A DNA stretch of 37,078 bases, from IMG/VR virus record IMGVR_UViG_3300009506_000255, positions 1 to 37,078 of that record, one strand, 5' to 3'. The DNA is from a virus. Positions within the stretch are counted from its first letter, which is position 1; each line of letters opens with the position of its first letter. The position numbers were made by a program, and so were the translations under genes. The notes beneath the pieces were generated by a model that saw only the letters and a list, made by a program, of their open reading frames with translations, made no database searches and had not been told where the DNA came from. Below, piece by piece: positions 1 to 37,078 of the stretch.

Positions 1-2
1 AG

Positions 3-164
3 CTACGGCAGCATACAGAACTGGCCGTCAACGACGACGACATGGAAGACGCTGGCGTCTTTTCTGTTGAATGCCAGGGTGAGATTATCTTCGCCGGGCT
101 CCAGAACGATGCCGGCAATTGGATATGCCGAGTTCACCCGGCGTTCTTGCCAGATGAAAACTGA
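3..164 (+). CDS. C-terminal end of a truncated hypothetical protein
   Basis: An open frame enters from the left edge and stops with TGA at 162-164, giving 53 residues that end HPAFLPDEN. It is acidic (NDDDMEDAG) and contains a plausible beta-rich segment (GEIIFAGLQNDAGNWICRV). The start is outside the window. It is on the same strand as all following genes and is followed by a structured intergenic stretch. No family is recognised. Confidence 0.5.
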   Translation, partial: LRQHTELAVNDDDMEDAGVFSVECQGEIIFAGLQNDAGNWICRVHPAFLPDEN

Positions 165-177
165 GCAGCAAAGAACC

Positions 178-249
178 GCCCCCGCTGTGCCGGCCCGCAT
201 GAAGGTAGGCCAACCGGCAACCACGACGCGTAGAGCCCACGGCGGGGGC
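178..249 (+). other. Strong imperfectly looped hairpin in the 165-272 intergenic gap
   Basis: Bases 178-189 pair with 238-249 as 12 consecutive pairs including one G-U. An inner CCGG/CCGG helix (190-193 with 214-217) is possible. The 3' side is followed by CTTGTTGT rather than a clean T-run, so it could be a weak terminator for the upstream gene or a structured leader of the gene at 273. No coding frame with a ribosome binding site fits this stretch. Confidence 0.5.
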
Positions 250-272
250 CTTGTTGTAGAAAGGAGAAAACG

Positions 273-704
273 ATGTTGAGACTACGATTCAACGGTGAAG
301 GCGTGTCGCGGTGTATCAAGCACGCACTGGCGAGCGAGAAGCACAATGCCACCTACAGCGATGACCGGGACAATCCGGGTCCGGGCCTCTGGTTCGTCAA
401 GGACGATGGCGTGTATATCCTGAGCAACGGCGATCCGGGGGACGTCTTGGAGGATGGGGATACCAAGCTGTTCGTCGTCTATGCGGACGGCTTCGATCCC
501 AAGAAGGTGGACTTCGACGATTGGTACCATCGGGCCCGGGAGGGCCTCGGGGGCGACGACTTCGTGGACGTGATCGACCTGGGTAAGGATATGCACCCGG
601 AAATGGTGGAGGCTCTGCGAGAAGGCATCGTAGATCTTGTACTGGACGTGAATCAGACGACCTTCACAATCCGGGCCTTCAAGCGAAAAGGAGCCAAGGT
701 ATGA
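273..704 (+). CDS. DUF3085-like small protein
   Basis: 143 aa, starting at ATG 273 behind GAAAGGAGAAAACG. The N-terminal half (RCIKHALASEKHNATY, then GPGLWFVKDDGVYILSNG) resembles the DUF3085 family found on plasmids and phages: a short helix followed by a PGLW...DGVY..SNG strand pattern. The C-terminal half is acidic and ends in a basic tail (FKRKGAKV). Function is unknown. Its TGA overlaps the next ATG (ATGA), so the two are translationally coupled. The family call is from pattern memory only. Confidence 0.7.
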   Translation: MLRLRFNGEGVSRCIKHALASEKHNATYSDDRDNPGPGLWFVKDDGVYILSNGDPGDVLEDGDTKLFVVYADGFDPKKVDFDDWYHRAREGLGGDDFVDVIDLGKDMHPEMVEALREGIVDLVLDVNQTTFTIRAFKRKGAKV

Positions 705-1012
705 TCGAGATCGGATATCTATCACAATCGTCTTGGAAGCAAGAGGCCTTCCTAAGAAGGCTTGCGATGCACCTCACCGGTTCGAAGGACTTCCGGTACT
801 CGGAGATCGAGGCGGTGTGGTACTTAGGTGGCGGCTACTGGCGGGCCGCGTTGAGTCTTCCATCCTGTAGGCTTTGGACGCTTATCAATCCGAGTTTAGC
901 AGATGACCAGATCGCCGTGGTAACGGAGGCGATGAAGGTGCTTATCAATGGAGAGCATTCATCCTTGGTCCCGAAGGGAGGAGATCATGAAGACGAAACA
1001 GTTCGGCGTTGA
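701..1012 (+). CDS. Hypothetical protein, 103 aa
   Basis: Starts in a 4-nt ATGA overlap with the upstream gene and overlaps the start of the next gene by 26 nt. It contains a mixed alpha/beta segment with Trp/Tyr-rich stretch VWYLGGGYWRAAL and no recognisable domain. The C-terminal ~25 residues lie over the next gene's ribosome binding site and start. Confidence 0.65.
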   Translation: MIEIGYLSQSSWKQEAFLRRLAMHLTGSKDFRYSEIEAVWYLGGGYWRAALSLPSCRLWTLINPSLADDQIAVVTEAMKVLINGEHSSLVPKGGDHEDETVRR

Positions 1013-1610
1013 CACCTTCCGCTGGCTCTGCGACCGGTGTCTGGACCAGATAGAAGAGTGGCAGAGCGACCTGCTGTTACGTGACCGTCAGTGGATCGAG
1101 GGCAACCAGGGGGTGCCGTTCATCCACGCGACCCGCAAGTGGGGGACGCACATCATCGGCCTGGACCGTCTCAGCAGTTATCCACCCCGTGGTGAGTTAG
1201 CCCCCTACATGTTCATCAGGGCCTACCGCGACACCTTCCTCGATGGCAAGATTGAGTGGCTCAAGGCGGTTGAGCAGCAACACGACGTGTTGCAGTGGCT
1301 GTACTTCGACGGTGTGAAATTCCAGCCTACGACGTTCGAACGTGCGCTGGATATCGTCCGGAGCTACGTGAGCCTGATCGGACGGGTCTGGCGCCGACCG
1401 GCTCTGGAGTGCCTGTGTGAAGACACGTCCCTGCCCGTGTGTATCTACACTCAGAACATGCGGATTGCGGTGGTGGTCGCGGAGCGTAACCCGGTGGCGA
1501 TGGATGGCGGGGCGGACAAAGCGGCCCTGCTGAAACTGATCCTGGAGGCAGACGGCCACCTTGTGTGGCTCAACCCGGAGGCCCGCCATGAGCAGCGCTG
1601 CGCGTCTTAG
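987..1610 (+). CDS. Hypothetical protein, 207 aa
   Basis: Start ATG 987 was chosen because GGGAGGAG lies 6-12 nt upstream; an in-frame ATG at 948 lacks a good ribosome binding site. It is a soluble, Trp- and Arg-rich alpha/beta protein with an N-terminal CDRCLDQIEEW and a central segment GLDRLSSYPPRG. No family recognised. The end overlaps the next gene by 23 nt, consistent with coupled translation. Confidence 0.7.
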   Translation: MKTKQFGVDTFRWLCDRCLDQIEEWQSDLLLRDRQWIEGNQGVPFIHATRKWGTHIIGLDRLSSYPPRGELAPYMFIRAYRDTFLDGKIEWLKAVEQQHDVLQWLYFDGVKFQPTTFERALDIVRSYVSLIGRVWRRPALECLCEDTSLPVCIYTQNMRIAVVVAERNPVAMDGGADKAALLKLILEADGHLVWLNPEARHEQRCAS

Positions 1611-1803
1611 GAGAAAGAACGTCAAGCGGATGTGCCTGAAGCACGGGGCGTTCCTGGGGCACTCCCAGGACGTCCAGTATTGGGTGTGTGACGGGCAGGT
1701 CTGGCAGGTTCAGCCCCGCAGAGCGGCGATCTGGGGGTACTACTTTGACTTCCGGGCGGCGGTGCGACGGGGCGAAATCGCGGGCTTCGTGTCCGCCAAC
1801 TAG
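1588..1803 (+). CDS. Small basic hypothetical protein, 71 aa
   Basis: ATG 1588 follows GGAGG by about 8 nt and lies inside the end of the upstream gene. The N-terminus is strongly basic (RLRRKNVKRMCLK), suggesting nucleic-acid contact, followed by a Trp/Tyr-rich strand region (YWVCDGQVWQV). No known domain. Confidence 0.6.
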   Translation: MSSAARLRRKNVKRMCLKHGAFLGHSQDVQYWVCDGQVWQVQPRRAAIWGYYFDFRAAVRRGEIAGFVSAN

Positions 1804-1858
1804 AAGAGTCACGCCCGGCTATTTATGGGGGACCGACCTATTTTTCTGAAAGGGAAAC

Positions 1859-2071
1859 ATGATGGCAAAGACAGAGAACAACGCAGTGGCGATCCAGACC
1901 TTCAAGACGGAGAAAGAGTGCAAGCACGTCATTCGCTTCGCCCCGGAAGGCAAGGCCGTGGTGGGCGACAAGGAAGTGGACGAGTTGTCCTCGTCGGTCT
2001 ACATCGACAAGCGGGTGCTCGATCACCTGGGCAACCCGGAGAAGGTCGTCGTGACCGTCGCGGCGGGCTGA
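1859..2071 (+). CDS. Small hypothetical protein, 70 aa
   Basis: ATG-ATG at 1859/1862; either may be used, with AAAGGGAAAC upstream. The sequence KTEKECKHVIRFAP...VDELSSSVYIDKRVLDHLGNPEKVVVTV is a compact beta-alpha-beta arrangement often seen in small phage proteins of unknown role. It is followed by a copy of the dispersed palindrome. Confidence 0.65.
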   Translation: MMAKTENNAVAIQTFKTEKECKHVIRFAPEGKAVVGDKEVDELSSSVYIDKRVLDHLGNPEKVVVTVAAG

Positions 2072-2074
2072 CAC

Positions 2075-2088
2075 GTACGAAACCGTAG
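2075..2088. promoter_or_regulatory. Copy 1 of dispersed near-palindrome NTACGRWWNCGTAG
   Basis: GTACGAAACCGTAG, followed by a half site (CTGTAG) at 2093-2098. It lies 39 nt upstream of the ATG of the next gene. The same motif recurs at 4761, 23712, 30752 and 33843, each time just ahead of a gene start; see findings. Confidence 0.5.
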
Positions 2089-2126
2089 TGAACTGTAGCA
2101 TCAACCTCAACCGAAAGGGAAAGACG

Positions 2127-2324
2127 ATGAAAACACGTACAGAGATCAACGATCATTCAGCGTCCCATCACGGCTACCGCAGCCCGGGCTTCCAGGTCAT
2201 TGGCCGCTACGGTCACGGTATCGGGGACGCACTGTTGGGTTGCAAACGGTTCCACGATCAGGCGGATCGGCTGGCCCGGTCCTGTGCCCGGCGGAGCCGC
2301 TTCCAGGAGATCGTCATTCAGTGA
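2127..2324 (+). CDS. Small hypothetical protein, 65 aa
   Basis: ATG 2127 follows the recurring leader CGAAAGGGAAAGACG; an upstream GTG at 2088 has no ribosome binding site. The protein is His-rich at the N-terminus (NDHSASHHGYRS) and Arg-rich at the C-terminus (RLARSCARRSRFQE). No domain recognised. Confidence 0.6.
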   Translation: MKTRTEINDHSASHHGYRSPGFQVIGRYGHGIGDALLGCKRFHDQADRLARSCARRSRFQEIVIQ

Positions 2325-2338
2325 GGCTATCATGGGCG

Positions 2339-2365
2339 GGGAGTGGGCTCAGCCTGGACACTCCC
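2339..2365 (+). other. Intergenic hairpin
   Basis: GGGAGTG (2339-2345) pairs with CACTCCC (2359-2365) across a 13-nt loop in the 2325-2409 gap. There is no T-tract, so it may be a processing or mRNA-stability hairpin rather than a terminator. Nothing else is visible in this gap. Confidence 0.35.
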
Positions 2366-2409
2366 GGCGCTCCAGGGAAGAACGAACCCGAACGTGAAAG
2401 GGAAAGACG

Positions 2410-2676
2410 ATGGACAAGGACACCTATCTGACGATGGCGCAGATCTGCGAGCGGTTCGAGGGATGGGCGCAGGCTTTTGGCGTCGACCCGGGCCCGCGGA
2501 TCGACCGCATGATGGACCTGGAGAACGTGCACAAGACCGTCGGCCTGGACCTGGAAGGTCTGTTGGCGGCGCGGGACCAGGACTTCTTGCATGACGTGGC
2601 GGGGATCACCCGACACATGGACCGCACGACGGGGAAGCTGACCGACTGCTTCTTGCCGCGCTACGCGAAACGCTAA
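2410..2676 (+). CDS. Small acidic hypothetical protein, 88 aa
   Basis: ATG 2410 behind TGAAAGGGAAAGACG. Mostly helical by inspection (AQICERFEGWAQAFG, LENVHKTVGLDLEGLLAARD). No motif recognised. Part of the string of small early-type genes that share the extended leader. Confidence 0.65.
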   Translation: MDKDTYLTMAQICERFEGWAQAFGVDPGPRIDRMMDLENVHKTVGLDLEGLLAARDQDFLHDVAGITRHMDRTTGKLTDCFLPRYAKR

Positions 2677-2705
2677 TACGGGAACGACCACGAAAGGAAG
2701 AGACG

Positions 2706-3056
2706 ATGATCGAATACACATTGGATTGGAAAGCCAACGCGGCAGCCAGAGACGCGCTGTGGCGGGAGAAGATGGGTAAGAGTCAAGCCTTACCCAAGAA
2801 GCTCTGCGTGGGCAAGGTGTTTACGTTGGTGGTTTGTGACGGGAAGGTCCTGTACGAAGTCGCTGGCACTTTCGATGGAACGCGCGGGGGTGTTCTGACC
2901 TCGGAGTGCTTCGTGAAGCTGGTTGATGGCGGACCGGACAACTACATGGATGCCGTCCTCGGTGAGGGCGGCTGGTTCCCAAGCTCCGCGATCGAACCTC
3001 TGGTTTTACGAACGCACGGACTGAATGAACTCTTTGGTGGCGCAGTCACCGGATAG
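2706..3056 (+). CDS. Hypothetical protein, 116 aa
   Basis: ATG 2706 behind CGAAAGGAAGAGACG. An N-terminal helix rich in Ala/Arg (NAAARDALWREKMGKS) precedes a beta-rich domain (KVFTLVVCDGKVLYEVAGTF). No known domain. Confidence 0.65.
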   Translation: MIEYTLDWKANAAARDALWREKMGKSQALPKKLCVGKVFTLVVCDGKVLYEVAGTFDGTRGGVLTSECFVKLVDGGPDNYMDAVLGEGGWFPSSAIEPLVLRTHGLNELFGGAVTG

Positions 3057-3075
3057 ATACAGAAAGGAGATACCC

Positions 3076-3378
3076 ATGGGAGCATGTTATGACAGTGAAG
3101 TGATTCCTGATCCGGAACTGAAGATGACGGACGAGGAAGTACGCAAGGCCTGCCGGGCAGCCTTTGAGGAGAGCCGCTACCTGAACGGCCATGGCGGCTA
3201 CAGCGGAACGCTGGCCGAGAAGCACGACGTGGAGATTCGCCGGGGCAAGGTGTTCGACGACCGAAACACGGCCGATCACTACCTCTGTGAGGAACTGGAC
3301 AGCCGCAAGTGGGGACCGGCCGACTGCGTGCCGGTCAAGGGTCAGGGCTGGCTGGTCGGTGGCTGGTGCAGCAGCTAG
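3076..3378 (+). CDS. Hypothetical protein, 100 aa
   Basis: ATG 3076 has GAAAGGAGATACCC upstream, so the longer frame from 3025 is rejected. The sequence begins MGACYDSEVIPDPELK, followed by a helical segment (DEEVRKACRAAFEESR) and a Gly/Trp-rich C-terminus (KGQGWLVGGWCSS). Unknown function. Confidence 0.65.
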   Translation: MGACYDSEVIPDPELKMTDEEVRKACRAAFEESRYLNGHGGYSGTLAEKHDVEIRRGKVFDDRNTADHYLCEELDSRKWGPADCVPVKGQGWLVGGWCSS

Positions 3379-3391
3379 AAAGGAAAGAACG

Positions 3392-3835
3392 ATGGCTAAC
3401 TACGAAGCAGCATGTCGGAGCAACTACTTCCGCGTCAAGGATGAACAGGCGTTTCGTGCCTGGGCCAAGGCGCGGAACCTGGAAATCTTCCCAAGCGGGC
3501 CAGATCGGGAGTTCTGCGATCAGTACGACGAAGTATCGGAAGTATCGGATCATCAACAGAGCTTCATGATCTCGCATGAGGACGGAACGTGGCCGGTGTT
3601 TTTCTACGACGACAACGATAAAGACTGTGAATGTGACGTGGTTGAAGAGTTGGCCCAACACCTGCACCCGGACGATATAGCTGTCTTAATGGAAGCCGGG
3701 CACGAGAAGCTGCGGTATGTCTGTGGCCATGCGATCGCAGTCAACGCCAAAGGCGAAACGGTGGCGATCCACCTGTCGGACATCTACGACAAAGCCCGAC
3801 ATTTGGGTGAGAACCTCACGTTCTGTGAGTACTGA
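3392..3835 (+). CDS. Acidic hypothetical protein, 147 aa
   Basis: ATG 3392 follows AGAAAGGAAAGAACG. The pattern FRVKDEQAFRAWAKARNLEIF, then beta strands (WPVFFYDDND) and a VEELAQHLHPDDIAVLMEAG segment, is typical of small globular proteins on phages and plasmids (anti-restriction or signalling-like folds are possible, not shown). High Asp/Glu content. No definite family. Confidence 0.7.
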   Translation: MANYEAACRSNYFRVKDEQAFRAWAKARNLEIFPSGPDREFCDQYDEVSEVSDHQQSFMISHEDGTWPVFFYDDNDKDCECDVVEELAQHLHPDDIAVLMEAGHEKLRYVCGHAIAVNAKGETVAIHLSDIYDKARHLGENLTFCEY

Positions 3836-3846
3836 GAGGATGGGCC

Positions 3847-4257
3847 ATGAACCCGCGAATCGAGAAATTCATCACCGAGCTGAGGAAGTGGAAAGTACAA
3901 GACGATCAGGTCGCCTCGGAGCACCCAGAGATAAAGGATGGATACTTCAGTGCCTACGACGAGGCCCGCGCCGATTCCAACGAAGGTCTATCCAACATCG
4001 TTGAGAGCTTCCTGGCTGAGTTGGATGAGCGTCCGATCAACCCCCACGCCGACGTGACGAGCCTGATCGAGGAGTACGGCGACCTGAAAGACGCTCTGCC
4101 TTCGACGCGGCGGCAACTGCTGGAAGACAAGGACTGGACGGTAGACGCGGCCCAGGCCCTGCTCGATCTAGCCCGGGAATACGGCTGGTTCATGCTGCGG
4201 AGCGCCCTGGCGTTGGCGATGGTGCTGGGTATCGAAGATGGGACCAAAGACCTTTGA
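3847..4257 (+). CDS. Hypothetical helical protein, 136 aa
   Basis: ATG 3847 has GAGAGGATGGG upstream. The protein looks mostly alpha-helical (IEKFITELRKWKVQ, IVESFLAELDERP, LLDLAREYGWFML) and acidic. No catalytic motif is visible. It sits 11 nt after the previous stop and 12 nt before the next gene. Confidence 0.65.
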   Translation: MNPRIEKFITELRKWKVQDDQVASEHPEIKDGYFSAYDEARADSNEGLSNIVESFLAELDERPINPHADVTSLIEEYGDLKDALPSTRRQLLEDKDWTVDAAQALLDLAREYGWFMLRSALALAMVLGIEDGTKDL

Positions 4258-4269
4258 AAGGAGAAAACG

Positions 4270-4755
4270 ATGGGCTTTGACTTGTACGGCAAGAACCCGG
4301 CCTGCGAGGCGGGGCAGTACTTCCGCAACAGCGTCTGGGGCTGGCATCCCCTGGCGGATTACGTGCTCAGCACGTGCTACGACCTGATGAGCGCGGAGGA
4401 GATGCAGTACTGGCACACCAACGACGGTCAGTTGGTCTCGGACGTGACGGCGCACAACATCGCCGTGCGGTTGAACCAGTTGCTGGCCAGTGGCAGCGTG
4501 GCCCGCTTTGAGGCCAAGCACGAGGCGGAGCGTAAGTCCTTACCGAAACAGACCTGCCAGTGGTGCAACGGGACGGGGTTTCGGGACGACGAGGTTGGGC
4601 AGCAAGCCCGGGAGGCAAACCCGGAGTTCACCTGCAACGGCTGTAATGGCACCGGGGAAATGGATGATTGGGACAGCCACTATCCTTTCTCGGAAGAGAA
4701 CGTCCAGAGATTTTCCGATTTCTGCGCCCTCAGCGGGGGGTTCACTATCTGTTAA
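4270..4755 (+). CDS. Phage protein with DnaJ-type CxxCxGxG zinc-finger repeats
   Basis: 161 aa; ATG 4270 follows TGAAAGGAGAAAACG. Residues around 95-130 carry two CxxCxGxG motifs (CQWCNGTG and CNGCNGTG), the zinc-binding signature of the DnaJ cysteine-rich domain, but there is no J domain. The N-terminal part begins MGFDLYGKNP, a start shared by several small phage and plasmid proteins. Likely a zinc-binding accessory protein; the partner is unknown. Confidence 0.75.
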   Translation: MGFDLYGKNPACEAGQYFRNSVWGWHPLADYVLSTCYDLMSAEEMQYWHTNDGQLVSDVTAHNIAVRLNQLLASGSVARFEAKHEAERKSLPKQTCQWCNGTGFRDDEVGQQAREANPEFTCNGCNGTGEMDDWDSHYPFSEENVQRFSDFCALSGGFTIC

Positions 4756-4760
4756 CCTAC

Positions 4761-4774
4761 CTACGATTTCGTAG
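4761..4774. promoter_or_regulatory. Copy 2 of dispersed near-palindrome
   Basis: CTACGATTTCGTAG, with perfect 6-bp arms around a 2-nt centre. It lies 20 nt upstream of the ATG at 4795, between the stop of the zinc-finger gene and the leader of the DUF3150-like gene, so it is well placed as an operator for the AAA module. Confidence 0.55.
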
Positions 4775-4794
4775 GGAAACGAAAGGAAAGAACG

Positions 4795-5664
4795 ATGTCT
4801 ATTCAAGAAAGAGCGATGCTGGTGAAGCTGTCGATTTCGCAGTGGAACCCGGTGATCTTCGACAAGGAGAAGAGCGAAGAGTTGGCGGCGGCCAACGGTA
4901 CAACGAAGGAATGGCTGGGCGCCGAGAAGCGGCTGGTGGCCAAGGAGTCGACCGATCCGATCGGGTCGGCGTTCAGTAACCTGCGGCTGTTCCACTACTC
5001 GCTGACGCTGCCGTGGTCGGACGACGGGTGGCGCATCCTGCCGACGGGGGTGTATACTCCCTACCAAGCGGGGGTCAAGGAGCGGACGGATCAGGCGATG
5101 GAGTTGGTGTACGAACTGGACCGAAACTTCCCCCAGTTGAAGGAAGACGCGAAGGAGCATCTGAACGGCGCGTATCATGATGAAGACTACCCAACGGATC
5201 TCATTGCGCGGTACGGGGTGCGCACGGCGGTGCGGCCGATTCCGCAGGGCGAGTATCTTAAGGTGGCTGTGGCCGAGGACGAGCTGGCGCGTCTCCGGGA
5301 GAACGTCACGGCGAATGTCAACGCTCAGATCAAAGCCTCGGTGCTCAGTTTGTGGGAGCGGTTGCGGGAAGTAGTCGCCAAGATGGCCGAACGGATGTCG
5401 GCGGAGAAGCCCCGTGTCTACGATACGGTGGTGACCAACATCGACGATCTCGTCAAGATCCTGCCGCAGTTGAACATCACGGATGATCCGGACCTCGACC
5501 AGATTGCGCAGGAAGTCAAGGAACAGTTGACGGTCTACCGACCGGACGCCCTGCGCCAGAGTTCGTCGGCCCGGGCCACGGTGGCGATCAAGGCGAACAA
5601 CGCCTTGAAGAAGATCGACGCCATGATCGAGCGGGGTCGCAAGATCGACCTCGACCTGGAATAG
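4795..5664 (+). CDS. DUF3150-like protein, partner of AAA ATPase
   Basis: 289 aa; ATG 4795 behind CGAAAGGAAAGAACG. The order of features matches DUF3150 proteins: an N-terminal MLVKLSISQWNP strand, a central Tyr/Trp segment (LPWSDDGWRILPTG), and a long helical C-terminus (LWERLREVVAKMAERM). In phages, DUF3150 proteins are commonly encoded next to MoxR/Ycf46-type AAA ATPases, as here (9-nt gap). The role is unknown; it may be a substrate adaptor or structural partner of the ATPase. Confidence 0.75.
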   Translation: MSIQERAMLVKLSISQWNPVIFDKEKSEELAAANGTTKEWLGAEKRLVAKESTDPIGSAFSNLRLFHYSLTLPWSDDGWRILPTGVYTPYQAGVKERTDQAMELVYELDRNFPQLKEDAKEHLNGAYHDEDYPTDLIARYGVRTAVRPIPQGEYLKVAVAEDELARLRENVTANVNAQIKASVLSLWERLREVVAKMAERMSAEKPRVYDTVVTNIDDLVKILPQLNITDDPDLDQIAQEVKEQLTVYRPDALRQSSSARATVAIKANNALKKIDAMIERGRKIDLDLE

Positions 5665-5673
5665 GAGGAGACC

Positions 5674-7194
5674 ATGATCACGCTGAAACCATATCGCCGG
5701 GCGGCGGTGCCGCTGCTGGCGGTGCAGACGGCCGACCCCGCTGAAATTGTGCGGCTGGCGGTCAGAGAGGCCAGCAACGGTCAGGACTATCCCGTCGTAG
5801 TGTGGGATTGCATTCACGGGATCGTCCCGCGCAACGAAGCGGGGCAGGCCCTGGCCGACATGCTCAATTCCGACGGCAACGGGACCACAATGGACCCCAA
5901 GATCGCCACGAGCAACCCGGTGGAAGCCTTGATGAAGATCGAGCAGCTGGGCGACACCGAGGCGGCCGAGAATGGGATTGTTGTGATGCTAGGCTTGGCC
6001 GACGTGCTCGCGGATGCGCAGGCGGGCATCCCGGCCCGGCAAGCGGTCTGGAACCTTAGAGACGTCTTATCCCGGCAGAGAGTGTTGCTGGTGATGACGG
6101 TGCCGATGGGGTGGGTCAACCCGTTCCCTGACGACATCGCCGTGTTGGTGGCGCCCCTGCCGGGCCGCGAAGAACAAGAGGACATGGCGGTCAAGCTGTG
6201 CGAGTCCTCCAAACTCCCGGTGCCATCGACAGAGGACCGGAAGCATATCGGCGACGCCTTGCTGGGCCTGAGCGCCTTTGCCGCCGAGCAGGCGGTGGCC
6301 CTGTCGCTGACCAAGGAAGGGATCGACAAGGAGAGCGTGCGTGCCAGAAAACGCCAACAGATAGGTGAGACGCGGGGTTTGTCCGTGTACGAAGGACGAG
6401 AGACGCTCACGTCGATCGCTGGAATCCGACAGGCGAAGAAGTACGTGGTGGGCCTGGCCCGGAGCAAGAAGAACTACGGCGCTATTGCCTGGATGGACGA
6501 GTTTGAAAAGGCCATATCGGCCAACAAGAGCGACTCATCCGGTGTGACCCAGGACCAGACGCAGCAGTTCTTGTCCTACATGGACAACCCGAACGTCGAC
6601 GGTCTGCTGCTCGTGGGGGTGCCGGGCGGCGGCAAGAGCGCCATCGTGAAATGCGTTGGGAACGAGGTCGGAATCCCCACGATCCAGGTGGATGTCGGTG
6701 CCATGAAAGCCGGGATCGTCGGCCAGTCGGAGCAGCTCGTGCGCACGGCGTTCAGCGTCCTAACGGCGGTGAGTGGCGGGAGGTTGTTGGTGATTGCCAC
6801 CTGCAACTCGATCGACGTGTTGACCCCGGAAATGAGGAGACGATTCAACCGTGGGATCATGTACTTCGATTATCCCGACGGCGAAGAACGCGAAGCGATC
6901 CTCGAGCTGTACCTGGACAAGTTTGGCTTGGACAGGGCGCAAGATATGCCGGATATGACCGACTGGACGGGTGCCGAAATTCGCCAATGCTGCGACTTGG
7001 CCGATACGTTGGGGTTGAGCATGGTCGAGGCTTCGAAGTTTATCGTCCCCGTATGCGTCAGTGCCGCGGAACAGATGGCCGCCCTGCGCAAACAGGCCAG
7101 CGGTCGGTATCTGTCGGCCTCTTATGAGGGGGTCTACCTGTTCAAGGACCGGCCCAGAACCACATCGACTACCCGTAAGGTGTCCGTGAATTAG
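5674..7194 (+). CDS. Ycf46-like AAA ATPase with apparently permuted Walker B
   Basis: 506 aa; ATG 5674 has AGGAGG upstream. Residues 1-230 follow the N-terminal domain plan of Ycf46-type AAA proteins (YPVVVWDCIHG near 39-49; LPGREEQ near 162). The ATPase core has Walker A GVPGGGKS (315-322), sensor-1-like VIATCNS (373-379) and an arginine cluster RRRF (388-391). The acidic strand that looks like Walker B, AIAWMDEFEKAI (270-281), lies before Walker A instead of between it and sensor 1. ATP-driven remodelling is expected; the substrate is unknown. The neighbours (DUF3150-, Ycf35- and DUF2997-like) suggest one complex. Confidence 0.85.
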   Translation: MITLKPYRRAAVPLLAVQTADPAEIVRLAVREASNGQDYPVVVWDCIHGIVPRNEAGQALADMLNSDGNGTTMDPKIATSNPVEALMKIEQLGDTEAAENGIVVMLGLADVLADAQAGIPARQAVWNLRDVLSRQRVLLVMTVPMGWVNPFPDDIAVLVAPLPGREEQEDMAVKLCESSKLPVPSTEDRKHIGDALLGLSAFAAEQAVALSLTKEGIDKESVRARKRQQIGETRGLSVYEGRETLTSIAGIRQAKKYVVGLARSKKNYGAIAWMDEFEKAISANKSDSSGVTQDQTQQFLSYMDNPNVDGLLLVGVPGGGKSAIVKCVGNEVGIPTIQVDVGAMKAGIVGQSEQLVRTAFSVLTAVSGGRLLVIATCNSIDVLTPEMRRRFNRGIMYFDYPDGEEREAILELYLDKFGLDRAQDMPDMTDWTGAEIRQCCDLADTLGLSMVEASKFIVPVCVSAAEQMAALRKQASGRYLSASYEGVYLFKDRPRTTSTTRKVSVN

Positions 7195-7210
7195 AAAGGA
7201 AGGTGAACCG

Positions 7211-7567
7211 ATGCCATGCGATTCAGTGGTGACTCAATCCGTCAACCTTGCCAATGCCATGCGCGACCTTGTGGCCGAGGCGCTCAAGGAACAAGGCTAC
7301 CAGATCGACAGCACGTCCAGCGAGACCCACATCTGGGCCTACAAACCCGGCTCCGAGTCGATCATCTGGAGGAAGGGCCAGGGGCTCATGGTTCAACGCC
7401 AGGGAGGTAGCCGCCGACAGCGTGAGGCCATGGAGGTAAAGAACCAAGCGGCCGTCAACGCATTGACCGTGGCCTACAGCAAGACGTGTGTCACCTGGGC
7501 GGCGCAGCGGGCGGGGTGGCAGGTCAAACAGACCGGCGCCAACACGCTGACCGTGACGCGGAGGTAG
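7211..7567 (+). CDS. Divergent Ycf35/DUF1257-like protein
   Basis: 118 aa; ATG 7211 behind AGAAAGGAAGGTGAACCG. The C-terminal pattern VNALTVAYSKTCVTWAAQRAGW..., ending in a short Thr/Val-rich strand, matches the end of DUF1257 (Ycf35) proteins, where a Q-R-Y-A-type helix precedes a GF/W strand. Ycf35-like genes are often next to Ycf46-like ATPase genes, and the same order is seen here. Similarity is weak and judged by eye; function is unknown. Confidence 0.55.
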   Translation: MPCDSVVTQSVNLANAMRDLVAEALKEQGYQIDSTSSETHIWAYKPGSESIIWRKGQGLMVQRQGGSRRQREAMEVKNQAAVNALTVAYSKTCVTWAAQRAGWQVKQTGANTLTVTRR

Positions 7568-7569
7568 TC

Positions 7570-7827
7570 ATGACAAAGACAGATCCAGTACTTGAATGGG
7601 ATAAGCCCATGACGTCAAAGCAGGCCGCAAAGTACCACCTAACCGGAGGCTTTGTGACAGTGGAACTTTATCGGGCACAGCAGCGCAGCCACGTGGAACT
7701 ACTGGAGTTGCTGAGAGTAGAGACGCAGTTTGGCGCGAATGACGGCGCGATGGACTTGGGCGAGCGCTTGCTAGAGATAGAGCGGCTCTGCTGCGCCGCC
7801 CTGGCCCAGGCCAAGGAAGGGAGGTAG
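7570..7827 (+). CDS. Small hypothetical protein, 85 aa
   Basis: ATG 7570 (MTKTDPVLEWDKP) is 2 nt after the previous stop, with GGAGG overlapping the upstream stop region. The body is helical (VELYRAQQRSHVELLELLRV) and may form a short coiled coil. It lies between the Ycf35-like and DUF2997-like genes. No domain recognised. Confidence 0.6.
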   Translation: MTKTDPVLEWDKPMTSKQAAKYHLTGGFVTVELYRAQQRSHVELLELLRVETQFGANDGAMDLGERLLEIERLCCAALAQAKEGR

Positions 7828-7830
7828 ACC

Positions 7831-8121
7831 ATGGGACAGAAACCCTTCAATCTGTACGCCAAGCGCAGTTACGGTGATAACCGAAACATTCACCATTGGC
7901 AAACAATAGAACAGCCGCGCGGACCATGGGTTGACGTGATGATGCCTGATGGTGATGGAGTTATGCGCGAGCAGCAACCGACCGGCTGGAATTGGTACGG
8001 CATCGTTTGGCCGGTAAATCCTCACAACACGGGAAAACGGGGGATCCTGGAAATACTGAATCGTCTGATTCCCGCTGGCCGCGGCGTCCATGAAGTCGCA
8101 CTCGCACAGAAAGGAGAATGA
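7831..8121 (+). CDS. Small hypothetical protein, 96 aa
   Basis: ATG 7831 behind GGGAGGTAGACC, 3 nt after the preceding stop. Rich in Trp, Pro and Gly (HHWQTIEQPRGPWVD, GWNWYGIVWPVNP). The last codons contain the ribosome binding site of the next gene. Function unknown. Confidence 0.6.
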   Translation: MGQKPFNLYAKRSYGDNRNIHHWQTIEQPRGPWVDVMMPDGDGVMREQQPTGWNWYGIVWPVNPHNTGKRGILEILNRLIPAGRGVHEVALAQKGE

Positions 8122-8122
8122 C

Positions 8123-8335
8123 ATGGACCAGATGCAGATAGAGATATTGGATAATGGGGTTATCAAGGTATCTACGGACCGCATCTCCCAGGCCAATCAC
8201 ATGACCGCGGAGGCCTTCTTGCGGAACGTGCAGCAGGCGGCCGGGGGGACGGTGGAGCGTAAGCACAAGCAGGGGTTTATGGGCGCCGCGCTGCACTCCA
8301 TTCGGCACAGCCTGGGGATGGGCCACAGCCACTGA
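8123..8335 (+). CDS. DUF2997-like small protein
   Basis: 70 aa; ATG 8123 follows AGAAAGGAGAATGAC. The layout (MDQMQIEILDNGVIKVSTDRIS, then a helix EAFLRNVQQAAGG and a basic TVERKHKQ) resembles DUF2997: two short strands and a helix ending near a conserved ExxxR/K tail. DUF2997, Ycf35 and Ycf46 genes often occur together, which supports the call. The C-terminal extension is His-rich (SLGMGHSH). Confidence 0.55.
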   Translation: MDQMQIEILDNGVIKVSTDRISQANHMTAEAFLRNVQQAAGGTVERKHKQGFMGAALHSIRHSLGMGHSH

Positions 8336-8356
8336 TTCATCGTTTCTTTCCACAGC

Positions 8357-8390
8357 GGGGACGGTGGTATATATACCCCCGTCCCCTATT
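8357..8390 (+). terminator. Rho-independent terminator-like hairpin
   Basis: GGGGACGG (8357-8364) pairs with CCGTCCCC (8379-8386) around an inner self-palindrome GGTATATATACC (8366-8377), followed by TATT. It is placed 21 nt after the DUF2997-like stop and before the next ribosome binding site, so it likely ends the AAA-module transcript at least partly. Confidence 0.7.
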
Positions 8391-8406
8391 TATGAGGAGA
8401 ACCGGC

Positions 8407-8931
8407 ATGATGACTGAGAACCCGTTCAAGAGTATCGAAGTCCTTCGGAAGAGCATGGCACCGGAACTGAGCGACTTGTTGTTTGATTGTAAGACATATT
8501 GTGGATCGGTTCGGCTGCCTACCGAGGCGGCCGAGTATGCGGCTGAGGCCATCAAGGAGCATGACGAGTTGCGTGATGTTGCTTTGCTTACACAGAGGGC
8601 ATTGGCTGACCACGAACATGACCCGGAGGCGTTCAAGGACCAGGATGGGGTCTGTACGCTCTGTGAAGTGCAGCGGGAACTGGCCCGGGTGCTCGGGCCC
8701 TCGCATGACATCCGGGTCAATCCGGGTGGCATCCACGTGGACTACGCCCTCCTGGATAAGCAGCTCAAGACGCTGGGCGATGCGATTACGTTCCTCAACG
8801 AAGACGCCTCCCCGGAAGGGCTGGACCGGATCGAGGGTGCGATCAGCGTCGAGCACCTGGAAGGGCTGTACTGGATGTGCTGCGTTATTTATGAGAAGAG
8901 GCCATTTTCAGAATGGATATCGACCTGGTGA
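8407..8931 (+). CDS. Hypothetical protein, 174 aa, with C-terminal VDxALLD helical domain
   Basis: ATG 8407 (MMTENPF) has GAGGAGAACC upstream. It contains a helical N-terminal half (TEAAEYAAEAIKEHDELRDV), a CTLC pair near the middle, and a C-terminal segment HVDYALLDKQLKTLGDAI that is clearly similar to the start of the protein at 15661 (NVDFALLDQQLNVLCKAI). The two thus share a paralogous helical domain of unknown role. Confidence 0.7.
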   Translation: MMTENPFKSIEVLRKSMAPELSDLLFDCKTYCGSVRLPTEAAEYAAEAIKEHDELRDVALLTQRALADHEHDPEAFKDQDGVCTLCEVQRELARVLGPSHDIRVNPGGIHVDYALLDKQLKTLGDAITFLNEDASPEGLDRIEGAISVEHLEGLYWMCCVIYEKRPFSEWISTW

Positions 8932-8954
8932 CCGCCACCCAAGGGAGGATGTCA

Positions 8955-9329
8955 ATGAGCAAACCGAAAATACTGAGTGAAGCAGTCTATCAGACGGGCA
9001 AGAAGGCCGTGATCGTCCATGGCCCGCATGACGCTGCTGCACTGGCTACTTTTGTGATCCAGGAGCGATCGGCTTGGTGTGAGGTCGAGCCCCTTCCGGA
9101 TGATGAATATATGATCTGCTACAAGCTGGAGCACCATAAGGCCGTACTGAACTACTGCAAAGTCATCACCGCCGAGGACGTGCTCGCTGAGTTCGTTGCC
9201 GATGTTGAGTACGCGATGGATGAAGAAACGGGCTGTTGTCTTATGCCTGATCAGGCCACTCCCATTGAGGAAGTGTGGCCCGACTTGATGGTCACCTACC
9301 GCAAGGCGAAGGCGGTGCTCGATGCGTAG
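8955..9329 (+). CDS. Hypothetical acidic protein, 124 aa
   Basis: ATG 8955 has GGGAGG upstream. Alternating strands and helices (KKAVIVHGPHDAAALATFV, EEVWPDLMVTYRKAKAV), acidic. Its last codons overlap the start of the next small gene by 8 nt. No family recognised. Confidence 0.65.
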   Translation: MSKPKILSEAVYQTGKKAVIVHGPHDAAALATFVIQERSAWCEVEPLPDDEYMICYKLEHHKAVLNYCKVITAEDVLAEFVADVEYAMDEETGCCLMPDQATPIEEVWPDLMVTYRKAKAVLDA

Positions 9330-9498
9330 CACGGCATGGAACGTACACTTTCCCGCCGACGCGTACGCCTTGGGGCCGTTTCGCTTTGAGCGGCCCGTAA
9401 CCGAGCGGGAGGCCCGGGCCTACATCCGCGACTGGGACAAAATCAGCAGGCTCCCGCAAGGGACAGAATTGTGGCCTGCACGAGACTCAACCAGATAG
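9322..9498 (+). CDS. Small basic hypothetical protein, 58 aa
   Basis: ATG 9322 overlaps the previous stop codon; the frame runs MRSTAWNVHFPADAYALG to TAG 9496-9498. It fills an otherwise empty 180-nt gap before ssb. Features: an aromatic-rich N-terminus and a helix EREARAYIRDWDKI. There is only a weak ribosome binding site (GCGAAGGCGG), consistent with coupled translation. No family recognised. Confidence 0.6.
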   Translation: MRSTAWNVHFPADAYALGPFRFERPVTEREARAYIRDWDKISRLPQGTELWPARDSTR

Positions 9499-9510
9499 AA
9501 AGGAGACATC

Positions 9511-9981
9511 ATGAGTTCATTCAACAAGATACTACTCCTGGGGAATCTGACCCGGGACCCGCAGCTCAGCTACCTGCCGAGTCAAACGGCGGTGGTGGAC
9601 TTCGGGATCGCGACAAACAGAAAGTTCACCAAGGGTGATGGGAGCCAGGGCGAGGAAGTCTGCTTTGTGGACGTCCGGGCTTTTGGGAAGATGGCAGAAA
9701 CGATCAATAAGTTCTTCTCCAAGGGCAAGCCCATCTTCCTGGAGGGGCGGTTGAGCTTCGACAGCTGGACTGGCCCGGACGGCAAGAAGCACTCGAAGCA
9801 CCGGGTCACGCTGGAGAGCTTCCAGTTCCTGCCCGGAGGTGGTGGACGGCGCGAGCCCGGGGACGACCGGGACGAGCCCGATGCGAACGGTCGGGTCAGT
9901 GATCCCGGCTACGACCGCAACACCGACTATGGCGCGCGGCGGGGCAAGCCGCCGCTGCAGGACGACGACATACCATTCTAG
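9511..9981 (+). CDS. ssb: Single-stranded DNA-binding protein
   Basis: 156 aa; ATG 9511 behind AGAAAGGAGACATC. The OB-fold signature is complete: FNKILLLGNLTRDPQL at the N-terminus, then DFGIATNRKF, VCFVDVRAFGKMAE and PIFLEGRLSFDSW. The C-terminal ~45 residues form a disordered Gly/Asp/Arg-rich tail ending in DDDIPF, the acidic tip that binds partner proteins in bacterial SSBs. It would coat ssDNA during phage replication and recombination. Confidence 0.95.
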   Translation: MSSFNKILLLGNLTRDPQLSYLPSQTAVVDFGIATNRKFTKGDGSQGEEVCFVDVRAFGKMAETINKFFSKGKPIFLEGRLSFDSWTGPDGKKHSKHRVTLESFQFLPGGGGRREPGDDRDEPDANGRVSDPGYDRNTDYGARRGKPPLQDDDIPF

Positions 9982-9992
9982 GGGAAAGACCG

Positions 9993-10331
9993 ATGTCATA
10001 TTGCCGATTCTCAGACGGGGACGTGTATCTCTATGCCCACGTGGATGGAGGCTACGAGTGTTGTGCCTGTGCGCTCCAGCCTTTGGTTCCTACGATCTTC
10101 ACGAATCCGCTTCCGGGGGATGCTTTCGCGCAACTGTGTGGAGCGACGGAACCCTGCGAAGTATGCCATGGCGAGTTCAATGGCTGTACGGCCTGCGGCA
10201 TGCACGATACCATTCGATTCCCGACCCGGCAAAAAGCCCTCGACCATCTCCAGGAACACCGGGACGCCGGGCACACCGTGCCGCAATACGCGTTCGATAC
10301 CTTGCGGGACGAGATTGCCAATCACGAATAG
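9993..10331 (+). CDS. Phage MSYCRFS-type Cys-rich protein
   Basis: 112 aa; ATG 9993 behind GGGGAAAGACCG. It begins MSYCRFSDGDVYLYAHVDGGYECC, a start seen in a widespread family of small phage proteins of unknown function. Cysteine clusters (CCAC, CEVCHGEFNGCTACG) suggest zinc binding. The C-terminal part (RQKALDHLQEHRDAGH) resembles a helix that closes such domains. Confidence 0.75.
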   Translation: MSYCRFSDGDVYLYAHVDGGYECCACALQPLVPTIFTNPLPGDAFAQLCGATEPCEVCHGEFNGCTACGMHDTIRFPTRQKALDHLQEHRDAGHTVPQYAFDTLRDEIANHE

Positions 10332-10345
10332 AAAGGAGCAGAATC

Positions 10346-10603
10346 ATGGATCAAAGCATACACGACCTGTTGCACATGGTGCGTACCATCCTCGTGATCC
10401 CCTTTGTGGTCTTGGGGGTCTTCATGGTCATTGCGGTGCCGGCGGCGGGTTTGAAGAAGATCCTGGGCGAAGTGGTCCAGGAGATGCGCGATGAGAAACG
10501 CCAGCGGACCCGGGACCGGATGTATCGCAAGTCGGTCCTGCGCGACGATAACGACTCCATCCGCGAGTGGGTTTGGGGCCAGCAGCATACGAAACAGTCC
10601 TGA
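10346..10603 (+). CDS. Small single-pass membrane protein, 85 aa
   Basis: ATG 10346 behind AGAAAGGAGCAGAATC. One hydrophobic segment of about 23 residues (LVIPFVVLGVFMVIAVPAAG, residues 16-35) is followed by a highly charged helix (EVVQEMRDEKRQRTRDRMYRK). By the positive-inside rule the C-terminus is probably cytoplasmic. Possible inner-membrane anchor; function unknown. Confidence 0.65.
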   Translation: MDQSIHDLLHMVRTILVIPFVVLGVFMVIAVPAAGLKKILGEVVQEMRDEKRQRTRDRMYRKSVLRDDNDSIREWVWGQQHTKQS

Positions 10604-10621
10604 ACGTAGAAAGGGGGAGTT

Positions 10622-10996
10622 ATGCTTACAGAAAAACAAAGAGTCAATCATATTATGATGGGCACCGGCTCGTGCCCTCGTTGCGGCGGAGACATCGAGG
10701 GCAGTAATTTCGACGCGGATGGCGCTCTCGTCTGGCAACGGTGCAGTTGCCTTGACCCAGAGTGCGGCGAATCCTGGATCGATACCTACTCGATCTCCAG
10801 CGTTCAGGAGTACGGAAGTGATGACCGACACATGGCCACGGCCGCCGAGCTGCGCCATAGCTTATCTGACTTGCTTGACATCTTTGACGCGATGTACGCC
10901 GAAGGTGAGGACTGGGAGAGCGACCCCCGTATCATCCTGGCGAGGCAGACGTTGGCCAAAGGTTTTCCAGAGACCGTAGAAGAGGCTGAGTCATGA
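10622..10996 (+). CDS. Zinc-ribbon protein, paralogue of the protein at 17111
   Basis: 124 aa; ATG 10622 behind AGAAAGGGGGAGTT. Four cysteines in two pairs (CPRCGG and CSCLDPEC) and the signature WIDTYSISSVQEYG match the protein at 17111 (CPVCDN, CNDCEYEW, WIDTYSLCDVQ). Both then have a MATAxELR helix region. A zinc ribbon of this kind usually binds nucleic acid or protein; the partner is unknown. Confidence 0.75.
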   Translation: MLTEKQRVNHIMMGTGSCPRCGGDIEGSNFDADGALVWQRCSCLDPECGESWIDTYSISSVQEYGSDDRHMATAAELRHSLSDLLDIFDAMYAEGEDWESDPRIILARQTLAKGFPETVEEAES

Positions 10997-11178
10997 ACAC
11001 GTGCGCCACCTGTAAATACAGACGGCCATCGGGATGGTGTTCGCTGTTCCATTACGGACTATGTGACATCCAGCGCTCCTGGTGGACGCCGAGAAAGGAA
11101 GACCATGAGACGACTCAAAGCGATTGGGGCGGCGCTGCTGGCGCTGTTAATGCCCAAGGCGTTCGGCGAGAAGGATAA
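10993..11178 (+). CDS. Short Cys-rich protein, 61 aa
   Basis: ATG 10993 forms an ATGA overlap with the upstream stop. The N-terminal half (MNTCATCKYRRPSGWCSLFH, then CDIQ) looks like a genuine small zinc-binding motif CxxCxxxxxxxxC. The last 24 codons overlap the next gene in another frame, so the exact extent is less certain. Confidence 0.5.
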   Translation: MNTCATCKYRRPSGWCSLFHYGLCDIQRSWWTPRKEDHETTQSDWGGAAGAVNAQGVRREG

Positions 11179-11332
11179 GACGCTGCGCCCAGAGAATCGC
11201 ATTCCAGAAAGCGTGCTCAAGTACGGATGGGGCGGGTATCCGTACCCAGAAGACAACCCGTACATCGGGACCAAAGAAACCTACCTGCGCCACCAGTGGG
11301 ATCACAACCATGGGTGGTACGACTATAGTTGA
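11105..11332 (+). CDS. Small exported or lipid-facing hypothetical protein, 75 aa
   Basis: ATG 11105 behind AGAAAGGAAGACC. It begins MRRLKAIGAALLALLMPKAFG, a typical short signal peptide with possible cleavage after AFG. The mature part is Tyr/Pro/Trp-rich (YGWGGYPYPEDNPYIG). Function unknown; the upstream gene overlaps its first third. Confidence 0.6.
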   Translation: MRRLKAIGAALLALLMPKAFGEKDKTLRPENRIPESVLKYGWGGYPYPEDNPYIGTKETYLRHQWDHNHGWYDYS

Positions 11333-11344
11333 AAGGAGCGAAGC

Positions 11345-11560
11345 ATGGAGAAGAAGTGGTATCTGTTGATCGTCCAAGGTGACGTGGAGCCCACGGTAGT
11401 TGGGCCCTTTGACAGCAATGTCATAATGGAGAATCGGGCCGCACAGTGGCGAGCACTGTACGGCAAAGAGGATGGCCTCTACGGCATGCAGGCTGTGGAG
11501 AAGCCGGCGGTGTGGGCGTTCCCGGCGGCGCTGTTTGAGGAGGAAGAAGACGATGACTGA
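11345..11560 (+). CDS. Small hypothetical protein, 71 aa
   Basis: ATG 11345 behind TGAAAGGAGCGAAGC. MEKKWYLLIVQGDVEPTVVG begins with a beta hairpin and the protein ends in an acidic run (FEEEEDDD). It overlaps the next ATG by 8 nt. The acidic tail could bind a basic partner; no family recognised. Confidence 0.65.
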   Translation: MEKKWYLLIVQGDVEPTVVGPFDSNVIMENRAAQWRALYGKEDGLYGMQAVEKPAVWAFPAALFEEEEDDD

Positions 11561-11873
11561 AATAGCAACAGCGCAACGAGGTCCGGTCCACATCAAGGCG
11601 AGGTACGTAGACGAAGAGGTCTTACTGACGTTTCTCCACTACAAGGATGGGAGCGTCGCCATCGTCGGGCACGGATGGAATACAGGAGAGCCGCTTTTCA
11701 CGGCGACGGTCTGGCTGCCGGATGCGCCCGACGAAGGGTGCGTCTGGCTCAAGGGCTGGGAGGAGAACGAGGGCGTTCCCGAGGCGCTCGTGAAAGCGGG
11801 GGTGGTGCGCCTGACGGGCCGGACGTGCCACACGGGGTATTGTGAGGCCCAAGAGGCGCGGCTGTTGGTCTGA
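11553..11873 (+). CDS. Hypothetical beta-rich protein, 106 aa
   Basis: ATG 11553 lies inside the end of the upstream gene with GGAGGAAGAAGACG in front. Strand-rich (VLLTFLHYKDGSVAIVGHGW; ATVWLPDAPDEGCVWLKGW) and ends with a segment containing three Cys/His residues (CHTGYC). Function unknown. Confidence 0.65.
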   Translation: MTEIATAQRGPVHIKARYVDEEVLLTFLHYKDGSVAIVGHGWNTGEPLFTATVWLPDAPDEGCVWLKGWEENEGVPEALVKAGVVRLTGRTCHTGYCEAQEARLLV

Positions 11874-11902
11874 ACGGCTATTAGTGGAAGGAGGTCATCT
11901 TC

Positions 11903-12343
11903 GTGCAAGAAACGAAAGACATACTCGATCCGGCCACGGTCGGCTCACCATGTCCGTTCTGCGAGGGACGGATGGAACTGATTGACAGTGCTCAGGTATA
12001 CGGGCAATCCTACGGCCTCATGTACCGGTGCAGCAACTACCCGGGCTGTGACGCCTACGTAAGTTGTCACCAGGGGACATCGACGGCCCTGGGGACCCCC
12101 GCCAATCGATCCCTGCGCGTCGCCCGAAAGGCCGCTCACCGCGTATTCGACCGGCTCTGGAAGACCGGCGGGTGGCGTCGCAGCGTGGCCTATGCCCGGT
12201 TGCGCGAAGTGCTGGAGCTACCGCTAGAGCGGGCGCACATCGCCATGCTGACTGAAGATGAGTGCCGGGCGCTGTGTCGGGCCGTCAAGCGGGGCGATTT
12301 CAAGAAGGGTCATTTCACCGGCAGGTATCGCCAGCGGCGGTGA
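11903..12343 (+). CDS. DUF3268-like zinc-finger protein
   Basis: 146 aa with a GTG start at 11903 (GGAAGGAGG about 10 nt upstream). A zinc finger is built from CPFC (about residues 18-21) and C...NYPGC (45-51), followed by DAYVSCHQGTSTALGTPA and a helical region with FDRLWKTG and HIAMLTEDECRAL. This order fits the DUF3268 zinc-finger family common on phages and conjugative elements. Probably nucleic-acid associated; the exact role is unknown. Confidence 0.8.
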   Translation: MQETKDILDPATVGSPCPFCEGRMELIDSAQVYGQSYGLMYRCSNYPGCDAYVSCHQGTSTALGTPANRSLRVARKAAHRVFDRLWKTGGWRRSVAYARLREVLELPLERAHIAMLTEDECRALCRAVKRGDFKKGHFTGRYRQRR

Positions 12344-12375
12344 CGCGGCAACTGCTCTTTGTGGAGGAGTCAACC

Positions 12376-12477
12376 ATGAACATCACTTATCGCGGCAAGC
12401 CGGTCCCGACCTGGTTCATTGCCTTGACGCTGGGCTTGATCGCGGCCGGGTTCTTATTGCTCTGTTATGTGGATTGA
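12376..12477 (+). CDS. 33-aa single transmembrane peptide
   Basis: ATG 12376 follows GGAGGAG by 6 nt. Sequence MNITYRGKPVPTWF is followed by a hydrophobic helix (IALTLGLIAAGFLLLCYV). Too short for length-based gene calls but with a strong ribosome binding site, directly after the DUF3268-like gene. Possible membrane-active or anchor peptide. Confidence 0.6.
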   Translation: MNITYRGKPVPTWFIALTLGLIAAGFLLLCYVD

Positions 12478-12485
12478 GGTATAAT
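12457..12485 (+). promoter_or_regulatory. Putative sigma-70-type promoter
   Basis: TTGCTC (12457-12462), 17-nt spacer, then a perfect TATAAT (12480-12485). It would drive the small gene at 12537 and those that follow. The -35 is weak (3 of 6). Confidence 0.5.
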
Positions 12486-12536
12486 CAAGGGGTAACACGA
12501 AGCACCTACCTAGCCGGATGATCTGGAGAATGCAAA

Positions 12537-12710
12537 ATGGAAACCGTGACTTTTACTATGAGCAAAGAGGAAGCAGAAACACTGAGCACCATACTCGCTG
12601 ATTTGTTTGAGTCCGTCGAATCGGACGGGCGATTGGAGATACAGCCCTATGCACAAGCATGGGCCAAGGATCTTCACACGAAGCTGAATGCCCAGATTGA
12701 CCTGGGGTAA
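12537..12710 (+). CDS. Small acidic helical protein, 57 aa
   Basis: ATG 12537 has CTGGAGAATGC upstream and a TATAAT promoter 52 nt further back. METVTFTMSKEEAETLSTIL, then a FESVESDGRLEIQPY turn and an AWAKDLHTKLNAQI helix: a helical hairpin-like small protein. It fills a stretch otherwise without genes. Confidence 0.6.
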   Translation: METVTFTMSKEEAETLSTILADLFESVESDGRLEIQPYAQAWAKDLHTKLNAQIDLG

Positions 12711-12747
12711 CCATAACTTGACCAGCCGGGCTGGAAAGGATAAAACG

Positions 12748-12984
12748 ATGAAGTTTCCACTGATGACACGCGTGGAACACCACCGTATCGTGCGGGCCAT
12801 TAACGCGGAGTGGCAAAAAGAAGTGGACGAAATCAAGGCCGCCCACCGGCAGCGCCACCCTGAAGACTACCCCACATATGACGTGCTGCCTCCGGCGACC
12901 GCGGTCCGGCCCACTCTTTCCCCCTCGGTATCGCCGTCCATTTTCCCCGTAGTCAAAGAGTCCAACATCAGCGGGACACACTGA
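12748..12984 (+). CDS. Hypothetical protein, 78 aa, proline/serine-rich tail
   Basis: ATG 12748 behind GGAAAGGATAAAACG. A basic N-terminal helix region (RVEHHRIVRAINAEWQKEVDE) is followed by a low-complexity Pro/Ser tail (PTLSPSVSPSIFP). No domain recognised. Confidence 0.6.
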   Translation: MKFPLMTRVEHHRIVRAINAEWQKEVDEIKAAHRQRHPEDYPTYDVLPPATAVRPTLSPSVSPSIFPVVKESNISGTH

Positions 12985-12991
12985 CCGGCCC

Positions 12992-13019
12992 GTGACTATC
13001 TGGTAAACTGCGGGCTAAT
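12992..13019 (+). promoter_or_regulatory. Candidate promoter for the structured RNA
   Basis: GTGACT (12992-12997) and GCTAAT (13014-13019) with a 16-nt spacer. Each matches 4 of 6 consensus bases. Transcription would begin near 13026, at the base of the hairpin described next. Confidence 0.35.
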
Positions 13020-13023
13020 TTCC

Positions 13024-13112
13024 TAGCTCCCCCACCTACGCAGTACAGGGCGCCAACCCTCTGCGCCGGGGGTAGCTATTTCACCGGGGCGGACTTCGGT
13101 CCGCCCTCTTTC
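13024..13112 (+). ncRNA. Compact structured small RNA candidate
   Basis: The 145-nt gap between genes holds no coding frame. Bases 13024-13033 (TAGCTCCCCC) pair with the GGGGGTAGCTA arm ending at about 13078, with one bulged T. Inside, CGCAG and AGGG pair with CCCT and CTGCG around a CGCCAA loop. The stem is followed by a terminator with a TTCG tetraloop. Together with the upstream promoter-like boxes this gives a predicted transcript of about 85-90 nt. Family unknown; it might instead be a leader of the gene at 13130. Confidence 0.55.
13087..13112 (+). terminator. Rho-independent terminator with TTCG loop
   Basis: GGGCGGAC (13087-13094), loop TTCG, GTCCGCCC (13099-13106), then TCTTTC. The perfect 8-bp GC-rich stem with a UUCG tetraloop followed by a pyrimidine-rich tract is a classic intrinsic terminator. 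Confidence 0.8.
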
Positions 13113-13129
13113 ATTGGAAGGGAAAAACG

Positions 13130-13366
13130 ATGGAGCAACCCAGTGACAAAGCCACAGTGCCCTGGACCTGTAAGTCTTGTGGCACGGTGCACCCCGTGAC
13201 CATCGTCATCACGATGGAAGGCGGCCTGATCCAGGACATCGAGAAGCCCGAGGGGATCAAGGTCGTGGTGATGGACTTCGACGCGGACACAGTTGACTAC
13301 TGCGATCCCGACGATGACATCAAAGTCAACGCCAAGGGTGAACGCTACTTCGAATCAATCTGGTAA
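13130..13366 (+). CDS. Small zinc-ribbon-start protein, 78 aa
   Basis: ATG 13130 behind GGAAGGGAAAAACG. An N-terminal CKSCG motif is followed by beta strands VTIVITMEGGLIQDI and KVVVMDFDADTVDYCDPD. The ITMEGGLIQDIE...I.VVVxDxD layout is shared by small proteins on mobile elements. Function unknown. Confidence 0.65.
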   Translation: MEQPSDKATVPWTCKSCGTVHPVTIVITMEGGLIQDIEKPEGIKVVVMDFDADTVDYCDPDDDIKVNAKGERYFESIW

Positions 13367-13383
13367 CAAGAAAGGAAAAAGCG

Positions 13384-13749
13384 ATGAAGAACTCATGGAA
13401 ACGGGCCTTGTGTGCCTGCGAGCGGGTGGCGCATACCCGGTCCCAAATGGTGACCCTGTTGGATTACTCGAGCGGCAGACCCTATGGACAGGTTAGGCGT
13501 CGCACCTGTGAGGCGATGCTTTGCGCTGGCTTGCTGGACGAGGACCAATCTTTACTCCACGACGATGGGCATGGGACGTTCAAGTATGTGCTGACCCGTC
13601 GGGCGATAACGGAGTTCATGGCGCTGCGCGCCACGTACGTCCCCGGTTCGAACAAGCCCTACCAAATCTGGTTGTCGGGTCCGGTCGCGGCGGCATCACC
13701 GGCGGCGCTGGCCGACAGGATCGCCGAGATTCTCGGCATAGGAGATTGA
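13384..13749 (+). CDS. Possible winged-helix-like small protein, 121 aa
   Basis: ATG 13384 behind AGAAAGGAAAAAGCG. The central part (GQVRRRTCEAMLCAGLLDED, then KYVLTRRAITEF) follows the recognition-helix plus wing pattern of small winged-helix proteins, with an Ala/Pro-rich C-terminal tail. It is 1 nt from the methyltransferase gene and could be co-regulated with it. The fold is an inference. Confidence 0.6.
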   Translation: MKNSWKRALCACERVAHTRSQMVTLLDYSSGRPYGQVRRRTCEAMLCAGLLDEDQSLLHDDGHGTFKYVLTRRAITEFMALRATYVPGSNKPYQIWLSGPVAAASPAALADRIAEILGIGD

Positions 13750-13750
13750 C

Positions 13751-15430
13751 ATGACAGCAACCCTAGTAGAGAGCCTGCGCGAGGCGGGCCAGGACTTCGA
13801 ATGGTACCCGACCACGGACGCCATGATCGAGATCGTGGCGGCGCACATGCGCAATCGTGACCCGTATGGCCATAACCACGTTACGTCACTGTTGGACATT
13901 GGCGCCGGGGATGGCCGCGTACTCCAGGCGCTGGCAGGTGACAAATCGCCGAAACTCTATGCCATCGAGAAGGCGGAAATCCACATTCAGAACATGCCGG
14001 CCGACATCGCGATCGTCGGGACCGACTTCCACTACCAGACGCTGATCGACAAGGACGTGGACGTAATCTTCTGCAACCCGCCGTACTCAGAGTTCGAAGA
14101 CTGGGCGGTCAAGATCATCAAGGAGGCGTTGTGTAACCACATTTACCTGATCCTGCCGCAGCGGTGGATCGACTCGGCCATGATCAAGGATGCCCTGATT
14201 ATGCGCGACTCCAAGCCGGAGATCATCTGGACGGGCGACTTCTCCGTTGCGGATCGGCCGGCCCGGGCCCAGGTCAACATCCTGCACGTGGACATGCGAA
14301 AGCGATACAGCGAGTATGGTGGTAGGAACTATCGTTTTCGGCAGATTTCCCGGGATAAACCCGACCCGTTCGACACGTGGTTCCAGGAGAATTTCCCAGA
14401 GGTCGAGGCCATCGACAAACAGGACGGGGCGCAGGAGACGGCCGAGAAGCGCATCCAGCGCGAACTGGTCCCTGGCCCAAACTTGGTGGAACGCCTCTGT
14501 GAGTTGTACCAGCGCGACATGGACCGGATGAACGAATCCTATAAGGCGCTGTGTGCCATCGACCCGGTGTTGCTCAAGGAGGTCGGCGTCAAGTCGGAGG
14601 AGGTCAAGGAGGGCTTGAAGAAGAAGATCGGCGGCCTCAAGAACCTCTATTGGAAGGAACTGTTCGAACACCTGGAAAAGATCAAGCGGCGGCTGACGCA
14701 CAAGTCCTGTGACAAGATCGTCGACCAGATGGGCTTGGCTGTGCACGTCGATTTCACGGCGGACAACGCTTATGCCGTGGTGCTGTGGGTCCTCAAGAAC
14801 GCCAACTCTTATATTGAGGGGCAGGTGGTTGACCTGTTTACGGAACTCACCGAGCCCGAGTGCGTCAAGATGTATAAGTCGAACCAGAAGACGTTTGGCA
14901 ATGACGACTGGCGCTATCTCAAGAACGAGCATTGGAGCGACCGCCCGAAAGAAAAACCGACGCACTACATGCTCGACTACCGGATCGTGGCGTCGGGCTG
15001 GTACGGGCACGCTATCAAGCCGAACGACAAGGAATGGCGCAGCGACTACGACTATCCCGGCGGGCTCCATCGGGACGCTCACGCCCGGTTGGATGATATC
15101 GTGACCATCGCGAACAACCTGGAGTTCCCCTGTTCTGATTCGAGCCGCTTGACGTACCGCCGGTGGACGTCGGGTAGTGCCGAAGTGCTCTATCTCGACA
15201 ACGGCGAGCCCCTGGTCCGGGTCCGGGCCTTCATGAACGGCAACATGCACTACCAGTTCAACCAGGACTTCATCAAGGCCCTTAATGTGGAAGCCTCGCG
15301 CATTCTGGGCTGGATCCGTTCGCCCCAGGAAGCCTGCGCAGAGATGGATATCGATATCGTAACCGCCACGCGATGCTTCGCATCGAACAAGCTGTTCGTG
15401 GCGGATTCCCGTAAACTGCTAACAGCATAG
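13751..15430 (+). CDS. DNA methyltransferase with DUF4942-type C-terminal domain
   Basis: 559 aa; ATG 13751 follows AGGAGATTGAC. SAM-binding motif I LLDIGAGDGRVL (47-58) precedes the catalytic NPPY (109-112), the order and sequence expected for adenine-N6 methyltransferases. The C-terminal half (EHLEKIKRRLTHKSCDKIVD and KPTHYMLDYRIVASGWYGHA) matches the DUF4942 region found fused to such methylases on plasmids and phages. It probably modifies phage DNA, for protection against restriction or for regulation. No restriction enzyme is adjacent. Confidence 0.85.
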   Translation: MTATLVESLREAGQDFEWYPTTDAMIEIVAAHMRNRDPYGHNHVTSLLDIGAGDGRVLQALAGDKSPKLYAIEKAEIHIQNMPADIAIVGTDFHYQTLIDKDVDVIFCNPPYSEFEDWAVKIIKEALCNHIYLILPQRWIDSAMIKDALIMRDSKPEIIWTGDFSVADRPARAQVNILHVDMRKRYSEYGGRNYRFRQISRDKPDPFDTWFQENFPEVEAIDKQDGAQETAEKRIQRELVPGPNLVERLCELYQRDMDRMNESYKALCAIDPVLLKEVGVKSEEVKEGLKKKIGGLKNLYWKELFEHLEKIKRRLTHKSCDKIVDQMGLAVHVDFTADNAYAVVLWVLKNANSYIEGQVVDLFTELTEPECVKMYKSNQKTFGNDDWRYLKNEHWSDRPKEKPTHYMLDYRIVASGWYGHAIKPNDKEWRSDYDYPGGLHRDAHARLDDIVTIANNLEFPCSDSSRLTYRRWTSGSAEVLYLDNGEPLVRVRAFMNGNMHYQFNQDFIKALNVEASRILGWIRSPQEACAEMDIDIVTATRCFASNKLFVADSRKLLTA

Positions 15431-15443
15431 AGAGGAGTAACAC

Positions 15444-15659
15444 ATGAATAAGGATAGGTTGATTGAAGCGTTGGAAGACATGGACGATTGTTATGCGGCG
15501 GCGCTCGTAGCTGAGTGGCTGGAACGGATGCCTGACGCTGATGACCGGCGCACCAACCTGGAGCGCATCATCCGGGCGATGGACAAAGGCACGCGCCAGC
15601 ATATCGGGGAAGTCTTCTTTGACGTGGACGCCGAAGTCGGCGCCGACGAGGAGGGGTGA
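15444..15659 (+). CDS. Small acidic hypothetical protein, 71 aa
   Basis: ATG 15444 behind AGAGAGGAGTAACAC. Acidic helices (NKDRLIEALEDMDDCYAAAL, RRTNLERIIRAMDKG) and an acidic end. It is 1 nt upstream of the next gene. Unknown function. Confidence 0.6.
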   Translation: MNKDRLIEALEDMDDCYAAALVAEWLERMPDADDRRTNLERIIRAMDKGTRQHIGEVFFDVDAEVGADEEG

Positions 15660-15660
15660 G

Positions 15661-15912
15661 ATGGTGCTGACTGAGAACCTGAACGTGGACTTTGCCCTGC
15701 TGGACCAGCAACTCAATGTTCTGTGCAAGGCGATATTTACCGAGAAGCCCCTGACTAAAGACGATCGCGACCTGCTCGAAGGCGTCTACAAACTGCTGTA
15801 CCACATCTGGAACGAGCATTGGACGCACTGCGATGCCTGCGACACACCGGGTGAGACAGTGGACCTGCTAGGGCGCTGTCTGACCTGTCACCCCTATTAC
15901 AAGGAGGGATGA
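15661..15912 (+). CDS. Small protein with VDxALLD helical domain and CxxC pairs
   Basis: 83 aa; ATG 15661 behind GAGGAGGGGTGAG. The N-terminal half NVDFALLDQQLNVLCKAI is paralogous to the C-terminal part of the protein at 8407. The C-terminal part has CDACDT and CLTC pairs, giving a likely four-cysteine zinc knuckle. Role unknown. Confidence 0.65.
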   Translation: MVLTENLNVDFALLDQQLNVLCKAIFTEKPLTKDDRDLLEGVYKLLYHIWNEHWTHCDACDTPGETVDLLGRCLTCHPYYKEG

Positions 15913-15915
15913 GCG

Positions 15916-16275
15916 ATGGTGGCACTGAACACACGAATCGACTGGACCGAGCGAGGCAAGTTGCACGGTCACAGCGAAACAGAGGAGCAGCGCGAGCTGA
16001 TCATGGCCGCGATGCAGCGGATGGACTGGCTCGAGATTCCGACGGACGGATCCCGGTTGCAGGTGGCGATGATGCCGGGCCTGGGGATCAACGAGGCGAT
16101 CAAGCAGTTGCGCCTGCCGAAGGTCTCGCACATAGCCATCTCGCATGAGCTGGCGCCGTACGGGTTCTACGGGATCCGGGCCCATTATTCCAATGCCGAC
16201 GTGGATGTCTTCCTGGTGGATCGGGGCTCGGACATGTTCCCGGTCTGCATGGAAGTCACTGAGAAGGGAGGTTGA
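15916..16275 (+). CDS. Hypothetical protein, 119 aa
   Basis: ATG 15916 behind GGAGGGATGAGCG. It includes a helix QRELIMAAMQRMDWLEI and a beta-rich C-terminus (FYGIRAHYSNADVDVFLVDRG). No motif recognised. Confidence 0.65.
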   Translation: MVALNTRIDWTERGKLHGHSETEEQRELIMAAMQRMDWLEIPTDGSRLQVAMMPGLGINEAIKQLRLPKVSHIAISHELAPYGFYGIRAHYSNADVDVFLVDRGSDMFPVCMEVTEKGG

Positions 16276-16277
16276 GA

Positions 16278-16751
16278 ATGTGCTGTTGTGGCAAACCAAC
16301 ACGAAATGATGAACAGCCGGGCTGGAGGGCAGACTTCGGGCCAGCCCTGGAAGAAGACGACGCGCTGATCTACGACGAATGTGGACGATGTTGCCCGCAG
16401 ATCAATGGTGAAACAGTCCATATAGACTACCACAGTCACCATTTCCGACTTGTTCTGCAGCGGGGCTGCTTCTATCTACTCGTGCGGCATGGCGGCGGGC
16501 AGGAGCGGATTGATATAGGATGGGATCACACCTGCTTCGCGGCCCTGTTGTTGCCGATGGACAGCGACGAGCGGTACTTGATGCTCCATAACCTGTATTC
16601 CATACACCGGAATTCTAGGGAGAAGGCTCGTACTGCCGAGCGACAGCGCTGGACCCAAGCGGCGGCCGAGAAGCGCATCCGCACCCGGAAACGTCGGGGT
16701 CGCGACCAAGTCAAGGTCTGGATCGAGCCGGAAAGGAGCGTGACATGCTGA
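16278..16751 (+). CDS. Cys-rich hypothetical protein with basic C-terminus, 157 aa
   Basis: ATG 16278 follows AGGGAGGTTGAGA. It starts MCCCGKPTRNDEQPGW, has further Cys pairs (ECGRCC), and ends in a strongly basic helix (AAEKRIRTRKRRGRDQVKVW), suggesting nucleic-acid contact. Function unknown. The next gene's ATG overlaps its stop region. Confidence 0.6.
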   Translation: MCCCGKPTRNDEQPGWRADFGPALEEDDALIYDECGRCCPQINGETVHIDYHSHHFRLVLQRGCFYLLVRHGGGQERIDIGWDHTCFAALLLPMDSDERYLMLHNLYSIHRNSREKARTAERQRWTQAAAEKRIRTRKRRGRDQVKVWIEPERSVTC

Positions 16752-17108
16752 CCGAAGCTAGAGTAGACCTCTTGGAGCGAGTGTTTGACGTGGTTCTCAA
16801 CGGGGCAAGAGGGGCTGTCCTCCAAGGCGATGGCCCTGCAGACCTGCGGCATCATTAACGAAGGGGACTACCCCCACGACCCAGACGATCTGAACCGCTG
16901 CCTGTTACTGATGGAGGCGATTCCCGAGGTGCGCGAAGCGCTACCCAAGATGCGCGAACTTGGGCCGGTGTGGTCCGCCCTGGTGGATCGTTGGGACGAG
17001 ATCGAGCGGACATTTCTGGCCGAGGCCGGCTACAACTGGACAAGGCGACGGAGGGCGGCTCAGACATACCAACTCATGCAATTCACGATAAGGGCTGCGG
17101 GAGGATAA
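16745..17108 (+). CDS. Phage protein, probably frameshifted near its N-terminus
   Basis: The good ribosome binding site (GGAAAGGAGCGTGAC) serves ATG 16745, whose frame (MLTEARVDLLERVFDVVL...) stops after 37 codons. The conserved-looking body lies in the +1 frame from about 16785 (first start TTG): FSTGQEGLSSKAMALQTCG, then DYPHDPDDLNRCLLLMEAIP and GPVWSALVDRWDEIE. This body matches a common small phage family of unknown function, known to me by its G-x-SSKA and P-x-DPxDxxRC patterns. Either a programmed +1 shift joins the frames, or TTG 16785/ATG 16830 is used, or an indel broke the gene. Confidence 0.6.
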
Positions 17109-17110
17109 CC

Positions 17111-17506
17111 ATGCTGACAAACGAACAGAGATTGACGTATCTCACGCAGAGATCATGCCACTGTCCCGTGTGTGACAATGACCAGATTGAGGGCGGGTCG
17201 TTCGACTGTTCGGCCGACATCGCCTGGCAACAGCTCTGGTGCAACGATTGTGAGTACGAGTGGATCGATACCTATTCGCTCTGTGACGTACAGACGCGCA
17301 CCTATGGCGAGGATGAAGGTGAGCCGGACATGGCCACAGCTCGCGAACTGCGCGCGGTCTTGCAGGACTGCATCACCGATACCGGCGCTTACTGTTTCAG
17401 TGCCCCGACGATAGAGAAGCTGAAACAACGCATTGACTACATCAACAAGGTGGCTCGCGAAGTCCTGACACAGGGACTGAACGAGGCAGAAAGGAGCGTG
17501 CCATGA
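17111..17506 (+). CDS. Zinc-ribbon protein, paralogue of the protein at 10622
   Basis: 131 aa; ATG 17111, 2 nt after the preceding stop, with GGGAGGATAACC in front. CPVCDN and CNDC pairs, IEGGSFD, and WIDTYSLCDVQ align with the protein at 10622. The C-terminal half differs (PTIEKLKQRIDYINKVAREV). Its stop overlaps the next ATG (ATGA). Confidence 0.75.
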   Translation: MLTNEQRLTYLTQRSCHCPVCDNDQIEGGSFDCSADIAWQQLWCNDCEYEWIDTYSLCDVQTRTYGEDEGEPDMATARELRAVLQDCITDTGAYCFSAPTIEKLKQRIDYINKVAREVLTQGLNEAERSVP

Positions 17507-17814
17507 AAATGAAGTATGGTTACACCGCCGACTTCGAAGCGATCGCGGCGGGGATCTACCGGATGCTGCCGGAAGAGTACAAGGCAGCGCTGGCGTTCGG
17601 GATGTGCCCGGCGCCGTTCATGGAGCAGGCGGAGCAGTTGTTCCGGGAGAAATGTGCCCGGGCCGAGCTGGAGCGTTATGGCATCCCGGAAGACCCCGGG
17701 AACTTCAAGAAGTGGTGCGCCGCGGTCAAGCGGGACGTCATCCAGGAGTTCAACCATCAACTGGCCCTGGCGATGCTGGCCGAAGCCAAGCGTCAAGGGG
17801 CACTGGTCGTGTAG
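17503..17814 (+). CDS. Hypothetical helical protein, 103 aa
   Basis: ATG 17503 in an ATGA overlap, with AAAGGAGCGTGCC upstream. Largely helical (YRMLPEEYKAALAFGM, EQAEQLFREKCARAELERYG, IQEFNHQLALAMLAEAK). No motif recognised. It is immediately before the exonuclease gene. Confidence 0.65.
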   Translation: MKMKYGYTADFEAIAAGIYRMLPEEYKAALAFGMCPAPFMEQAEQLFREKCARAELERYGIPEDPGNFKKWCAAVKRDVIQEFNHQLALAMLAEAKRQGALVV

Positions 17815-17824
17815 GGAGAATGCC

Positions 17825-18433
17825 ATGAACTACGTGATCTTGGACACTGAAACGACGGGCCTGTTCGACTTCTCCAAGCCGGCGGACGCCGAGGGGCAGC
17901 CCTACCTGTCCTCTCTTGGCCTATTTATCGTGGATGACGCGCGGCGCATCATCGGGGCCGAGAGTTACTATGTGGAGCCGGACGGCTGGTCTATGTCAGA
18001 GGAGGCAGGCAGGGTGAATGGTCTTACCGATGAATTCCTGATGGAGCATGGCGATCCGGTGGAGATAGTGCTGTCACGTTACGCGGAGTTGGTAGACGCC
18101 GGGAACGCTATTGCGGCGTTCGGGGCACAGTACGACACCAAGGTGCTCCGCGGCGCGCTGCGCCGGGCGGGCATGGACGACCGGTTCACGAAGACGCCGA
18201 ACGTCTGCCTGATGCGGGCCTGTACGGATATCTGCAAGGTCCCCCGGGCCAAGGGGAACGGGTACAAATGGCCCACGTTGGAGCAGGCGTGCGCGGCGCT
18301 GGGGATCTGGAACCCCGCCCAGCATAGCGCCTTAGGTGACGCCCTGGCGGCGCTGCAAATCTTCCTCAAACTGGCGGACCTGAGCGCGCTGCCTGAGCCG
18401 ACGGTCCATTACGCCAAACACCGCCCCGTCTAA
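17825..18433 (+). CDS. DEDDh-type 3'-5' exonuclease (DnaQ/RNase T fold)
   Basis: 202 aa; ATG 17825 behind GTAGGGAGAATGCC. Exo I is VILDTETTGL (D and E of the DEDD set, residues 4-13), Exo II is AAFGAQYDTKVL (D about residue 102), and Exo III is HSALGDALAA (His and Asp about residues 161-166). All four acidic residues plus the His are present, so it should be active. It could proofread, trim DNA ends or degrade host nucleic acid. No polymerase gene is adjacent. Confidence 0.85.
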   Translation: MNYVILDTETTGLFDFSKPADAEGQPYLSSLGLFIVDDARRIIGAESYYVEPDGWSMSEEAGRVNGLTDEFLMEHGDPVEIVLSRYAELVDAGNAIAAFGAQYDTKVLRGALRRAGMDDRFTKTPNVCLMRACTDICKVPRAKGNGYKWPTLEQACAALGIWNPAQHSALGDALAALQIFLKLADLSALPEPTVHYAKHRPV

Positions 18434-18468
18434 TAGAGAGGGGCTATCCCAGAAGGGAGGAAACGAGT

Positions 18469-18726
18469 ATGAGATACGATGACACCGAGGCGCGCCGGCG
18501 GATCGCGGAAGAGCGTTTGCCCGACCAACTGCTGCAGGACGCAGAAATACAAGGGATCGACGAGTTCGTCGAGGCGATGGACCTGGACACGGTCGTCGCC
18601 TACGCCCGGCTGCACAAGATCGAGTTCGACGAGCCGGACCAGTGGCTGGACGACGAGTGGTCGGCTAAAGAGAGTTGGCTCCGCACGGCGGTCATGGAGC
18701 ACATGGCCGAGCGGATAGGACACTGA
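18469..18726 (+). CDS. Small acidic helical protein, 85 aa
   Basis: ATG 18469 behind AGAAGGGAGGAAACGAGT. Acidic and helical throughout (RRRIAEERLPDQLLQDAEIQ; WLDDEWSAKESWLRTAVMEH). No family recognised; it precedes the SMC-like ATPase gene. Confidence 0.65.
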   Translation: MRYDDTEARRRIAEERLPDQLLQDAEIQGIDEFVEAMDLDTVVAYARLHKIEFDEPDQWLDDEWSAKESWLRTAVMEHMAERIGH

Positions 18727-18763
18727 GTAGACAATGACTGATACCAACGAAAGGAACAAGAGC

Positions 18764-20524
18764 ATGACACCCGAAGAACTGACGAAACACCTGGAAGCAC
18801 ACGAGTATCGATTCGCCAAGACCATGCCGCAGATCCCGCATTACTACACCCTGCGGAAAAACTGGAAGGACGACAAGCTGTTCGAAGAGGTGGTCCAGGC
18901 CATCCGCGATCTGGGTGAGGTGCGGCCCTGGCCGGCCCCGCCGAAGAAGGCCCGGTACCACCACACCTACTTCGACGCGGGCGAGTGGAGTTACTGGTCG
19001 ATGGGCGCCCCGCTGAATGAGACGATCTTGATCAACCGGGCCAAGACCTACCATCCGACCACGGCGAAGCCGGTGGAGAAGGAACCTGAACAAGCTGCAC
19101 CGATGGAACCGGAGCTGGTCGACGAGGAGAAGACTGGCGATCCCGAGACAGGGCCCCAGGATCTGACGCCGCTGGCTCCAGCCGTTGAGGACGAAAGTCA
19201 GCCTGTCGCGGACCTTGAGGCGCCGCCTATCGAACATCCAGAGTCGCAAGGTGAGACGTCGGCCACGGAGCCTACGAAACCGGATGATTCCGTACGAAGC
19301 AACGGGTCGCTGCACATCATTCGGTTGCAGGCCGAGAACTTCAAGAAGCTCCGGGCGGTGGAGATCACCCCGAAAGGGAACGTGGTGACGATCACCGGGC
19401 GCAACGGAGCTGGCAAGTCGTCGGTGCTGGATTCGATTTTCGCCGCCCTCGGGGGACGAAACGCGGCGCCGAAGAAGCCGATTCGCGAGGGTGAAAAGCG
19501 GTCCCGGGTTGTGGCTGATCTCGGCGACCTGGTGGCAACACAAGTCTTCACGCCGTCCGGATCCCGGCTGGAAGTGGCGAACAAGGATGGGATGGTGTTC
19601 AAGAGCCCCCAGGCGGTGCTCGATAAGCTCGTGGGCGCGATCGGGTTCGATCCCCTGGCGTTCATGGCGATGGACGACAAGGCCAAGCGGCAGGTCCTGA
19701 TCGAGTTGATGGGCGTGGACGTGACGGCACACGATAAGAAGATCGCCGATCTGAAGAACGATCGCAGCACCCTGATGGAAAAGAAGAAGGAGGCTGCCAA
19801 GGAACTGGAAGCGATGCCCCAATGGCCGGAGGCGCCGGAGGAAGAAGTCTCGGTGACGGAGTTGATGGCCGAGTTGAAGCAGGCCAACGAGACCAACAAA
19901 GCCCTTGAGACCCTCGAGAAGCAGGCGGACGCGGACCTGAAGGAACTGACGCGGCTGAGCGAGGAGTTCCGGGCGCTTCAGGTCAAGATCGCCACCGCCC
20001 AGCAGGCGGCCCAGACGTCTCAGGCAGCACTGAAGGACAAATCCAAGGTGGACACGGAAGCCATTGAACAGCGTGCCGAGAAGTTGGAGACGACCAATAA
20101 GCAGGTCCGCGAGAATCAAGCCCGCACCAAGAAAGAGGCCGAGATCGAGGAGTTAGGCAACCAGGTCTATACCAAGTACCAGGCGATCCAGGCGGCCGAG
20201 GCCGAGAAGGCCAACGCCCTCGCCGAGGTCAAACTGCCGCTGGAAGGGTTGTCAGTGGACGAGGAAGGCGTCACCTTCGATGGGATTCCCCTGAGTCAGG
20301 TCAACCACGCCAAACAGGTCGAGGTCTCCATGGCGATCGGCATGGCCCAGAATCCGAAGCTCCGGGTGATGCTGGCGAACGGCAATGGTCTGGACTCCGA
20401 GACCCTGGCCACCGTGGCGCGGCTGGCGCAGGAGAATGACTATCAGGTCTGGCTCGAAGTCGCCGACGAGTCGGGCAAGATGGGGATCGTAATAGAAGAC
20501 GGAACAGTAGCCAGCGTCAACTAG
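18764..20524 (+). CDS. SMC/SbcC-like ATPase with extra N-terminal phage domain
   Basis: 586 aa. ATG 18764 was chosen over 18734 because CGAAAGGAACAAGAGC precedes it. Residues 1-97 (YRFAKTMPQIPHYYTLRKNW; YWSMGAPLNETILINR) form a phage domain often seen as a separate protein. Residues 98-180 are a Pro/Glu linker. Residues 183-586 are an AAA_23/SMC-type ATPase with Walker A GRNGAGKSS (212-220), a coiled coil (about 350-480) and a degenerate Walker B region (LRVMLANGNGLDSE). It is likely a recombination/repair or DNA-end-processing partner of the phage. No nuclease subunit (SbcD) is seen. Confidence 0.8.
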   Translation: MTPEELTKHLEAHEYRFAKTMPQIPHYYTLRKNWKDDKLFEEVVQAIRDLGEVRPWPAPPKKARYHHTYFDAGEWSYWSMGAPLNETILINRAKTYHPTTAKPVEKEPEQAAPMEPELVDEEKTGDPETGPQDLTPLAPAVEDESQPVADLEAPPIEHPESQGETSATEPTKPDDSVRSNGSLHIIRLQAENFKKLRAVEITPKGNVVTITGRNGAGKSSVLDSIFAALGGRNAAPKKPIREGEKRSRVVADLGDLVATQVFTPSGSRLEVANKDGMVFKSPQAVLDKLVGAIGFDPLAFMAMDDKAKRQVLIELMGVDVTAHDKKIADLKNDRSTLMEKKKEAAKELEAMPQWPEAPEEEVSVTELMAELKQANETNKALETLEKQADADLKELTRLSEEFRALQVKIATAQQAAQTSQAALKDKSKVDTEAIEQRAEKLETTNKQVRENQARTKKEAEIEELGNQVYTKYQAIQAAEAEKANALAEVKLPLEGLSVDEEGVTFDGIPLSQVNHAKQVEVSMAIGMAQNPKLRVMLANGNGLDSETLATVARLAQENDYQVWLEVADESGKMGIVIEDGTVASVN

Positions 20525-20554
20525 CCGCAACAAAGAATGAACTCTACTAATCAG

Positions 20555-21172
20555 AGCGTGCCACGAATGCGAAGAAACCCAGGATGAGCTAGCGTACCAC
20601 CTCTGGCAAGAAGCCCACAATTCTACAGTGTGCCGAGATCCGATAGAAAGCCATGGAAGCCGAGCGTGCCAGTCAACGGAAGTATCCCATTTTGATTTAG
20701 CGTGCCCAGCGAGTAAAGCAACCCAACGGTCAGAGCGTGCCAAAATAAGGGAGCAACCCAACTTAAAGCAGCGTGCCGAGGTCGGATAGAAACCCATGGC
20801 AACAAAGCGTGCCATAGTATCGAAGCACCCCAGGCGTTGTCAGCGAGCCGAGCAAGACCAGGACCCCAAAATGCTCTAGCGAGCCATACGACAGTAGAAG
20901 CCCACTGAGAGCGAGCGAGCCAAACCAAGCGAGCAACCCGAAACGGACAGCGTGCCACTATGTGTCAGCACCCCAGGCGTTGTTAGCGAGCCGAGCAAGA
21001 CCAGGACCCCAACAAACAAGAGCGTGCCATTTAGGGCGAGAAACCCACGAAACACAAGCGTGCCATCATTAAGAAGAAACCCACGGCTCTTGAGCGTGCC
21101 ATGCGGTTGTAGGAGCCCAGAAATCCGAAGCGTGCCACTTTGTCGAAGAAATCCTTAGGTATCAAGCGTCAC
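20555..21172 (+). repeat. TIGR-type array, upstream part (17 units, 36-bp period)
   Basis: Each 36-bp unit is AGCGTGCC, 10 variable nt, AGAAACCC, 10 variable nt. Units start at 20555, 20591, 20627, 20663, 20699, 20734, 20770, 20806, 20842, 20878, 20914, 20949, 20985, 21021, 21057, 21093 and 21129; two units are 35 bp. A degenerate end repeat AGCGTCAC is at 21165. The base after each 8-mer is mostly purine, so 9-nt repeats and 9-nt spacers fit equally well. Variants of box 1 are AGCGAGCC and AGTGTGCC; of box 2 AGAAGCCC, AGCAACCC, AGCACCCC. First-spacer examples: acgaatgcga, acctctggca, gagatccgat, agtcaacgga. There is no open frame with codon conservation. This fits a tandem interspaced guide RNA array giving 36-nt dual-spacer RNAs. 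Confidence 0.9.
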
Positions 21173-21191
21173 TTATTCAAGGAGAACGACC

Positions 21192-22079
21192 ATGAACACC
21201 TTAGTCAGCAAGAGTCTAGTCAGAACCATGTATGACGTGCAGCACGAGCGGATCCAAACAGGAAACAGGATTTGTGCAGAAATCAAGGCCCGGCTGGGTC
21301 AGAAGCCGGGCCAGTCGGAAGACGAACTGGAGAAGGAATCGAAAGAGTTCCTGGCCCGGGCCCGGCGTGAGTATGCCCGGATCACCGACGCCTTCGTGTT
21401 GAGCCAGGCGCACAAGTACTTGAAGGTGGACTTCAGCGAGTACGAGATCATCACCGATGCCGGAATGCTGGTGTTCGTGGAACTGTACGAGCAGCAGTTG
21501 GCCCACGAGCAGAAGATGACCAAGGTGATCGGCAAGATCGTCCAGCAGCATGATCTGTGGGGTGCGTTCCTCGAGCAGGTCCGGGGCTGCGGTCCGCTGA
21601 TGAGCGCGGTGATCCTGAGCGAGTTCGACATCCACAAGGCCGAGCGGATCAGTCAGTTCTGGCGGTACGCGGGGCTGTCGGTGGAATCGGACGGCCGGGG
21701 CACGGGCCGGTACAAGGAGCACCTCGTCGAGCAGGAGTACACCGACAAGGACGGCAAGCAGCAGACGAAGAAGGGCATCGCCTTCAACCCGTTCTTGAAG
21801 ACCAAGCTCGTGGGTGTTCTGGCCAGCTCGTTCCTGAAACAGCCGGCGGATGAGTGCAAGTACCGCAAGGTCTACGACGACTACAAGAACCGCCTCGAGA
21901 ACCACCCTAAGCACGCCGAGAAGACCAAGGGACACCGTCATGCGATGGCGATGCGGTACTGCATCAAGATCTTCCTGCAGGATCTGTGGCTGGCGTGGCG
22001 GACGCTGGAGAACCTGCCGATCACGGCGCCCTATAACGAGGCCGTGCTCGGTCACCAGCACCACGAAGAAGCGGCCTGA
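21192..22079 (+). CDS. tasA: TasA-like Nop-domain protein (IS110 C-terminal-like, no nuclease)
   Basis: 295 aa; ATG 21192 behind AAGGAGAACGACC. Residues 45-125 are helical and likely coiled. Residues 128-163 (VRGCGPLMSAVILSEF, then FWRYAGLSVES) and the later helices (FNPFLKTKLVGVLASSF; MRYCIKIFLQDLWLAWR) follow the C-terminal Transposase_20/Nop-like domain of IS110-family proteins. The N-terminal DEDD RuvC-like catalytic domain is absent, as are HNH motifs. Flanked on both sides by a 36-bp dual-spacer array, it fits a stand-alone Tas protein that binds guide RNA and DNA without cutting. A homology search would probably label it 'transposase'. There are no terminal inverted repeats and no target duplication. 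Confidence 0.85.
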   Translation: MNTLVSKSLVRTMYDVQHERIQTGNRICAEIKARLGQKPGQSEDELEKESKEFLARARREYARITDAFVLSQAHKYLKVDFSEYEIITDAGMLVFVELYEQQLAHEQKMTKVIGKIVQQHDLWGAFLEQVRGCGPLMSAVILSEFDIHKAERISQFWRYAGLSVESDGRGTGRYKEHLVEQEYTDKDGKQQTKKGIAFNPFLKTKLVGVLASSFLKQPADECKYRKVYDDYKNRLENHPKHAEKTKGHRHAMAMRYCIKIFLQDLWLAWRTLENLPITAPYNEAVLGHQHHEEAA

Positions 22080-22086
22080 TCGAGAG

Positions 22087-22256
22087 AGTAGCCCCAGAGG
22101 TTAAAGCGTGCCATTCGCTTGAAGAATCCCGTACGACGAGAGCGAGCCATCGGTATGTAGAAGCCCAAGTTGCAGAAGCGAGCCTAACTGGTCAAGAAAC
22201 CCACGATTTTCGAGCGTGCCAGTATATCCCAGCAACCCACAAATCGGGAGCGTGTT
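22087..22256 (+). repeat. TIGR-type array, downstream part (half unit + 4 units)
   Basis: The periodic pattern resumes 8 nt after the tas stop codon with a second-type box AGTAGCCC (22087-22094). Four full units start at 22105, 22141, 22177 and 22213, and an end box AGCGTGTT is at 22249. Spacer pairs include attcgcttga/gtacgacgag, atcggtatgt/aagttgcaga, taactggtca/acgattttcg and agtatatccc/acaaatcggg. The box sequences are the same as in the upstream part, so both belong to one system, on the same strand. The 22080-22289 gap contains nothing else apart from the next ribosome binding site. Confidence 0.88.
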
Positions 22257-22289
22257 AGTGACAAAGGACATTGATGAAAGGATGGTCAG

Positions 22290-22649
22290 ATGAAATTCAG
22301 TTTACAGACGGAGTATGCCATCGAATTGATGGAGCGTCTCAGCCGCAGCGTCAAGACGGCTACTCTGACGGAGTTGTTGGATGGAACGTCCATCGGCAAG
22401 ACATATGCCGAGGTTGTCATCCAGAAACTGCGCGAGGCGGGGCTGGTCCGATCGGTCCGCGGCCGCAAGGGCGGGTACCAGCTCGGCCGGGCGAAAGTGA
22501 CGCTGTGGGACATCATCAACGCGGTGGAAGGTTCTATTAAGCCTGAACGCCAGGTCGTTCCGAGCGTCCAGCGCGGCTATGACGTACTGGCGCAGGGCGT
22601 GGCCAAGAGCCTGGGGGGGGTCTCCCTCCAGGCGCTGGCCCAGGCCTAA
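22290..22649 (+). CDS. Rrf2-family transcriptional regulator
   Basis: 119 aa; ATG 22290 behind GAAAGGATGGTCAG. The winged-helix pattern FSLQTEYAIELMERLSR, then GKTYAEVVIQKLREAGLVRS and RGRKGGYQLGR, is diagnostic of Rrf2 proteins. The three cysteines that bind an Fe-S cluster in IscR/NsrR are absent, so a redox cluster is unlikely. It sits directly after the TIGR-type array and could regulate that locus or the following operon; targets are unknown. Confidence 0.85.
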   Translation: MKFSLQTEYAIELMERLSRSVKTATLTELLDGTSIGKTYAEVVIQKLREAGLVRSVRGRKGGYQLGRAKVTLWDIINAVEGSIKPERQVVPSVQRGYDVLAQGVAKSLGGVSLQALAQA

Positions 22650-22691
22650 CAAGAAGGAACTTCACATCATTGACGAGAAAGGACTTATCGC

Positions 22692-22970
22692 ATGAACGGA
22701 TTGGATGCAATCGATCGGATGCACAACCTACCGCGGAGCAAGGCGGTCTGCGCGGCCATGACACACCCGGCCGAGCATTTCGAACGACCGTCAGGTGAGG
22801 ACGTGACGGAGAAGATCCAGACGAGTCTGAGCTGGATGGCGGCGGACATGGACTTTCGCCGGCGAGAGACGGGCCTGGAGGCCGAGCCTCAGTCGCCGGA
22901 GATGAAGTTGGTACACGACCTGTTGGCTGACTTCGAAGCCGGCAGGATTCGGTGCGTCAAGAAAGAGTGA
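22692..22970 (+). CDS. Small hypothetical protein, 92 aa
   Basis: ATG 22692 behind AGAAAGGACTTATCGC. Acidic, mixed helical (MDFRRRETGLEAEPQSPEMK; VHDLLADFEAGRIRC). No domain recognised; it lies between the Rrf2-like and clamp-loader-like genes. Confidence 0.6.
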   Translation: MNGLDAIDRMHNLPRSKAVCAAMTHPAEHFERPSGEDVTEKIQTSLSWMAADMDFRRRETGLEAEPQSPEMKLVHDLLADFEAGRIRCVKKE

Positions 22971-22988
22971 TTCAGAAAGGGGAAAACG

Positions 22989-23654
22989 ATGGAACCTGTG
23001 ACATTGTATGAGAGAGAACGCCCGCAGTGCCTGGATGAGGTGGTCGGTCAGCAGGCGGCGGTGGCGACGATCAGGGGGTTGGTGGATAAACATTGGGGGG
23101 GCAGAGCCTGGTGGATTTCGGGAGCAAGCGGCACGGGCAAGACGACGTTAGCGCGGATCATTGGCCAGATTGGAGCGGACCCGTTTTTTGTTGAGGAGTT
23201 CGATTCGCCGCAGCCGCTGACGCTGGCGGCGACGAAACAAGATATCGAGGCGGCGATGCACTTGACGGCCTGGGGCAAGGGGGGCCGGGCGTTCATCGTC
23301 AACGAGGCACACGGGTTGTTCAAGCCGGAGATCCGGTGGCTGTTGGGTCTACTCGAGCGGATACCGCGGCACGTGGTGTTCATCTTCACCACGACGACGG
23401 ATGGGCAGGCGCTGTTCCAAGACTTCCAAGGGGACGCGTTGCCCTTACTGTCTCGGTGCACGGAGATCTACCTGGAGGATGGCGAAGAGCAGCAGATCGC
23501 CTTCGCGGAACACTGTTATCATGTCGCACAGCGGGAGGGGCTCGATGGAGAGCCGTTCGAAGCCTACCTGAAGCTGGCGGCGGAGTGTAAATGCAACTGC
23601 AGGAAGATGTTTCAGCGGATCGAGGCGCCGGGTAGTATTGCTGGATCGGAATGA
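22989..23654 (+). CDS. Clamp-loader-like AAA ATPase (DnaX/RFC type)
   Basis: 221 aa; ATG 22989 behind AGAAAGGGGAAAACG. The N-terminus RPQCLDEVVGQQAAV is the classic box II start of DnaX/RFC small-subunit proteins. Walker A is GASGTGKTT (about 44-52). The Walker B equivalent is AFIVNEAHGL, with Asn in place of the usual first Asp. Sensor 1 is FIFTTTT. It is short (no full C-terminal collar domain). It may load a sliding clamp or a helicase for phage replication, or be a degenerate family member. Confidence 0.75.
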   Translation: MEPVTLYERERPQCLDEVVGQQAAVATIRGLVDKHWGGRAWWISGASGTGKTTLARIIGQIGADPFFVEEFDSPQPLTLAATKQDIEAAMHLTAWGKGGRAFIVNEAHGLFKPEIRWLLGLLERIPRHVVFIFTTTTDGQALFQDFQGDALPLLSRCTEIYLEDGEEQQIAFAEHCYHVAQREGLDGEPFEAYLKLAAECKCNCRKMFQRIEAPGSIAGSE

Positions 23655-23673
23655 GGGGGGGGGCATTTTTTGC

Positions 23674-23703
23674 TTGCGGAAGGTTCTACTGGCCGGGTAC
23701 TCT
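23674..23703 (+). promoter_or_regulatory. Candidate promoter ahead of the ParB/methyltransferase operon
   Basis: TTGCGG (23674-23679), 18-nt spacer, TACTCT (23698-23703), in an 83-nt gap that begins with G9 and T6 runs. Directly followed by the dispersed palindrome at 23712, as expected for a repressible promoter. The match to consensus is weak. Confidence 0.3.
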
Positions 23704-23711
23704 ACGCAATC

Positions 23712-23725
23712 ATACGGTTTCGTAG
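23712..23725. promoter_or_regulatory. Copy 3 of dispersed near-palindrome
   Basis: ATACGGTTTCGTAG, with an additional half site CTACG at 23702-23706. It ends 12 nt before the ATG of the first ParB-like gene and overlaps the region just upstream of its ribosome binding site. Confidence 0.5.
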
Positions 23726-23737
23726 AAAGGACCTGGC

Positions 23738-24352
23738 ATGTCGCAACCCACCAAACCGCAGCGTCTTCGCATTGTCTGTAAGGGCTCTCATACTGTCCCC
23801 CTGGACCGCCTCAAGGTGATCCAGGGGGACCTTAAACTATTGGACCCCGAGGAGGCGGCCAAGCTCCGGCGGCGGATCGAGACCAAAGGGTTTGATGCGC
23901 CGTTCTTCGTCTGGAAGAACAAGATCCTGGATGGAACACAGCGGTATCAGGTGCTCCAGGCGATCGCGGCCGACGGCTGGATCATCCCCGATCTGCCGGC
24001 GTGCGAGATCAAGGCGAAGAACCTCAAGGAGGCGAAGGACCGCATTTTGGGTTACATCTCCCAGTTTGGTACGGTTACAGATGAGGGGCTCTACGAGTTC
24101 ATCAGCACGACCGAAGGGATTACTCTGGAGGATCTGAACCTGCCCAATCTCAGTATCCCAGAGTTCGAAGCTGGGTACCTCCAGGACGAGCCGACGACTC
24201 CGACGCCGCAGATTGGTACTGGGGTGGTGACGGAGGAGGCGGTGGAGCGGGCGGCGGAGCAACTTGAGCGCACACCGGGTAGCGAGAAGGAAAAGGTCGA
24301 GGTGACCTGTCCGGACTGCGGCGAAGCCTTCATGGTAGACAAGCCAGTATAG
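23738..24352 (+). CDS. ParB-like nuclease-domain protein 1
   Basis: 204 aa; ATG 23738 behind AGAAAGGACCTGGC. ParB-type N-terminal domain: VPLDRLKVIQGDLKLLD, RIETKGFDAPFFVW, then the signature ILDGTQRYQVLQA (core D-G-xQRY). The C-terminus has a single CPDCGEAF pair. It lacks the HTH domain of chromosome-partition ParB. About half its residues match the next gene, so the two arose by tandem duplication. In phages this domain commonly accompanies DNA methylases. Confidence 0.8.
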   Translation: MSQPTKPQRLRIVCKGSHTVPLDRLKVIQGDLKLLDPEEAAKLRRRIETKGFDAPFFVWKNKILDGTQRYQVLQAIAADGWIIPDLPACEIKAKNLKEAKDRILGYISQFGTVTDEGLYEFISTTEGITLEDLNLPNLSIPEFEAGYLQDEPTTPTPQIGTGVVTEEAVERAAEQLERTPGSEKEKVEVTCPDCGEAFMVDKPV

Positions 24353-24361
24353 GGGGGCATC

Positions 24362-24922
24362 ATGGACAAGACGATCAAAATCGCGTGTAAGGGGTCCAGG
24401 CTGGCGGCGCTTGATAAACTGGAAGTGATCCAGGGCGATCTGAAGGAGCTGAGTCGGGAGAACTATAACAAGCTCCGCAAGCGGATCGAGACCAAGGGTT
24501 TCGACGCGCCGTTGTTTGTCTGGAAGGGCAAGATCCTCGACGGCACGCAGCGGTATCGGGTCCTGACGGCCATGCTAGAGGATGATTGGGTCTTGCCCGG
24601 GGGGAAAGTGCCTGTATGTGATATCAAAGCGAAGGACCTCAAGGAGGCCAAGGAGCGGGTGCTTGGGTATGTGTCGCAGTATGGCAAGGTAACTCACGCC
24701 GGTCTGAACGAGTTCCTCAGTGGGATCGAGGAGCCAGATTTCGAGACGATGAACCTGCCCGAGTTCGACTTCAGCATTTTCGATCGGCTGTACCTGCATC
24801 CGGCCGAGAATCTCCAGGTTCCCAATACCGAGTTGCCGGAAGAGCAGGTGGGTCCGTCAGAGCCGGCCCGGATGGAAGTGATGTGTCCGGCCTGTGGTCA
24901 CGAGTTCACCATTGATCTATGA
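24362..24922 (+). CDS. ParB-like nuclease-domain protein 2 (tandem paralogue)
   Basis: 186 aa; ATG 24362 behind TAGGGGGGCATC. It aligns along its length with the previous protein: LDKLEVIQGDLKEL, RIETKGFDAPLFVWKG, ILDGTQRYRVL, KAKDLKEAKERVLGYVSQYG, and a terminal CPACGHEF. Its stop overlaps the next ATG (ATGA). DNA binding or nicking by the ParB-like domain is possible but unproven. Confidence 0.8.
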   Translation: MDKTIKIACKGSRLAALDKLEVIQGDLKELSRENYNKLRKRIETKGFDAPLFVWKGKILDGTQRYRVLTAMLEDDWVLPGGKVPVCDIKAKDLKEAKERVLGYVSQYGKVTHAGLNEFLSGIEEPDFETMNLPEFDFSIFDRLYLHPAENLQVPNTELPEEQVGPSEPARMEVMCPACGHEFTIDL

Positions 24923-25503
24923 GTGCATCGGTCTACCATACTGCCCTCCAGCGAGGGACGGAATTGGAGGGGGCGGAGCCCTGCCAGCGGGTTGAGGGCC
25001 GGGGTTGCGTGGCGATGGTCAACGACCTCTTATTGGGACCACTGCCTGTGGAGTTTGAGCAGTGCGATGTTTTCTACACCGATCTTCCCTGGCGGGCGGG
25101 GTTCAAGACCTTCGAAAAGCGGGCGGGCAAAGCCGGTAGGGTCTACCAGGACTTCATGAGGGCGGTCAGTCTGGTAGTGGTCCAATTGCGCCATAAGCCG
25201 ATCGTCCTGGTCGCGGGCAAGACAGAGATGCGCCATTTGCCCGCTTGTACGATGCGACCAACAGTTCTCAATGGCGATGATGCCGTGGTAGCCCTCTATG
25301 GCCGGCTGCCTAAACTCGATCTAACGGACAGTTGGAGTATCCTCGATTCTCTGGCGCGGCACTATCAGTGTGTGGGCGATTTCTGTTGCGGGTACGGCCG
25401 GGCGGGCCGGGTGTTCCTCCGCGCGGGTAAGCGGTTCGTCATGAGTGATTACAACGCCAAGTGTATCGGGTTCATCGGAACGTGGTTGAAGGAGAAGCCA
25501 TGA
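24919..25503 (+). CDS. Methyltransferase-like protein (DxPW then CGxG order)
   Basis: 194 aa; ATG 24919 in an ATGA overlap. VFYTDLPWRAGF (DLPW, 55-58) occupies the place of catalytic motif IV, and VGDFCCGYGRAGRVFL (152-167) is a motif-I-like SAM loop after it, followed by KRFVMSDYNAKC. The order IV then I is that of beta-class N4/N6 DNA methylases. L replaces the first P of DPPW and the protein is short, so activity is uncertain. Confidence 0.65.
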   Translation: MSASVYHTALQRGTELEGAEPCQRVEGRGCVAMVNDLLLGPLPVEFEQCDVFYTDLPWRAGFKTFEKRAGKAGRVYQDFMRAVSLVVVQLRHKPIVLVAGKTEMRHLPACTMRPTVLNGDDAVVALYGRLPKLDLTDSWSILDSLARHYQCVGDFCCGYGRAGRVFLRAGKRFVMSDYNAKCIGFIGTWLKEKP

Positions 25504-26123
25504 TCAAGGTTATTGGAGACCACCGGGTCAAGTGCGGCTCGGTAATGGCAGGGATCGACGATTTGATGGGGGGGGCGAAGGCGGATGTGATCTACTCAGA
25601 CCCGCCGTGGGGGCAGGGCAACGTCAAGTACTGGCAGACGATGAACCACAAGCAGACGGGGGCGGCCACCGAGGAGATCAAGTTTGCGGAGTTCCTGAAC
25701 CAGGTCTTCGATATCATTGCCAAGTATGCAGCCGGTCCGGCCCTGATTGAGTATGGCCAGCGTTGGCGGGAGGAGATCGAGGCGCAGGCGAAGCGCATCG
25801 GGTTCAAGATCCTGCTGCGCTGCGAATCCTGGTACCATGGCGGGGGCAAATTGTACCCATTGGACTTCTATGTCATGAGCCGGGGGATCGAGATGAAGAT
25901 TCCCGAGGGTTACGCGGCCGACCTCGGCAAATTGAAGGGGGGGGCGTTTTCTGTCCAGGCGATTGAGCCGTTTGCGGTCCCGGGCGGGATTGTCCTGGAT
26001 CCGATGTGTGGCATGGGCTATACGGCCAGTGCGGCGATGAAGCACGGGATGCGGTTCTATGGGAACGAGTTGAACGCGAACCGCCTGGCCAAGACGATCA
26101 GACGGCTGGAACGGGGCCGATGA
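25500..26123 (+). CDS. Beta-class N4/N6 DNA methyltransferase
   Basis: 207 aa; ATG 25500 overlaps the preceding TGA (ATGA) with GAAGGAGAAGCC upstream. Catalytic YSDPPWGQGN (DPPW 34-37) is followed near the C-terminus by the SAM motif VLDPMCGMGYTASAAM and a GNELNANRL segment. All elements of a compact phage DNA methylase are present. Its partner or recognition site is unknown. It is a likely duplicate, more canonical than the preceding gene. Confidence 0.8.
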   Translation: MIKVIGDHRVKCGSVMAGIDDLMGGAKADVIYSDPPWGQGNVKYWQTMNHKQTGAATEEIKFAEFLNQVFDIIAKYAAGPALIEYGQRWREEIEAQAKRIGFKILLRCESWYHGGGKLYPLDFYVMSRGIEMKIPEGYAADLGKLKGGAFSVQAIEPFAVPGGIVLDPMCGMGYTASAAMKHGMRFYGNELNANRLAKTIRRLERGR

Positions 26124-27322
26124 AGATCTACCGCAACCAGAACGTCTACGATGCAGCGATGGACCGCATCCGGTTCCTGTATGATGAGTTCCCGGAAGTC
26201 ATTTGCTGCAGCAGTGGGGGGAAAGACTCAACGGTGTGCTTTCACTTGTGCTTGCAGGTGGCGAAAGAGATGGGTCGGCTACCGCTACGGGTGATGTGGA
26301 TCGACCAGGAGGCGGAGTGGCAGGGCACGGTCGACTACATGACCGAGATCATGACCCGCGACGACGTCATTCCCATGTGGTACCAGATGCCCATGGTGAT
26401 CACGAACAACGCCAGCAGCTTCGAGCGATATAACTATTGCTGGAAGCCGGAGGATGAGGCGATCTGGGTGCACCCTCAGCATCCCATCTCCATCAAGGAG
26501 AATCGGTTTGGTGAGGTGCGATTCCACAAGCTCTTCGACGCCATTCTCAAGGGCGAGTTCCCTGACACCAAAGCGTGTTTCGTGGGAGGGGTGCGGACCC
26601 AGGAGGCGCCGAAGCGGTTCCTGGCCCTGACGGACACAGCGTTCTACCTGGGGTACACCTGGGGGAAGATCATCAGTAGCAAACGGGGCCACTACACGGC
26701 GTATCCGATCTACGACTGGGAGGTTAAGGACGTCTGGAAGGCGATCCACGATAACGGCTGGCCGTACAATCGCGTCTACGATGAGATGTATCGCTACGGC
26801 CACAACCCGTACGGGATGCGGATTTCGAACTTGCACCATGAGACCTCGATTCAAGATCTGATGCTGGTGCAGGAGATCGAGCCGGAAACCTGGAACCGCG
26901 TGGCGGCGTGGATCGGTGGGGCCAACACGATCAAGCAGTTGAAGACCCGTGCGTTTGCCTGCCCATCCCAGCTACCCTTCATGTTCGACACCTGGGAGTC
27001 ATACGCGGAGCACCTGATCGACAACATCGTGCAGGACGAGAAGAACCGTCAGACACTCCGTAAGAAGTTGGCCGGCCTCCTGAAGGTCTACATTGACCCA
27101 GATGTTCGTAACTCCCTGATGCATGTGGTGATCAACACCGTACTGAGCAGCGACTGGGACTTTACGAAGCTGAAGAACTTCCAGACGAACCCGTCGGTGT
27201 ATTCATACCGCATGTGGCGTCTGGGCCGGCCTCCCCACCAAAGCTGGCTCAAGACCAAGTACATTCCCGAGGAGGCCCGTCCCATGATCGAGCAGACCCT
27301 GAAAGGGAAAGCCTATGAATGA
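26120..27322 (+). CDS. IbrA-like PAPS-reductase-family PP-loop protein
   Basis: 400 aa; ATG 26120 in an ATGA overlap. PP-loop SSGGKDSTVC (31-40) near the N-terminus, then MWIDQEAEWQGTVDYM, GVRTQEAPKRFLAL and YPIYDWEVKDVWKAI. These are features of the phosphoadenosine-phosphosulfate reductase superfamily clade that includes IbrA (DUF3440-containing). It activates a substrate by adenylation; the actual substrate is unknown. The downstream partner is IbrB-like, preserving the ibrA-ibrB pairing known from enteric prophages and islands. Confidence 0.85.
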   Translation: MKIYRNQNVYDAAMDRIRFLYDEFPEVICCSSGGKDSTVCFHLCLQVAKEMGRLPLRVMWIDQEAEWQGTVDYMTEIMTRDDVIPMWYQMPMVITNNASSFERYNYCWKPEDEAIWVHPQHPISIKENRFGEVRFHKLFDAILKGEFPDTKACFVGGVRTQEAPKRFLALTDTAFYLGYTWGKIISSKRGHYTAYPIYDWEVKDVWKAIHDNGWPYNRVYDEMYRYGHNPYGMRISNLHHETSIQDLMLVQEIEPETWNRVAAWIGGANTIKQLKTRAFACPSQLPFMFDTWESYAEHLIDNIVQDEKNRQTLRKKLAGLLKVYIDPDVRNSLMHVVINTVLSSDWDFTKLKNFQTNPSVYSYRMWRLGRPPHQSWLKTKYIPEEARPMIEQTLKGKAYE

Positions 27323-28775
27323 CAAGACCAGCAAGGCCATCGAGGCGATCAAGGACGCTATCGTCTGGGGCAAGGACAAGGTGGCCGTGATTGAGGAGAT
27401 CCGGGAGGAGCTACATCGATTATCCCCGTTGAAGGACCAGCCTGTTGACCGGGTGCGATGGGTGAGGGCAGAACTGGTCGAGCCCAACGACTACAATCCC
27501 AACGCAGTGGCGCGGAAGGAGATGGGGCTGTTGTACGTAAGTATCCGGCAAGACGGATATTGTGTCGGTGTTGAGACGCCTATTTTGTGCGACGACCTCG
27601 TATGGCGGCCAGCAGGAACTCTGAAGGTTGGCGACAAGATTATAGCGTTTGATGAAGAGCCGGTTCCAGGGGCACAATACAAGCACGCTCGAAGGTTTTG
27701 CACGGCCGAAGTTACTCATAATCATAGACAGAGGGATAGGCTGTACCGAGTTATCACGGATCGGGGGGAAGTATTGACAAATGCTGCGCACCCCTGGCTT
27801 GGGCAGCGAATGTGTGGTGATGCGTCTAAGCGAACCCTGCGGTGGATGCAAACGGAAGATCTGCGAGCGGGTGATCTTCTTATGCACTTGGTTGATCCTT
27901 GGGAGCAGGAAACTACTTACGACGCAGGTTGGCTAGCAGGTTTCCTTGATGGCGAAGGGTCCTTGGCGCAGAGCCAAGCAAAGACCCATGCACCTGGGCA
28001 TCGGTTGGCGGCTTACCAGCGACCTGGACCGACAGCAGATCGAATGGCTCGTGAGATTACTGCTAGGGTCTGTGCAACCGTGCGTACGCATGAGCATGAG
28101 AATGAAAAATGGAATGATATGGTCATGGTTAGGGTGGGGCGGATTGGTGAGGTAATGCGTCTCTTGGGATTGGTTCGTCCGGAGCGGTTAATAACCGCTG
28201 GTTATGGGTTCTGGGAGGGTGTTTCCATTGCCCGGGAGGATTGCCGAGCGACCGTGATTGAAGTCCAGGATGCTGGGTTGGGGGATATTGCATCGCTGGC
28301 TACCTCCAGTAGGATGTATATTGCGTCTGGGTTTGCAATGCACAACACTCAACCCATCGTAACGATCTGGGACGAGGAGAAGGGCAAATACGTTATCATC
28401 GATGGTTTCCACCGCTTCTATGTGGGCAAGACCAAGGAGGACATCCAGCAGTTGCTTCAAGGATATCTGCCGATCGTGGTGATTGACAAGCCGATCAATG
28501 ACCGAATGGCCTCGACCGTAAGACACAACCGGGCCCGGGGGGAGCACTCCGTAGGGGGAATGGGCAAGCTGGTCTTCGAGATGCTGGATAACGGTTGGGA
28601 CGACGCAGAAATCTGTAACCAGATGGGTCTGGAACCGGAGGAACTCCTGAAGCTCAAACACATTACGGGTTTCTCGGCCCTATTCAAGAACGTCGAGTAC
28701 AGCAAGGCCTGGGAGACCAAGAAGATGATCCGGATGCGCCTGAAAGCCCAGAAAGGTGCTACCAATGAGGCGTAA
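27315..28775 (+). CDS. IbrB-like ParB-domain protein interrupted by an intein
   Basis: 486 aa precursor; ATG 27315 overlaps the upstream stop by 8 nt. Extein part 1 (1-82) ends ...YVSIRQDGY. Extein part 2 (345-486) begins TQPIVTIWDEE and continues with VIIDGFHRFYVG and RHNRARGEHS. Joined, these give an unbroken IbrB/ParB sequence of 224 aa. The intein (83-344) begins with Cys and ends His-Asn before Thr, as needed for splicing. IbrB works with IbrA as a regulatory pair in enteric bacteria; here the function is unknown. Extein codons match the neighbours, intein codons do not. Confidence 0.88.
   Translation: MNDKTSKAIEAIKDAIVWGKDKVAVIEEIREELHRLSPLKDQPVDRVRWVRAELVEPNDYNPNAVARKEMGLLYVSIRQDGYCVGVETPILCDDLVWRPAGTLKVGDKIIAFDEEPVPGAQYKHARRFCTAEVTHNHRQRDRLYRVITDRGEVLTNAAHPWLGQRMCGDASKRTLRWMQTEDLRAGDLLMHLVDPWEQETTYDAGWLAGFLDGEGSLAQSQAKTHAPGHRLAAYQRPGPTADRMAREITARVCATVRTHEHENEKWNDMVMVRVGRIGEVMRLLGLVRPERLITAGYGFWEGVSIAREDCRATVIEVQDAGLGDIASLATSSRMYIASGFAMHNTQPIVTIWDEEKGKYVIIDGFHRFYVGKTKEDIQQLLQGYLPIVVIDKPINDRMASTVRHNRARGEHSVGGMGKLVFEMLDNGWDDAEICNQMGLEPEELLKLKHITGFSALFKNVEYSKAWETKKMIRMRLKAQKGATNEA
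27561..28346 (+). mobile_element. LAGLIDADG intein within the IbrB-like gene
   Basis: 262 codons in frame. Block A: CVGVETPILCDD then TLKVGDKIIAFDE. Block B: VLTNAAHPWL (TxxxH). Homing endonuclease motif: AGWLAGFLDGEGSLA. Block F/G: IASLATSSRMYIASGFAMHN, followed by the +1 Thr of the extein. The composition is lower in GC and codon use differs from the flanking phage genes. It inserts at the conserved DGY-TQPIV junction of the host protein. Only one clear LAGLIDADG motif is seen, so the endonuclease may be dimeric or decaying. Confidence 0.9.
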
Positions 28776-29214
28776 GATTGATCAAGCAAAACGCGAAGAG
28801 ATGTTCTCGTTCTGGCAGGAACGTCAAAGTGCCAACTATGTGTCAAACAAGGCACAGGTTTCGCGGCGGACCGTGGGCCGGTATCGCGAGCTGGATAACT
28901 GGGACCAACGGCTGGCGAAAATCAAGCAAAAGGCCCAGAAGAAAACGGACGAGACGGCGTCAGAACGGCTGGCTCGTCATGCCCGGCTGGCCAAGGTCCT
29001 GCAGGCCAAGGCGTTCAAAACGCTGGAGAAGTTTGACACGTTTCCAGACGTGAATACCGCGGTACGGGCGATGGAGGTCTCGGTCCGGATGGAGCGGGAA
29101 GCCATGGGTGATGCGGATAGGCTGGAGATCATTTCGCCCCGCGACGAGCGGCCTGTTGAGGAGATCATACAATCGATACGGCGTCTGAACAAGATGTTAG
29201 GGGGGGTTGTTTAG
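28765..29214 (+). CDS. terS: Terminase small subunit-like protein
   Basis: 149 aa; ATG 28765 behind AGAAAGGTGCTACC, overlapping the IbrB-like stop. The N-terminal helix-turn-helix (YVSNKAQVSRRTVGRYRELD) is followed by WDQRLAKIKQKAQKKTDET and a helical oligomerisation region. This HTH-plus-helix plan and the position directly before the large terminase gene make it the packaging-site recognition subunit. The C-terminal NKMLGGVV ends near the TerL start. Confidence 0.75.
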   Translation: MRRKIDQAKREEMFSFWQERQSANYVSNKAQVSRRTVGRYRELDNWDQRLAKIKQKAQKKTDETASERLARHARLAKVLQAKAFKTLEKFDTFPDVNTAVRAMEVSVRMEREAMGDADRLEIISPRDERPVEEIIQSIRRLNKMLGGVV

Positions 29215-29237
29215 CGATTGAGCAACAGCTGTTTGAG

Positions 29238-30701
29238 GTGGCGTATCAAAATGCACGTGATAGCCTCTTGCTCTTTGGTGGTTTGGTTTTTCCCGAGGTC
29301 GAGATCGGCAACGTGTATCTCGCCGCGAATTTCCATCAAATCATCGCCCGGGAGCTGCGTAACTGGAACACGAGGGCAGACTACCCGAACCTGTTGATCA
29401 TGGCGCCACCCCGGCACGGCAAGAGCCAGATTGTCAGTCGTTTTCTACCTTCTCATCTCCTTGGCCAGGACCCCCGGTTGCGGATCATCGCGACGAGCTA
29501 TTCCGGCGAGCTTTCCAATGCCATGGGCCGGGATGTCCAGGCGTTGATGCTCACGGGAACCTACGCCCGGGTCTTTCCTGACACGAAGCTGTCGCGGGCG
29601 GGCCAGCGCGACGATACGGCCCATCGGTCCATGTCTGACTTCGATGTGATCGGGTACTGTGGCCACTACATTGGACGCGGTGTCGGGGGGGGTATCACGG
29701 GTCGGGGAGCGCACCGGATCATCATTGACGACCCGGTCAAGAACCGCGAGCAGGCCGAGAGCAAGACGCGGCGGGAAACAGTGTGGAAGTGGTACACCTC
29801 CACGCTTCGGACCCGTCTGCAGAAGGGCGGCCGGATCGTCCTGCTGATGACGCGGTGGCATGAGGATGACCTGGCCGGGCGACTCCTGCGGCAATGCAAA
29901 GAGGAGGTCAAGGCCGACCGGTGGAAGGTCATCAGTTTCCCGGCTCTATTTGCCCGGAATGAGTACACGCATCCCGATGACAAACGGGCTGAAGGGGAAC
30001 CGTTGTGGCCGGAGATGTACGACCTGGCCTACCTGGAGCGGACCAAGGCTACGCTGGGGACCTACGACTGGGAGGCGTTGTATCAGCAGCAGCCGCGGCC
30101 GGCGGGCGGGGCGGTGATTCAGCGGGGTTGGATCCAGCAGATACAGGCGGAACATGTGCCCCCGGATCTGTTCTGGGTACGGGCCTGGGACCTGGCCGTT
30201 TCCAAGCACGAGAAAGCGGACTATACGGCCAGTGGCCAGATGGCGCTCGATCAATATGGAAATATCTATGTCCGCCGGTTCATTCGGGAGCGCATGACCT
30301 GGCCGGAAACGCGCAGGCAGATTATCGCCATCGGCCGGGCCGAACAGTGCCCGATTGGATTGGGAGGGCCGGGTTTGTCGGAAGGGTTTGTTCAGGACCT
30401 GCAGGCCGAGCGTCAACTGGCGGACATTGCGGTTCTGGAGTATCCGGAGGACAAGGATAAGTTGACCCGGGCGCTGCCGTGGGTGGCGAGGGCGGAGGCC
30501 GGTAAGTTCTTTGCCATCCAGGGGGCGGGGTTGGACCAGTACATCGAAGAATTGGTGGAGTTCACGGGTCAGGGGGATACCCACGATGATCAGGTCGACT
30601 GGACCAGCGGGGCCTACCGTATGTTGGCGACGGGAGAGCCGGCGACTGAAGTTGTGATTATTCCGGACTGGATGCGTCAGCAACTGGAGAATGCCATGTA
30701 G
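29238..30701 (+). CDS. terL: Terminase large subunit (ATPase plus nuclease)
   Basis: 487 aa from GTG 29238; there is no ATG in the first part and ATT 29217 is also possible, so the start is uncertain. ATPase: Walker A APPRHGKS (56-63), Walker B IIIDDPV (161-167), coupling region LLMTRWHEDDLAGRL. RNase-H-like nuclease: WVRAWDLAVSK (catalytic D about 318) and DTHDDQVDWTSGAYRM near the C-terminus. It drives DNA packaging into the procapsid and cuts concatemers. Confidence 0.92.
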   Translation: MAYQNARDSLLLFGGLVFPEVEIGNVYLAANFHQIIARELRNWNTRADYPNLLIMAPPRHGKSQIVSRFLPSHLLGQDPRLRIIATSYSGELSNAMGRDVQALMLTGTYARVFPDTKLSRAGQRDDTAHRSMSDFDVIGYCGHYIGRGVGGGITGRGAHRIIIDDPVKNREQAESKTRRETVWKWYTSTLRTRLQKGGRIVLLMTRWHEDDLAGRLLRQCKEEVKADRWKVISFPALFARNEYTHPDDKRAEGEPLWPEMYDLAYLERTKATLGTYDWEALYQQQPRPAGGAVIQRGWIQQIQAEHVPPDLFWVRAWDLAVSKHEKADYTASGQMALDQYGNIYVRRFIRERMTWPETRRQIIAIGRAEQCPIGLGGPGLSEGFVQDLQAERQLADIAVLEYPEDKDKLTRALPWVARAEAGKFFAIQGAGLDQYIEELVEFTGQGDTHDDQVDWTSGAYRMLATGEPATEVVIIPDWMRQQLENAM

Positions 30702-30715
30702 GTCAATAAATTTCC

Positions 30716-30765
30716 TTGACGCCGTATACGGGGGCGGTAGCATACAAATTCATACGAAAGCGTAG
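30716..30765 (+). promoter_or_regulatory. Promoter with operator palindrome (copy 4)
   Basis: TTGACG (30716-30721) and TAGCAT (30738-30743, 16-nt spacer), followed by ATACGAAAGCGTAG (30752-30765). This lies 32 nt ahead of the start of the exported-protein gene. The 30702-30797 gap holds only this regulatory region and the ribosome binding site. Confidence 0.6.
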
Positions 30766-30797
30766 GATTCCGCACACACCTTTGAAAGGAGTCGACG

Positions 30798-31292
30798 ATG
30801 AAAGAGCACGGATTCTTCTGGGCGGTCCTGATCGGGTTACTGTTGCTGGCGCGGGTGTCGTTGGCGACCGATGATATGTCGGTCGTGGGCCAGGCGATGG
30901 GCAACTCCGACGCCATTCTGATCCACGTCGGGCTGGCGGAGCCGAACAATGTGGCCTCGTGGGGGCTCGGGGTATCGCATCGTCCGGAAACGGGCGTCGC
31001 CGAGCAGAGTACGGCCTTCGGCTTATGGGGGGCACTTTCGACTGACATTCAACTCGTACAACCGGGAACGCTAGGCTTGTGGGCGGGACTGGCCGCCAAA
31101 CCTTTTATTGGCATCGATGTCCTGTTTGATGTCGACAATGACAAGATTTTCACTTGGCCCGGGGCCGGCGTTCGCATCGCACCCACGAAGACTATGGCCT
31201 TCATGCTGGAAGCGATCTATCCGGTCGGTAAGTCTGGCAATACCAGTCCGCTTCCGACGGATATCCTGTACGGGTTGGAAGTCAAGTTCTGA
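30798..31292 (+). CDS. Moron-like exported protein, possible beta-barrel
   Basis: 164 aa; ATG 30798 behind TGAAAGGAGTCGACG. The N-terminal signal peptide has a hydrophobic core (FFWAVLIGLLLLARVSLA) with likely cleavage after SLA or LAT. The rest has alternating strands (LGLWAGLAAKPFIGIDVLFD; TMAFMLEAIYPVG) and ends in LEVKF, with the terminal Phe typical of outer-membrane beta-barrels. It interrupts the terminase-portal gene order with its own promoter and terminator, as phage morons do. Function unknown. Confidence 0.7.
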   Translation: MKEHGFFWAVLIGLLLLARVSLATDDMSVVGQAMGNSDAILIHVGLAEPNNVASWGLGVSHRPETGVAEQSTAFGLWGALSTDIQLVQPGTLGLWAGLAAKPFIGIDVLFDVDNDKIFTWPGAGVRIAPTKTMAFMLEAIYPVGKSGNTSPLPTDILYGLEVKF

Positions 31293-31302
31293 CCTTGCTA
31301 CT

Positions 31303-31337
31303 GGACCCGGTCATAAGCCGGGTCCGTCTTCTTCTCT
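31303..31337 (+). terminator. Rho-independent terminator after the moron gene
   Basis: GGACCCGG (31303-31310), loop TCATAAG, CCGGGTCC (31318-31325), then a pyrimidine tract GTCTTCTTCTCT. Perfect 8-bp stem, 10 nt after the stop codon and just ahead of the portal start. Confidence 0.8.
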
Positions 31338-31347
31338 GAGGTGCGCC

Positions 31348-32949
31348 ATGCTCGAGAGAATCTTCCCCACGATCGGCCTGAAACGCGCGCAAGTCCAACG
31401 CCAGATCGCTGAGGAGATCGCCGCGCGCAAGGGGGCCGAGGCGCTGACGGCGGCCCTGGTTGAGTCCATCCCCCTCTTCGCGCGGGATACGGACGAGGAC
31501 CAGTGGAACACGCTGGGCACGGGGCGCGAACCTTTGGACTACAGCGCGCATGATTTCAGCGCCATGCTGTGTGCGGCGCTGGAATTGAGCTACCATCCGG
31601 GGGGGCGCGGCTTACTGGAAACCATGGAGACGTTCGTCATCGGCGACAGCATGCGCGTGCTCAGTTCCGACGAGAACTCCGACGTCCAGGACTACTGGGA
31701 TGAATGGGCAGACCTGAACAGCTGGGACATGCGCAGCAAGGAGGTGTTCCGGCGGTACCTGCGCGATGGCGAGGACTTCCTGCGATGGTTCAAGCCAGAG
31801 AACCAGGACGGGCACCTGTTGCTGCGCTTCGTGGAGCCGAACGAGATTGTCGACCCGGCTGGGCGTGACAACTGGGGGAACCACTCCTGGGGGATCGAGA
31901 CCGATCCAGACGACGTTGAGAAGGTCATCAACTACTACCGCAACTACGGGCGGATCGCGGAGGGGGGCATCGTCACGGAAGACAAGTGGGAGCAGATCCC
32001 GGCCGACCAAATGGACCACTTCAAGTGCCAGGTCGATTCGAACGTCAAGCGGGGCCGGTCCTGGTTGCTGGGGGTGGGCAAGTACATCCGGATGCACGAG
32101 CAGTGGCTTGAGCAGCGGTTCCAGTTGAACCGGATGCGCAACCTCTTCGCGGTAATCGGCAATATCAAAGGCGTCTCGACGACGGACGTCGCCACGATCA
32201 AGGGCAAGTTCACCGACACCAGCGGCAAGACCGCATCCGGCGAAGGCACCCCGAAGAAGATGCCCTCCAACGCGATGATGCTGTTGCAGAAGGGGGTGGA
32301 CTGGGACCTGAAAAGCCTTAACATCAATGCCTCCGATGCCAAAGAGGACGGCAGGAACATCCAACTGCTCATTTCCGTGGCGACAGGGTTGACCGAGTAC
32401 ATCGTGCGCGGCGATGCCTCAAATGCCAACTTCAGTTCTTCGATGGTCTCCGAGTCGCCCATGGTCAAGATGTTCCAGAAATACCAGGACATCTGGAAAT
32501 ACATGCAGAACGTCGTTCACGCCCGGGTCATTAGGCATGGGATCGTTATCGGCAAGCTGCCGGCGATGAGCACCATTACCACCGAGGGCCAGCGCCGTAT
32601 TCTGGCGCGAGAGATTCGGATCGCCCGGCGCCAGGGGCGTAGCCACCTCATCGAAGCGATCACCGAGCTGGCCCAGCCAACACTGACGCGGCTGAAGGAG
32701 ACCAAGGAAGGCCAGGAGGAGATTCCGACCCGCTTGGACTGCCAGGTCGAATTCCCACCGCTGATCCACCGCGACATCCTCCAGGAAACGCAAGCACTGG
32801 CGATCCATCAAGACCGGGAGTGGGCTTCGCGCCAGACCTGCGCCGCGACGATGGGGTACGATCCGGACCAGGAGAGTGCCGAGATCGCCAAGGACGAGAA
32901 GAAGGCCCGGGACCGCGCCCGCGATGCCGACAAGGAGAGTTGGAGCTGA
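31348..32949 (+). CDS. Portal protein
   Basis: 533 aa. ATG 31348 (GAGGTGCGCC upstream) was chosen because the earlier in-frame ATG at 31108 lies inside the moron gene. Portal-type features: an acidic N-terminal region, a central [16 protein letters not shown], an LRFVEPNEI segment, [18 protein letters not shown] (the conserved 'GLT..(L/V)..D.S(N)(N/A)S' region), and a charged C-terminus. Located between terminase and head genes. It forms the dodecameric entry ring for DNA in the capsid. Confidence 0.85.
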
Positions 32950-32950
32950 G

Positions 32951-33133
32951 ATGGACACGCGCACACCGCAAAGCCGGGAAGCGGAGATAAAGATCGCGAT
33001 GCACCACCTGCGGGACTACGACCGCACCCATGACCGGCCCGGCCGGCAGTTGGTGAATCTGGCACGGGTAGGCCGCAACGATCCCTGCCCGTGTGGCAGT
33101 GGACGCAAGTTCAAGAAGTGCTGCCTGACCTGA
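32951..33133 (+). CDS. Small SEC-C motif protein, 60 aa
   Basis: ATG 32951 is 1 nt after the portal stop. The C-terminal half is a textbook SEC-C zinc motif: [17 protein letters not shown], the same motif that ends SecA. The N-terminal 40 residues are charged and helical. Some phages encode SEC-C proteins of this size near head genes; the role is unknown (a protein-protein or chaperone contact is possible). Confidence 0.8.
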
Positions 33134-33190
33134 ACAGCGCAGCCCGATACCTAGGGGGAGACCCCGGAACCCTGATGGAAGGAACCACAG

Positions 33191-33589
33191 ATGGCATTGA
33201 CGGACGCCGAACACAAGAGAATGCTCAAACTCTGGGCGAACTGCTTTGACGAGAAGGGCCAGGCGCGCAAGGACGCGACGACAAAGGAGTTCGAGGAACT
33301 GAAGGAGTTGGTCGGGAGGACGAGTCCGCAAGATCCACCTAAAGCACCGGTGAAGGTCAAGGACTACAAACCTTCCGAGGTGGCCCAGCAACTGCTCAAG
33401 GAAGGGGCCTCGTTCGAGGGGCCTGATTTGCGCAACTTCGGGACCAGCCAGAAGCCGGTAATGGTCCTGCGGGAATGGTTTTACCGGGGCAAAGGCAAGG
33501 ACCGCAAGGCCGTGTTCGTCCAGCAGGGCAATATCATCGAGGCCGGCCGAACCATTGCAGCAAGTTTCTATGAACGTACCCACCTATAG
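33191..33589 (+). CDS. Head-module hypothetical protein, 132 aa
   Basis: ATG 33191 behind GAAGGAACCACAG. The N-terminal helix (DAEHKRMLKLWANCFDEKG), a disordered Pro/Lys segment and a C-terminal domain with strands (PVMVLREWFYRGKGKDRKAV) do not match a known family. It may be a scaffold, decoration or head-tail protein; the position is suggestive only. The 57-nt gap before it holds nothing visible. Confidence 0.6.
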   Translation: MALTDAEHKRMLKLWANCFDEKGQARKDATTKEFEELKELVGRTSPQDPPKAPVKVKDYKPSEVAQQLLKEGASFEGPDLRNFGTSQKPVMVLREWFYRGKGKDRKAVFVQQGNIIEAGRTIAASFYERTHL

Positions 33590-33591
33590 GG

Positions 33592-33597
33592 TATAAT
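33592..33597 (+). promoter_or_regulatory. TATAAT box 6 nt before the next ATG
   Basis: TATAAT at 33592-33597; the ATG at 33604 would be about the transcription start, implying a leaderless or very short-leader mRNA. No good -35 element is visible at 16-18 nt upstream, so this could be chance. Confidence 0.3.
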
Positions 33598-33603
33598 GGG
33601 GCC

Positions 33604-33807
33604 ATGGGTCAAGCCGAAGCCCGGATGCTGGCCCGGATCGACCAGTTATGGGCCGACCTGCGGCAGCATCGGGAGGACATCGAGACGATAGCCCACTTCG
33701 GCCTGCCGGACCCGGACGACGCCGAGACGGCTCAGTATCAGGACATGCTGGTGCGCATGATGGCGTGTCTGATTTCCATGGAGCTGGATCGGCGGCGGCT
33801 GGAGTAG
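33604..33807 (+). CDS. Small helical protein, 67 aa
   Basis: ATG 33604 lacks a strong ribosome binding site (GGGGCC directly upstream). The whole protein is helical and charged (ARIDQLWADLRQHREDIETI; LVRMMACLISMELDRRRLE), likely a coiled coil. Unknown; possibly an accessory head protein. Confidence 0.55.
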   Translation: MGQAEARMLARIDQLWADLRQHREDIETIAHFGLPDPDDAETAQYQDMLVRMMACLISMELDRRRLE

Positions 33808-33842
33808 GGGTCCGGTGGCCCATGAAGGTTTTGTCATCAACA

Positions 33843-33856
33843 CTACGGAATCGTAG
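33843..33856. promoter_or_regulatory. Copy 5 of dispersed near-palindrome
   Basis: CTACGGAATCGTAG with a trailing half site CCGTAG (33861-33866). It ends 13 nt before ATG 33870. TTGTCA at 33831-33836 upstream could be a -35 box for a promoter overlapping this site. Confidence 0.5.
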
Positions 33857-33869
33857 GGAACCGTAGACC

Positions 33870-34235
33870 ATGAACCGACGCGATTTCATCAAGGGCTGTT
33901 TGGGGGGCGCGGCCGCATTCCTGATACCCGTGCCGATTACTGCTGCCAGCGCTGTGCCAATGTCGTTCACGGTCTCTGCGCCATGGGAGAATCCGGTGGA
34001 TGTCATCCTGGCGACCCTCGAGCAGAGCGGTGTTTCGGACTTGATCGACTACGACTCCTTCGCCCCGGCGCGAGAGTACTGCGAGGAGACCCGGCCCGGC
34101 TATGTAGTAGCAGGGAAGTCTGTCGACGAGGCGATAAGTAGCTGTCTGACGCCCATCAACGGAGACATCTGGTACCGCGGTAACCTCGTGGGCCGGCAAG
34201 CTCGCATTTGCCTGGACTGGAGTAGACCGACATGA
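33870..34235 (+). CDS. Tat-signal protein A, 121 aa
   Basis: ATG 33870 directly follows the palindrome with GGGAACC upstream. MNRRDFIKGCLGGAAAFLIP is a twin-arginine signal (RRxFxK) with a hydrophobic core and a possible cleavage after AAS or ASA. The mature part is acidic with several Cys (EYCEETRPG; SSCLTPING; RICLDW). Export of a folded protein through Tat is expected if it is produced in a Tat-positive host. It is unusual in the head module; the stop overlaps the next ATG. Confidence 0.7.
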   Translation: MNRRDFIKGCLGGAAAFLIPVPITAASAVPMSFTVSAPWENPVDVILATLEQSGVSDLIDYDSFAPAREYCEETRPGYVVAGKSVDEAISSCLTPINGDIWYRGNLVGRQARICLDWSRPT

Positions 34236-34507
34236 ACCGACGCTCATTCTTTCGTACCTGTTGTGGAGGACTAGCTGGCGTACTGCTGGGACGGCAGGTT
34301 CAGCACCGGGGGGGCATTGTCAAGAAGCCATATCCGTGTCTGCTGGAGCCAGGAGAATCGCACATTCCCACCGGCTGCTACCGCAAGATGGTGGCGGGTG
34401 AACGGCTGTGGCCGGGTGACATGGTGGAGGTTGGCGCCGACGGGAAGGCTTATCGAATCGAGGTCTTAGATATCCGGCCAGGGAGCCTGCGAACCACATC
34501 AAGGTGA
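34232..34507 (+). CDS. Tat-signal protein B, 91 aa
   Basis: ATG 34232 in an ATGA overlap. MNRRSFFRTCCGGLAGVLLG is another twin-arginine leader (RRxFFR), followed by a compact beta-rich domain (ECLLEPGES-like: PCLLEPGESHIPTGCYRKM; GDMVEVGADGKAYRIEV). The N-terminal ~10 residues closely match those of Tat protein A (MNRR), suggesting duplicated leaders. Function unknown. Confidence 0.65.
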   Translation: MNRRSFFRTCCGGLAGVLLGRQVQHRGGIVKKPYPCLLEPGESHIPTGCYRKMVAGERLWPGDMVEVGADGKAYRIEVLDIRPGSLRTTSR

Positions 34508-34511
34508 ATCA

Positions 34512-35972
34512 ATGGCCAAGAGCCGCGCCGAGATAATCCGCGATGCCACCCTCAAGGCGAGAGCCGACTGGGTCAACTACGTCGAGCTGCAGAACAAGGC
34601 CCTGTACGACCTGTATCAGCGCTATGCCGATCAACTGGCGCGGGAGCTGGCCAAGAGTCAGTACCAGGGCAAGATTCCTCCGGGAGCCCAGGCCCGGCTG
34701 AACAAGGTGGTCAAGGACTCGATTCCGGGCTTCCGTAAGTCCATCGCCGGCTCGATCCAGCGCGGCATCTCGCGGTCGGTCGACTACGCCTTTATGTCTC
34801 AGATCCTGGCGCTCGATGCTGGCGGGATCGCCCAGCGCATGATCCAGTTGGGCTCCTCGTTCATCGGCAAGGATGGCAAGGTGATCCGTTGGAACGCGGC
34901 GAAGGAGACGTTCCTGCAGAGTACCTGGGGCCGCATGAATAAAACGGCCGTCGACGCGGTGATGGCCTGGAAACCGGGGGGGCTGGCGTTCTCGGATCGG
35001 GTGTGGGACATCACCTACCAGTCCCAGAAGCAGATGCTCAAGATCATCCAGCAGGGCGTGATGGATGGCAGGTCGGCAGCGGAGTTGAGTCGGGACCTGC
35101 GCAAGTACCTTGTCCAGCCCGAGACACTGCGTGGCAAGGTACTGAAGGACCTGAAGCCCGGGCAGGGGGTCTACAAGAGCGCCTACAAGAACGCCATGCG
35201 ATTAGCGCGGACCGAGCTGAACCGGGCGTTCGCCGAAGGGACGTACCGGTACGCCCAACAGAAGACCTGGATCGACGGGTACATCTGGCGCCGGGGTGGC
35301 GTGGGCAAGTGCTCCTCCGGCGAGTGCCCGAACAATGCCGATGAGTTCTTCCCGAAGGATACCCCACCGGAGATCCCGGCGCACCCTCACTGCCTCTGTT
35401 ATCCGGAGCTGCACATCGCCGGGGATCCGATGCCGGCCGATGGCGAGCCACCAGAACCCCCCGAATCTCCTGGATCGTTGCCTGAGTTGACGAAGGAGGA
35501 CAAGGAAGCCATTAGCAATTGGAGCGGTCTTGGTTATCACATGATCAACACGGGTGAGGTGTACCCGAAAGAGGCCTTGCCGATGGAACTAAAGATGCGG
35601 GACGCCTTTTATGCGGCCATGAATAAACTGCCAGACAAACAGGGAACGCTATATCGCGGCATGGTCATGTCGGAAGACAAGGTCGAGATCACTAGGTTAT
35701 GGGGTAGGATGAATTTGAGGCACGCCACCGCTTGTAGTGCAGATAAGGACATTGCCGCGGAATTTGCTACGCGAGCTTTAGAGGCTGATCCCAATTTCAC
35801 TCGTGTCATAATGAAAATCGAGGCGAAAACCAGTAAGGACATATCGACGTGGGCTAATCCGAGGGAGAAGGAACACATTCTCATGAAGGGCAAGAAGCTC
35901 AAGGTCAATGGAATTCTGGAGATGAAGGATGCCGATGGGAAGTACTATCTTCTCAAGGCACAAGAGGTGTGA
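34512..35972 (+). CDS. MuF-type minor head protein fused to an ADP-ribosyltransferase domain
   Basis: 486 aa; ATG 34512, 4 nt after the preceding stop. Residues 1-310 are a phage Mu gpF-like head domain (ARTELNRAFAEGTYRYA near 232-248, and the Cys/His end HPHCLCYPEL at 291-300). After a Pro/Glu linker (310-324), residues about 325-486 form an ADP-ribosyltransferase-like domain with the R-S-E plan: LYRGM (R382), ACSADKDIA (S409) and REKEHIL (E452, E454). MuF-ART fusions are known toxins or effectors delivered with the phage particle. Composition falls in GC over the C-terminal domain. Confidence 0.85.
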   Translation: MAKSRAEIIRDATLKARADWVNYVELQNKALYDLYQRYADQLARELAKSQYQGKIPPGAQARLNKVVKDSIPGFRKSIAGSIQRGISRSVDYAFMSQILALDAGGIAQRMIQLGSSFIGKDGKVIRWNAAKETFLQSTWGRMNKTAVDAVMAWKPGGLAFSDRVWDITYQSQKQMLKIIQQGVMDGRSAAELSRDLRKYLVQPETLRGKVLKDLKPGQGVYKSAYKNAMRLARTELNRAFAEGTYRYAQQKTWIDGYIWRRGGVGKCSSGECPNNADEFFPKDTPPEIPAHPHCLCYPELHIAGDPMPADGEPPEPPESPGSLPELTKEDKEAISNWSGLGYHMINTGEVYPKEALPMELKMRDAFYAAMNKLPDKQGTLYRGMVMSEDKVEITRLWGRMNLRHATACSADKDIAAEFATRALEADPNFTRVIMKIEAKTSKDISTWANPREKEHILMKGKKLKVNGILEMKDADGKYYLLKAQEV

Positions 35973-35973
35973 C

Positions 35974-36093
35974 ATGACTAAGAAGAAACCGGCTTGGATG
36001 CGGTTTGTTACGGACGACATCAGCTATGACTTCGTGATAAGCAAGTCAGAGAAGAAGCCTTCGAAGACCAAGAAGAAGGACTCAAGCAAGTGA
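35974..36093 (+). CDS. Tiny lysine-rich protein, 39 aa
   Basis: ATG 35974, 1 nt after the MuF-ART stop. MTKKKPAWMRFVTDDISYDF, then a basic tail (KSEKKPSKTKKKDSSK). It is too short for length-based gene calls and is in the right place to be a partner or immunity factor for the ART domain, but that is a guess. Its stop overlaps the GTG start of the next gene. Confidence 0.5.
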   Translation: MTKKKPAWMRFVTDDISYDFVISKSEKKPSKTKKKDSSK

Positions 36094-36425
36094 CTACGCT
36101 GGCCGGTGAACAACTGACGTTCGAGATCCTGCTGAACCCATCGGTCCTGGAAGCCGAGGAGCAGCGCCTCAGTAAGCAGGGTTACCAGATCCTGGAGCTG
36201 TTCATCGAAGCCGATCGGCGGGGTCAGGTCGTGCGGACGGCGGAGTTGGCGGCGATCGCGAAGCTCTACACGGCCCGGATGGTGGAGGTGCGGCGGGCGC
36301 TGGTACCGAAGGGCTTCTGCATCGACCTGATCGAGCGCGACACGGCCACGGGGAATAACAGCTACGCGCTGGTGCCCCTGGCCGAGAGTACGTACTATGC
36401 CAAGCATAAGGAGCGTTTCGCATGA
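36090..36425 (+). CDS. Possible winged-helix protein, 111 aa
   Basis: GTG 36090 overlaps the preceding stop (GTGA); there is no better ATG. Central helices QGYQILELFIEADRRGQVVR, ELAAIAKLYTARMVEVRRAL and a wing-like CIDLIERDTATGNNSYALV suggest a small winged helix. Its stop overlaps the next start (ATGA). Function unknown. Confidence 0.6.
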   Translation: MTTLAGEQLTFEILLNPSVLEAEEQRLSKQGYQILELFIEADRRGQVVRTAELAAIAKLYTARMVEVRRALVPKGFCIDLIERDTATGNNSYALVPLAESTYYAKHKERFA

Positions 36426-36772
36426 TGGCACCAGAAGACAAGCAGCGATGGATCGATCTTGGCCGGATGTTGCAGGCCAGAGGCGTGCGCTACCTGAACA
36501 ACCACGAGCCGAAGTCGGCGCTGGAGGCGGCCAAGATCCTGGAGATTGGGACGAGGATCGAACGCGAGGTTGTTGGATGCCGCGATCCGAGAGGATGGAA
36601 TGATCAGTACTTATCTGACACGCTAGATTGGGGTGCCCTGAACGATGCGATAGACCACCACGACGGTGGCAAACCGATCCCTCTGCCGTGTGACGTGGCC
36701 GAGCGTTTGAAGGGACGCGGTTTCGATCTAACCGGCATCCCGATAGAAGGGCAGGTCGATGAACCATCATGA
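36422..36772 (+). CDS. Hypothetical protein, 116 aa
   Basis: ATG 36422 (MMAPEDKQRWI) in an ATGA overlap, with AAGGAGCGTTTC in front. The N-terminal helix pattern (ALEAAKILEIGTRIEREVVG) resembles small terminase-like helical segments but no HTH is clear. The C-terminal part is Gly/Pro-rich. Unknown. Confidence 0.6.
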   Translation: MMAPEDKQRWIDLGRMLQARGVRYLNNHEPKSALEAAKILEIGTRIEREVVGCRDPRGWNDQYLSDTLDWGALNDAIDHHDGGKPIPLPCDVAERLKGRGFDLTGIPIEGQVDEPS

Positions 36773-36965
36773 GATGCTCGAGCAGGGGGGGCACAGGATA
36801 GCCACTGACGTCTATCGGATACTAGCGCAGAGCTTTCCGACGGTGCAGCAGGTGTGCGATGGTATTCGGCTGGCGGCCCAGGCCGGCACCGTAACCGTTA
36901 AGCAAGCGTGTGAGAACATCGTGGGGTGGCAGGTGGCGCGCAAGAAGTATTCTGGAGTTATCTAG
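36759..36965 (+). CDS. Small helical protein, 68 aa
   Basis: ATG 36759 overlaps the upstream gene by 14 nt. Helical (RIATDVYRILAQSFPTVQQV; KQACENIVGWQVARKK). No domain recognised. Confidence 0.55.
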   Translation: MNHHEMLEQGGHRIATDVYRILAQSFPTVQQVCDGIRLAAQAGTVTVKQACENIVGWQVARKKYSGVI

Positions 36966-36968
36966 TCC

Positions 36969-37078
36969 GTGAAAAATCTCACCGAGCAATCTGGAAAACC
37001 CTTGAGCCCGGCGATGCGCAGTGATAGGCTCTGGTCCAAGATCAAGGCTAAAGCTGTCGATCTGGGGCATGGTCGGCT
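36969..37078 (+). CDS. Start of a gene cut by the window edge
   Basis: GTG 36969 opens a frame (VKNLTEQSGKPLSPAM, RSDRLWSKIKAKAVDL) that is still open at the end of the window. It is 3 nt after the preceding stop and on the same strand. Only about 36 residues are visible and no ribosome binding site is convincing, so the call is tentative. Confidence 0.4.
   Translation, partial: MKNLTEQSGKPLSPAMRSDRLWSKIKAKAVDLGHGR

What the first reader, a model, noticed from the sequence alone, without database searches (positions are those of the whole stretch)
20555..22256. TIGR-Tas-type RNA-guided locus: Nop-domain protein between dual-spacer 36-bp arrays
Twenty-one complete 36-bp units alternate two different conserved 8-mers (AGCGTGCC and AGAAACCC types), each followed by ~10 variable nt. 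Units are 36 bp, with only two 35-bp exceptions. The array brackets a 295-aa protein with the IS110 C-terminal/Nop-like domain but no RuvC or HNH domain. Established knowledge: TIGR-Tas systems (tandem interspaced guide RNA arrays, Tas proteins with a Nop domain, 36-nt dual-spacer tigRNAs) were reported in 2025 in phages and parasitic bacteria. The match in period, dual spacers and protein domain is close. Inference: this is a nuclease-less TasA-type system that would bind rather than cut DNA, perhaps to silence genes of the host or of rival phages.
Basis: partly seen in the sequence, partly recalled or inferred. Interest (0 to 1): 0.97.

Follow-up and report, generated by a model that had tools for sequence, protein, structure and literature searches.

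The report
Nuclease-less TIGR-TasA locus in phage
A fragment of a bacterial virus genome carries a TIGR-TasA system: a small RNA-guided DNA-binding protein with no cutting domain, set between arrays of short paired guides; the kind was described in 2025, but its relatives show that the guides change very fast and that one constant guide matches tRNA genes.

Summary
Seventeen upstream and four downstream 36-bp units alternate AGCGTGCC-type and AGAAACCC-type repeats around a 295-aa protein. The protein passes NCBI's TIGR-Tas model (135 bits, cut-off 100). Its predicted fold matches solved TasH and TasR (Z 19.7, 18.8), then IS110 recombinases (14.7), then Nop5/Prp31 (about 7.5). It starts behind the place of their nuclease domains, so it is a solo-Nop TasA. 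The window is a whole 37-kb IMG/VR record of a tailed phage, probably partial, host unknown. Of 63 other TasA loci, 56 carry the same array type: a new member of a known kind.

Two further findings come from relatives (about 50% TasA identity). Near-identical phages (tasA 98-99%) have almost wholly different interior guides between identical array ends. One irregular guide is conserved in four divergent phages; joined by the published rule (spacer B + reverse complement of spacer A, no gap) it gives ATARCTCAGTYTGGTTAG, the D-arm of bacterial tRNA genes: a candidate natural target. The window lacks this guide; its own targets were not found, and none lies in its own 37 kb. Silencing by binding is inferred, not shown.

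The parts
20555..21164 (+). Upstream TIGR array: 17 complete units (edge AGCGWGCC, 9-10 nt spacer A, loop AGNANCCC, 9-10 nt spacer B), 36 bp each with two 35-bp units
21165..21169 (+). 3'-truncated edge repeat (AGCGT) closing the upstream array, followed by the Shine-Dalgarno AAGGAG of tasA
   Evidence: truncated terminal edges are described in PMC12045711
21192..22079 (+). tasA: 295-aa solo-Nop TIGR-associated protein, no nuclease domain
   Evidence: NF052498.1 at 135 bits, cut-off 100; PDB 9mty TasR E 1.2e-14 and 21kl TasH 4.7e-7; model pLDDT 84; Z 19.7 TasH, 18.8 TasR
22069..22104 (+). Leading unit of the downstream array: degenerate edge AAGCGGCC inside the tasA 3' codons, spacer A TGATCGAGAG that starts at the stop codon, loop AGTAGCCC, spacer B CAGAGGTTAA
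   Evidence: direct reading; similar stop/edge overlap in L002, L005, L030, L033, L045, L049
22105..22248 (+). Downstream TIGR array: 4 complete 36-bp units
22249..22256 (+). Degenerate last edge (AGCGTGTT) closing the downstream array
20824..20869 (+). First copy of a duplicated block that runs across two units (loop-spacer B-edge-spacer A-loop of units 8-9)
20967..21012 (+). Second copy of the same block (units 12-13), pairing the shared half-spacers with new partners
22290..22649 (+). Rrf2-family transcriptional regulator directly downstream, same strand; no terminator-like site on the + strand in between
   Evidence: Pfam PF02082 E 2.8e-17
18734..20524 (+). SbcC/SMC-like ATPase (PHROG 1499) directly upstream, same strand

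Best explanation
The locus is a dual-repeat TIGR-TasA system in a tailed phage. Steps and their status: (1) arrays and tasA lie on one strand with no terminator-like site between them, so they are probably co-transcribed (inferred from anatomy). (2) TasA, expected to be a dimer with a Nop RNA-binding domain and coiled coil, binds 36-nt tigRNAs cut out of the array at the edge repeats (shown for another TasA, a TasR and a TasH in PMC12045711; inferred here from family and fold). (3) Each tigRNA reads an 18-bp DNA site, spacer B sequence followed by the reverse complement of spacer A, one spacer pairing with each strand (shown for TasR and TasH; supported in relatives of the window by the tRNA guide). 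(4) With no RuvC or HNH domain TasA holds and probably bends the site without cutting, blocking transcription or replication of host genes or competing elements (inferred). (5) The guides are replaced quickly, in part by recombination between repeats that re-pairs half-spacers (seen in relatives, suggested by the duplicated block in the window).
For: Array anatomy. Family model above cut-off. Sequence match to TasR and TasH in the PDB, profile E 3e-28 and 6e-24. Fold: Foldseek top ten all TasR/TasH; Z 19.7, 18.8, 14.7, about 7.5 for TasH, TasR, IS621/ISCro4, Nop5/Prp31, with model residue 1 at TasH residue 66 and residue 3 at TasR residue 111, so no nuclease part. 56 of 63 other TasA loci, before removal of near-identical ones, carry the same array type; of 51 non-redundant loci, 28 have it downstream only, 11 on both sides, 5 upstream only. 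Guide turnover: L010/L014 and L020/L022. Natural support for the pairing rule: conserved guide = tRNA D-arm at gap 0 in that orientation only.
Against: No target of the window's own guides was found: none in its 37 kb above control, none in about 1 Mb of TIGR phage loci above control, chance-level exact matches in IMG/VR for the three guides scanned. No RNA data. The host is unknown and the genome probably partial. Silencing is an analogy with nuclease-free CRISPR types, as the 2025 authors also argue; the parts of that paper read here show RNA binding, not DNA binding, for TasA.
Confidence: 0.8

Rival explanations
1. The guides act on the phage's own genome, for example to time its own gene expression or replication.
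For: Array and tasA sit in a replication-type gene cluster (SbcC-like ATPase, DnaQ-like exonuclease, clamp loader, ParB-like genes).
Against: 21 spacer pairs against the 37-kb window, both orientations, gaps 0-2: match counts about equal to re-paired controls. The record is probably partial, so sites outside it are not excluded.
Confidence: 0.08
2. RNA-guided DNA bending that helps integration, recombination or segregation of the phage genome (integrase or ParB helper), as speculated by Faure et al.
For: TasR bends DNA about 180 degrees and TasA is sometimes next to ParB genes (PMC12045711). The window has ParB-like genes 1.7 kb and more downstream. The conserved guide of related phages matches tRNA genes, which are frequent phage integration sites (general knowledge).
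Against: No integrase was recognised in the window's scanned ORFs. A helper would not need some twenty different, fast-changing guides. The tRNA match is at positions 7-24, not the 3' half usually used as an attachment site (general knowledge).
Confidence: 0.1
3. A transposase of the IS110 family or a decayed insertion sequence with an unrelated tandem repeat, as database annotations of related proteins suggest.
For: Weak Pfam match to Transposase_20 (17.2 bits, below the cut-off of 21.3); PHROG 4285 is labelled transposase.
Against: NCBIfam IS110 model 22.5 bits against a cut-off of 140, TIGR-Tas model 135 against 100. The ORF starts behind the place of the catalytic RuvC-like domain. The same array type is next to 56 of 63 other family members.
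Confidence: 0.01

Closest known systems
TIGR-TasA with dual-repeat arrays (Faure et al. 2025, PMC12045711; example Flavonifractor plautii TasA)
   Same: Solo Nop protein; two alternating 8-12-nt repeats, about 9-nt spacers, 36-nt unit; arrays upstream and/or downstream; truncated terminal edges; phage location.
   Different: Different host and sequence; no terminator-like site found after the array on the + strand; a leading edge overlaps the tasA stop region; Rrf2 regulator next in line.
TIGR-TasH of Salicola phage CGphi29 (SpTIGR)
   Same: Nearly the same repeats (edge AAGCGAGCCA, loop AAGACAACCA) and the best fold match (Z 19.7).
   Different: TasH has an N-terminal HNH nuclease; the window protein begins after it.
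TIGR-TasR (TaTasR, PDB 9mty)
   Same: Same Nop and coiled-coil fold (Z 18.8, 29% identity over 191 residues).
   Different: TasR has a RuvC domain and cuts DNA; it uses UG...CCA boxes where the window has AG...CC(A).
IS110-family bridge-RNA recombinases (IS621, ISCro4)
   Same: Related RNA-binding part (Z about 14.5).
   Different: No DEDD catalytic domain, guides in an array.
Box C/D snoRNP protein Nop5 and Prp31
   Same: Nop fold (Z about 7-8).
   Different: No Nop5 N-terminal domain; low similarity; DNA rather than RNA is the expected target.

Membership tests
TIGR-Tas (dual-repeat type) | Array of two distinct alternating 8-12-nt repeats with about 9-nt spacers, unit of about 36 nt | tested here: met
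   21 complete units, 36 bp with two of 35
[quoted passage not shown]
   Both sides, same sense
TIGR-Tas (dual-repeat type) | Nop-domain protein of the Tas family | tested here: met
   NF052498.1 above cut-off; TasR/TasH best in sequence and fold
TIGR-Tas (dual-repeat type) | Box C/D-like motifs (UG...CCA in TasR) that covary between edge and loop | tested here: inconclusive
   Both repeats begin AG and end CC, mostly followed by A (15/21 and 18/21): shared between edge and loop as expected, but the first box differs from TasR
TIGR-Tas (dual-repeat type) | Truncated edge repeats at array ends, then a terminator (described as typical, not strict) | tested here: inconclusive
   Truncated edges present; no terminator-like site on the + strand
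TIGR-Tas (dual-repeat type) | Array transcribed and processed to 36-nt tigRNAs bound by the protein | not testable with these tools
   Needs RNA sequencing of co-purified RNA
TIGR-Tas (dual-repeat type) | Tandem-spacer DNA targeting | not testable with these tools
   Only indirect support from relatives: the conserved tRNA guide fits B + reverse complement of A at gap 0
TasA subtype | No RuvC or HNH nuclease domain in the Tas protein | tested here: met
   Model begins at TasH residue 66 and TasR residue 111; no nuclease family in Pfam; the NCBIfam hit is the whole Tas family, named endonuclease, and covers the Nop part only
IS110 family | DEDD RuvC-like catalytic domain | tested here: not met
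   IS110 model 22.5 bits against a cut-off of 140; the model aligns only from residue 126 of IS621/ISCro4 onward
Box C/D snoRNP | Nop5 with N-terminal domain binding fibrillarin, L7Ae partner | not tested
   Only the Nop part aligns; partner genes were not searched

The most novel reading that the evidence does not exclude
TIGR-TasA arrays of phages are fast-changing guide cassettes that renew themselves without adaptation genes, partly by recombination between edge or loop repeats that re-pairs half-spacers, and in one clade they keep a single constant guide aimed at the D-arm of tRNA genes. That would be the first identified natural target class of a nuclease-free TIGR system, used to block or bend tRNA genes of hosts or rivals. 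The window would be a more distant member of the same kind, with its own, unknown targets.
Probability: 0.55. Interest if true: 0.82.

Novelty: new member of a known kind. Interest (0 to 1): 0.6.

Why it matters
TIGR-Tas is a newly described RNA-guided system whose natural targets and way of renewing spacers are stated open questions (PMC12045711). This locus adds a clean TasA member with long arrays on both sides. Its relatives make both questions testable: near-identical phage pairs catch guide turnover in the act, and a conserved guide gives a concrete, synthesizable candidate target (tRNA D-arm) with a fixed orientation and gap.

Tried and rejected
Self-targeting: rejected for the 37 kb held. 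Targets in other TIGR phages: four orientations, gaps 0-2, at control level. Window guide unit 7 (TGGCAACAA + 0-2 nt + ATCCGACCT) matched 13 IMG/VR contigs, which collapse to about four independent sites. One lies in a large-terminase-like gene at a WQQNPT motif, but terminase relatives of the window show no excess of near matches, so it is taken as chance. Units 3 and 7 look like wobble variants of one gene start (MxxxSDL); a degenerate scan gave one mosaic hit inside a gene, so this is only a lead. Unit 3 gave 0 hits and unit 8 gave 1. tRNA targets for window guides: best 3 mismatches in the published orientation, control level. Spacer composition: spacer GC follows genome GC across loci with slope 0.57, r 0.78, compatible with targets of similar composition but not decisive. 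Host by terminase: best match under 40% identity, no host call. No relative by tblastn in the GTDB contigs scan.

Full report
What is there. The window is a complete IMG/VR virus record of 37,078 bp. Terminase, portal and head-morphogenesis genes lie at 29.2-36 kb. A replication-type cluster with a DnaQ-like exonuclease, SbcC-like ATPase, clamp loader and ParB-like genes lies before them. It is therefore a tailed phage, probably partial because no tail genes were recognised among the ORFs scanned. Its closest terminase among phage records is under 40% identical, so the host is unknown.

The array. Seventeen units lie upstream of the gene and four downstream. Edge repeats are AGCGTGCC or AGCGAGCC, loops AGAAACCC and variants, spacers 9-10 nt. 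Units are 36 bp with exactly two of 35 bp. The pattern is absent from the other strand, from the rest of the window and from shuffles. The base after the final CC is A in 15 of 21 edges and 18 of 21 loops, as expected for the box C of TIGR repeats (CCA in TasR; PMC12045711). The upstream array ends in a cut-off edge directly before the ribosome-binding site of the gene. The downstream array begins inside the last codons of the gene. Several relatives also let the stop codon run into the first edge (TAG|CC, TGA|GCC). No terminator-like site was found on the + strand, and an Rrf2-family regulator gene follows. Arrays and gene thus look like one transcript.

The protein. NCBI's TIGR-Tas model scores 135 bits (cut-off 100) and the IS110 model 22.5 (cut-off 140). 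A profile of 38 relatives finds TasR (3e-28) and TasH (6e-24) among solved structures, then IS621 and ISCro4 (about 0.005). The AlphaFold2 model (mean pLDDT 84) matches TasR and TasH first in Foldseek. By VIA-align it scores Z 19.7 (TasH), 18.8 (TasR), 14.7 (ISCro4) and about 7-8 (Nop5, Prp31). The last values alone would be weak, but they agree with the known Nop relationship. The model begins at residue 66 of TasH and 111 of TasR, behind their nuclease domains, so this is a solo-Nop TasA.

Relatives. A search with an alignment gave 60 viral contigs with a relative; phage records added Microcystis phage Mvi-JY20, Arthrobacter phage Talia1610 and the published Salicola phage CGphi29. Of these 63 loci, 56 hold the same 36-bp dual-repeat array on the strand of the gene by pattern (57 counting the window), and some of the rest hold diverged units. 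Among 51 non-redundant loci 28 have arrays downstream only, 11 on both sides and 5 upstream only. The bracketed layout of the window is a common minority.

How the arrays change. L010 and L014 have tasA genes 98.3% identical and identical downstream flanks, yet of 12 and 15 extracted units only three agree in both spacers. L020 and L022 (98.7%) agree in three of 22 and 27. In both pairs stretches at the array ends are shared and the interior is replaced. L002 and L003 differ by units exchanged between loop repeats, so that the same loop is followed by a different spacer B. Inside arrays, half-spacers of the same kind resemble each other (at least 8 of 9 nt) in 52-54 of 10,000 pairs. This compares with 7 for A against B in the same array and 2.5 between arrays. 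In most such pairs only one half is shared. The window shows it too: units 8-9 and 12-13 share one block of loop, spacer B, edge, spacer A, loop, each shared half now paired with a different partner. Units 3 and 7 are near copies. So turnover without visible adaptation genes is observed. Recombination between short repeats explains part of it; where new spacers come from is not explained.

A candidate natural target in relatives. One irregular 38-nt unit is conserved in L010/L012, L017, L020-L023 and L024, whose TasA are 85-93% identical to each other and about 50% to the window's, while the neighbouring units differ. By the rule that I derive from the 8-nt 3' overhangs of TasR (spacer B, then the reverse complement of spacer A), it reads ATARCTCAGTYTGGTTAG with no gap. 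Of 122 exact occurrences of this 18-mer in the fetched parts of IMG/VR and GTDB contigs, 103 lie in tRNA genes found by ARAGORN, all in sense, nearly all starting at tRNA position 7 or 8, most often tRNA-Ile(GAT), Met and His. Read in the other order the same spacers give no such match, and no other array unit approaches a tRNA beyond control level. The tRNA set was collected with the motif itself, so the exactness of those matches is by construction; that a guide-derived 18-mer falls on tRNA genes in register is not. B has the sense of the tRNA and A the antisense, so a DNA target fits better than the tRNA molecule. The main text of the TIGR-Tas paper mentions no tRNA target. A second composite, ACTTGGTCT+TGCCTTMAA, is shared by L016, L018 and L020-L023; its target is unknown.

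Targets of the window's own guides. None found: not in the window, not in other TIGR phages, not among tRNAs, and only chance-level exact matches in IMG/VR for the three guides that could be scanned. With two 9-nt halves, single matches in large collections carry little weight.

Mechanism. Shown for family members in the paper: Tas-dependent 36-nt tigRNAs; tandem pairing to both strands by TasR and TasH; strong DNA bending by TasR. Shown here: membership, absence of a nuclease domain, array anatomy, fast guide turnover in relatives, and a guide-to-tRNA match in relatives. Inferred: that the window's TasA holds DNA sites without cutting and so blocks transcription or replication of host genes or competitors.

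Verdict. The locus is a new member of a 2025 system. Most of the added interest comes from what its relatives reveal about targets and array renewal.

Noticed in passing
L010 about 11287, L017 about 8007, L022 about 11751, L024 about 7111: Conserved irregular TIGR unit whose joined spacers (ATARCTCAG+TYTGGTTAG) equal the D-arm of bacterial tRNA genes; candidate natural target of TIGR-TasA.
   Followed up: yes
L010:10790-11520 against L014:8986-9880; L020:8850-9920 against L022:10793-12030: Near-identical phages with almost wholly different interior TIGR guides between identical array ends: fast guide turnover.
   Followed up: partly
L016 10779, L018 8052, L020 9653, L022 11797: Second conserved joined guide, ACTTGGTCT+TGCCTTMAA, target unknown.
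   Followed up: no
L005 (Microcystis phage Mvi-JY20, PP438412.1) 3794-4519 and about 4520-4790: Protein XAI95461.1, annotated hypothetical, is a TasA with a downstream dual-repeat array ending in a terminator-like hairpin; the host is known.
   Followed up: partly
L006 (Arthrobacter phage Talia1610, PQ559666.1) 3158-3800 and 3824-4507: gp255 is a TasA-like protein; upstream lie about eight inverted repeats with arms 24-41 nt apart, resembling the published stem-loop TIGR arrays. A phage with a named laboratory host.
   Followed up: partly
window 20627-20662 and 20770-20805: Guides 3 and 7 are near copies; read as B, one gap base, reverse complement of A, both start with ATG and encode MxxxSDL with synonymous changes in SDL, as if aimed at the start of one gene in two relatives.
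   Followed up: partly
L146-L148, L151, L152, L154-L157: Window guide 7 with a 1-nt gap matches exactly the WQQNPT motif of a large-terminase-like gene in one phage family; taken as chance.
   Followed up: yes
window 26006-27322: PAPS-reductase-like gene (PHROG 2302, DUF3440) followed by a ParB-like gene (27315-28775).
   Followed up: no
L001 1013-1888: TasA 52% identical to the window's protein, without a recognisable array within the 11.9 kb held.
   Followed up: no
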